In this document: positions 1 through 35,264 of the stretch, in pieces | Layout of the letters: every line of letters begins with the position of its first letter | How positions within the stretch are numbered: position 1 is the stretch's first letter | Assembly (NCBI GenBank): GCA_945863205.1 | Contig: CAMAZK010000019.1 | Span: 1-35,264, forward strand | Reading direction: 5' to 3' | Source of the DNA: Akkermansia muciniphila | GTDB lineage: Bacteria > Verrucomicrobiota > Verrucomicrobiia > Verrucomicrobiales > Verrucomicrobiaceae | DNA: 35,264 nucleotides | The notes under the pieces: generated by a model | What the model was told of the DNA's origin: nothing | The model's input: the letters and a program-made list of their open reading frames with translations, nothing else | Databases searched by the model: none | Translations under genes and position numbers: made by a program

Positions 1-434
1 GCGTCCTTGCGGGTGTAAACGAGGTGCAATGCGTCGCTGTGCGGGAGCCAATGCTGCTGCGTGGTGCTCATGTCCAGCGGCGTGCCGTCGTCCCAGGACC
101 AGGGCTGCTTCTCTTCGAAATCGAGTCCGTCATCGCTCGCGGCCACGTAGCCGCAGCTGTCCTCGGCACGGATCGTGACATAGAACTTGCCGCGATAGCG
201 CACCATCGACGGCTCCAGCAGTCCTCGACCGGCCGCGTGTTTGATCTCGCGTCCGACTTTCTGGATGGTCAGCGTCTCGCCATCAAACGAGCAGCGCACG
301 CCGACGGCGGAGCGCCCCGCTTCGGTGGGTCCGAAGGACATGACGAAGGCGATGCTGCCGTCTTCCAGCACCTCGCGCTGGCCGCAGTTGTTCGTGTAGA
401 TGAAAGCACCGCGGGGGTCGTCCCAGAGCAGGGG
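1..434 (-). CDS. Sialidase-like (BNR/neuraminidase fold) protein region, 5' end missing and 3' end off the window
   Basis: Reading the minus strand from 434 to the window edge gives 144 uninterrupted codons with a convincing protein sequence, including DDPRGAFIYTNNCGQREV, RGLLEPSMVRYRGKFYV, IRAEDSCGYVAASDDG and STTQQHWLPHSDALHLVYT. These resemble secreted sialidase-family proteins common in Planctomycetes and Verrucomicrobia, which probably act on glycans outside the cytoplasm. Such proteins normally have a signal peptide and about 150 residues before this point; here the coding sequence begins directly after the TAG of the upstream ThuA-like gene (435-437), in the same frame and with no ATG at the junction. 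The first internal candidate starts are a GTG and an ATG roughly 20 and 30 codons in. It could be a truncated pseudogene, a stop-codon readthrough extension, or an assembly join. Coding character is strong; the family call is from memory of related sequences. Confidence 0.7.
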
Positions 435-1352
435 CTACTGCGCCTTTTTCTTCGGCTTCTCAGGCAGTCCCTGGCCGGGCTTGGGGTCGAGGTTGGCCTT
501 CATGTCCTCCTCCGTCACGATCGAGGCGACACCATCGGCAGGAATCTTCGCCTTCGCGGTCCAGAGGATGGCGTTCAGCACGAGCTTGCGCTGCTCGTTG
601 TTGGCCCAGCCTTGATGAAAATGACCGCCGGTGAAGCCGAAGCCGCGTCCCCCGTCCGCACGCTCACAGGCCCAGGCGACGTGCTGTTTGTCGCCGTTCT
701 TGACGGACTCGCGGACGGCGGGATTGCCGCTGTGATGGCCGTCCGGGCGGCTCATGGTGGATTCGGGGGCCACGTCGCTCAGGATCGGCGTCACGCCTTC
801 CATGCCTTTGCGGAAGCGCATGAAGAAGTACCACTCGTCGTTGCTGGCGAAGGGCTTCACACCCTCGCTGATCGGGTGAGCCGGCAGTTCCTTGAAATTC
901 GCCTCCCAGTGCGGATTCACGCTCCAGTTGATCTCGAAGCAGCCGCCCATCCAGTCGATGAACTCCTTGTTACCCTGCTCGATGGTCGGCTCCACCGCGT
1001 AGTGCAGTGTCAGAAAGCCGCAGCCGCGTTTCATTTCCTTGTCGAGCTGGGCGAGGCGGCCTTCCTGGAGCGCCGGATGGCGCGGGCCGCCGTCCGCGTA
1101 GATGACGATCGTGTCGGCGGCGGAGAGTTCCGCCTGCGATGGCCATTCGCCATTCAGATGATGCTTGATGTCCACCTGGTCCGCGACGCCCTGCTCCAGG
1201 CATTTTTTCAAAAGCAGGATGCCCGCATTGTGCTCGTGCTGGGCCGGTCCGTGCGAAGGCGTCCCGGCGATCATGACGATGGATTTTTTGTCCGCTGAGA
1301 AGGCGGGAATGACGAGGGACAGGGCGGCGAGGACGTGAAGCAGGGGTTTCAT
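435..1352 (-). CDS. Secreted ThuA-like domain protein
   Basis: 305 residues. The N-terminus is a signal peptide (hydrophobic 4-18, likely cleavage after AFSA at 20). The rest resembles the ThuA (trehalose-utilization) family, a glutamine-amidotransferase-like fold: AGTPSHGPAQHEHNAG near 29-44, a DTIVIYADGG strand, LTLHYAVE in the middle and TGGHFHQGWANN near the end. In Verrucomicrobia and Planctomycetes secreted ThuA proteins are usually associated with sugar or glycoside breakdown, but the activity of these versions is not established. A Lys-rich tail (PKKKAQ) precedes the TAG stop. It lies downstream of rpsB-tsf, separated by a hairpin at 1411-1438, so it is probably transcribed on its own. 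The start at 1352 gives the signal peptide directly. Confidence 0.85.
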   Translation of the reverse strand: MKPLLHVLAALSLVIPAFSADKKSIVMIAGTPSHGPAQHEHNAGILLLKKCLEQGVADQVDIKHHLNGEWPSQAELSAADTIVIYADGGPRHPALQEGRLAQLDKEMKRGCGFLTLHYAVEPTIEQGNKEFIDWMGGCFEINWSVNPHWEANFKELPAHPISEGVKPFASNDEWYFFMRFRKGMEGVTPILSDVAPESTMSRPDGHHSGNPAVRESVKNGDKQHVAWACERADGGRGFGFTGGHFHQGWANNEQRKLVLNAILWTAKAKIPADGVASIVTEEDMKANLDPKPGQGLPEKPKKKAQ

Positions 1353-1410
1353 GCGGGTGGAGCCCTGTTTAACGGCGCCGTCTCCATTGCGCTATCACCT
1401 TTCCCAACGA

Positions 1411-1438
1411 CGAAGGGCGGACTCGCGTCCGCCCTTCG
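1411..1438 (-). terminator. Perfect 11-bp hairpin downstream of tsf
   Basis: CGAAGGGCGGA (1411-1421) pairs perfectly with TCCGCCCTTCG (1428-1438) around a 6-base loop. It starts about 30 bases past the tsf stop and before the ThuA-like gene, the expected place for the end of the rpsB-tsf transcript. There is no real T-run on either side, so it is either a weak intrinsic terminator or an RNA-stabilising structure. Confidence 0.5.
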
Positions 1439-1470
1439 CAGTGATGATGGTTTCGTGTCCGAAGCGGGGA

Positions 1471-2067
1471 TCAGATGTCCTCGCCCACGGCATAGCGCAC
1501 GAAGCGGCGCACGATGAGGTTCTCGCCGAGTTCGGTGATCTTGCGCTTGATCAGGTCGCCGACAGTGGTGTCAGGATCCTTGATGAAGGCCTGCTCGAGC
1601 AGGCAGTTGTCGGCAAAGAATTTCTCCATTTTGCCGTCAACGATCTTGTCCACGATGTTGGCGGGCTTGCCCTTGACGAGCTCGGCACCGATTTCGCGTT
1701 CCTTGGCGACGAGGTCGGCAGGGACGTCCTCACGATGGAGGAAGCGCGGATTCGAGGCGGCGATGTGGAGGGAGATGTCCTTCACGAGGGCCTGGAAGTT
1801 TTCATTGCGGGCGACGAAGTCGGTTTCGCAGTTCACTTCGATCAGGACGCCGATGCGGCCGGCCATGTGGATGTAGGAGGCGATGATGCCTTCCTTCGTC
1901 TGGCGGTCGGCCTTTTTCTCAGCCTTGATGGTGCCTTTTTTGCGGAGGATGGTTTCAGCCTTTTCGAGGTCGCCTTCGGCTTCCTTGAGGGCGGCTTTGC
2001 ATTCCATCATGCCTGCGTTGGTTTTTTCACGCAGGGCCATGACGGTTTTAGCGGAGATGTCAGCCAT
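1471..2067 (-). CDS. tsf: Translation elongation factor Ts
   Basis: 198 residues, the short form of EF-Ts, the guanine nucleotide exchange factor that recycles EF-Tu. The N-terminal UBA-like segment (KTVMALREKTNAGMMECKAA, 8-27) and the signature EVNCETDFVARN (77-88), whose TDFV contacts EF-Tu, are intact. The C-terminus (GENLIVRRFVRY) also fits. It follows rpsB by 33 bases, the classic rpsB-tsf operon. No Shine-Dalgarno precedes the ATG; the leader instead reads CCTCCTTTT, resembling the 16S anti-Shine-Dalgarno itself. Confidence 0.97.
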   Translation of the reverse strand: MADISAKTVMALREKTNAGMMECKAALKEAEGDLEKAETILRKKGTIKAEKKADRQTKEGIIASYIHMAGRIGVLIEVNCETDFVARNENFQALVKDISLHIAASNPRFLHREDVPADLVAKEREIGAELVKGKPANIVDKIVDGKMEKFFADNCLLEQAFIKDPDTTVGDLIKRKITELGENLIVRRFVRYAVGEDI

Positions 2068-2100
2068 GATTAAAAGGAGGTTGGGTGTTTTTGGTGGGGA

Positions 2101-2793
2101 TTAGCTCTTCGCCTCCGCGGTGGCGGCGATGACGGGGTCGATCAGCTTCTGCAGGATGATGCGGATGGAGCGGATGGCGTCGTCGTTGGCGGCGATGGGA
2201 TAGTCGATGATGTTCGGGTCGGCGTTCGTATCGACGAGGGCGACGATCGGAATCTTGAGGCGGCGGGCTTCATGCACGGCGATGTGCTCGCGTGCGGAAT
2301 CGACGATGACGGCGACGTCCGGGAGCCTGTCCATGTGGCGGATGCCGCGGAGGTTGCGCTCCAGCTTGATGCGCTCGCGGTTGAGGCTGGCCAGCTCCTT
2401 CTTGGACATGAGCTTGAACTCAGGCTTCTTCTCGATGTCTTCGAGGTAGTTGAGGCGGGCGATGCTCTTTTTGATCGTCTCCATGTTCGTGAGCGTGCCA
2501 CCGAGCCAGCGGTGGTTGACGTAGAACTGGCCGCAGGCTTCGGCGGCCTCTTTGATGGCCTCCTGCGCCTGGCGCTTGCAGCCGACGAAGAGGATCTTTT
2601 TACCTTTGCGGGCGAGCTCGGCGAGGTAATCGGCAGCGATGTCGATCTGCTTGACGGTTTCCTCGATGTTGAGGATGTGGATCTGGTTCTTGGTGCCCAT
2701 GATGAAATTCTTCATCTTGGGATTCCAGCGTTTGGTTTGGTGTCCGAAATGGACACCGGCTTCGACGAGTTCGGCGAGGATGGGTGTTGACAT
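2101..2793 (-). CDS. rpsB: 30S ribosomal protein S2
   Basis: 230 residues from the ATG at 2793. Signatures of bS2/uS2 are clear: [20 protein letters not shown] at the N-terminus, [31 protein letters not shown] in sense ([12 protein letters not shown]) and [19 protein letters not shown] near the end. The frame stays open a further 52 codons upstream, but that stretch is Pro/Arg/Ser-rich low-quality sequence, and MSTPILAEL is the family's usual start. First gene of the rpsB-tsf pair. The 190-base gap upstream, to trpC, must hold the promoter and any S2 autoregulatory leader; a small hairpin TCAGCC-N4-GGCTGA lies in it, but I recognise no convincing promoter. Confidence 0.97.
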
Positions 2794-2982
2794 GAGTGAG
2801 GTGGGTGCCTGTCTTCCGCACGTTCTGGGATGCAAAACGCTCAGCCTTGCGGCTGATCCGGTCGATCGGGCGTTGGTTTGTCCTTTGGACGGACCGGACT
2901 GGCCTGACGAAAGGGGCCGCGATGGTAGCGGCCTCCCGGGGTGCGGCAAGCTGTTTTTCGCCCCTAAACCGTCACCCGGAGG

Positions 2983-3777
2983 TCAATTCAGGCTCTCACG
3001 CGTGGATGCGCGGAAGGCCGGCAGGTCGATCATCACGTTGCTGCTGCGCATCAGCGTCTCGCCAATGAGGAGGGCGTCCGAGCCGGCTTCGGCGAGGCGG
3101 ACGGCGTCGGCCGGGGTCTTGATGCCGCTCTCGGCGACCAGGATGATGTCGTCCGGCACCTCCTCGGCGAGCTGCTCCGTGGTGCCCAGATCGACGGTGA
3201 AGGTCTTCAAATTGCGATTGTTGACGCCGATGATGCGTGCGTCCGTGGCGAGTGCGCGCTCGAGTTCCGGCAGGTTGTGGACCTCCACGAGGGCATCGAG
3301 CTGGAAGGTGTGGGCGACTTCCAGCAGGTGCTCCAGGGTCGGCTGGTCGAGGGCGGCGACGATGAGCAGGATGGCGTCCGCTCCGGCGACGACGGCTTCG
3401 AAGATCTGCGCCTCATGGATGATGAAATCCTTCCGAAGGCAGGGAATGTCGAGCTGCTCGCGGATGAGCGTGAGGTACTCGAGCCGGCCCTGGAAGTATT
3501 TTTCATCTGTGAGGACGGAAATGGCGCTGGCACCGGCTTTTTCGTAGCCGCGAGCGATTGTCAGCGGGTCGAAGTCAGCCGCGATGGTCCCTGCGGAGGG
3601 GGATGCCCGTTTGACCTCTGCGATGATGCTCAGGCGCGTGGGATCTGCACGCAGAGAGTCATAAAGAGAGCGCACATCATCGCGCAGAGCCGCGGCGGCG
3701 CGGAGTTTTTCAGCGCGGGGCAGGATGCGCTGCAGTTCGGTGTGCTTGTGGGCGATGATTTCGTCCAGCTTGTTCAT
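2983..3777 (-). CDS. trpC: Indole-3-glycerol phosphate synthase
   Basis: 264 residues, a single-domain (alpha/beta)8 enzyme of tryptophan biosynthesis that closes CdRP into indole-3-glycerol phosphate. The family's active-site pieces are all present: EVKRASPSAG (54-63, Lys56), LRKDFI (114-119, Lys116 as the general acid), LVEVHN (162-167), GVNNRNL (183-189) and AESGI (214-218). It is not fused to trpF. No other trp gene is nearby, so the pathway is scattered in this genome. A 322-base gap upstream separates it from the divergent gene at 4100. Confidence 0.96.
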   Translation of the reverse strand: MNKLDEIIAHKHTELQRILPRAEKLRAAAALRDDVRSLYDSLRADPTRLSIIAEVKRASPSAGTIAADFDPLTIARGYEKAGASAISVLTDEKYFQGRLEYLTLIREQLDIPCLRKDFIIHEAQIFEAVVAGADAILLIVAALDQPTLEHLLEVAHTFQLDALVEVHNLPELERALATDARIIGVNNRNLKTFTVDLGTTEQLAEEVPDDIILVAESGIKTPADAVRLAEAGSDALLIGETLMRSSNVMIDLPAFRASTRESLN

Positions 3778-4099
3778 GAGAGAGTCGCTGAGTGGGGGCG
3801 GAGGGCATTGTGCCGTCAGCTTTTACGCCGGAATCGGGGCCGTGACCGTCCACAATGTGATCAAAAAGGTGCCAGGGAACCGCGACATGGACAGGCAGGC
3901 TGCCGTTGCTTCCGTCAGGACCTGGCGGGGTTCGCAAGCTGAACATCCGCGGCCCCTGACAAGCTCCGATTTAGCGGCGGGATCCGACGGAAACAAGCAG
4001 GATTCCGGGTTCGTGGGCAAAATGCTGAAAAATGGTGTTGTCGAAAAAGGTCCGATCCGGTAGAAACAGGGTTCTTAATTCTCAAATCACACTCCCGCC
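3778..4099. other. 322-base divergent intergenic region between trpC and the coiled-coil gene
   Basis: No convincing gene. Short frames on both strands lack composition or motifs of a real protein. The region must carry promoters for trpC (minus) and the gene at 4100 (plus). A 9-base palindrome CACA-A-TGTG lies at 3851-3859, and a plausible sigma-70 promoter is listed separately. The right third (about 3960-4090) is AT-richer than the rest. I see no Trp attenuator-like leader peptide or T-box. Confidence 0.5.
4038..4066 (+). promoter_or_regulatory. Candidate sigma-70 promoter for the coiled-coil operon
   Basis: TTGTCG (4038-4043) and TAGAAA (4061-4066) are separated by exactly 17 bases; each matches 4 of 6 consensus positions. 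They lie 34 bases ahead of the ATG at 4100, giving a short leader. The match is modest and could be chance. Confidence 0.4.
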
Positions 4100-5173
4100 A
4101 TGGTCTGGAAACTTTTATCTGCCCTCTCCGCCGTCTGCCTCGGCGTCGCCTGTTATTTTGCTTGGACCAACCAGAAGGCTCTGGTGGAGGAGCGCAAACG
4201 CGAGGCTTACTTCACGGCCAATCTCAAAGAAGTGCAGGATCACAAGGCTCTGGCCGGTGAAGCGAAGAAGAATCGTGAAGCCCAGTTGGCCACCGCCACG
4301 ACTGACCTTGAGGCCACGAAGACTGCCGTGATCGACACCACGGCCAAGGCGCAGACCAAAGAGGCGGAACTCGCCGTGGCGAAGACGAATCTCGATCAGG
4401 TGACCAAAATCGTGAAGGATCTGGAGAAACAGATCGCAGACGCGGGAGACATCCCAGCGCTCCTTGCTCAGATTGAATCCATCAAGAAAGAGCGCGCGCA
4501 AGCCGAGGCTGCCCTGGCGAACCAGGTCCAGCGGTTCGCCGCCGCACAGGAGCGTGTCGGAAGTCTCACCGCTTCTGCCGTGGCCGCTGAAGAGCGCGAG
4601 GCCCGCGGTCGCCGTGGCATCGTGGATGACGATTTCACCGCAAACGTCACCCAATCCTTCACCGATTGGGGCTTTGTGGTCCTCAACAAGGGCAACGGCG
4701 GTGGCGTTTTTGCCAACGCCGACCTAGAAGTGAAGCGCGGCAAGGAAATCGTCGCCAAACTCAAGGTCCGCAATGTCGAGCAAAGCTCCTCTGTGGCCGA
4801 CTTGGTGAAAGGCAGTCTCGCCGAGGGCGAGCGCATCCGCCCGGGTGATCTCGTGGTGGCCGCAGCCGAGCAGAGCGCCAAGACCGCGAAGGGGGCCGGC
4901 GCTGCCGCTCCTGCTGGTGGTGCTGCCGCTGCCGCTCCGGCTGCGGATGCCGCAGCTCCCGCTCCGACCGCACCCGCTATGGATTCGGATCCTTTCGGGG
5001 CTCCGATGGCTCCAACTCCGGCTGCTCCGGCGGCCTCCGATCCTTTTGGTGCACCGGCGGCCCCCGCTCCCGCCCCTGCGATGGGTGCTGATCCCTTCGG
5101 CGCTGCTCCATCGGCCCCTCCGGCCGCCGGGACGCCAGCGGCTCCGAGCACGGCCGATCCATTCGGCAATTGA
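4100..5173 (+). CDS. Membrane-anchored coiled-coil protein with C-terminal 'DWGFV' domain and Ala/Pro/DPFG tail
   Basis: 357 residues, family not recognised. Layout: one N-terminal membrane segment (3-22) with nothing else like a signal; a long Ala/Glu/Lys/Gln-rich coiled coil (about 25-170); a compact domain (about 178-255) containing DWGFVVLNKG (189-198), VKRGKEIV, KVRNVEQSS and IRPGDLVV (246-253); then an Ala/Pro-rich, probably disordered tail with four DPFG motifs. The next gene encodes a protein of the same plan with DWGFV at almost the same residue number, so the two are paralogues made by tandem duplication. The domain's glycine spacing and closing 'PGD-V' suggest a small beta-barrel, as in MreC or FlgT C-termini, but I cannot show homology. 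Probably a periplasm-facing scaffold or envelope protein (inference). Confidence 0.8.
   Translation: MVWKLLSALSAVCLGVACYFAWTNQKALVEERKREAYFTANLKEVQDHKALAGEAKKNREAQLATATTDLEATKTAVIDTTAKAQTKEAELAVAKTNLDQVTKIVKDLEKQIADAGDIPALLAQIESIKKERAQAEAALANQVQRFAAAQERVGSLTASAVAAEEREARGRRGIVDDDFTANVTQSFTDWGFVVLNKGNGGGVFANADLEVKRGKEIVAKLKVRNVEQSSSVADLVKGSLAEGERIRPGDLVVAAAEQSAKTAKGAGAAAPAGGAAAAAPAADAAAPAPTAPAMDSDPFGAPMAPTPAAPAASDPFGAPAAPAPAPAMGADPFGAAPSAPPAAGTPAAPSTADPFGN
4988..5167 (+). repeat. Four DPFG-motif repeats in an Ala/Pro-rich tail
   Basis: Within the gene at 4100-5173, DPFG(A) recurs at residues 297, 314, 331 and 353, spaced 17, 17 and 22 residues by Ala/Pro-rich linkers. The last copy is two residues from the C-terminus (DPFGN). 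Regularly spaced short linear motifs in a disordered tail suggest a multivalent binding peptide; the partner is unknown. The paralogue at 5225 lacks this tail. Confidence 0.8.
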
Positions 5174-5224
5174 GCCCCGATCTGAACGCCTCTCTTTTCT
5201 GAACCCCAGTTATTCCTTCCTGCC

Positions 5225-6013
5225 ATGACCAAAGTCCTCTTCATCCTCAGCGCCGTCGTCATCCTGGTGGCCAGCTTCTTCGCCTACCAGAACGGTCGTG
5301 AATTTGCCACCGTCCGCACCAACATCGCTTCCCTCAGCACCCAGCTCCAGACGGAAGTGAACGCCGACAAAAAGGTCATCGCCGAGGTGGGACAACTCGT
5401 CGCCGACATCGGGCGCGTGCAGGGGGAACTGGATGTCGAAGCGGAAAAGCTGAAGGCGCAGAAGAACAAGCTTGCCAACGCTGAGAGCGAATCCGTCCGC
5501 ACGCAGGAGGAACTGGACGTCAAGGTGAAGCAGCAGCAGAAGTTGGCCGATGATCTCGCCAAGCTTCCCAAAGACGTGAAGGTCGAAACTCTCGCTGAAG
5601 ACATTGCCAAGCTCAAGAAGGACAAAATTGAGTATGAGGCTCAGGCAGAGGCGAAAGCCAAGGAGGTCGTTGCTGAAGAGGAAAAAGTGGCCGGAGTGCA
5701 GAGGCGTCTCGACGACGTCGTGCGCAAAATCGAGGAGCGCCGCAAGAATTTCGACCGCAACAGCCTGACCTCGCGTGTTCTGGCCGTGAACCACGATTGG
5801 GGTTTTGTGATCATTGACGCCGACAAGTCTGCCGGACTGACCCAGGACACCAAGATGATCGTGACGCGTGGACTGCAGACCGTCGGCAAGATCAGCGTCA
5901 TGAATGTCGATGGAGCCCGGACGATGGCCAGCATCGTACCGGATGCCGTCACCAACGGGCAGGTCATCATGCCGGGCGACCGTGTGATCCTCGAAAATCT
6001 CGTCCGGAATTGA
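5225..6013 (+). CDS. Membrane-anchored coiled-coil protein, paralogue of the preceding gene, no tail
   Basis: 262 residues. N-terminal membrane segment (4-21, LFILSAVVILVASFFAY), coiled coil of Lys/Glu/Ala heptads (about 30-178), then the same globular domain as the upstream gene: VNHDWGFVIIDA (188-199), IVTRGLQTVGK, VMNVDGA and IMPGDRVI (248-255). DWGF falls at 191 here and 189 in the neighbour, so anchor, coil and domain lengths are conserved although the coil sequences have diverged. It ends at the C-terminal edge of the domain. It lies 51 bases after the first gene and 23 bases before a lipoprotein, so the three are probably one transcript. Function unknown. Confidence 0.8.
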   Translation: MTKVLFILSAVVILVASFFAYQNGREFATVRTNIASLSTQLQTEVNADKKVIAEVGQLVADIGRVQGELDVEAEKLKAQKNKLANAESESVRTQEELDVKVKQQQKLADDLAKLPKDVKVETLAEDIAKLKKDKIEYEAQAEAKAKEVVAEEEKVAGVQRRLDDVVRKIEERRKNFDRNSLTSRVLAVNHDWGFVIIDADKSAGLTQDTKMIVTRGLQTVGKISVMNVDGARTMASIVPDAVTNGQVIMPGDRVILENLVRN

Positions 6014-6036
6014 TCCGGATACGTTTGGTCCCTTGT

Positions 6037-6267
6037 ATGAAGACGCATTCCGTCATTTGCTCACTCCTCTTGGTTTCCACTGTTGCCTGTCTCCTGCCTT
6101 CATGTGCTTCGGACGGGCCGAAACGGAAAAAAGTAGTCGGCCCGGACAGCAGCCAGTACAGCACTCAGCCGTGGAATCGTCCCCGTAGTTGGGAAGCTGC
6201 CGCGCGTTCACCGCTCGGGAATGCAGCCCAGACCGGTGCGTTTGGCGGCGCTTTCCAGCAGAACTGA
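6037..6267 (+). CDS. Small lipoprotein of unknown function
   Basis: 76 residues from the ATG at 6037. A Lys at position 3, a hydrophobic stretch (8-20) and the lipobox LPSC (Cys23) mark it as a lipoprotein. The mature part is short and polar (KRKKVVGPDSS, then QPWNRP and a Gly/Ala/Phe-rich end), too small for an enzyme. The frame can be extended nine codons upstream but the signal peptide begins at this Met. It ends the coiled-coil gene group and is convergent with hisI, 27 bases apart. Confidence 0.7.
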   Translation: MKTHSVICSLLLVSTVACLLPSCASDGPKRKKVVGPDSSQYSTQPWNRPRSWEAAARSPLGNAAQTGAFGGAFQQN

Positions 6268-6294
6268 CCGCTGAGCCTTCCTCGGGCGACCGAA

Positions 6295-6726
6295 TCAGCA
6301 GGGAATGGGCTCCAGAAGGGCCTCGCCTCCGACGGTTTTCACCACTCGGTAAAAACATGTCGCTCGTTTGGTGTGGCAGCAGCCGCCACCTTGTTGTTTG
6401 ACGCGCAGGACGAGGGCGTCCTGATCGCAGTCTGTGCGGATATCGACGATGACCTGGAATTCACCGCTGGTCGCACCCTTGTGCCATAGCTGGTTGCGAC
6501 TGCGGCTCCAATAGACCGCCTGTCCGAGCTCCAAGGTCATCTTGAGGCTTTGTTCGTTCATGTAGGCGAGCATGAGTGGTGCGCCGGAGTCCGCATCCAC
6601 GGCAAAGGCGGGTATGAGGCCTTGATCGTCAAACTTCGGGGCGAACTGCAGGCCCTCCTCGATGACTTCCTTGGATTCACGGGCGGCGAAGGCGATGGGG
6701 GCTTGAGCGGACATGGAAGGGGTCAT
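6295..6726 (-). CDS. hisI: Phosphoribosyl-AMP cyclohydrolase
   Basis: 143 residues, the stand-alone HisI enzyme opening the purine ring of PR-AMP in histidine biosynthesis (third step). Conserved blocks: LMLAYMNEQSL (51-61), VYWSRSRNQLWHKGATSG (71-88), the metal site DIRTDCDQDALVLRV (95-109, with Cys100) and GGGCCHTKRATCFYR (113-127, Cys116/117 and Cys124). No HisE domain is fused at the C-terminus. Two Met codons are close together (1 and 5); the second, MSAQAP, is an equally possible start. No other his gene is near. Confidence 0.95.
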   Translation of the reverse strand: MTPSMSAQAPIAFAARESKEVIEEGLQFAPKFDDQGLIPAFAVDADSGAPLMLAYMNEQSLKMTLELGQAVYWSRSRNQLWHKGATSGEFQVIVDIRTDCDQDALVLRVKQQGGGCCHTKRATCFYRVVKTVGGEALLEPIPC

Positions 6727-6757
6727 GCTAGCGGTGTGAATCCAACGCGCAACTCCG

Positions 6758-8293
6758 TCATTTGCCCGGGAAAATCCCGTTCAGCAGGCCTGCGCCGGCC
6801 TTCACACCGTTTTCGAGCAGTCCCGACGCTCCTTCGATGACCCTGCCCGGGACCTTCGCCGCGTCTTCGCCCAAAACCGGCTTCAACAGCGCGTCCGCAC
6901 CCTGTTTGACGATCTTTTCCGGGGTGTCGAAAAGCAGGGACATGCCCGCCCCGCCAAGAAGCCGTGAACTGAGGTCTTCCTGAGGGGAGTCCAGCGGACC
7001 AGCCACGCGGACACGCGTCCACAGCAGCCCAGGTGGCCCCAGCGGGTTCTTTTCCGTGAAAACGAGCTGTTGTGCGCCCGGAATGAATCGCAGGGTTTCG
7101 GGGGCGACGCCCACCATAAAGTCCCCCTCCACCATGTTGCCGCGCAGGCTCATGGCCCCTTCAATGCGAATCAGTCCGTTGGAGTGGACGATGATTTTTT
7201 CAAACCGAAGCCCCCCGCGATCCGGATGAATCGTCGCCTGGCAGGTGTCGAGCACGAGGCGTTTGAATCGCTCCGCACGGGTGTATTTGGCGAGCGTGGA
7301 GAGGATCGGCAGGCCTTCCAGGACGCCGTTCGCGAGGGCGGCATCGGCCTTCCAGACGGCAGGTGCGGAGCGCGAGCCGGATGATTCGATGTCACCGTTG
7401 ATCCGGCCGCTGAGGCGCTGTTTCCACCATGGGGCGAGGAATTCATCCACCGGCACCTCCTCGACATGGGTGAAGAGTTCCCAGCCGCCCGAGGTGAAAT
7501 CGAGCGTGCCACGCAGCCGGGCCTGCGCGTTCTGTTTCCAGCGCAGGGAGGCGGTGCTGATGCTCAACTCGTTCGCACTCAATCGCAGGGAGGCCTTTTC
7601 AATGTCCAGCCTCAGCGGTTCCGCCTGCTGTGGAGCGTTGAAGGGCGTCTGCAGCGTTCCTCCGCTCAGATTCACCGGCACGGCGGCCTGGCCGCTTTTC
7701 CAAGCGCCGGCGCTGACGGTTACCCCGGCGACTTTCCAAGCGCCGTGCTCGACGTCGAAACGCCGCACGTCGAAACCGCCCACTTCCGTGCGCGTGGGGA
7801 GGTAGCGTTGCAAAAAGGAAGGAACAGCAGCGCTGCCCGCCCGTGAGGCTGCGGGAGACGAACCGGTTTCGACCGTGATTGCCGGCGGCGTGTCGCGCGG
7901 GCGGAGCCGGAGAGTGATTTCATCCGCTCCGGCGCTGTGAATGCTCCAGGCGCCGTTGCGAATGGCGCCAAAGTCGATCCCGGCCTGCACGCTGACGGCT
8001 TCCACGTCCAGGTTGAACGCATCGTTCAGGCTCAGTCTGCTGATGCTGGCGTGGTCGTCGTGCCATCGGAGCGACTCGATGCGTGCCTCGCCCCCGGTTC
8101 TGGCCGTGATCAATTCCTCCGCCCGCATGCGAAACTCGTCCTTTTGCATGTAGGCCCTGACGAAGCGCGTGACCAGAGTCGGAGCCAGAAGTGCGAGGAG
8201 TGCGGCGCAGGCGGCGATCACCACGGCGGTCAGGATCAACCAGCGGAGCGGCGAGGACTTGCGGCGGGCGGCGGAGCGCGTTCGGCGTGGCAT
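6758..8293 (-). CDS. AsmA-like membrane-anchored protein
   Basis: 511 residues. A basic N-terminus (RRTRSAARRK) leads into one membrane segment (17-40), followed by a long region of amphipathic beta strands with weak repeats (RIESLRWHDDHASISRL, LRLRPRDTPP, RGTLDFTSGGWELFTHV, IRIEGAMSLRGNMVEGDFMV). This is how AsmA/TamB-like proteins look: an inner-membrane anchor and a periplasmic beta-groove that may carry lipids towards the outer membrane. The last 70 residues (FDTPEKIVKQGADALLKPVLG and the Gly-rich end NGVKAGAGLLNGIFPGK) are typical of AsmA-like C-termini in this group. The specific family is inferred from shape, not from a strict signature. Divergent from the ABC transporter at 8368 across 74 bases. 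Confidence 0.6.
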   Translation of the reverse strand: MPRRTRSAARRKSSPLRWLILTAVVIAACAALLALLAPTLVTRFVRAYMQKDEFRMRAEELITARTGGEARIESLRWHDDHASISRLSLNDAFNLDVEAVSVQAGIDFGAIRNGAWSIHSAGADEITLRLRPRDTPPAITVETGSSPAASRAGSAAVPSFLQRYLPTRTEVGGFDVRRFDVEHGAWKVAGVTVSAGAWKSGQAAVPVNLSGGTLQTPFNAPQQAEPLRLDIEKASLRLSANELSISTASLRWKQNAQARLRGTLDFTSGGWELFTHVEEVPVDEFLAPWWKQRLSGRINGDIESSGSRSAPAVWKADAALANGVLEGLPILSTLAKYTRAERFKRLVLDTCQATIHPDRGGLRFEKIIVHSNGLIRIEGAMSLRGNMVEGDFMVGVAPETLRFIPGAQQLVFTEKNPLGPPGLLWTRVRVAGPLDSPQEDLSSRLLGGAGMSLLFDTPEKIVKQGADALLKPVLGEDAAKVPGRVIEGASGLLENGVKAGAGLLNGIFPGK

Positions 8294-8343
8294 CGGAATT
8301 CGGGGGTTGTTTTTTCATCGCCAGACCCGCAGGTTCCGGCCTA

Positions 8344-8363
8344 GGTTAACTTAACCATTTATA
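8344..8363. promoter_or_regulatory. Palindromic operator candidate and minus-strand -10 box between divergent genes
   Basis: GGTTAA-C-TTAACC (8344-8356) is a perfect 13-base palindrome in an AT-rich island within a GC-rich neighbourhood, only 11 bases ahead of the ABC transporter ATG. Next to it, on the minus strand, TATAAA (complement of 8358-8363) is a good -10 box for the AsmA-like gene, which would put that start point inside the palindrome. The layout suits a repressor controlling one or both divergent genes. No good -35 box was found for either direction. Confidence 0.4.
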
Positions 8364-8367
8364 CCGC

Positions 8368-10194
8368 ATGCTCACAGCACACAACGTCAGTCTTGAAGTC
8401 GGTGGCCCCGGGGATTCCGAGGGCAATTCCGTGCTGCACCTGCTGCGGGAGGTTTCCTTCACCGTGCCGCCCTCGCACCTGATGGCCATCGTCGGGCCTT
8501 CAGGCTGCGGAAAAACGACGTTGCTGAAGGTGATCACCGGCATCCAGGAGCAGACGCAGGGGGAGCTGCTGTGGGATGGTCGCAATCTGAGCGAGGAGGA
8601 GGATCTCCATCCTGGCGATCTCGGCTACGTGCCGCAGTTCAGCGTGGCCTACGATCTGCTCACCGTGGAGGAAAGCATCGCCAGCGCCATGACGCTGCGG
8701 ACCCAACTTGCGAAGACGGACGATTTCATTCCCTCACTGGACTACATCCTCGAAGTCACCGGGCTGACCCATCTGGCCGACCGGCTGGTGAAAGTGCTTT
8801 CCGGCGGCCAGAAGCGCCGCCTGGGCCTGGCCTTGGAGCTCGTGACCGACCCGTGTCTGCTGCTTTGCGACGAGGTGACCAGCGGCCTCGATCCGCGTTC
8901 GGAGCACGAGATCACGGAGCTGCTCCGCGTGCTGTCCCGCGGGCATCCGAAGCGGGTGGTCATCAATGTCACTCACAGTTTGGCCAGTCTGGACGCTTAC
9001 GACAGCGTGATGGTGATGTATCAAGGCGTGCTGACCTTTCATGGGCCGCCGAAGGCCATGATGCACTACTTTGCCGTCGAGCATCCGGAGGAGGTCTATC
9101 TCAGGCTCACCGAGCGTAAGAACGGTGACTGGCACGAGTCGTGGCTGAAGCACCGCGACACTTATTACAAACGTCACGGCTTCGACGGCAAACGGGTGCT
9201 ACCGGAGGAAGATGCCGCTGCGGAGAAAGACGCCGCTCCGAAGCGCACGACCGTGCGTGAAGGTCGTTCCGTGGCGGAAGACTCGTCCGCGCACAAGGCA
9301 CCCCCGGAGCACCACGATTTTCCGCCGATCGAGATGCCGACGATGGTGACGCAGCTCTTCGAACTTCTGCGGCGGCGCTGGACCATCTTCCGGCGGGACA
9401 AGGCCCAGGTATGGCTGCACCTGGCCATGCTCTTCGGCTTCCCGCTGCTGGTCGTCATTTTCGCCTTGGACGGCATCAAGCCGCTGCGCTCGCTCTCCAC
9501 CTACCAGAACGAAAACGTCATGGCGGAAAAGACCAGCGTCATCCAGCACAAGCTGGAGCAGCTCGACGCCGGCGGTCTCGTCTCCGGACTCATCATGCTC
9601 CAGGTCGTGCTCGTCACGCTGATGGCCAGCAACAACGCAGCGCGGGAGATCGCCTCCGAGCGCCTCATTCTCGAGCGCGAAAAGCTCGGCGGACTGCACC
9701 CCTTTGCTTACATCGGCAGCAAGGTCATTTTCCTGGGGCTTTTCGTGCTGGCGCAAAGCATATGGATGGGATTCTTCGTCGATCTCGTGGTCGGCGGCCT
9801 GCCGGGAGATCTCATGACAAAGATCGCGCTGCTCGTGCTGGCCTCTGCGGCGATGACGAGCGTCTGCCTCGGCATCTCGGCGATGAGCCGGTCGCCGGAA
9901 AAGGCCACGATCCTGTGCATCTACCTCGTCGGGTTCCAACTCCCTCTCTCCGGGGCGGTGCTCACGCTGCCGGACTGGCTCGAAAACTGGGTGCAGCCGC
10001 TCATCGCCGCGTTCTGGAGCTGGAGCGGCGGCCTTAGCAGCATGCGCAGCACCGCCTTCTACGACGCCGTGAAGCAGGTCACGGCCACCGACCTCGTCTC
10101 CCCGGGCCTGGCCGCCTTCGTACTCGGCGTGCATGTGATCGTCGGCCTGGCCATGAGCTTCATCGGCGTGCAGCGCAGCCAATGGGACTCGTGA
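8368..10194 (+). CDS. ABCG-type ABC transporter, ATPase fused to membrane domain
   Basis: 608 residues. The N-terminal ATPase (about 1-230) has Walker A GPSGCGKTT (43-51), Q-loop YVPQ (87-90), signature LSGGQKRR (144-151), Walker B LLLCDE (164-169) followed by VTSGLDP, and the H-loop His203. An acidic/basic linker (about 250-320) precedes an ABC2-type membrane domain (about 340-605) with roughly six hydrophobic segments, plus IASERLILEREKLGGLHP, the conserved region of ABCG-family exporters. N-terminal ATPase then membrane domain in one chain is the 'reverse' ABCG half-transporter plan, working as a homodimer to export hydrophobic compounds or lipids. No substrate clue comes from neighbours except the divergent AsmA-like gene, itself possibly lipid-related. 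Confidence 0.88.
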   Translation: MLTAHNVSLEVGGPGDSEGNSVLHLLREVSFTVPPSHLMAIVGPSGCGKTTLLKVITGIQEQTQGELLWDGRNLSEEEDLHPGDLGYVPQFSVAYDLLTVEESIASAMTLRTQLAKTDDFIPSLDYILEVTGLTHLADRLVKVLSGGQKRRLGLALELVTDPCLLLCDEVTSGLDPRSEHEITELLRVLSRGHPKRVVINVTHSLASLDAYDSVMVMYQGVLTFHGPPKAMMHYFAVEHPEEVYLRLTERKNGDWHESWLKHRDTYYKRHGFDGKRVLPEEDAAAEKDAAPKRTTVREGRSVAEDSSAHKAPPEHHDFPPIEMPTMVTQLFELLRRRWTIFRRDKAQVWLHLAMLFGFPLLVVIFALDGIKPLRSLSTYQNENVMAEKTSVIQHKLEQLDAGGLVSGLIMLQVVLVTLMASNNAAREIASERLILEREKLGGLHPFAYIGSKVIFLGLFVLAQSIWMGFFVDLVVGGLPGDLMTKIALLVLASAAMTSVCLGISAMSRSPEKATILCIYLVGFQLPLSGAVLTLPDWLENWVQPLIAAFWSWSGGLSSMRSTAFYDAVKQVTATDLVSPGLAAFVLGVHVIVGLAMSFIGVQRSQWDS

Positions 10195-10441
10195 GTCTGC
10201 AGAGTCACGCAGCCTGCGGAGACGGTGCTTGATCCCGGGCTGGACTGCGCTTTGCTCCTGGAGTCGGGGTTGCCGCTGCTTTTCGTAGGTCACGAAGGGT
10301 CCAGTCCTCCCTCGCTGCGAGGGTCGCGGCGGGCATCCTGACTACTTTCTTTCCAGGGCATGTCTCCGACCTTTGATCCGCCTCCCGCGATCCCCGGGCC
10401 TTGCTGCTGGACATTCTATTTTCAGCCTTTTTTGAATCCCA

Positions 10442-11572
10442 GTGAAACCGAAAAATCCGAAGTCCGTCCACGTGCTCATCGCGTGCGGCGGCACCGGGGG
10501 GCATTTGTTCCCCGGCATCGCCGTGGGTGAGGTTCTGGCCTCACGCGGTCACGACGTGACGCTGCTCATCAGCGAGAAGAAAATCGACACCCTGGCCGCA
10601 TCGGGGCACAAGGATCTGCGCTTCGAGAAGATGCCGTTTCTCGCCATGCCAAAGCCGTGGTCGCCAAAGATGATCGGCTTTCTCAAAGGGTTGTGGCAGG
10701 GCACGAAGGCCTGTCGAAAACTCATTCGTGATCGCGATGTGAAAGTGGTGCTGGGCATGGGCGGGTTCACCTCCTTCGCGCCGCTGTATGCGGGCCGGAA
10801 AGAGGGCTGCCGCACGCTCATTCACGAGAGCAACGCCATTCCCGGCAAGGCGAACCGCCTCAACGCCCGCTACAGCGACATCGTGCTGTGCGGGTTGGAG
10901 GCCTGCAAGGCGCACTTCCCGAAGCACGGCGACGTGCGCGTCGTCGGCACGCCCATCCGCAGCAGCATGAGGCATCCAAATAACGACGATCCGCGCGAGT
11001 TCTTCAAGCTGGACAAGGACAAGCGCACGCTGCTCATCATGGGCGGCAGCCAAGGCGCGCGCGGGGTGAATCGTGCGGTGGGCATGGCGCTCGACCAGTT
11101 TGAAAAAATGGGCATCCAGGTGCTGCACATTGCCGGGCCGACGGATTACGAGGAGGTGCGGGATGTTTATGCCAAGGTCCCGCTGCTCAAGCAGCATGTG
11201 GCCGCGTTTTGTCATCGCATGGACCTGGCCTACCGCGTGGCGGACTTGGCGGTGGCGCGGTCAGGCGCGTCATCCATGTCAGAACTGGCCTACTTCGGGG
11301 TTCCCAGCCTCCTGGTGCCCTACCCGTATGCGGCGGATGATCATCAGACGCGCAATGCGGAGATTTTTGATCGTGCGGGAGCCGGCCGTCTCATGAAAGA
11401 GAGCGAGATGAATGCCGACACGCTGGCCGATGCCGTGCGCGAAATCTTCGATGACCCGCGCCGGGCCGGAGAGATGAAAAAAGCGGCCCAGCAGCTCGCG
11501 GTGAAGAACTCCGCCGAAAAGATCGCCGATCTCCTGGTGAAGTCAGTGACCAAGCCGAATGCGAAGCGCTGA
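10442..11572 (+). CDS. murG: UDP-N-acetylglucosamine--lipid pyrophosphoryl-MurNAc-pentapeptide transferase
   Basis: 376 residues, the membrane-associated GT28 enzyme that makes lipid II from lipid I. Diagnostic motifs: CGGTGGHLFPGIAVGE (15-30), VLGMGGFTSFAPLYAG, IHESNAIPGKANR, GGSQGARGVNRAV and the UDP-GlcNAc site ARSGASSMSELAYFGVPS followed by LVPYPYAADDHQTRNA. A GTG at 10442 is the only sensible start, since the frame is closed just upstream and the first residues already lead into the GGTGGH loop. It does not sit in the usual mur/fts cluster. The 247 bases upstream contain a CCCTCG-CTG-CGAGGG hairpin but no gene I can support. A bulged GC hairpin without a T-run follows it at 11581-11606. 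Confidence 0.95.
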   Translation: MKPKNPKSVHVLIACGGTGGHLFPGIAVGEVLASRGHDVTLLISEKKIDTLAASGHKDLRFEKMPFLAMPKPWSPKMIGFLKGLWQGTKACRKLIRDRDVKVVLGMGGFTSFAPLYAGRKEGCRTLIHESNAIPGKANRLNARYSDIVLCGLEACKAHFPKHGDVRVVGTPIRSSMRHPNNDDPREFFKLDKDKRTLLIMGGSQGARGVNRAVGMALDQFEKMGIQVLHIAGPTDYEEVRDVYAKVPLLKQHVAAFCHRMDLAYRVADLAVARSGASSMSELAYFGVPSLLVPYPYAADDHQTRNAEIFDRAGAGRLMKESEMNADTLADAVREIFDDPRRAGEMKKAAQQLAVKNSAEKIADLLVKSVTKPNAKR

Positions 11573-11639
11573 AGCTTGTCGCACCGCGCCGTGACTTGGC
11601 GCGTGCAATCCGTCACCTTCGTGTTAGCCTCCGCCCGTT

Positions 11640-12710
11640 ATGGCTGCCGTCACACACCCTCCTGAATGGACCACCCCGCAGGCGTCCTTCCGCTCGCGCG
11701 ACGACTGGAGCCTGAAGTGGTGGGTGATGTTCGCGCTCATTCTTTCCGTGGTCTTTCACATGCTGCTGGTCGTCGGCTTTGACACCCTGGGCATGTCTTC
11801 GCTGCAGCCGGTGCCGCAGAAAGCGGTGCCTGAGCGCATCCGGATCAGCGAACAGTTGCTCAAGGACCAGCAGGCCATCCAGCAGATTCCGGAAACCATC
11901 GCACCGGGCAATGCGCCGGACATGAAGGCCTTTGAGCCGCAGTTGGATGACTTCGACAAGATGCAGGAACTGCCGATGAACCAGGAGATCGACCTCACGC
12001 CGAATGTGAAGGAGATCACCAACTTCATCCGCGCCAACGATCCAGGAGATGGTGCGCCCGGCTCGTCGAAAGGCGTTGATATGGCGAAGCTGCTGGCCCC
12101 CGAGGCTCTCTCCGCGCCCGATCTGGCGGCAGAGATGGCCAGCGTGCGCCGCGAGGTGCTCTCCAAACCCGTTTCTGAAAAACAGATGCTGCTGGACGCC
12201 GGCGCACTGGATCCCGGTGAAGGCGGCCTGATGGACACCGGCCTGCTGGATGCCGTGAAGAGCCAAGGGACGGCGACGGCGGCCGGCGCACGGGTAAAGG
12301 GCTTCAGCAATCTCGACGACCTGCTCGGCGGCGGCGGCAAGATCGGTGGCAGCACGGCGCCCATTCTGATGCCGACGGACCTGCTGTTCGAGTACGGCAG
12401 TGATCAGCTGGCTGAAAGCGCCCGTCTGAGTCTGATGAAGCTCGGTTTCCTGATCCAAAAGAACCCGGACTCGCTCTTCATCATCGAAGGACATACGGAC
12501 AGCTTCGGCGGCGAAGATTTCAACCTGGAACTCAGCCTGCGCCGCGCCAACGCCGTGGTGGGCTGGTTGCGCGAATCCCTGGGGCTGGGCAGTGACCGCA
12601 TTCAAGCGATGGGGATGGGCAAGTCGAAGCCGATCGTTTCGACCAACGGCAGCGTGGAAGAGCAGGGGATGAACCGGCGGGTCGAAATCAAGGTCCGCCC
12701 GAAAGCATAA
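11640..12710 (+). CDS. Inner-membrane-anchored protein with OmpA peptidoglycan-binding domain
   Basis: 356 residues. A short cytoplasmic head (1-26), one uncleaved membrane segment (27-47, WWVMFALILSVVFHMLLVVGF), a long polar acidic region (50-235) with no recognised domain, a Gly-rich hinge (LLGGGGKIGG), and an OmpA-like C-terminal domain (240-356). The domain keeps the peptidoglycan-contacting Asp287 (EGHTDS) and Arg302 (LSLRRAN), and ends with the usual GMGKSKPIV and NRRVEIKV. This resembles MotB/TonB-like architecture, but no motA/exbB-type gene is adjacent and the membrane segment has no typical MotB Asp. It probably ties the inner membrane to the cell wall. Followed within 27 bases by a polytopic membrane protein and a HAD phosphatase. 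Confidence 0.8.
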   Translation: MAAVTHPPEWTTPQASFRSRDDWSLKWWVMFALILSVVFHMLLVVGFDTLGMSSLQPVPQKAVPERIRISEQLLKDQQAIQQIPETIAPGNAPDMKAFEPQLDDFDKMQELPMNQEIDLTPNVKEITNFIRANDPGDGAPGSSKGVDMAKLLAPEALSAPDLAAEMASVRREVLSKPVSEKQMLLDAGALDPGEGGLMDTGLLDAVKSQGTATAAGARVKGFSNLDDLLGGGGKIGGSTAPILMPTDLLFEYGSDQLAESARLSLMKLGFLIQKNPDSLFIIEGHTDSFGGEDFNLELSLRRANAVVGWLRESLGLGSDRIQAMGMGKSKPIVSTNGSVEEQGMNRRVEIKVRPKA

Positions 12711-12737
12711 ACTTCAAACGTCCAACCGGCCGCACGC

Positions 12738-14204
12738 ATGCCGCTGACATCCGCGCTTTTTCACATGACCCGGCTCTGGCTGCGCGGCGGTCGCTGGCTG
12801 GTGATGTGGGCGGCCCTGGCGGCGCTCCTCTGGGCCTACGCGCTGGCCTTCCGGCAGGACTTTCCCACGCCGGACGAGCTGCGTCGTCCCCACGACATGG
12901 AGTTGCGGCATCTGGCGCTGACCATCGCAACGCGTGGGGATCTGACGCCGGACTTCAGCCGTGGCGTGTCCGCACCGCTGAATGACTGGCTGCCGCATCG
13001 CACGGACGGCTTGGTGCGTCCCCTGTGGCCCTGGCTGTCCGCTTGGATGATGGACGATGCGGAGGGAAAAGACGGCGGGGCCGGAATTTCGCCGCGCTTC
13101 GCCACCAAGATCCAAATGGCGAAGATCTCTTTCACAGTGGGCATGCTCGCGTTGCTGGGGCTGGCCTGTGCGAGGGCCTTCTCCCTTCCTGCGGCGCTGC
13201 TCACGGTGTTTCTCATCGCCTTTGGCGTGTTTCTGCCTTCTGGCCGTCATTTCACGCCGGACCTGCTGTTCAGCGTCCTGTTTCTACTGACCTGGGTCTG
13301 CTGCATCGCGGCGCTGAAGCGGAACTCCCTGTGGCTTTACGGGATGATCGGGTTCTTTGCGGCGCTGGGGAATCTGACGGCGCCGACCACGACGCCGCTG
13401 CTGCTGGTGTTTGCCGGGGTCAGCACACTGCGCTGGCTCTGGGGGTGGATTCTGGAGCACGGATCAGCCGGTGGCACCACGCTGTGGGTGCGGCGGAATC
13501 ACTGGCTGGGCATGCTGGTGCTGGTTGTGACCCATCTCCTGACCTCGGGGCCTATGCTCGCGCATGCGCATCAGGAGTTCGGAGATCCCTCACCGTTCCA
13601 CTGGCGGTGGTTCGACGATGCCGAGGAAATGCGGGCGTGGACGGCGACTCATGGCACGCCGTCTTCGATCCGGTCGCTCCGAGACGAGGAAATCCCCAGT
13701 TTTTCGAATTACAGGACGACGCACTCGACTCAGGAAATCCGTGCGCGACTCAAAAGCGGAGCAAAGACCCTAATGCGGGGCGTTTTCACCTTCGGCTGGG
13801 CCGAATCGCTGCCCAGGGGCTGTTTTGCCCTGGCTGTCGCAGGCATCCTGTTGCTGCTACTGGCGCTTCTTTGGTTTGTCGCACCGAGGGCGCATCATGC
13901 CGGGCAGGCGCTGCATCCTGAAACCGCGCCGATTGTGCTCTTTACGGTGCTGGCGCTGGTGGTCTGCGCCCTGGACTTCGGCTGGGACCTGTCCGTGCTG
14001 GATTTCGGTCGGCGTAGCCTGGCGCTTTATGCGCCGCTGGTGCTCAGCCTCGTGTGGGCGTGCGAGGCCCTGGTGAAGAGGGTGCGCCGCCGCCCGATAC
14101 GCTTTCCGGTGCTTTTGAGCTATCAGGCTTTGGTGACGCTGTATTGCGTGGCGGGTTTGTGGTGGCTGATCGTGTTCTTGCAGCAGGCGTCTTTCACGGC
14201 ATGA
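12738..14204 (+). CDS. Polytopic membrane protein, GT-C glycosyltransferase-like
   Basis: 488 residues with about ten hydrophobic segments (for example 20-38, 130-165, 170-195, 205-230, 255-275, 360-385, 395-415, 425-445, 465-485). The first extracytoplasmic loop is acidic and starts soon after segment 1 (QDFPTPDELRRPHDMEL, 40-56), as in GT-C enzymes such as ArnT/PMT, which use a lipid-linked sugar donor and a catalytic Asp/Glu in that loop. GRHFTPDLLFSVLFLLTW (about 170-188) also resembles these proteins. I cannot name the sugar or acceptor, and a non-enzymatic membrane protein is possible. Its TGA is directly followed by the ATG of the HAD gene, so the two are translationally linked. Confidence 0.6.
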   Translation: MPLTSALFHMTRLWLRGGRWLVMWAALAALLWAYALAFRQDFPTPDELRRPHDMELRHLALTIATRGDLTPDFSRGVSAPLNDWLPHRTDGLVRPLWPWLSAWMMDDAEGKDGGAGISPRFATKIQMAKISFTVGMLALLGLACARAFSLPAALLTVFLIAFGVFLPSGRHFTPDLLFSVLFLLTWVCCIAALKRNSLWLYGMIGFFAALGNLTAPTTTPLLLVFAGVSTLRWLWGWILEHGSAGGTTLWVRRNHWLGMLVLVVTHLLTSGPMLAHAHQEFGDPSPFHWRWFDDAEEMRAWTATHGTPSSIRSLRDEEIPSFSNYRTTHSTQEIRARLKSGAKTLMRGVFTFGWAESLPRGCFALAVAGILLLLLALLWFVAPRAHHAGQALHPETAPIVLFTVLALVVCALDFGWDLSVLDFGRRSLALYAPLVLSLVWACEALVKRVRRRPIRFPVLLSYQALVTLYCVAGLWWLIVFLQQASFTA

Positions 14205-15020
14205 ATGGCGGTCCTTTTCATGGCCGCCCCCAAATTCAGCTTCATCCTCAGCTTCGACTTCGACGGCACCCTGGTCCATCCGCAGAGTGATCCGATCTAC
14301 CATCCCGGCCTCGGGCAGATGATTCGTGTCCTGCGCGGGCAGGGCGCCGCATGGGTCATCAACACCGGGCGCAGCCTCAACCAGACTCTCGAAGGCATCG
14401 CTCAATACGGCATTTTCACGGAACCTGACTTCATCATCGCCCAGGAGTGCGACATCTACAAACCGGGCTTCTTCAGCCGCTGGACCGACTACGGCTCCTG
14501 GAACCGGAAGGCGCGGCGGGCGCACGAACGTTTTGTCAAAGACCACCAGCAGCCCTTTGACGCCATCAAGCAACTCGTCGAAACGCAGACGCAGGCCTCT
14601 TTCTTCAGCGGTGGAGAGGGTGAAATGGGCATCGTGGGTACCAGCAATGAAGAACTCGATGCGATCTGTACCCACATCGACGAGCACGCGCAGCAGTTTC
14701 CGGATATCGGCTACCACCGCAACGGCATCTATCTGCGTTTCTCCCACAGCGGTTACAGCAAGGGCACGGCGCTGAGCGAGCTGTCGCGGCTGCTGGGTCT
14801 CGATTCCTCCGCCTGCTTCGCCGCAGGGGACAACTACAACGATCTCAGCATGCTCGACCAGCGCCATGCCCGCATGATCGCCTGCCCCGGAAATGCCCTC
14901 GATCCCGTGAAGCAGATCGTTCACTCCAGAGGTGGATTCATCGCCACTCGCTTCGCCAGCGAAGGCATGATGGAGGCTCTGACGCACTATTTTGGCGGTT
15001 CCGGAATCAAGGCGGCCTGA
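14205..15020 (+). CDS. HAD-family phosphatase (Cof/sucrose-phosphatase-like, subclass IIB)
   Basis: 271 residues. Motif I is DFDGT (18-22) with catalytic Asp18 and Asp20, motif II NTGRS (53-57), motif III Lys186 (YSKGTAL) and motif IV GDNYND (208-213). The long insert between motifs II and III is the C2/IIB cap seen in sugar-phosphate phosphatases. It probably hydrolyses a small phosphorylated sugar. The first ATG (14205) abuts the previous stop codon; the sixth residue is also Met (14220, MAAPKF) and is a strong alternative, giving 266 residues. Last gene of the run that begins with murG. Confidence 0.85.
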   Translation: MAVLFMAAPKFSFILSFDFDGTLVHPQSDPIYHPGLGQMIRVLRGQGAAWVINTGRSLNQTLEGIAQYGIFTEPDFIIAQECDIYKPGFFSRWTDYGSWNRKARRAHERFVKDHQQPFDAIKQLVETQTQASFFSGGEGEMGIVGTSNEELDAICTHIDEHAQQFPDIGYHRNGIYLRFSHSGYSKGTALSELSRLLGLDSSACFAAGDNYNDLSMLDQRHARMIACPGNALDPVKQIVHSRGGFIATRFASEGMMEALTHYFGGSGIKAA

Positions 15021-15114
15021 TTTCGCAGAAGTTTTCCTTGCCGAATACGGGTGTGTGTGGAAACCTCTGCGCCCCTCGTCCCGGACTGGGGGAAAATCTT
15101 CATTCTTCCAGGTT

Positions 15115-15429
15115 ATGGCATACGCAATCATCAAAACAGGCGGCAAACAGTACAAAGTCTCCGTGGGCGACAAGCTCGACGTGGAGAAGTTGGAAACTGC
15201 CGAGGGCGAAACCGCCACTTTCGACCAAGTCCTCGCGGCCGGTGAAGGCGGCGACATCAAGGTTGGCGCACCCATCGTCGATGGTGCCAGCGTGTCCGCC
15301 AAAGTGCTGAAGCAGCATAAGGCGCCCAAGGCCACCACCTTCAAGTTCCGCAAGCGCAAGGGCTTCCACAAGACCCGCGGTCATCGTCAGCCGCTGACCC
15401 TCGTGCAGATCACCGCCATTAACGCCTAA
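15115..15429 (+). CDS. rplU: 50S ribosomal protein L21
   Basis: 104 residues, standard length for bL21, with [19 protein letters not shown] at the start and the C-terminal [17 protein letters not shown]. The frame is open 41 codons further upstream, into the end of the HAD gene, but homologues begin at [12 protein letters not shown], so 15115 is chosen. It is followed by rpmA after 20 bases, the usual rplU-rpmA pair. The 94-base leader contains no recognisable promoter boxes. Confidence 0.97.
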
Positions 15430-15449
15430 CCCTTCACTTCCCCACCCTT

Positions 15450-15710
15450 ATGGCCCATAAAAAAGGACAAGGTTCCGTCAAGAACGGTCGCGACAGCCAG
15501 AGCAAGCGTCTCGGCGTCAAAAAATTCGGCGGCGAATCCGTCATCGCCGGAAACATCATCATCCGCCAGCGCGGCACCAAGTGGACCCCCGGTCGCAATG
15601 TCGGCATTGGCAGGGACCACACCATTTTTGCACTCGTGGACGGCAATGTCCGCTTCGACAAAGAAGGGCGTCGTGTGAACATCGACGCACCAGCGGCGCT
15701 GCAGGCCTGA
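15450..15710 (+). CDS. rpmA: 50S ribosomal protein L27
   Basis: 86 residues, bL27, whose N-terminal arm reaches the peptidyl transferase centre. [16 protein letters not shown] and [13 protein letters not shown] at the start and [13 protein letters not shown] are diagnostic. No Firmicutes-type N-terminal extension is present, so no processing is expected. Second gene of the rplU-rpmA operon, which ends at the terminator at 15730. Confidence 0.97.
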
Positions 15711-15729
15711 TCTGGTTGTGAAACTTCGA

Positions 15730-15757
15730 AAGGCGCGGGTGACCGCGCCTTTTTTTA
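15730..15757 (+). terminator. Intrinsic terminator of rplU-rpmA
   Basis: AAGGCGCGG (15730-15738) pairs with CCGCGCCTT (15743-15751) around a GTGA loop, followed at once by a run of T. A textbook rho-independent terminator 20 bases after the rpmA stop. Confidence 0.93.
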
Positions 15758-15819
15758 TGCCCTTCCTTATTTCCTACTTTACACATCAAGAATAAGGTGA
15801 ATAGGTCGCACTCTCTTTC

Positions 15820-16476
15820 ATGAATCCTGATCAAATCACCGCTCTCAACGACGCCGCCAAAGGGCAATCGCCCTCGGAGATCCTTCGAACCGCGCTCGCA
15901 CAGGCGGACGGGCTGGCGATCGTCACGACCAACTTCCGGCCTTACGAAGCGGTGATCCTTCACATGGCGACCCAGGAATTTCCGGACCTGCCGATTCTCT
16001 GGATCGATCACGGCACCAATCTTCCCGAAACCTATCAGTTCGCCGAGAGGTGCCGTGCCCGGCTCGGGCTGAATTTGAAGCCCTACCTGCCGCTCATGAC
16101 CGCCGCGCACTGGCTTGCCTTGAACGGCGGCCAAGTGCCCATGCCCGACGAGGTCGAACGAGTCGAGTCCTTCAGTCGGATCATGAAGCTGGAGCCCTTC
16201 GAGCGTGGCATGCGGGAGTTGGCCCCGAAAGTTTGGATCACCGCCTTGCGAAGGGAGCAGAATCCGCAGCGTGCGGCCACCCTTCAGCCTTTCATGTGGG
16301 ACGTGAAGTTCAACTGCCTGAAGGTGAATCCCATCCTCGAATGGACGCCCGTGGAGATGGACGCCTACCTGCTGGAGCACGATCTGCCAAACGAGCGCAC
16401 CTACTACGATCCCGCTAAAGGCGACGAAAAGCACGAATGCGGCCTGCACGCGAAGCTCGTCACCGACAAAGCATAA
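15820..16476 (+). CDS. cysH: Phosphoadenylylsulfate reductase-like protein (divergent CysH)
   Basis: 218 residues. CysH reduces PAPS (or APS) to sulfite with thioredoxin. Here PYEAVILHMATQEFPDLPI (41-59) and LWIDHGTNLPETYQF (60-74) match the nucleotide-binding half, TALRREQNPQR (141-151) matches the family's G-x-RR-x-QS-x-x-R, KFNCLKVNPILEW follows, and the C-terminal HECGLH (205-210) has the catalytic Cys207. No CC...CxxC iron-sulfur motif exists, which argues for the PAPS-type enzyme. It is unusual in that the conserved GY-S-IGC segment before the tail is missing and the P-loop equivalent is TTNFRP, not a canonical SFG. First gene of the sulfate assimilation cluster. Confidence 0.85.
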   Translation: MNPDQITALNDAAKGQSPSEILRTALAQADGLAIVTTNFRPYEAVILHMATQEFPDLPILWIDHGTNLPETYQFAERCRARLGLNLKPYLPLMTAAHWLALNGGQVPMPDEVERVESFSRIMKLEPFERGMRELAPKVWITALRREQNPQRAATLQPFMWDVKFNCLKVNPILEWTPVEMDAYLLEHDLPNERTYYDPAKGDEKHECGLHAKLVTDKA

Positions 16477-16482
16477 CCGTCC

Positions 16483-17226
16483 ATGCTCGAGCTGCCGCCA
16501 GATTTTCTGCTCTACATCGCCGCCGGATTCGTCGCCCAGTTGATCGATGGGGCGCTCGGCATGGCGTATGGCGTCAGCGCTTCGTCACTGCTGATGGCCT
16601 TTGGCGTGCCTCCGGCGGCCTCCAGCGCCACCGTGCATGCGGCGGAGTGCTTCACGACCGGTGCGTCGGCCATTTCGCATCACGCCTTTGGCAATGTGGA
16701 CCGCTTTTTGTTCCGCAAGCTGCTCATCCCCGCCGTGATCGGGGCCGTCATCGGCGCTTACCTGCTATCCAGCATCGGGGATGTGCTGAAGCCATGGGTC
16801 AGCGGTTATTTGATCCTCATGGGCCTCGTCATCATCGCAAAAGCCTTCTTCCGTGGCGCTCCGAAGAACGTCACCACGCACCTGCCGCCCCTCGGTTTCG
16901 TTGGGGCGCTGTTGGATTCCATGGGTGGAGGCGGCTGGGGCCCCATCGTCGCCTCAAACCTCATTGTGCGTGGCAATGACGTGCGCATCACTGTCGGCAG
17001 CGTGAACGCCGTGGAGTTCTTCGTCACGCTGGCCGCCAGCATCACCTTTTTCCTCACCATCGGACTCACGCATTGGAGCATCATCCTGGGCCTCGCCATT
17101 GGTGGCGTCATCGCCGCCCCGTTTGGAGCCTGGGCCGCCAAACACATTCCCCACAAGCCCTTCATGATCCTCGTCGGCGTCCTCGTCGCCGGCCTCAGCA
17201 CCCGCAACCTTCTAGCCACACTCTAA
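16483..17226 (+). CDS. TauE/SafE (TSUP) family membrane permease
   Basis: 247 residues with about eight membrane segments. The two family half-repeats are visible: GFVAQLIDGALGMAYGVSAS (15-34) in the first half and GFVGALLDSMGGGGWGPI (about 138-155) in the second. TSUP proteins move small sulfur-containing or organic anions such as sulfite, sulfoacetate or thiosulfate. It starts six bases after cysH and is followed by cysD, so sulfate or sulfite movement during sulfate assimilation is the likely job; direction and substrate cannot be read from sequence. Confidence 0.88.
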   Translation: MLELPPDFLLYIAAGFVAQLIDGALGMAYGVSASSLLMAFGVPPAASSATVHAAECFTTGASAISHHAFGNVDRFLFRKLLIPAVIGAVIGAYLLSSIGDVLKPWVSGYLILMGLVIIAKAFFRGAPKNVTTHLPPLGFVGALLDSMGGGGWGPIVASNLIVRGNDVRITVGSVNAVEFFVTLAASITFFLTIGLTHWSIILGLAIGGVIAAPFGAWAAKHIPHKPFMILVGVLVAGLSTRNLLATL

Positions 17227-17249
17227 TTCGTCATTCTGCATTCGTCATT
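17226..17249 (+). repeat. Short dispersed intergenic repeat, copy 1
   Basis: The whole spacer between the permease and cysD consists of an ATTCGTCATT-type sequence: TCATTCTGCATTCG (17231-17244) flanked by ATTCGTCATT on both sides. The same 14-mer recurs at 21236-21249 next to the response regulator. It is AT-richer than its surroundings and occupies a gene junction, which suggests a short repetitive extragenic element. Confidence 0.5.
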
Positions 17250-18158
17250 ATGTCCGCCATCACCCATCTCCAGTTCCTCGAATCCGAAGCGATTTACATC
17301 CTCCGCGAAACCGCCGCGCAGTTTGAAAAGCCCGCGCTGCTGTTCTCCGGTGGCAAAGACAGCATCGTGATGGCCTGGCTCGCTCGGAAGGCCTTTTATC
17401 CGTCCCGTTTGCCCTTCAAACTCCTTCACGTCGATACCGGTCACAACTTCCCCGAGGCCATGACCTACCGCGATTGGTTCGTGCAGGAAATCGGCGCGGA
17501 TCTCGTCGTCGGCCTCGTGCAGAAATCCATCGACGAAGGCCGCGTGCAGGAAGAAAAAGGCCACAACGCCTCCCGCAACAAGCTTCAAACCGTCACGCTG
17601 CTCGACACCATCGAGGAGCATCAATTCGACGCCTGCCTCGGCGGTGGCCGCCGCGATGAAGAGAAGGCCCGCGCCAAGGAGCGCTTCTTCTCCCACCGCA
17701 ACGAATTCGGCCAGTGGGACCCGAAGAACCAGCGCCCCGAGCTCTGGAACATCTTCAACGGTCGCAAACACTTCGGTGAGCACTTCCGCGTCTTCCCGCT
17801 CAGCAACTGGACCGAAATGGACATCTGGCAATACATCCGTCAGGAGAACATCCCGCTCCCCAGCCTCTACTTCAGCCATCAGCGCAAAATCATCGAGCGC
17901 CACGGCCAGCTTCTCGACGCCAGCACCGGCATCATTCCGCTCCTCGATGAAGAAAAACCCCGCGTGAAGGAAATGACCATCCGCTTCCGCACCGTCGGTG
18001 ACGCCACCTGCACCGGCGCCGTCGAATCCACCGCCAGCACCATCGACGACATCGTCGCCGAAGTCGCCGCCGCCCGCCAAACCGAACGCGGCACCCGCGC
18101 CGACGACAAACGCAGCGAGACCGCCATGGAGGACCGCAAGAAGGAAGGATACTTCTGA
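17250..18158 (+). CDS. cysD: Sulfate adenylyltransferase subunit 2
   Basis: 302 residues, the same length as the E. coli protein. CysD is the ATP-binding half of ATP sulfurylase, making adenylyl sulfate from ATP and sulfate, with GTP hydrolysis by CysN pushing the reaction. PP-loop SGGKDSIV (33-40), LLHVDTGHNFPEA, ACLGGGRRDEEKARAKER, FPLSNWTEMDIWQYI and the C-terminal SETAMEDRKKEGYF are all characteristic. The frame is open 59 codons upstream through the repeat and into the permease gene, but MSAITHLQFLESEA is the right start. Its partner cysN does not follow directly; a lipoprotein gene intervenes. Confidence 0.97.
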   Translation: MSAITHLQFLESEAIYILRETAAQFEKPALLFSGGKDSIVMAWLARKAFYPSRLPFKLLHVDTGHNFPEAMTYRDWFVQEIGADLVVGLVQKSIDEGRVQEEKGHNASRNKLQTVTLLDTIEEHQFDACLGGGRRDEEKARAKERFFSHRNEFGQWDPKNQRPELWNIFNGRKHFGEHFRVFPLSNWTEMDIWQYIRQENIPLPSLYFSHQRKIIERHGQLLDASTGIIPLLDEEKPRVKEMTIRFRTVGDATCTGAVESTASTIDDIVAEVAAARQTERGTRADDKRSETAMEDRKKEGYF

Positions 18159-18171
18159 TTCATCAGTGTTA

Positions 18172-18705
18172 ATGAACCTGGTAGCCTCCATTCGTCTGAT
18201 TGCAGTCATGAGCATGCTCATGCTCGCTTCGTGTATCCACGAGCGTCGTTCAATTGAGCCTGTTCCCACGAATTTGGACTACTGCATTCGTTTGGCCGAC
18301 ATTCATGGCTTGTGGGGTGGATACGATGTCACCATTCAACACGACGGAACAACCTACGTGCGCGAAGTGAAAGTAGAACGCGGGCATAGAGAGAAGCGAT
18401 TCAAAACGAAGCTGAGTGTTCTGGAGCTCGGGGAAGTGAAGAGCTTCATCATTGACGCCGGTTACTTCGCCTTTCGCGAGAATGTTCGTTCTGGCGTGCC
18501 TGATGAAGCTAGACCTCACATTTGGGCATCCTTCGATGGGTATAGTCTACACTCGGCAAAGTGGGCTAATGACAACGATAAGCGATTCGATCTCGTATAC
18601 CATCGCCTTTTGAACTTGGCGGTCAAAATTGCGAAGCAGCGACCGACCTGGGCTGGCACGTATGATGCAAGAATTGTGTGGCCCTCTTTCTTGAAAACAA
18701 ACTGA
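18172..18705 (+). CDS. Lipoprotein of unknown function inserted between cysD and cysN
   Basis: 177 residues from the ATG at 18172. Hydrophobic N-terminus (4-19) and lipobox LASC (Cys21) indicate a lipoprotein. The mature part has no recognised domain: GGYDVTIQHDGTTYVREV (about 49-66) looks like a beta-rich small protein, with KSFIIDAGYFAFRENV and WASFDGYSLHS further on, the style of proteins responding to a stimulus on plant or animal tissue, but that is not evidence of function. Three 60-base stretches counted by hand were 52, 48 and 43 percent GC, against 57 percent in a cysN stretch, so the gene stands out. Spacers of 13 and 10 bases keep it in the operon. Probably a late insertion. Confidence 0.72.
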   Translation: MNLVASIRLIAVMSMLMLASCIHERRSIEPVPTNLDYCIRLADIHGLWGGYDVTIQHDGTTYVREVKVERGHREKRFKTKLSVLELGEVKSFIIDAGYFAFRENVRSGVPDEARPHIWASFDGYSLHSAKWANDNDKRFDLVYHRLLNLAVKIAKQRPTWAGTYDARIVWPSFLKTN

Positions 18706-18715
18706 CTCTTTACTC

Positions 18716-20059
18716 ATGGACCTACTCGTCAATCCCACCGAATCTTCTCTCCTCCGCTTCACGACCGCTGGCTCCGTCGATGACGGCAAAAGCACGCTCA
18801 TCGGACGTTTGCTGTATGATTCCAAATCCATCTTCGAAGACCAGCTTCTCGCCGTTGAAGAAAGCTCCAAGCGTCGCGGCGATGCGCATGTGAATCTCGC
18901 GTTGCTCACCGACGGTCTTCGTGCCGAACGCGAGCAGGGCATCACCATCGATGTCGCGTACCGCTACTTCGCCACGCCGAAGCGCAAATTCATCATCGCC
19001 GACACGCCGGGGCACATTCAATACACGCGCAACATGGTCACCGGAGCCTCGACGGCCGATCTGGCGATCATTTTGATCGACGCCCGTCTTGGCGTCATCG
19101 AGCAGACGATGCGTCACACCTACCTCGCGAGCTTGCTGCGCATCGGGCACATCGTGCTGGCGGTGAACAAGATGGACCTGGTGAACTTCGACCAGGCCGT
19201 CTATGACAGGATTGTCGCCGACTACATGAAATTCGCCAGCGGCCTCGAAAACCTGCCGCAGGTCACGCCGATCCCGATGAGCGCTCTGAATGGAGACAAT
19301 GTGGTCGAAAAATCCGAGGCTACGCCCTGGTATGGCGGTCCGTCGCTTCTGCAGCACCTGGAGACAGTGCAGGTCGCGGCCGAAACGGCAGATGATCCTG
19401 CGCGTTTTCCCGTGCAGTGGGTGGTTCGTCCCATTTCCGACCGCGAGGACGCGAAACTGGGCAATCTGCACGACTATCGCGGATTTGCGGGCCGCATGGC
19501 CAGTGGCACCTTCCGCTTGGGGGACGAAGTGCTGGTCTATCCCTCCGAGATGCGCTCAAGGATCACGGGCATCCACACCTTCGAAGGTCCGCAGGTGGAA
19601 GCGATCCCGCAACTCAGCTACAGCATTACCGTCGCGGACGAGATCGACACCTCACGCGGCGGCATGATTGCGAAAGCTTCTGAACCGGTGCAGACCGCGC
19701 AGGAGTTTGATGCGATGATCTGCTGGTTTGCCGACAAAAAGACGCTGAAGCCCCGCGGGCGCTTCCATTTGCGACACACGACCAACGACGTGCGGGCGAT
19801 CGTGACGGACGTGCACTACAAGGTGGACATCAGCACGCTCGAAAAGAGTGCGGAGAACAAGGAGTTCGCTCTCAACGACATCGGCTGCGTCCGCATCCGC
19901 TGCGCCTCGCCGATTTTCTTTGATTCCTACTCTCAGAATCGCACCACCGGCAGCTTCGTGCTCGTCGATGAGCAGACGAATAACACAGTCGCCGCCGGCA
20001 TGATCCAGAAGCCTTTGGGCAATCCCGACGAAATCGAGGATCCGGGCTCCGCAATTTGA
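18716..20059 (+). CDS. cysN: Sulfate adenylyltransferase subunit 1 (GTPase)
   Basis: 447 residues, an EF-Tu-related GTPase partner of CysD. G1 is AGSVDDGKST (18-27), the switch II motif DTPGH is at 96-100, NKMD at 151-154, and the two beta-barrel domains (about 225-430) follow. The switch I region (LRAEREQGITIDVAYRYF) is typical of CysN. It ends at 447, so no APS kinase (CysC) is fused; if PAPS is the substrate of the cysH here, the kinase must lie elsewhere. It converges with the M19 peptidase gene eight bases downstream, with no terminator hairpin between. Confidence 0.96.
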   Translation: MDLLVNPTESSLLRFTTAGSVDDGKSTLIGRLLYDSKSIFEDQLLAVEESSKRRGDAHVNLALLTDGLRAEREQGITIDVAYRYFATPKRKFIIADTPGHIQYTRNMVTGASTADLAIILIDARLGVIEQTMRHTYLASLLRIGHIVLAVNKMDLVNFDQAVYDRIVADYMKFASGLENLPQVTPIPMSALNGDNVVEKSEATPWYGGPSLLQHLETVQVAAETADDPARFPVQWVVRPISDREDAKLGNLHDYRGFAGRMASGTFRLGDEVLVYPSEMRSRITGIHTFEGPQVEAIPQLSYSITVADEIDTSRGGMIAKASEPVQTAQEFDAMICWFADKKTLKPRGRFHLRHTTNDVRAIVTDVHYKVDISTLEKSAENKEFALNDIGCVRIRCASPIFFDSYSQNRTTGSFVLVDEQTNNTVAAGMIQKPLGNPDEIEDPGSAI

Positions 20060-20066
20060 TGAGCGA

Positions 20067-21143
20067 TCACTCCGCCCATGCCTCGCGCAGAAGGCGGAGG
20101 AAGTTGCCGTGCATGATGTTGGTGATGTCCGCGTCCGTGTAGCCGCGCTTCTGGAGCATCGCGGGGATGCGGGCAAGGTCGGCGATGGTGTCGAGGTCTT
20201 CAGGCGTCTGCTCGGTGCCGTAGCCGCCGTCGAGATCGGTGCCGATGCCGGAATGCAACGCATCACCCGCGAGCTGGCAGACGTGGTCGATGTGGTCGCA
20301 GATGACCTCCAGTTTGAGGCCGGTTTCCTGCGGGGTGGTCTTGCCGCGAGTCCATCCGGGAATCATCATCCACGCATCGAGGGCGGCGCCGATGACTGCT
20401 CCGCGCTCAATGAGAGCCTTGATCTGGTCGTCGGAAAACTGACGCGGATCGGGGACGAGGGCGCGGCAGTTGCTGTGGCTGGCCCAGACGGTGCCGTGAT
20501 GGAGTTCGAGGGCCTGCCAGAAGCATTCGTCGCTCAAATGCGTGACATCAAGGATCATGCTCAGGCGATTCATTTCCTGGATGAGTTCCTTGCCGCCAGC
20601 GGGAAGGGGACCGACCTGGTCGTGCCCCAAGGCGTACCGGCACACTCCATAGTGGGCGGGCCCCATCGCTCGAAGGCCCTGCTCCCATGCGTCTTCGAGA
20701 TGTCCGACGGTGCGAATGGAGTCCGCACCTTCGAGGCTGAGGATGTAGCCGATGGCCTTTTCGTCGTCGGGAATCGTGGAGTCATTCCACAGCGCGGTCA
20801 TTTCGTCCAGCTCGCGCAGGTTGGTGATCTGCCGGAGTTCCCCGGCTTCCTCCATCGCGCGATACCACGCGAGTTGGCCCTGTGTTTCCGCCCAGGCCTG
20901 TTCGGGGGACATCCAGCCGGCTATGGGCGAGGGGCCGGGCATGCAGCCTGCGAGCTGCGTGGCGACACAGAGCCCCACCTTGCCCCGGCGCATTTCCGGA
21001 AAGGCGGTGGTTCCGCAGGCCCGGCCCTTTCCGGTCATGCCGGCTTCGCGGCGCCGGATCTCGGCTACTGGCAGGCGAAGATCACGGTTGAAGCCGCCGA
21101 GGGCATTGAGGCTGAGGTCGAGGTGTGCGTCGAATGTGAGCAT
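20067..21143 (-). CDS. M19 family membrane dipeptidase-like protein
   Basis: 358 residues. The dinuclear zinc ligands of the renal dipeptidase family are all present: His7 and Asp9 in DAHLDL, bridging Glu138 in SLEGAD, His202 in DVTHLSDECF, His223 in ASHSNCRAL, and the active-site Asp303 in GTDLDGG. The family cleaves dipeptides, including D-containing ones, and some bacterial members act on other amides. No signal peptide, so it is cytoplasmic. Downstream of the two-component genes on the same strand but separated by 113 bases of repeat-like sequence, so co-transcription is uncertain. Confidence 0.92.
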   Translation of the reverse strand: MLTFDAHLDLSLNALGGFNRDLRLPVAEIRRREAGMTGKGRACGTTAFPEMRRGKVGLCVATQLAGCMPGPSPIAGWMSPEQAWAETQGQLAWYRAMEEAGELRQITNLRELDEMTALWNDSTIPDDEKAIGYILSLEGADSIRTVGHLEDAWEQGLRAMGPAHYGVCRYALGHDQVGPLPAGGKELIQEMNRLSMILDVTHLSDECFWQALELHHGTVWASHSNCRALVPDPRQFSDDQIKALIERGAVIGAALDAWMMIPGWTRGKTTPQETGLKLEVICDHIDHVCQLAGDALHSGIGTDLDGGYGTEQTPEDLDTIADLARIPAMLQKRGYTDADITNIMHGNFLRLLREAWAE

Positions 21144-21149
21144 GACAGG

Positions 21150-21262
21150 GAAATGACGAAACGAGAATGGCGAGTGACGAAAGGATGGGAGGGGAGGATA
21201 ATGATGACCTCACACTACGCGCGTCGCCAGATTCATCATTCTGCATTCGGATTTCGTCACTC
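21150..21262. repeat. Repeat-rich spacer, dispersed repeat copy 2 with an 11-bp inverted repeat
   Basis: GAGTGACGAAA (21172-21182) and its exact reverse complement TTTCGTCACTC (21252-21262) bracket the spacer between the peptidase and the response regulator, the right arm overlapping the regulator's stop codon. Inside lies TCATTCTGCATTCG (21236-21249), identical to the 14-mer at 17231. Variants of GACGAAACGAGAATGG and ATGACGAAA repeat on the left side. Composition is unlike the flanking genes. Confidence 0.5.
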
Positions 21263-21940
21263 GAAGCGGTAGCCCGCCCCGTGCACGGTGCGGATGATGC
21301 GGGGCTGGGAGGGATCCTTTTCGATGCGCTTGCGGAGCTGGGAAATGTGCTGGTCGAGGGCGCGGCTTTCAGGGAAGTAATCGACGCCCCAGACCTCGTC
21401 GGCCAGGGTGTTGCGGTCGATGACCTTGCCGCGGCGGTCGTGGAGCAGGCGGAGGACTTTGACGTCGCGCGGGCTCAGCGGGATTTCGCCCGGGCCGCGG
21501 TAGGCGCGGAGCTCCGTGGGGACGACGCGCAGGTCGTCCATGGTGAAGTCGTCGTCAGCCTTCCCCGCACCACGCGAGGCGGAGCGGCGCAGAATGGCGC
21601 GGATGCGGGCGATGATTTCCTTCACGCCGAAGGGCTTGGTCATGTAGTCGTCCGCGCCGAGTTCGAGCCCGAGCACCGTGTCGATTTCCTCCGCCTTGGC
21701 GGTGAGAAAGAGGATGGGCACTTTTTCATCCTGTCGGCGGATCTGCTTGCAGACCTCGTAGCCGTTGAGGCCCGGCATCATGACGTCGAGGCAGACAAAG
21801 TCGGGATTCTCCACGCGGAAAAAGTCCACGGCTTGGAGCCCGTCGCTCGCGGCGATGACTTCGTAGCCTTCCATGGTGAGCACCTCGCGCAGGGCGTCGC
21901 GCGTGTGGTCGTCGTCTTCGGCAATCAGGATTTTGGTCAT
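21257..21940 (-). CDS. OmpR/PhoB-family response regulator
   Basis: 227 residues. The receiver domain (1-118) has acidic residues at 9-11, the phosphoacceptor Asp52 (FVCLDVMMPG), Thr80 (LFLTAK) and Lys102 (MTKPFG). The C-terminal winged helix (about 130-226) shows EIPLSPRDVKVLRLLHDRRG, a recognition helix region RALDQHISQLRKRIE and the closing IRTVHGAGYRFE. It overlaps the kinase gene by four bases (ATGA), so the pair is one unit. DNA targets of this family are direct repeats with an 11-bp period; such an array exists upstream at 23814-23853. Confidence 0.95.
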   Translation of the reverse strand: MTKILIAEDDDHTRDALREVLTMEGYEVIAASDGLQAVDFFRVENPDFVCLDVMMPGLNGYEVCKQIRRQDEKVPILFLTAKAEEIDTVLGLELGADDYMTKPFGVKEIIARIRAILRRSASRGAGKADDDFTMDDLRVVPTELRAYRGPGEIPLSPRDVKVLRLLHDRRGKVIDRNTLADEVWGVDYFPESRALDQHISQLRKRIEKDPSQPRIIRTVHGAGYRFE

Positions 21941-23586
21941 GGCAGGTTCGGGAGGGTGAGGATGAAACGTGCGCCTTCGCGGTAATTCGGGCAGACGGTC
22001 AGCGAGCCGCCGTGCAACTGTGCCAGTTCCCGCGAGATGGTCAAACCAATGCCGGTGCCGCTGACCCCCTCGGTCAGGTCGGAGCGGAGGCGCTCAAAGG
22101 GTTCGAAGACACTGCGTCGCTTGCCAGCGGGGATGCCGGGACCGCGGTCCTCGACGATGACCCGCGTGTGGTGCGCGTCGCATTCCGTGCGGATGGCGAT
22201 CCACTTTCCGGCGATGCCATACTTGTCCACGTTGGAGATGAGATTGCCGAGGATCTGTTCCAGAGCGTCGGCATCGGCCTTGATGAGCGGCGGGCCGTTC
22301 AAGGAGTGTATGATCTCGAATCCCTTGTTTTCGAGCAGCGGCTTCCAAAATTCGATCGTGCGTGAGACGAGTTCGTCGAGGACGATCTCTTTAGGCTGGA
22401 TGGTGAGCTTGTCGCGTTGCTGACGGGCGTAGTTCAGCACGTTCTGGATCAGGCGATCAAGCCGCGAGGTTTCCGCCTCCACGACGCCGAGCTGCCTCTT
22501 GGCGATCGCGTCCCCCTGCGATTCCGCACGATGGGACGCCATCTCCGCGTAGAGACGGATGTTGGTCAGCGGGGTCTTCAGTTCATGGGAGATCTGGTTC
22601 ACGAAAGTGACGCGCTGCTGCGCCAGGCGGATTTCGCGGGCGCTCTCATGAAAGTAGAGCCAGCCGACGACGAAGACGAGCACGATGCCGGAGCCGACTC
22701 CGAGGAGGATCGGAAACAGGTAAGGCTTCGGAAACTCCTCGTTGGCCGGGCTGTAGGCGAGCTCCCATTGAGACAGCGGCTCTGAGCAGGCGCGATGTGA
22801 AGCGGCCGGGGTGTCTGAGCCGGCCAGTTGTTTGCCCCATTCATGAAGGGTGATGCCCTTGACCGTAGTCAACCTCATCCGACCGGAGGGCACCGCGAGT
22901 CCGGGCTGCGGCAGGCGTTTGAAAAGGGAGCGCATCAGGACCTGCGGGTTCATCAGGGCGCAGGCGAGGCCGCCGTCCGCAAAGCGGTGCCAGAAAATGA
23001 AGACCGAGTCTCCCACGTGCCAGCCGCTCCAGCCGTGCATGGCGTCCTGTTGCGCACGGTCATCGATGTGATAACCGAACATCTTGAGGTAGGTCATCCA
23101 TTCCGAGGTGCGGGTGGATCCGCTGCTGATGCGCTGGAACGGGGGGCCGCCATCATCCAGGAGCGGATTGAACTGAGGCAGGCTTTCAGGGACGCGGGTC
23201 GCTTCATCGATGGCGCGGTTGCGCGTTTCGCGATCAAAGATCGCCCCAGGGTTATAGGCCGCTTTTCCCTTGATGGACCGCACGGCACTCTCTCCGGGGG
23301 ACCACGACCAGCTTTCGGCCACCCAGGGATGTCGGGCGAGCCCTTCCGCCATCGCGACCGCAGAGGGGGCTTCCGCACCCCGACCGTCCAGGCGGTCCGT
23401 CAGCTGGCGCAGGTCGTGCAGCATGTGGAAGTCTGCCGAACTCAGCCTCTCGGCCAGAATCGCCTGCATGGAGGCATCGGTGCGCTTTTCCGCATCTCGT
23501 ATCAGGTACGTGCCGAGCCACGCCAGCAGGGCCAGCGGGAGCAGGACCAGAATGATGAAAAGGGTGGTGGAGCGGCGCTGAAACAT
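21937..23586 (-). CDS. Membrane sensor histidine kinase
   Basis: 549 residues. Membrane segments at 8-27 and about 289-312 enclose a periplasmic sensor region of some 260 residues with no recognised fold. The kinase core follows: H-box ISHELKTPLTN (332-342, His334), N-box ILGNLISNVDKYG (445-457), G1 EDRGPGIP (479-486), F-box FEPFERLR and G2 GTGIGLTIS (510-518). This is the HisKA/HATPase_c layout. The sensor does not look like PhoR, KdpD or other well-known types, so the signal is unknown. First gene of the pair; its promoter region holds a terminator, a palindrome and a possible operator (listed separately). Confidence 0.94.
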   Translation of the reverse strand: MFQRRSTTLFIILVLLPLALLAWLGTYLIRDAEKRTDASMQAILAERLSSADFHMLHDLRQLTDRLDGRGAEAPSAVAMAEGLARHPWVAESWSWSPGESAVRSIKGKAAYNPGAIFDRETRNRAIDEATRVPESLPQFNPLLDDGGPPFQRISSGSTRTSEWMTYLKMFGYHIDDRAQQDAMHGWSGWHVGDSVFIFWHRFADGGLACALMNPQVLMRSLFKRLPQPGLAVPSGRMRLTTVKGITLHEWGKQLAGSDTPAASHRACSEPLSQWELAYSPANEEFPKPYLFPILLGVGSGIVLVFVVGWLYFHESAREIRLAQQRVTFVNQISHELKTPLTNIRLYAEMASHRAESQGDAIAKRQLGVVEAETSRLDRLIQNVLNYARQQRDKLTIQPKEIVLDELVSRTIEFWKPLLENKGFEIIHSLNGPPLIKADADALEQILGNLISNVDKYGIAGKWIAIRTECDAHHTRVIVEDRGPGIPAGKRRSVFEPFERLRSDLTEGVSGTGIGLTISRELAQLHGGSLTVCPNYREGARFILTLPNLP

Positions 23587-23618
23587 GCGGCAGGTCTGAA
23601 AATTTAGCCCTGCGCAGC

Positions 23619-23641
23619 ATTTCGGCTACCCGAAATTTATA
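23619..23641 (-). promoter_or_regulatory. Palindrome and -10 box upstream of the kinase
   Basis: ATTTCGG-N4-CCGAAAT (23619-23636) is a perfect palindrome 33 bases from the kinase ATG. On the minus strand TATAAA (complement of 23636-23641) abuts it and would start transcription within the palindrome. It could be an operator, or a hairpin in the leader. No matching -35 box is visible; the position it would occupy lies in the terminator stem. Confidence 0.35.
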
Positions 23642-23775
23642 AAAACCATAAAAAGAACCGGGGCGGACTTTTTGGGTCCGCCCCGGTCAATTCAGTCGTG
23701 TTTCCAACAGCCAGAAGGATAACAACACCTTGAGAAATGGGTGATCAGCAGTCCGGCGGCAGCCCGCCCTTGTTC
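23640..23775 (-). ncRNA. Possible small RNA or regulated leader ending at the 23657-23687 terminator
   Basis: Between pyrB and the kinase there is no convincing protein gene, yet the region has an operator-like array (23814-23853), a weak -10 candidate TAGCAT (complement of 23779-23784 region) and a strong terminator. Together they could produce an RNA of roughly 110-140 nucleotides with an internal GGCGG-N4-CCGCC hairpin. A 22-codon frame starting MISERVQTS (23813-23745, minus) and a 34-codon frame starting MGDQQSGG (23737-23841, plus) also exist and cannot be excluded. Purely inferred; the start point is not fixed. Confidence 0.25.
23657..23687 (-). terminator. Strong intrinsic terminator between pyrB and the kinase gene
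   Basis: ACCGGGGCGGAC (23657-23668) pairs perfectly over 12 bp with GTCCGCCCCGGT (23676-23687), loop of seven. On the minus strand it is followed by TCTTTTTATGGTTTTT, a good U-rich tail. It ends whatever is transcribed leftward from pyrB or from the space between, and lies about 205 bases past the pyrB stop, which is far for a simple operon end. Confidence 0.85.
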
Positions 23776-23813
23776 TTCGATCTGATGCTAGTCTGCACCC
23801 TTTCTGAAATCAT

Positions 23814-23853
23814 GAGTCAGGCGCTTGTGAGCAGGTTGTAAGGAAAATGTCAG
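23814..23853 (-). promoter_or_regulatory. Four-heptamer tandem operator of PhoB/OmpR type
   Basis: On the plus strand: GAGTCAG (23814-23820), TTGTGAG (23825-23831), TTGTAAG (23836-23842), ATGTCAG (23847-23853), each separated by four bases, an exact 11-bp period. Read on the minus strand they are CTGACAT, CTTACAA, CTCACAA, CTGACTC, resembling the E. coli Pho box heptamer CTGTCAT with the same 7+4 layout, and oriented for transcription towards the kinase gene. The array starts 40 bases past the pyrB stop. The regulator encoded at 21257-21940 is the natural candidate to bind it (inference). Confidence 0.5.
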
Positions 23854-23892
23854 ACGCGTTTTTCGGCGGAATCGCCGCCGGACGCGGCCTTT

Positions 23893-24822
23893 TCAGCCCT
23901 CGATGGCACCAGGCCGCAGCCAGTAGAGCACGCTCATGCGCACGGCGATGCCGTTTTCCACCTGCTGATTGATCAGGCACTTCTCGTAGTTCATGCCGGC
24001 GTCGGTGATCTCCACCCCGCGGTTCACCGGACCAGGATGCATGAGGTGGAGGCCGCGCTCGCGCAGGATCTCCACCCGCTCGTCGGTGAGGCCGTAGTTG
24101 CGGTGATACTCCGCCGCAGAAGGGAAGAAGGGTTCATCGAGCCGCTCGCTCTGCACCCGCAGGAGGTAGATCACATCCGGCTTCCATTCGAAGGCGTCAC
24201 GCCAGTTCCCGAACTGCCGGATCTCCGGCGGCACCTCCCGTGGCATCATGGACCCCGGCGCCAGATAGGCGACGCTCATGCCGAGGCGGCGGAAGATCAG
24301 GCTGGTGCTGCGGGCCACGCGGGAGTGCTGGATGTCGCCGACAATCAGCGCCCGGCAGCCGCGCAGATCTTTGTGAATCTCCCGCAGGGTGAACGCATCC
24401 AGCAGCGCCTGGGTGGGATGGGCGTGCCAGCCGTCACCGGCATTGATGACGCTAGCGCGGGTGTTTTTGGCGATGAGGCTCGGGATGCCGGCCTGCTTGT
24501 GCCTCACCACGATATAATCGACGCGCATGGCCTCCAGCGTTTCGACCGTGTCGAGAACCGACTCACCCTTCACGACGCTCGATGATTCGATGTCGAAATT
24601 CGTGACGTCGGCACTGAGCCGGTTGGCGGCCACTTCAAAGCTGGAGCGCGTGCGGGTGGAGGGCTCGTAGAAGAGCGTGAGCATCGTCTGGCCCTTCAGC
24701 GGGGGCACCTTCTTCACGCTGCGTTTGAAGAGGTCTTTGAAGGGGCCTGCGTTGTCGAGCACGAACGCGATTTCCTCATCCGTGAGCGAGGCGATGTCGA
24801 GGAGGTCTTTGCGCGGGGTCAT
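23893..24822 (-). CDS. pyrB: Aspartate carbamoyltransferase catalytic subunit
   Basis: 309 residues, the enzyme joining carbamoyl phosphate and aspartate in pyrimidine synthesis. Carbamoyl phosphate site FYEPSTRTRSSFE (51-63), the Lys-containing loop SSVVKGESVLDT (81-92), HPTQALLDAFT (135-145), GDIQHSRVARS and HPGPVNRGVEI near the end are intact. Its start overlaps the pyrR stop by four bases, so the two are translationally coupled. No pyrI regulatory subunit or pyrC is adjacent. About 70 bases past its stop begins the region with the operator-like heptamers. Confidence 0.97.
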   Translation of the reverse strand: MTPRKDLLDIASLTDEEIAFVLDNAGPFKDLFKRSVKKVPPLKGQTMLTLFYEPSTRTRSSFEVAANRLSADVTNFDIESSSVVKGESVLDTVETLEAMRVDYIVVRHKQAGIPSLIAKNTRASVINAGDGWHAHPTQALLDAFTLREIHKDLRGCRALIVGDIQHSRVARSTSLIFRRLGMSVAYLAPGSMMPREVPPEIRQFGNWRDAFEWKPDVIYLLRVQSERLDEPFFPSAAEYHRNYGLTDERVEILRERGLHLMHPGPVNRGVEITDAGMNYEKCLINQQVENGIAVRMSVLYWLRPGAIEG

Positions 24823-25370
24823 CTTGGAGAGGCTTGGGTTTGCACGGTGCAGGTGTCCTGGCCGTCCACTTCTTCAAAGCGCACCGCCACCCGCTCGCCG
24901 GGAGCCAGGGTCACTTTCAGCGCGGCGAAATCCGGCTGCACAGGGAACTCACGTCCGCCGCGGTCCACCAGGACGGCGAGCTGCACGCGTTTCGGCCGGC
25001 CAAAATTCAGCAGTTCGTCGAGCGCGGCGCGCACGCTGCGGCCGGTGAAGATGACTTCGTCGCAGAGCACGACGTTGAGGCCGTCGATGTCGAAGGGGAT
25101 GTCGGAGCCTTCCAGCTTGGGCACCATTCGGAAGGTGCTCAGGTCATCGCGATACTGCGTGATGTCGATCGTGCCGACGAGCACCTTCGGCCCGCCGAGG
25201 CTCGCGATTTTGGCGGCGATCCGCCTCGCCAGCGGCACACCGCGGGTGAAGATGCCGGCCAGGGCGATGTTTTCTTCACCTTCATTCGCCGCCACGATGC
25301 CCTCCGCCAAGCCCCGGATGCCATCATCCATGTCATCCTTGGTCATGAGGGGGCGTTCATTGTCTGGCAT
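24819..25370 (-). CDS. pyrR: PyrR bifunctional regulator / uracil phosphoribosyltransferase
   Basis: 183 residues from the ATG at 25370, the family's usual length. GIFTRGVPLARRI (39-51), GTIDITQYRDD (66-76) and the PRPP-binding VVLCDEVIFTGRSVRAAL (100-117) identify PyrR. In Firmicutes it binds pyr mRNA and controls attenuation; outside them it may act mainly as an enzyme. I see no PyrR-binding loop (consensus near CCAGAGAGG) in the 99 bases upstream. The frame continues 74 codons further upstream, antisense to the divergent lipoprotein gene, and is discounted. Operon with pyrB. Confidence 0.94.
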   Translation of the reverse strand: MPDNERPLMTKDDMDDGIRGLAEGIVAANEGEENIALAGIFTRGVPLARRIAAKIASLGGPKVLVGTIDITQYRDDLSTFRMVPKLEGSDIPFDIDGLNVVLCDEVIFTGRSVRAALDELLNFGRPKRVQLAVLVDRGGREFPVQPDFAALKVTLAPGERVAVRFEEVDGQDTCTVQTQASPR

Positions 25371-25396
25371 GGTGAAAAGGTGTCTGCCGAAAGTCC

Positions 25397-25417
25397 GGTG
25401 ATTCACCCCCTTGTCAA
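25397..25417 (-). promoter_or_regulatory. Possible pyrR promoter with overlapping palindrome
   Basis: A perfect -35 hexamer TTGACA lies on the minus strand (complement of 25412-25417), and GGTGA-T-TCACC (25397-25407) is an 11-base palindrome where the spacer would be. No good -10 follows at 15-19 bases, so the promoter call is weak. The palindrome could be an operator for pyrRB or for the divergent lipoprotein gene. Confidence 0.3.
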
Positions 25418-25469
25418 ATCGGCGGATGCGGAGGTTGCAAACACGGCGCGGCTTTGGTTTGATGCGCTC

Positions 25470-26120
25470 ATGAAACACCCCCTCCGTGTCCTGTGGATCA
25501 CGCTCGCCTGCGCCTTGACGACCGGTTGCGAAACGTTCCGGGAGAAAAAAGTCTTCATCACCTGCCACGTCCAGTCGAACCAGGTCGAGCATCCCAGTGA
25601 GATCATGCGGATTCCCATCGGAGGACAGCAGATGACCTTCAAAAAGGTGCCGGAGTTCAGTCAGCGCAGCATCGCCGCTTTTGAATCTTTTCCGGCGGAG
25701 AACGGGCAGGGAAACGGCGTCCTCCTGAAACTCGATGCCAAGGGCAAAAACTACCTCGAAGTCGCTTCCCGGCTGAATCAGGGCATGATCATGCTGACCA
25801 TGGTCAACGGAATGCCGGTGGACATGGTGCGCCTCGACCAGCCCATCAGCGACGGCCTGTTCACGATCTGGCGCGGACTCTCCGACGAGAGCATCGCGGA
25901 CATGGACAAGTTCTATCCCCGCATCAGCCGCATGGGGTCCTCCTCCCGCTGGATGGAAATGACGCCTTCGACGGATCAGGAAAAGTTCAAGGCTCGCCGC
26001 GTCGCCAAAGAGGCTGAAGCTGCCGAGAAAAAAGCCGCCCGTGACAAGGATCGCGGCTTCTTCCGCGGACCCAAGACCAAGGACATCCCGCTCGAAGGCT
26101 ACGAACTGCCCGGCACCTGA
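25470..26120 (+). CDS. Lipoprotein of unknown function
   Basis: 216 residues from the ATG at 25470. Signal peptide (hydrophobic 6-18) ends in the lipobox TTGC (Cys20). The mature part has IMRIPIGGQQMTFKKVPEF, a central stretch NYLEVASRLNQGMIMLTMVNG resembling the propeptide/SecDF-like modulating segments of envelope proteins, and an Ala/Glu/Lys-rich charged C-terminus (KFKARRVAKEAEAAEKKAA). No enzyme motif. The frame is open far upstream over pyrR, but only this Met gives a signal peptide. Its stop overlaps the M23 peptidase start by one base (TGATG), implying linked translation and a shared envelope role. Confidence 0.75.
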   Translation: MKHPLRVLWITLACALTTGCETFREKKVFITCHVQSNQVEHPSEIMRIPIGGQQMTFKKVPEFSQRSIAAFESFPAENGQGNGVLLKLDAKGKNYLEVASRLNQGMIMLTMVNGMPVDMVRLDQPISDGLFTIWRGLSDESIADMDKFYPRISRMGSSSRWMEMTPSTDQEKFKARRVAKEAEAAEKKAARDKDRGFFRGPKTKDIPLEGYELPGT

Positions 26121-27139
26121 TGCACCGCTTCATTCCCACCCTCGCCATCCTGCTCACGTCCGCGCTGTCAGCCCCGGCGCAGACGCTGGCGTTGCCTACG
26201 GACAACCGCTCGCTCTTTGACGCGCCGCCGCAGTTTTTCCAGTTCGTGGACCGCAACTTCGAGGGGGAGAAGAGCACGCCGTGGGAAGGCGGGCAGTTCG
26301 GTTTCGTGCGCGATCCGCGGCGCATCGGTCGCAGCATCGCCTACGCGCGATTTCACGAGGGGCTCGACATCAAGCCGGTCCATCGCGACCCACGCGGCAA
26401 TCCACAGGACGAGGTGCGAGCGATTGCCGACGGAACCGTCGCGTATGTCACCGCCGCATCGAATCAGAGCAACTACGGGCGCTACGTCGTGATTCGGCAT
26501 GACTGGGGTGGCAGCCCGTTTTACTCCCTTTATGCCCATCTGGCCTCCGCCGGCGTCTCCAGCGGTCAGCGCGTGCAGGCCGGCACGCCGCTGGGCATCC
26601 TCGGCTACACCGGAGCAGGAATCGACCAGCGTCGCGCACACGTTCATGTGGAGCTGAACCTGTTTCTCTCCAGCCGCTTTGAGTCATGGCATGGAGCGAA
26701 CTTCACCACGCCGAACCACCACGGCGTGTTCAACGGACTCAACCTCATCGGACTTGATCTCCAGGCGCTCTATCTCGCGCAGCAGAAAAATCCCGCCGTC
26801 ACCGCCGCCGGAGCCGTGCGATCAACGGAAAGCGGCTACCGCGTAGCCGTGCCGGGGGATGCGGACATGGAGATCGTGAAGAACTACCCCTGGCTGCTCG
26901 ATGACCCTCGCCCTGCGGACAGGCCTGCGAGCTGGGAGGTGACCTTCAGCCGCTGGGGCCTGCCACTCGCGGTCAAAGCATCGGACATGGTCGTCTCACA
27001 GCCCGTGGTCACCTGGGTGAAGGACTCCGGCATCCCGCACTACACCTACACCCGCAGCATTGTCACCGGCAGCGGCAGCACGGGAAAACTCACGGCGGAA
27101 GGCCTCCGCTTCGTGAAGCTGGTCTGCGGCTGGTTTTGA
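26120..27139 (+). CDS. Secreted M23-family metallopeptidase
   Basis: 339 residues. Signal peptide 1-21 (cleavage after APAQ or nearby). The LytM/M23 zinc site is intact: His79 and Asp83 in FHEGLDIKP, His140 in SLYAHL and His174/His176 in AHVHVELN. YSLYAHLASAGVSSGQRV and GTPLGILGYTGAG are the typical loops. Such enzymes cut peptide cross-links in peptidoglycan. The 130 residues after the catalytic domain are not recognised and may be a substrate or partner-binding region. Paired with the lipoprotein upstream; convergent with the thioredoxin-like gene, the two stop codons touching. Confidence 0.9.
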   Translation: MHRFIPTLAILLTSALSAPAQTLALPTDNRSLFDAPPQFFQFVDRNFEGEKSTPWEGGQFGFVRDPRRIGRSIAYARFHEGLDIKPVHRDPRGNPQDEVRAIADGTVAYVTAASNQSNYGRYVVIRHDWGGSPFYSLYAHLASAGVSSGQRVQAGTPLGILGYTGAGIDQRRAHVHVELNLFLSSRFESWHGANFTTPNHHGVFNGLNLIGLDLQALYLAQQKNPAVTAAGAVRSTESGYRVAVPGDADMEIVKNYPWLLDDPRPADRPASWEVTFSRWGLPLAVKASDMVVSQPVVTWVKDSGIPHYTYTRSIVTGSGSTGKLTAEGLRFVKLVCGWF

Positions 27140-28351
27140 TCACGGCTTCACTTCCGGCTCCGGCACGTAAAACCGGCCCATCGCTTCCAGGATCTTCCCA
27201 CGCAGTTCATCGCCGTCGATCTCGCCGTTGTGACGGAAGATGACCTCGCCTCCCGGAGCCACGACGAGCGTGTGCGGAATGGGGCCGGGCCACTCGGGAT
27301 CCAGCGCTTCGATCAGCGCATCGCTGCTCGCTTCATTGAAGACGTGAGCGTTGCCCTTGCGACCCTCGGCCTTGAGTGAGGGCTTCAGCTTGTCCGGCAC
27401 GATGGCGTTGTATTTTTCCAAAAAGGCCTTCACCGCCGGCAACTCCTTCGGATCGTCCATGCTGATGCTGATGAACTCGAAATCGCGCAGGCCGAACTTG
27501 CGCGAGGTGGCCACCAGTTCGGGAAACTCCTTCACGCACGGCCCGCACCAGGTGGCCCACACGTTGAAGAGCCGGACCTTCTTCGTGTCGTTCTTCCGCA
27601 GCGCGGCCACGCCCTTCGCGTCGATCAATTCGACCTCCACCTCGCCGTTTTCCCACTTTTCGTTGTCAGCGGTCACCTGCTGACGTTTGGCGATCCACTT
27701 CGTCGAGCAGCCGTGCGGCTTTGTCACCTCCACGGGCACCGGTTGTCCGGCTAGTAGCGCTTCGATGGCATTCCGTGCGTCCGGCGCGGTCGCCGTGGCG
27801 TCATCGGCGTAGCGTGAATCATCCAGCCGACCCTGGTAGCGGAGCTTCCGCTCCTTGTCGAAGATCATCACGTGCGGCGTGGCCAGGCAGCCGTAGGCCA
27901 GCGCGGTCTTCTGCGTGTCGCCGTCGTAGAGGTAGTCAAAGTTGAAATCCTGCTCCTTCGCGTGCCGCTTCATCTCAGGAAAGCTGTCGTTGTACTTCGA
28001 GTAGCCGAGTTCGTCCGGGCGCAGCGCGGCGGGGTCGTTCGGATTGATCGCCACCAGCTTCAGGCCCTTGCCCTTGTAGTCCTTCACCAGCCGCTTGATG
28101 CGGCCTTCGACCGCTTGCGAAGTCGGGCAGTGATTGCTGAGAAAGGCGATCATGAGCAGGTCCGCTTCCGCATAGTCCTGCAGCTTGTGCATTTCCTCGT
28201 CGATGCCGATCAGCTCAAAGTCCGGCGCTGCATCGCCAATCTTCAGCTCGTGAAAACCCTCCGGCATCGCCGATTTTTTGGCCTTCGGGGCCTCCGCCGT
28301 CACGAATGCCGGCATCAGGGCCGCCAGCAGAAAAACAGCATGCTTGTTCAT
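27140..28351 (-). CDS. Secreted protein with two thioredoxin-fold domains (peroxiredoxin-like plus TlpA-like)
   Basis: 403 residues from the ATG at 28351. Signal peptide 1-20. Domain 1 (about 33-205) is AhpC/TSA-like: GDAAPDFELIGID, SNHCPTSQ (72-79, Cys75 with no second Cys in the CxxS motif), and ATPH with the cis-Pro at 157-160. Domain 2 (about 235-395) is TlpA/ResA-like with WATWCGPC (265-272, a proper CxxC) and PIPHTLVV. The fusion of a one-Cys redoxin domain to a CxxC domain in one exported chain suggests an oxidoreductase whose second half reduces the first or passes electrons to a periplasmic target (inference). An upstream Met (MIPTMNKH) is possible but the signal peptide fits 28351. 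Eight bases after the DUF2007 gene. Confidence 0.85.
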   Translation of the reverse strand: MNKHAVFLLAALMPAFVTAEAPKAKKSAMPEGFHELKIGDAAPDFELIGIDEEMHKLQDYAEADLLMIAFLSNHCPTSQAVEGRIKRLVKDYKGKGLKLVAINPNDPAALRPDELGYSKYNDSFPEMKRHAKEQDFNFDYLYDGDTQKTALAYGCLATPHVMIFDKERKLRYQGRLDDSRYADDATATAPDARNAIEALLAGQPVPVEVTKPHGCSTKWIAKRQQVTADNEKWENGEVEVELIDAKGVAALRKNDTKKVRLFNVWATWCGPCVKEFPELVATSRKFGLRDFEFISISMDDPKELPAVKAFLEKYNAIVPDKLKPSLKAEGRKGNAHVFNEASSDALIEALDPEWPGPIPHTLVVAPGGEVIFRHNGEIDGDELRGKILEAMGRFYVPEPEVKP

Positions 28352-28359
28352 GGTCGGAA

Positions 28360-28683
28360 TCATTCGGGTTGGGCGGTCTGGCAGTTCCAGCACAGGTCAA
28401 ACGAGGCCGGATTCGATTCTTTGCAGGCCGGGCAGGTCCACTCGGCCTTTTCGACTTCCGGCCCGAAATGCTCCCGCAAAAGCGCCCGCGCCTCCTCCAC
28501 ACTTCCGTCATCCACCACGCACAAGGCCGGATCCAGAATCGCCGCGTGCGAATAGCCGAGCAGGCTAACCCCGAGCGTCTGCGTGTTTTCATTCCGCACG
28601 AAGCAGGCGATCCCCGCGGACTCGAGGATGTTCCTGGCAAAACCAACACGCGTGGAGTCCTGATCCGTGAAAACTGTCGTCAT
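28360..28683 (-). CDS. DUF2007-like protein with C-terminal zinc ribbon
   Basis: 107 residues. The N-terminal half (DSTRVGFARNILESAGIACFVRNEN and VVDDGSVEEARALLRE in two segments) resembles DUF2007 putative signal-transducing proteins, a small ferredoxin-like fold. A short zinc ribbon follows: Cys84, Cys87, Cys98 and Cys101 in TCPACKES and LCWNCQ. Function unknown; regulatory or protein-binding. It lies 45 bases after the 490-residue gene and 8 bases before the thioredoxin-like gene, on the same strand. Confidence 0.75.
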   Translation of the reverse strand: MTTVFTDQDSTRVGFARNILESAGIACFVRNENTQTLGVSLLGYSHAAILDPALCVVDDGSVEEARALLREHFGPEVEKAEWTCPACKESNPASFDLCWNCQTAQPE

Positions 28684-28728
28684 GCCGGTGATTCAAGCAC
28701 CCCGGCCCCGTTTTGACCAGCCTCGCGC

Positions 28729-30201
28729 TCAGTTTTTCCACACCCAGTCGCCGTGGTAGTCTTTGTCCCGGAGCTTCTTGAGATCCGAGTCTGGTGACTG
28801 CTGTCCGCCGTCGTCCTGACGATCCATGGCCACGGACCACAAACGATACGAGCCGTCCTGATGGCTGTAACGCATGGGTTGGTCGTTCACGGGGTCAGTC
28901 GGCACAGATTCTAGATAGGTCGGGACCAGTTCTTCGAGCTTTGAGGGTAACCTGCCTGTCGCGAGGCGATGGCGCTCGATGGCGAGAGCGATGAGCGCCT
29001 GGCGGTTGATCGCGTCGTTGAAACACACCGAGCGCAGAATGTTCGGTGTCACCGGGACCGCTATCGACGCGAGAATCCAGTGCGGGTTTGTCCAGCCGCG
29101 CTTCTCCATCAGGATCGGGCCGACTCGCTCGACGGCATCCAGTGCCGCGCTCGTTCTGCCGGTCTTCAGCGGAGCGACGAGGTGCTCGTATTCCACGTTG
29201 ATGATGTTGGCCGCGGAGTGGTCGATGAATCCCGCTGGCAGCAACAGTCGGCGCATCCTGCCGGCAAGCCCCTGCGACGGCGCTCCTTCCGCGTTCATGA
29301 CCAGCCCGAAAACATCCGGCGATGAAAGCAGCGTGTCGGTGATCGCGGCCAGTTCCCCGCGCATGGCCTGAAGGGCGGCGGCATGGTGGTCGAGCCGGGC
29401 CAGATCGGCCTGCAGTTCGGCAAGTTGCGCATCGGTGGCCAGTCGGGCGTGCAGCAATGACCACACCGCCTCCTGAGCGGGAAGGTGCATGGATTCGCCA
29501 ACGAGCAGGCCGATCATCACGGGTTCGGCGAACGCCGCTTCGACGAGTCGCAGGCAGGCCTGAATGGAATGGATCGACCCGGCGGCATCACCGGCGGCGG
29601 TCGCCAGTTGAGCACGCAGGGTGAGCGCCTTCGCAAGCGGGCGGATGAGGGCGTAATGCGGAAGCTGGATCGTCATGGGGCCTCCTTGCTGTCCCTCGCC
29701 GAAAGGCGGCGTGAACAGCGCCGACTTCCTGCCCGGAGCCGCGTCGCTCAATGCCACGAGCACCGGAAAGGCCTCATCCAGCGCCCGCAAGGCATCGACG
29801 GGAGTGGCGTCCGCCTTCGCCACAGCGATTTCCGCGAGGTAGGCGAGCCACGGTTTGAGATCGGCGGGCTTGCCAAGAGAGATGGATGAGAAACGCGGCG
29901 GTTCTTTAGCCTTCGGGTGGTGCTTTCTCCAATCAAGCGCGGTGAGGCTTGTCGCAGGCTGGTGTTTGGGATCGGTGATGCCTGCCAGCGGCTCCAGCGC
30001 ACAGAAGTTGACGGAATCAGGAATCGGGGCCGGCAGCAGTCGCTTGAACTCAAGCGTCTCACCCGCCGCTTCGATCCGTGCCCGTGCCGCCGCAAGCGCA
30101 CGCGCCCCCGTCCAGTTCTCCAAGGCGATCAGAAGAAAGTAGAGCGTGACGAGGCTGACGAGTGTCCAGAGCAGATAGCGGAGTTTGAGGAAGCGTTTCA
30201 T
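28729..30201 (-). CDS. Membrane-anchored protein with pseudopilin-like C-terminus, third gene of sigma-factor operon
   Basis: 490 residues, family not recognised. One N-terminal membrane segment (8-28), then a long mostly helical, Ala/Leu-rich region (30-395). Residues about 399-466 resemble the C-terminal globular part of type II secretion pseudopilins (GspG): AIERHRLATGRLPSKLEEL, a VPTDPVNDQPMRYS loop and SYRLWSVAMDRQDDGG. This pseudopilin-like tail occurs in several Verrucomicrobial proteins of otherwise unrelated make-up (from memory). Its start overlaps the anti-sigma-like gene by four bases and that gene overlaps the sigma factor by four, so the three are one translational unit. It may be the sensor or the output of the system. 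Confidence 0.7.
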   Translation of the reverse strand: MKRFLKLRYLLWTLVSLVTLYFLLIALENWTGARALAAARARIEAAGETLEFKRLLPAPIPDSVNFCALEPLAGITDPKHQPATSLTALDWRKHHPKAKEPPRFSSISLGKPADLKPWLAYLAEIAVAKADATPVDALRALDEAFPVLVALSDAAPGRKSALFTPPFGEGQQGGPMTIQLPHYALIRPLAKALTLRAQLATAAGDAAGSIHSIQACLRLVEAAFAEPVMIGLLVGESMHLPAQEAVWSLLHARLATDAQLAELQADLARLDHHAAALQAMRGELAAITDTLLSSPDVFGLVMNAEGAPSQGLAGRMRRLLLPAGFIDHSAANIINVEYEHLVAPLKTGRTSAALDAVERVGPILMEKRGWTNPHWILASIAVPVTPNILRSVCFNDAINRQALIALAIERHRLATGRLPSKLEELVPTYLESVPTDPVNDQPMRYSHQDGSYRLWSVAMDRQDDGGQQSPDSDLKKLRDKDYHGDWVWKN

Positions 30202-30488
30202 GGCAGGGAGCGGGTGAGCTGTTGGTTCAGAGCGAAAAGACTATCGGGTGCGAAAACGGGCGGCTTTTGAGCGACGGCGGCATCCCGGGGCGAAGGCGTG
30301 AGAAGAGCCAGCGTGAGGATCACGGCCCACGCCGCCGCCAGGGCGATTGCGAGTGGCCTGGGGGGAGCGAAGCGCCGACGCGGGGCGCTGTGAGCCTTTG
30401 CGAGAATTTCGTCCTTCCAGTGCGCGGGGAGTTCTCGCAGATCTAGCTGCTGCAAATCGTTCTCGAAGGAGTCGAAGGGCGTTTTCAT
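30198..30488 (-). CDS. Small membrane protein, putative anti-sigma factor
   Basis: 96 residues: a cytoplasmic N-terminus (1-45) with acidic/Leu content (DSFENDLQQLDLRELPAHWKD) and basic KAHSAPRRR, one membrane segment (46-65), and a short periplasmic tail. Size, topology and position directly after an ECF-like sigma gene fit a minimal anti-sigma factor. It lacks the zinc-binding HxxxCxxC of ZAS proteins. Four-base overlaps on both sides. Role inferred from context, not from motif. Confidence 0.6.
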   Translation of the reverse strand: MKTPFDSFENDLQQLDLRELPAHWKDEILAKAHSAPRRRFAPPRPLAIALAAAWAVILTLALLTPSPRDAAVAQKPPVFAPDSLFALNQQLTRSLP

Positions 30489-30988
30489 GGCTGGATGTCG
30501 TCGTAGAGCGGCCTCAGGAGGCAGCGGAGTTTTTCAATCGCATAGCGGTAGCGGCTGGCGGCGGTGTTCAGTGGTATGCGCTGCACCTCCGCGATCTGGT
30601 CAAAGGTGAGCCCGTGCCACAGCTTCAGCTCCGCGATGCTGCGCTGATCGGCGGGAAGCTGATGCAGCGCGGATTCCACCCGACGCGCGAAGTGGTCCGC
30701 GTCCGGATCCTCCTGCGATGCAAAAACGGCCTGCGGATGCACTGATTCGGCCTTCTCACGCGACGCATGCCGCCGCAGCCAGTCGATCGCCAGCCGATGC
30801 GCGATGCGCAGCAGGTAGGCACGCTCGTTGTCGAGATGCGCCGGCAGGGAGACATCGGCGAGCTTGATGAAGAAGTCCTGCAGCAGGTCCTTGGCATCCG
30901 CCTCGGACTTCACGATCCCATTGAGATAGTGAAACACCCCCGCCGCATGGGCATCGTAAAGGCGTTCGAGCTGGGAGGCGTGCGGCAT
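30485..30988 (-). CDS. ECF-like RNA polymerase sigma factor
   Basis: 167 residues from the ATG at 30988 (a GTG codon just upstream is a possible alternative). Region 2 covers about 6-75: LYDAHAAGVFHYLNGIV, DAKDLLQDFFIKLADV (2.2) and YLLRIAHRLAIDWLRRH (2.4 area). Region 4 covers about 105-160: LPADQRSIAELKLWHGLTFDQI and the helix-turn-helix QRIPLNTAASRYRYAIEKLR. No extra domains. It heads a three-gene set with overlapping reading frames. 63 bases separate it from fmt upstream; no clear ECF-type (GAAC...GTC) promoter is visible there. Confidence 0.88.
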   Translation of the reverse strand: MPHASQLERLYDAHAAGVFHYLNGIVKSEADAKDLLQDFFIKLADVSLPAHLDNERAYLLRIAHRLAIDWLRRHASREKAESVHPQAVFASQEDPDADHFARRVESALHQLPADQRSIAELKLWHGLTFDQIAEVQRIPLNTAASRYRYAIEKLRCLLRPLYDDIQP

Positions 30989-31051
30989 CACGAAAGGGAC
31001 GGATGAGGCCGCGAAGTTTGTCTATCTTTTCTGCTCCTGCATTCCTTGCGT

Positions 31052-31981
31052 TCAACTCAGCGCATCGCCTGCCTGAAGAGGATGCCCGCGGAGAAAGTCG
31101 GCGGCGGGCAGGCGCTTGCCGCCTTCGATTTGAACTTCGAGGAGGTTCAACAAACCGCTGCTGCAACTGACGACGATGCCTTGCTCATCCGCGCTGACGA
31201 TGGTGCCTGGGGCGGGGCAGGCGTCGGCGTTTGGAATCAACTGAGCGCGGTGAATTTTCATCTGCGCGTCGCCAAACATGCAGGAGGTGCCGGGCCAGGG
31301 CGTGAAGGCGCGGACGAGGCGGTCCAGCTCGATCGCTGGCCGCGTCCAGTCGATGCGGCCGTCCTGGCGGGTGAGTTTGCGGACGTGCGTGGCCTGCGCG
31401 TCGTCCTGTTTTTCGCGCGGCGGATGTCCGGCGACCAGAAGGTCGAGCGCTTCCTCGAGCGCGGCTGGGGCTTGAAGCGCGAGCTTGTCGTGCAGGCCGC
31501 CACCGGTGTCGTCAGTGGTGATGGGCAGGCGCTTCATCAGGAGGATGTCGCCGGTGTCGAGCCCCTCATCCATGAACATGATGGTCACGCCGGTTTCCGC
31601 ATCGCCATCGCGGATCGCGGCCTGGATGGGCGCGGCGCCGCGATGACGCGGCAGCAGTGAGGCGTGGATGTTCAGGCAGCCGAACTTCGGCACGTCGAGC
31701 ACGGCGCGTGACAAAATCTGGCCGTAGGCGACGACGACGGCGACGTCGGCATCGAAAGCCTTCAGTTCCTCCACGGCGTGGCGGATTTTCGGTGGTTGGA
31801 TGACCTGGATGCCCGCAGCGAGCGCCCGGACTTTGACCTGCGGAGGCGTAAGCACCTGCTTGCGGCCGACGGGTTTGTCCGGCTGCGTGACGACGCCGAC
31901 GATTTCGTGTTTGGGCGTGTTGAGCAGCCATTCCAGGGAAGGAAGGCCGATATCGCCAGTGCCGATGAAGAGGACGCGCAT
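31052..31981 (-). CDS. fmt: Methionyl-tRNA formyltransferase
   Basis: 309 residues, typical length. Formylates initiator Met-tRNA. Catalytic Asn104 and His106 (LNIHASLLPRHRG) and Asp142 (MDEGLDTGDI) are present, plus the N-terminal Rossmann start VLFIGTGDIG and the C-terminal OB-like domain (about 205-309). It lies nine bases after the adenylate kinase gene, in the minus-strand run from 34146. No def gene is adjacent. Confidence 0.96.
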   Translation of the reverse strand: MRVLFIGTGDIGLPSLEWLLNTPKHEIVGVVTQPDKPVGRKQVLTPPQVKVRALAAGIQVIQPPKIRHAVEELKAFDADVAVVVAYGQILSRAVLDVPKFGCLNIHASLLPRHRGAAPIQAAIRDGDAETGVTIMFMDEGLDTGDILLMKRLPITTDDTGGGLHDKLALQAPAALEEALDLLVAGHPPREKQDDAQATHVRKLTRQDGRIDWTRPAIELDRLVRAFTPWPGTSCMFGDAQMKIHRAQLIPNADACPAPGTIVSADEQGIVVSCSSGLLNLLEVQIEGGKRLPAADFLRGHPLQAGDALS

Positions 31982-31990
31982 CGCAGGCGG

Positions 31991-32626
31991 CTAGATCTTC
32001 ATCTTCTCCAGCTCTTTCCAGGCCTCGAGCGTCATGATGCCGCCGAGGATGTCGTAGAGCACCTTGGCCGGGGCCTGGCTGGCATCGATCTGGATGACGC
32101 GATCTTCGCCATAGTGCTCGAGGATGGGTTTCGTCTCCGCCTCGTAGGTGGCGAAACGGTTTTGGATGACGGCCTCGTTGGCGTCGTCGAAGCGGTTGTC
32201 CTTCAGGGCGCGTTTGCGCAGGCGGCGGGCCAGTTCGGTGCGGTCGGGGCAGGAAAGGTGGAAGACGCGCAGCACTTCGATGTCCTGCTCCATGTACTCG
32301 GCCTGCTCCACGTTGCGCGGGATGCCGTCCAGCACGAGGAAGTCGATCTCCGGCTTGAACATGTGGGAATCGACGCGCTGCTTGATGTTCTCGCGCCAGA
32401 GTTCCACGGTCACATCGTCCGGCACGAGTTCGCCGCGGCTGGAGTACTCGACAAATTTCTGCCCGAGCGCCGTCCGCGTGTCCAGGGACCGAAAAACGTC
32501 GCCGCAGGCCAGATGATGAAAGCGCGGGATGGCTCCCAGCACTTTGCCCTGCGTGCCTTTGCCGCTGCCTGGGGCGCCGAGGATGAGAAAGGTGCGGAAA
32601 CGTGCGGGTTTGGGGGCGTCGGACAT
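31991..32626 (-). CDS. adk: Adenylate kinase (short form)
   Basis: 211 residues. P-loop GAPGSGKGTQ (17-26), the AMP-binding ACGDVFRS and SRGELVPDD, FLVLDGIPRN (family consensus LDGFPR, here Ile), and the LID region RRLRKRALKDNRFDDANE followed by RFATYEAETKPILEHY. The short LID has no zinc-binding cysteines. The LID Arg/Asp pattern departs from the usual RxDD, so a related nucleoside monophosphate kinase with another preference is possible. Part of the run glycosyltransferase-adk-fmt with 9- and 24-base spacers. Confidence 0.88.
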   Translation of the reverse strand: MSDAPKPARFRTFLILGAPGSGKGTQGKVLGAIPRFHHLACGDVFRSLDTRTALGQKFVEYSSRGELVPDDVTVELWRENIKQRVDSHMFKPEIDFLVLDGIPRNVEQAEYMEQDIEVLRVFHLSCPDRTELARRLRKRALKDNRFDDANEAVIQNRFATYEAETKPILEHYGEDRVIQIDASQAPAKVLYDILGGIMTLEAWKELEKMKI

Positions 32627-32650
32627 GAGTTTATGGAGCAGGCTAGCACG

Positions 32651-33556
32651 TTACGATTTCGCAACAACTTGCGCGGAAGCGGATTTCACGCGCTCAAAGT
32701 CCAGCCGCGCGAGGTCGCCGCTTTCCTCCCGCAGGACACTCACCCAGGGCTGCGGCGGCGCCCAGACGGCGGGATCGGTGGGGCCGAAGAGCAGCAGCGA
32801 AGGCACGCCGCACCCTGCCGCGAGGTGGGAGATGCCGCTGTCATGGCCGAGAAAAGCGCGGCAGGTGGTGAGGCGTGCGGCCAGTTCGGTGAGCGGCAGC
32901 GCGTGCCAGTGCGCGGCGTGCGGACCGAAGCCGCAGGCTGTCACGCCCCGGGCCTCCTCGGCCTCCCCGGTGATGAAAACGATGTCCCGGCCGCCGAGTT
33001 CATCCGCCAGACGCAGCCAGTTCTCCACCGGCCAGTTTTTCTTTTCCGAGCCGCTGCCGGGGTGGATGGCCACGGGCCCCGTGCCATCGAACCGGCGCTC
33101 AAAATGCGTCCGCTGCAGATGCTCGTCGTCCAGATACATGGCGATCTTTTCCAGCCCCTTGGCGAGCTGCCGTGAAGCATGCACGCCGTCGCCCTGCACG
33201 CGAGGGAAGCACTCGATGAGCGTTTTGACGCCGACACGCTCCATGGTGGCGCGGAAGAGCCCGTCCGGATCGTAGAGGAAGCTGACCACGAGATTGAAGC
33301 TGCGCAAGTGCTCCGCCAGCGCCTCGTCGATGGGCGCGGTTTTGGCGAAGAGCGGTGCCATGGTCCGGTGGTCCAGGCTGCGCACGGAATCCGCCAGGCC
33401 TGCGCTGCGGGCGAGTTCCGCGATGGCCGGGTAGCCGATGACTTCGAGGTGGCAGCCGGCGATGGTTTCGCGCAGCAGGCGGATGGCCGGCAGCGTGAGG
33501 ATGAAATCGCCAATCGCACCGCCACGAATGACGAGGACGCGGGGCGGTGGCTTCAT
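32651..33556 (-). CDS. Glycosyltransferase family 9 (heptosyltransferase-like)
   Basis: 301 residues. N-terminal VLVIRGGAIGDFILTLPAI and the ADP-heptose-type site IHPGSGSEKKNWP followed by LGHDSGISHLAAGCGVPS and LLFGPTDPAVWAP are the GT9 hallmarks (GT-B fold). The family adds heptose or related sugars to lipopolysaccharide core on the cytoplasmic face. Specific sugar and acceptor cannot be told. It overlaps the stop of the membrane-protein gene upstream by one base (TGATG). Confidence 0.9.
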   Translation of the reverse strand: MKPPPRVLVIRGGAIGDFILTLPAIRLLRETIAGCHLEVIGYPAIAELARSAGLADSVRSLDHRTMAPLFAKTAPIDEALAEHLRSFNLVVSFLYDPDGLFRATMERVGVKTLIECFPRVQGDGVHASRQLAKGLEKIAMYLDDEHLQRTHFERRFDGTGPVAIHPGSGSEKKNWPVENWLRLADELGGRDIVFITGEAEEARGVTACGFGPHAAHWHALPLTELAARLTTCRAFLGHDSGISHLAAGCGVPSLLLFGPTDPAVWAPPQPWVSVLREESGDLARLDFERVKSASAQVVAKS

Positions 33557-34146
33557 CAGTAGAAGAGGATGGCCGCTGCGAGCAGGACGGCTCCGTAGGC
33601 GATGCCGGACCAGACTGCCAGATTCCAGCGCTGCGGCTTCGCGATCAGCCAGTCCACCCCGTCACGCATCAGGAAGGGCATGCCGATGAAGTACATCCCG
33701 GCAATGATCCAGACGTAGGCCAGGATCGGCAGCAGCAGCCGGCTGGTCTGCGGCTGGAGGAAAGCGGCCGTCAGCACCGGGCTGGCGACGAGCAGCATGA
33801 GCGCCCCGAGGGCACGCACGGCGAGGAATTCCTTCACATACATGAGCACCGCCACATAGCCGCCGATGGTGATCATGATGAAGAGCCTGCGCTTGTCGAA
33901 GAACTCGCCCATGTCCATGTTGGCCAGGGCGAAGACGCTCCACAGCATGTCGATCGTGAGAAGGATGGCGCCCCAGTGATAAGCGCGGGGGAAGGCCTTG
34001 AGGAAGGCCTGGGTTTTGGCGGAATTCTTCAAGGCCCAGACGTGGCTGACGATGAGCATGAGGGCCACGACGATGCCTGTCCCCTTCAGGGGAATGCCGC
34101 CGGTGGGGCTCTGGTGGTAAAGGTAGTCGTAGAGGTCTCCGAACAT
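33556..34146 (-). CDS. Polytopic membrane protein of unknown function
   Basis: 196 residues from the ATG at 34146, with about six membrane segments (roughly 24-42, 57-76, 90-107, 112-130, 136-158, 174-195). No enzymatic motif; DFFDKRRLFIM-like and MRDGVDWLIAKPQRWN loops are the only polar stretches. The frame runs 83 codons further upstream across the divergent NusG-family gene, but that part is composition-poor and the start at 34146 begins cleanly. First gene of the minus-strand block ahead of the glycosyltransferase; perhaps involved in the same envelope process. Confidence 0.75.
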   Translation of the reverse strand: MFGDLYDYLYHQSPTGGIPLKGTGIVVALMLIVSHVWALKNSAKTQAFLKAFPRAYHWGAILLTIDMLWSVFALANMDMGEFFDKRRLFIMITIGGYVAVLMYVKEFLAVRALGALMLLVASPVLTAAFLQPQTSRLLLPILAYVWIIAGMYFIGMPFLMRDGVDWLIAKPQRWNLAVWSGIAYGAVLLAAAILFY

Positions 34147-34276
34147 GCTGGGGGGCCTGGAAAAAACGGGCGCACTGGTGGCGCAGGCACCAGGAAAGCG
34201 CAAACGCGATGTTCCGCCCGCAGGATTGAGGTTGCGGGGCTGCAACGAGACGACACCATCCCACGCCCATCCACTG

Positions 34277-34822
34277 ATGAAAAAACAAGATCTGATCCCC
34301 GCCTGGTACGTCGTCCACACCCGTCCGAAGTGCGAGCACATCGCCGCAGGACTGATGGTGGGCCTGCCCGGTGTCGAGGTGTACTGCCCGCGCATCCGTT
34401 TTCAGAAGAGCACCCGCCGCGGGAAAGTCTGGTTCGTGGAGGCGCTGTTCCCGAGCTACTTCTTTGCACACTTCACCCCGGCGGAGTCCCTCCGCGCTGT
34501 GAAATACTCCCAGAGCGTGATCAAGGTGGTCGATTTCGGCGGGAATCTGACTTCCGTGCCGGACCGGGTCATCGCGGAACTGAAGGCCGAAATGGAGGAC
34601 GTGGACGTGAAGGAGGTGCACGTGGGCGTGAAGGTGGGGGACACCGTCGAGCTGACCGAGGGGCCCATGCGCGGGCTCAAGGGCATCGTGAACGCCATGC
34701 TCACCGGCGCGGACCGCGTCCGCGTGCTTCTGGAGTTCCTCGGCCGCGAAAATGCCGTGGAAGTGCCGATGTCAAAAATCCTCACCGAGCACAAACCGCG
34801 TGCAGTCATGGCTGCGCGGTGA
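34277..34822 (+). CDS. NusG/RfaH-family transcription elongation factor paralogue
   Basis: 181 residues from the ATG at 34277. The NGN domain is at 9-105 (AWYVVHTRPKCEHIAAG, VYCPRIRF, FPSYFFAHF), and a C-terminal KOW domain at about 116-168 (GDTVELTEGPMRGLKGIV). Not in the usual secE-nusG-rplK cluster, so it is probably a specialised paralogue such as RfaH/LoaP that assists transcription of a long operon. The neighbouring glycosyltransferase operon makes an envelope or polysaccharide target plausible (inference). The region between it and the divergent membrane gene (34147-34276) has two small hairpins but no clear ops-like element. Confidence 0.88.
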   Translation: MKKQDLIPAWYVVHTRPKCEHIAAGLMVGLPGVEVYCPRIRFQKSTRRGKVWFVEALFPSYFFAHFTPAESLRAVKYSQSVIKVVDFGGNLTSVPDRVIAELKAEMEDVDVKEVHVGVKVGDTVELTEGPMRGLKGIVNAMLTGADRVRVLLEFLGRENAVEVPMSKILTEHKPRAVMAAR

Positions 34823-34834
34823 TACGCAGAGCCA

Positions 34835-35264
34835 ATGCTCACGATCAGGAACGTCACGAAAACCTTCAATGCACGCACGCTCTTCAGCGGTGCGTCGATG
34901 ACCGTCAACTACGCCGAGCGCGTGGCGCTGGTCGGGCCGAACGGCGCCGGGAAGTCCACCCTCGTGTCGCTCATTCTCAAGCAGGACACGCCCGACTCGG
35001 GCGAAATCGTCCGCGATGAGTGGACCACCGTCGGCTTCCTCCCGCAGGAGAGCGAGCCCGCCGGCGACGAGAGCGTCATGGACATCGCCACCGGCAAGGC
35101 GGGAGAGATCGAGGCGCTGGAGAAGCAACTGGCCGCCTTCGAGACCGCCGGCGACGTCTCCAGCCCCGAGTATTTCGAGGCGCATGCGAAGCACGACGCC
35201 CTCCAGGATCCCCAGGCGGAGGCCAAGGCCAAGCGCATCCTCAAGGGCCTCGGTTACAAGGAGC
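34835..35264 (+). CDS. ABC-F family ATP-binding protein (partial, runs off the window)
   Basis: 143 codons are visible from the ATG at 34835. MLTIRNVTKTFNARTLFSG leads to Walker A GPNGAGKST (34-42), Q-loop VGFLPQES, and a long helical insert (EIEALEKQLAAFET) ending with RILKGLGY, the arm-type feature of ABC-F proteins such as Uup and EttA, which act on the ribosome rather than in transport. No membrane segments. It starts 12 bases after the NusG-family gene and may be co-transcribed. The second ATPase domain lies outside. Confidence 0.88.
   Translation, partial: MLTIRNVTKTFNARTLFSGASMTVNYAERVALVGPNGAGKSTLVSLILKQDTPDSGEIVRDEWTTVGFLPQESEPAGDESVMDIATGKAGEIEALEKQLAAFETAGDVSSPEYFEAHAKHDALQDPQAEAKAKRILKGLGYKE

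Follow-up and report, generated by a model that had tools for sequence, protein, structure and literature searches.

Several described proteins resemble parts of the gene set reported here. FlgT, which has several domains and belongs to the flagellar basal body, is not known to carry a long anchored coil, and tethers of the Lpp type have a C-terminal lysine joined to peptidoglycan. To our knowledge, the joining of inner membrane, wall and outer membrane has been little studied in Verrucomicrobiota. The periplasmic part of E. coli MreC comprises a coil and two six-stranded barrels, according to the available part of a published account (PMC8804602). A small lipoprotein of Methylacidiphilum, WP_009060351, has been proposed to connect the peptidoglycan with the outer membrane, and its C-terminal part is said in the available portion of the source to be specific to Verrucomicrobiota (PMC10260701).

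Examination of the window, by which we mean the whole analysed stretch of 35,264 nucleotides from a contig labelled Akkermansia muciniphila, revealed three consecutive genes on the + strand coding for proteins A and B and for a small predicted lipoprotein (Table 1). The gaps are 51 bases between A and B and 23 bases between B and the lipoprotein gene, and the set is flanked by trpC (divergent) and hisI (convergent). The lipoprotein, which starts at ATG 6037, has a single copy in the genome of the window. A scan of genome contigs with B, which reaches close relatives only, returned 21 loci, all labelled as Verrucomicrobia or as members of that phylum, in which A and B are adjacent and are followed in most cases by the lipoprotein gene; this recurrence in most of the Verrucomicrobiaceae and Verrucomicrobiales loci shows that the three are real genes. 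A promoter scan at the locus found none, and terminators were at chance level. Neither A nor B nor the lipoprotein gave a Pfam or NCBIfam match above the curated cut-off, a Pfam search of the lipoprotein gave no match of note, and phage and plasmid collections searched with B gave no match. The Pfam and NCBIfam matches of A, B and single relatives were set aside as coil noise, and those of PDB sequence searches as coil noise or chance. We propose, with a probability of roughly 0.4, that the locus represents one version of an envelope module which occurs across the phylum and is made of an inner-membrane coil-barrel scaffold and an outer-membrane lipopeptide, in which the scaffold gene was duplicated once in Verrucomicrobiales.

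Table 1. Features of the coil-barrel and lipoprotein locus in the window.
Feature	Position	Strand	Basis
Protein A (357 aa), with hydrophobic anchor at the N terminus, then helical coil, barrel and Ala/Pro tail	4100..5173	+	ORF, alignment, model
Barrel domain of A (DWGFVV...RPGD)	4625..4873	+	Profile match E 8.0e-37; six model strands, residues 180-254
Ala/Pro tail of A, four DPFG motifs	4883..5170	+	DNA matches at 4988, 5039, 5090, 5156
Protein B (262 aa), with hydrophobic anchor at the N terminus, then helical coil and barrel, tail-less	5225..6013	+	ORF, alignment, model
Barrel domain of B (DWGFVI...MPGD)	5753..6010	+	Profile match E 1.2e-36; six model strands, residues 183-256
Small predicted lipoprotein, 76 aa before processing	6037..6267	+	ORF, recurrence in relatives
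Lipobox cysteine codon (LLPS-C)	6103..6105	+	Sequence reading
Conserved lipoprotein tail motif PWNRPRSWE	6169..6195	+	Comparison across loci

The original prediction had described A and B as paralogues sharing anchor, coil and C-terminal domain, and this was borne out: a sequence search aligns B with A over nearly the full length at 26% identity (E 1.7e-15), far beyond chance. The motifs on which it relied fall in invariant columns of the alignment, with DWGF starting at residue 189 of A and residue 191 of B, and PGD at 248 and 250, respectively; the four DPFG motifs are indeed confined to the tail of A and absent from B. Structure prediction of the C-terminal domain, which had been suggested as a check, gave a six-stranded barrel in both AlphaFold2 models, with a fold that resembles the C-terminal domain of FlgT and the core of MreC. 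The models, built from 27 rows for A and 31 for B, have a mean pLDDT of 77.8 and 76.8 and a low pTM of 0.38 and 0.35, respectively, and in both a long helix starts at residue 2, breaks off (at residues 115-117 in A, 114-120 in B) and is followed by a second helix and six strands. The nearest fold to the barrel of A is FlgT (8z5n, Z 11.1, 2.0 A over 75 residues; 3w1e, Z 10.1, 2.0 A over 74 residues), nearly tied with the N-terminal barrel of F1-ATPase (Z about 10), and chains of MreC are among the best Foldseek matches for A, while the periplasmic adaptors EmrA and MacA are among the matches of B. Weak Pfam matches were found among 30 barrel members to FlgT_C (18/30, best 1.7e-5) and to the MreC core (14/30, best 7.3e-4). 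Helical bundles and hairpins are the closest structural matches to the coil of B and, together with the break, make a straight rod of fixed reach doubtful. They suggest, without proving it, that the coil of B folds back, in which case the barrel may sit near the inner membrane.

The distribution of the barrel was followed with two profiles searched within the phylum, A3 for the C-terminal domain and A7 for a more diverse set of barrels; both, like the tree described below, rest on 80-90 columns. Of the 387 phylum genomes, the first matches 200 and the second 283, the latter including 230 of the 310 of good quality. With A3, 44 of the 45 genomes in the family of the window proved to have the tandem pair, the last one having its two copies on separate contigs, as did 44 of the 48 genomes that matched in a second family of the order, where 50 were scanned. 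The search for the pair in other Verrucomicrobia, suggested as a check, thus recovered it. Outside the order, most of the loci read have one coil-barrel gene, and most other families a single such protein of variable length. Rather than the A/B pair, the most widely conserved unit is an anchored coil that ends in a barrel of 82 residues and is followed by a minute lipoprotein. The lipoprotein, taken as an accessory in the original prediction, is instead the most widely conserved partner of the coil-barrel protein.

A tree of 150 barrel domains (90 columns, many forks unresolved, eleven short duplicate loci dropped beforehand) grouped the A rows of the order, 47 in all, in one clade (99/94), so that one duplication is older than both families. 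On this sequence comparison, the coil-barrel gene is duplicated once in Verrucomicrobiales, giving A and B; the tandem copies of families f28 and f25 have separate origins in the same tree. Three side observations concern individual loci. A third, short barrel paralogue with an anchor and a proline-rich linker, lacking the long coil, is found in the genome of the window (contig C17, L055:1162-1743), directly upstream of a gene that we take from its sequence to be a tlyA-like rRNA methylase, and similar layouts occur in L056, L058 and L059. A and B of L004, a contig labelled Akkermansia muciniphila, group in the tree with Prosthecobacter-like loci, and the label may be misassigned. Finally, two very long frames include a barrel (L155:455-2230, 591 aa; L143:3-2399, 798 aa) and perhaps have over-extended starts.

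The lipoprotein was counted with a frozen rule: a lipobox, then P[WQ]-x5-WE, with a mature part of less than 90 residues, on the same strand and downstream of the barrel gene. A lipobox, LLPS-C in the window, was thus required by sequence in every relative counted. In the first sample (40 loci, 36 families) 31 of 40 loci pass, an in-sample figure since the motif was framed on these loci; with the rule unchanged, 27 of 40 further loci pass out of sample. The loci of both samples were hand-picked from the listed matches, not at random, and several families recur in the second. Elsewhere in the loci the rule was satisfied by none of 7,814 ORFs in the first sample and none of 1,861 in the second, nor by any of 1,861 shuffled ORFs. 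Among the nine misses of the first sample, four (L103, L104, L110, L116) carry a small lipoprotein with a degenerate tail; the thirteen of the second include two degenerate tails (L128, L142) and four loci of family f28 (L151-L154). In f28 (L074, L086, L151-L154) coil-barrel genes are present, in tandem in L074, L151 and L152, and no PWN lipoprotein was recognisable nearby. The four loci examined in genus g5, which belongs to the second family and has small, perhaps Akkermansia-like genomes, carry a lipoprotein gene 70-75 bases past B whose tail has diverged (L042, L043, L052, L064). The putative docking motif is thus not universal, given the apparent lack of such a lipoprotein in f28 and the diverged tails of g5. 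In a further g5 locus, B is followed by a tandem of two small lipoproteins whose tails are related (L065:5405-5929, - strand).

Of 57 distinct lipoproteins, 37 begin no more than 31 bases from the stop codon of the barrel gene, and in five cases the two overlap by exactly 4 bases. Their mature length is mostly 28-50 residues, and the conserved part is restricted to a tail of the form P-W-N-x-P-x-x-W-E, as in PWNRPQSWEG; this motif is kept in L112 and L117, where the barrels have lost the Trp. Aspartate at position +2 is the inner-membrane retention signal of Enterobacteria, as stated in the available part of the source (PMC10260701). It occurs in none of the 57 distinct lipoproteins, the rule being that of Enterobacteria and possibly not valid in Verrucomicrobiota.

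Since the other neighbouring genes are ordinary housekeeping genes that vary between loci, adjacency is the sole functional link between the coil-barrel protein and the lipoprotein. In the proposed module, the first component would be a protein held in the inner membrane by an N-terminal anchor that is not cleaved, with a long helical coil in the periplasm leading to a C-terminal beta barrel of the FlgT-C/MreC type, and the second, encoded directly downstream, a minute lipoprotein of about 28-50 residues when mature, probably in the outer membrane. The tail of the lipopeptide would dock either on the coil-barrel protein or on some machine that this protein scaffolds, so that the partners would meet in the periplasm and link the inner membrane to the outer membrane. 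This reading is favoured by the breadth of the barrel across the phylum, the lipoprotein just downstream on the same strand, the lack of Asp at +2, the conserved pairing, the single clade of A and the FlgT-like fold of the barrel. It is weakened by the coil-barrel genes of f28 that have no such lipoprotein, the diverged tails of g5, the barrels that have lost the Trp beside a lipoprotein with its motif, and the low pTM of the models. A more tentative version goes further: the inner-membrane coil-barrel itself would capture the PWNxPxxWE tail of a lipoprotein among the smallest of the outer membrane, which would constitute a new phylum-wide linkage of inner and outer membranes, its receptor being specialised into an A/B pair in Verrucomicrobiales.

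Somewhat less probable is a scaffold for peptidoglycan synthesis or cell shape, in which an MreC-like coil-barrel would organise cell-wall enzymes near the inner membrane and the lipoprotein would be an outer-membrane activator of a synthase, as LpoB is in E. coli. The succession of anchor, coil and barrel, the MreC folds retrieved for A and the weak MreC matches in Pfam favour this reading. However, a canonical MreC is encoded elsewhere in the genome (contig C84), followed by two genes presumed from their sequences to code for an MreD-like and a penicillin-binding-protein-like product, which means that A and B are not the MreC of this genome; moreover, only one barrel is predicted, and none of the cell-wall genes is a constant neighbour. 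It is also unlikely that both the coil-barrel and the lipoprotein belong, as separate parts with no contact between them, to a larger machine for secretion or transport, with a FlgT-like barrel packing against a ring of the outer envelope. The closeness of the barrel fold to FlgT and the presence of EmrA and MacA among the matches of B speak for such a machine, but the loci read showed no recognisable flagellar or secretin gene next to the module, and its occurrence in most of the genomes sampled is more like that of a housekeeping function. Least likely is an obligatory A-B heterodimer of fixed length spanning the periplasm, for which the tandem pairing, the common architecture and the coil break at the same place can be invoked, but which fits poorly with the single copy of most other families and with an anchor-to-motif distance that drifts in B and not in A.

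This distance also bears on the equal geometry from which the original prediction had derived a fixed reach. Within the order, complete A rows have 183-187 residues between anchor and motif, and B rows 185-199 (three A rows near 100 come from loci cut short, and rows without the motif pattern were left out). An equal reach would demand that the lengths of A and B vary together, so that a drift of about 14 residues in B alone counts against it. The DPFG tail, suggested there as a possible multivalent docking peptide, cannot be central to the mechanism, as a tail with DPF motifs is restricted, among the rows compared, to A rows of Verrucomicrobiaceae; no DPF motif was found in any A row of the second family, nor in L023, L074 and L083. 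In the proposed envelope module, A of Verrucomicrobiaceae would have gained this tail, which could recruit a further partner. DPFG was also considered as a docking motif used across the proteome and rejected: the genome has 59 DNA matches, with the sole group of four at A, and one other close pair (contig C69) lies inside no convincing protein.

The presence of the module in most of the genomes sampled in the phylum, together with the lack of any Pfam or NCBIfam match above cut-off, singles it out as a good candidate for a central role in the envelope. The tail of the lipoprotein is short enough for assays with synthetic peptides. A genome-wide transposon map of Verrucomicrobium spinosum has been published, as reported in the part of the article available (PMC12283558), which opens the essentiality of the module to look-up. 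Targeted mutagenesis of this species has been reported as well.

Compared with known systems, the module shares different traits with each of them. The C-terminal domain of FlgT (PF16538; PDB 3w1e, 8z5n) resembles the predicted barrel of A in its fold, with weak sequence matches; FlgT is named in the PDB titles as a flagellar basal-body protein, whereas A and B have an architecture of anchor, long coil and barrel, with a lipoprotein gene after it. MreC (PF04085) has the same order of anchor, coil and barrel and gives the weak matches in 14 of 30 members, but a Pfam search of A and B returned no MreC match, a single six-stranded barrel is modelled here (with low pTM) and the genes of A and B do not lie in an mre operon, their neighbours being trpC and hisI. 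Braun lipoprotein Lpp and other outer-membrane tethers are, like the product described here, very small lipoproteins with a possible link to the outer membrane. Lpp is a helical trimer, whereas the lipoprotein of the module is a Pro/Gly-rich peptide with a PWN...WE tail, almost always lacking a C-terminal lysine: that of the window ends in QN, and two out-of-sample tails end in K (L143, L150). WP_009060351, as far as it is described in the available text, differs from the lipoprotein of the module by its signal sequence (MKKVLLLLISCSLAFLA), its mature start CSNK and its amylase and galT neighbours, and on the same partial description it is not the lipoprotein adjoining the coil-barrel gene in L072. 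The original prediction that no system of this form had been described is supported by the literature searched, which covered few subscription papers and no bioRxiv preprints and gave no description of the module; the barrel fold itself is known, while its combination, on an anchored coil, with a tiny lipoprotein appears to be new.

Follow-up and report, generated by a model that had tools for sequence, protein, structure and literature searches.

CiaR of Streptococcus is an OmpR-family regulator whose operator, like the one described below, is an 11-bp direct repeat, and LuxO is a sigma-54 activator. The streptococcal csRNAs comprise several siblings at scattered, species-specific sites that are under strong control of a two-component regulator, and they act via complementarity to mRNAs (PMC4211561). 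In the Vibrio Qrr system, a two-component regulator drives sibling RNAs that have an invariant target-pairing core (PMC4211561). A 2022 survey reported only eight distinct small RNAs annotated for the entire Planctomycetes-Verrucomicrobia-Chlamydiae group (PMC9029176), and in the open-licence literature searched we found no relevant account of a small RNA under two-component control in Prosthecobacter or other Verrucomicrobia.

The locus considered here lies in a window of 35,264 nucleotides (the whole stretch of DNA analysed, to which all window coordinates refer). Its closest analogue is the CiaR-csRNA system (CiaRH, Streptococcus), in which sibling RNAs are likewise under one two-component regulator. 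However, the phylum is different, the operator array has four heptamers as opposed to two hexamers and is almost confined to RNA genes, the predicted target is a pilin-like leader, and the core of the RNA is UGGCUGUUGG. With Qrr/LuxO the locus shares a two-component regulator and several sibling RNAs with a common core, but here the promoter has an extended -10 and the regulator is of the OmpR type. A further difference from both systems is that Rfam release 15 returned no match, either for the window stretch (E up to 1) or for seven paralogue loci (gathering scores). Because no Rfam family matches, we class the verrucomicrobial RNA as a new family within a kind of circuit already known.

A predicted small RNA between pyrB and a kinase gene

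The unit occupies the minus strand between pyrB (which ends at 23893) and a kinase gene (which starts at 23586). The initial annotation had pointed to four heptamers here, and they are indeed present (operator 23814-23853): CTGACAT (H1, 23847-23853), CTTACAA (H2, 23836-23842), CTCACAA (H3, 23825-23831) and CTGACTC (H4, 23814-23820), separated by TTTC, CCTG and GCGC, with a period of exactly 11 bp. Scored against a C-T-n-A-C-A core, the array reaches 19 of 20 (shuffle maximum, 14), and a three-heptamer pattern with zero mismatches finds this array as its single site in the window's own genome. An extended -10 follows (23790-23797; TG at 23797-23796 and CAGACT at 23795-23790), which takes the form TGnSANNNT in relatives and places the predicted transcript start near 23783.

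The predicted small RNA (23649-23783, minus strand, ∼134 nt) takes its start from the -10 and its end from the terminator. The ∼130 bases in which no clear gene had been recognized have no conserved reading frame in relatives. Within them, TCCTTCTGGCTGTTGG (23704-23719) is invariant in aligned relatives and includes the family-wide core TGGCTGTTGG (23713-23704), the predicted target-pairing site. The intrinsic terminator (23649-23688), initially described as 12 bp with a U-rich tail, is real and has 13 pairs, 10 of them G-C, in a stem at 23688-23656 with the U-rich tail CTTTTTATGG.

Beyond the terminator is the kinase-regulator operon, as had been proposed: a sensor histidine kinase of 549 aa with a putative extracytoplasmic dCache-like domain (21937-23586) and an OmpR/PhoB-family response regulator of 227 aa (21257-21940), both on the minus strand. 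A putative separate promoter for this operon (23601-23629, minus strand), conserved in the aligned loci, reads GTAGCC (ATGACC in relatives), 17 bp, then TAAATT. Its -10 is just 14 bp before the kinase ATG (window 23586-23610), so that the mRNA of the kinase probably has almost no leader. Neither this promoter nor the extended -10 nor the invariant TCCTTCTGGCTGTTGG appeared in the initial annotation. Directly downstream from the regulator is a membrane dipeptidase (M19) gene (20067-21143), which is 88%-93% identical and syntenic in the near relatives and is a possible operon partner.

The RNA is a multicopy family with a covarying terminator

Searched at the DNA level, 21 of 56 genomes from the window's kin contain the stretch. 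The aligned loci keep the array, the -10, the core, the terminator and the second promoter, and the gene upstream varies; three further loci carry the unit with no kinase. With the heptamer pattern by itself, contig C80 of the window's own genome proved to carry a second complete copy, which precedes a phosphoesterase-like gene. This copy (L138 1383-1476, orthologous to L080-L094) is ∼170 nt from the metallophosphoesterase-like gene, which is conserved behind it, in the same direction, in many genomes.

A covariance model (R1) built from the 3' half of the RNA had matches in 40 of the genus's 48 genomes; the strong copies number about 95 and lie at sites with and without the kinase. A 41st genome (G009) was recognized using R2 and reading of the locus, the terminator of its copy being masked by N. 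Terminator-only and antisense model matches were left out of these counts. Copies usually number one to five per genome (mostly two to five), the siblings share the array and the core, and many copies are far from any kinase. When the scan was widened to the order (387 genomes), the sole further matches were in two genomes of a sister genus, where one RNA copy is again directly upstream of a kinase homologue. Records that carry kinase homologues bear the names Prosthecobacter sp. and Verrucomicrobiaceae bacterium.

Some matches required individual decisions. Those at G000:C365 and G000:C2/C131 lack an array and were rejected as family members. At the first of these (L362 1501-1587; G000:C365:1619-1705), a core-like CCTGCATGGCTGTTGG and a terminator stand directly behind a PEP-CTERM-like frame; the element is either a decayed copy or chance. 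A kinase-linked copy in G023 (L017, contig C12) lacks the array and core and keeps the terminator and kinase promoter; this genome retains other copies of the RNA.

Covariation supports the terminator. Compensatory changes occur at all 12 modelled pairs, 95.5% of cells pair, and none of 500 shuffles reached any of the measures. For a middle hairpin that would present the core, a wide test was negative, and a restricted test gave a value ∼3 standard deviations above the shuffle mean, yet one that the best shuffle also reached. A 5' hairpin has one covarying pair only. Both hairpins are possible, and we give them little weight.

The commonest 9-mer of the RNAs is GGCTGTTGG, present in 92 of 96 copies. 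Such conservation could be imagined to reflect a small conserved peptide and not a regulatory RNA, given that the core reads NTG GCT GTT GG in some copies. However, the spacers after the core differ in length by non-multiples of three and codon third positions within the core hardly vary (there is nearly no synonymous variation at GCT GTT), which makes a peptide unlikely. Moreover, the start codon is not conserved: the ATG near the RNA start in the window is ATTC in most relatives. We find the coding explanation scarcely credible.

The initial annotation had left two choices, either that the regulator controls a small RNA or that the leader is an attenuator of the system's own expression, controlling whether transcripts begun at the array promoter continue into the kinase operon. 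As in known attenuators and leader RNAs, a terminator does stand upstream of the operon on the same strand, here between the array and the kinase, and some read-through is always possible. Nevertheless, attenuation fails as an explanation because most copies have no kinase nearby (in many genomes the unit stands alone), because the operon behind it has its own conserved putative promoter past the terminator, and because in many relatives the kinase-regulator pair lacks a leader of this kind. In addition, the conserved core matches a message elsewhere, and no alternative anti-terminator fold was seen. We consider attenuation very improbable. The choice that gains support is control of a small RNA, the operator and RNA forming an autonomous, multicopy unit to which the regulator would bind. 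The unit has its own promoter, no conserved frame, an intrinsic terminator and independence of flanking genes, and there are several related RNAs per genome with a common operator and core. Judged on these sequence features, the stretch is a small-RNA gene, widely conserved in Prosthecobacter-like Verrucomicrobia, and not an attenuator.

The operator is nearly exclusive to the small-RNA genes

To place the array on a common scale, each copy was given a four-heptamer score out of 20, and 1,920 shuffles of the family's upstream sequences served as the control. Scores of 13-19 were obtained for 94 of 96 copies, and 84 of the 96 exceeded the maximum of the shuffles, which never surpassed 14. The consensus is CTnACAA N4 CTTACAA N4 YTYAC N6 CTGAC. 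Among the 77 copies with a readable array, 68 have exactly 15 bases between heptamer 4 and the TG of the extended -10. Tandem ∼11-bp repeats in phase upstream of a -10 are characteristic of OmpR/PhoB-type direct-repeat operators.

The initial annotation had suggested looking for the array upstream of other genes and in relatives. Across 15 genomes, the four-heptamer pattern (two or fewer mismatches) has 28 distinct sites, and all 28 are just upstream of a family member; the reversed pattern, used as a control in the same genomes, has none. These same promoters supplied the pattern, which would therefore overlook sites elsewhere that are weaker or spaced in another way, and it is for the genomes searched with this pattern that the operator appears almost exclusive to small-RNA genes. 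A third subfamily (L096, L113, L116-L119 and L128) has the core TTCCTGCATGGCTGTTGG and a shifted array whose last heptamer is CTGACAC, and it often faces a XylR/AraC-like regulator gene.

The heptamers had been likened to Pho-box units. This holds for the class of operator, in that Pho boxes are also 11-bp direct repeats upstream of a -10 and PhoB is of the same family as the regulator here, but it does not hold for PhoB sites as such. The heptamer is CTnACAA compared with CTGTCAT in the Pho box, and the last heptamer is 18 bp from the -10. In the genus, a PhoR-like and PhoB-like pair adjoins PhoU at a separate locus, and a scan of the PhoU regions found no array. The two pst promoters read (G058 and the window's own genome) have the palindrome TGTGACG-N4-CGTCACA in place of the array; at least two copies occur in each of the pst/porin intergenic regions (L204 6257-6550 in G058; L207 3757-4060 in the own genome). 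This palindrome is a candidate phosphate operator of the genus, distinct from the heptamer array. The regulator scores 195.5 bits against a PhoB equivalog cut-off of 296.2, and the kinase 133.8 against a PhoR cut-off of 334.2. Assignment to the phosphate regulon was rejected on the grounds of these scores and the different motif at pst promoters.

The adjacent two-component system is the likeliest controller

The kinase has HisKA and HATPase domains (a search for a PAS domain gave no match), and the regulator has a receiver and a winged-helix domain. The model of the kinase outer domain (pLDDT 82) was compared with known structures. The best E-value was 6e-4 (8w7p), and structural comparison gave a Z of 9.1 with an rmsd of 4.5-4.6 over ∼175 residues at low identity, with many dCache sensors among the matches listed; a sequence search of the PDB with the sensor profile found no match. 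On this model, the outer domain looks like the dCache type that senses amino acids and other small molecules.

The regulator is 77%-95% identical in nearly all relatives read. Kinase orthologues were found in 38 of the 48 genomes: 37 have both kinase and RNA, four the RNA only, one the kinase only, and six neither (Fisher p 1e-4, a value that ignores shared ancestry, and shared clade history could produce the association). The genomes that have the RNA with no detected kinase are G009 (90% complete), G021 (93%), G006 (74%) and G020 (68%). The kinase and RNA are adjacent both in the genus and in the sister genus.

Given these observations, the inference with the best support is that the array is a site for the adjacent regulator. 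It should be noted that the same small RNA could be served by another OmpR-family regulator, such as PhoB, with adjacency to the kinase pair being historical. The window's own genome has seven OmpR-type DNA-binding domains, and both the four kinase-free genomes and the Pho-box-like layout of the array would fit that idea. It is, however, countered by the persistence of adjacency in two genera, by the co-occurrence of kinase and RNA, by the other motif at pst promoters and by the lack of an array in the PhoBR-PhoU regions scanned. Overall, we judge binding by another regulator unlikely, and the adjacent regulator is taken as the controller in what follows.

The conserved core matches the leader of a pilin-like gene

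The pilin target was first met by searching with the complement of the core, CCAACAGCCA, and so was selected; its conservation was tested afterwards. The whole-genome frequency of CCAACAGCCA is not much above that of a control pattern, and in several genomes it falls just before a start codon. Two of these cases, from different species, are orthologous pilin-like genes, and a third is a GspG-type pseudopilin gene (L225 1500 in G005, 23 nt before the ATG), which may be a second target. Occurrences in pst genes were rejected as targets, being inside the pstS coding sequence at conserved codons.

Pilin-like leaders were then compared across 29 genomes. CCAA(C/T)AGCC lies 19-34 nt before the ATG in 28 of the 29, and the other differs at the first base. 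The block is otherwise invariant, with C to T in three genomes (the G-U pair is kept), and its flanks are A/C-rich and diverge. If the motif is not chosen in advance, the commonest leader 9-mer is CCAACAGCC (25 of 29 genomes, ∼25 nt before the ATG), and the RNAs' own commonest 9-mer is its exact reverse complement. The longest exact complementarity between RNA and leader is 9-12 nt in 25 of the 28 genomes that had RNA copies for the comparison, always at the core (shuffled mean, 7.1). Whole-leader RNAduplex energies compared with shuffles gave no signal (mean z -0.4).

The pilin-like protein carries the N-methylation motif, with PilA as the best partial match; in G023 its gene is the first of at least four pilin-like genes in a row. 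The gene occurs in none of the seven genomes that lack a detected RNA, and a search of the window's own, 79% complete genome did not find it.

There are other ways to account for the core. The RNA may act on a protein (as a sponge) or chiefly on non-pilin messages, or CCAACAGCC may be the leader's own translation enhancer. Pairing with a single target would not by itself demand a core this conserved, and the motif is near the ATG of other leaders in single genomes (the GspG-like L225, and L275, L278, L286 and L288). What speaks against these options is that the best-conserved 9-mers of leader and RNA are exact complements, and that the sole change within the 9-mer common to several genomes (the C to T in three) preserves pairing. 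We regard them, taken together, as improbable. Pairing with the pilin-like leader is preferred, and these bacteria probably tune surface pili through RNA.

A proposed circuit and its implications

The explanation that best fits the sequence evidence, and that we hold with reasonable confidence, is a small RNA of ∼134 nt under two-component control through the array, which would pair with the pilin-like leader. An extracytoplasmic signal would be sensed by the dCache-type kinase, and the phosphorylated OmpR-type regulator would occupy the four heptamers, spaced at 11 bp, in the form of two tandem dimers. Bound in this way, it would recruit RNA polymerase to the extended -10 at a fixed distance. 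Transcription of the RNA would stop at the intrinsic terminator, and the kinase operon would therefore be read from its own promoter. The core would then pair with CCAACAGCC(A/C), ∼25 nt before the start codon of the type IV pilin-like mRNA, most likely lowering its translation. Repression seems likelier than activation because pairing 20-30 nt before the ATG would crowd the landing site of the ribosome, although the sign is a guess with a modest lean to one side.

A bolder and somewhat doubtful extension is that this two-component system has an RNA-only regulon, its only strong operators driving sibling RNAs, so that the sensing of an outside ligand would act entirely by way of RNA on a type IV pilin-like operon. 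An operator found almost only at small-RNA genes would make an unusual regulon. More generally, an uncharacterised verrucomicrobial RNA family comes with a likely sensor, an operator, a promoter geometry and a target match that is exact and conserved; with all of these in hand, each step is testable, and there is a handle on how these bacteria may control their surface pili.
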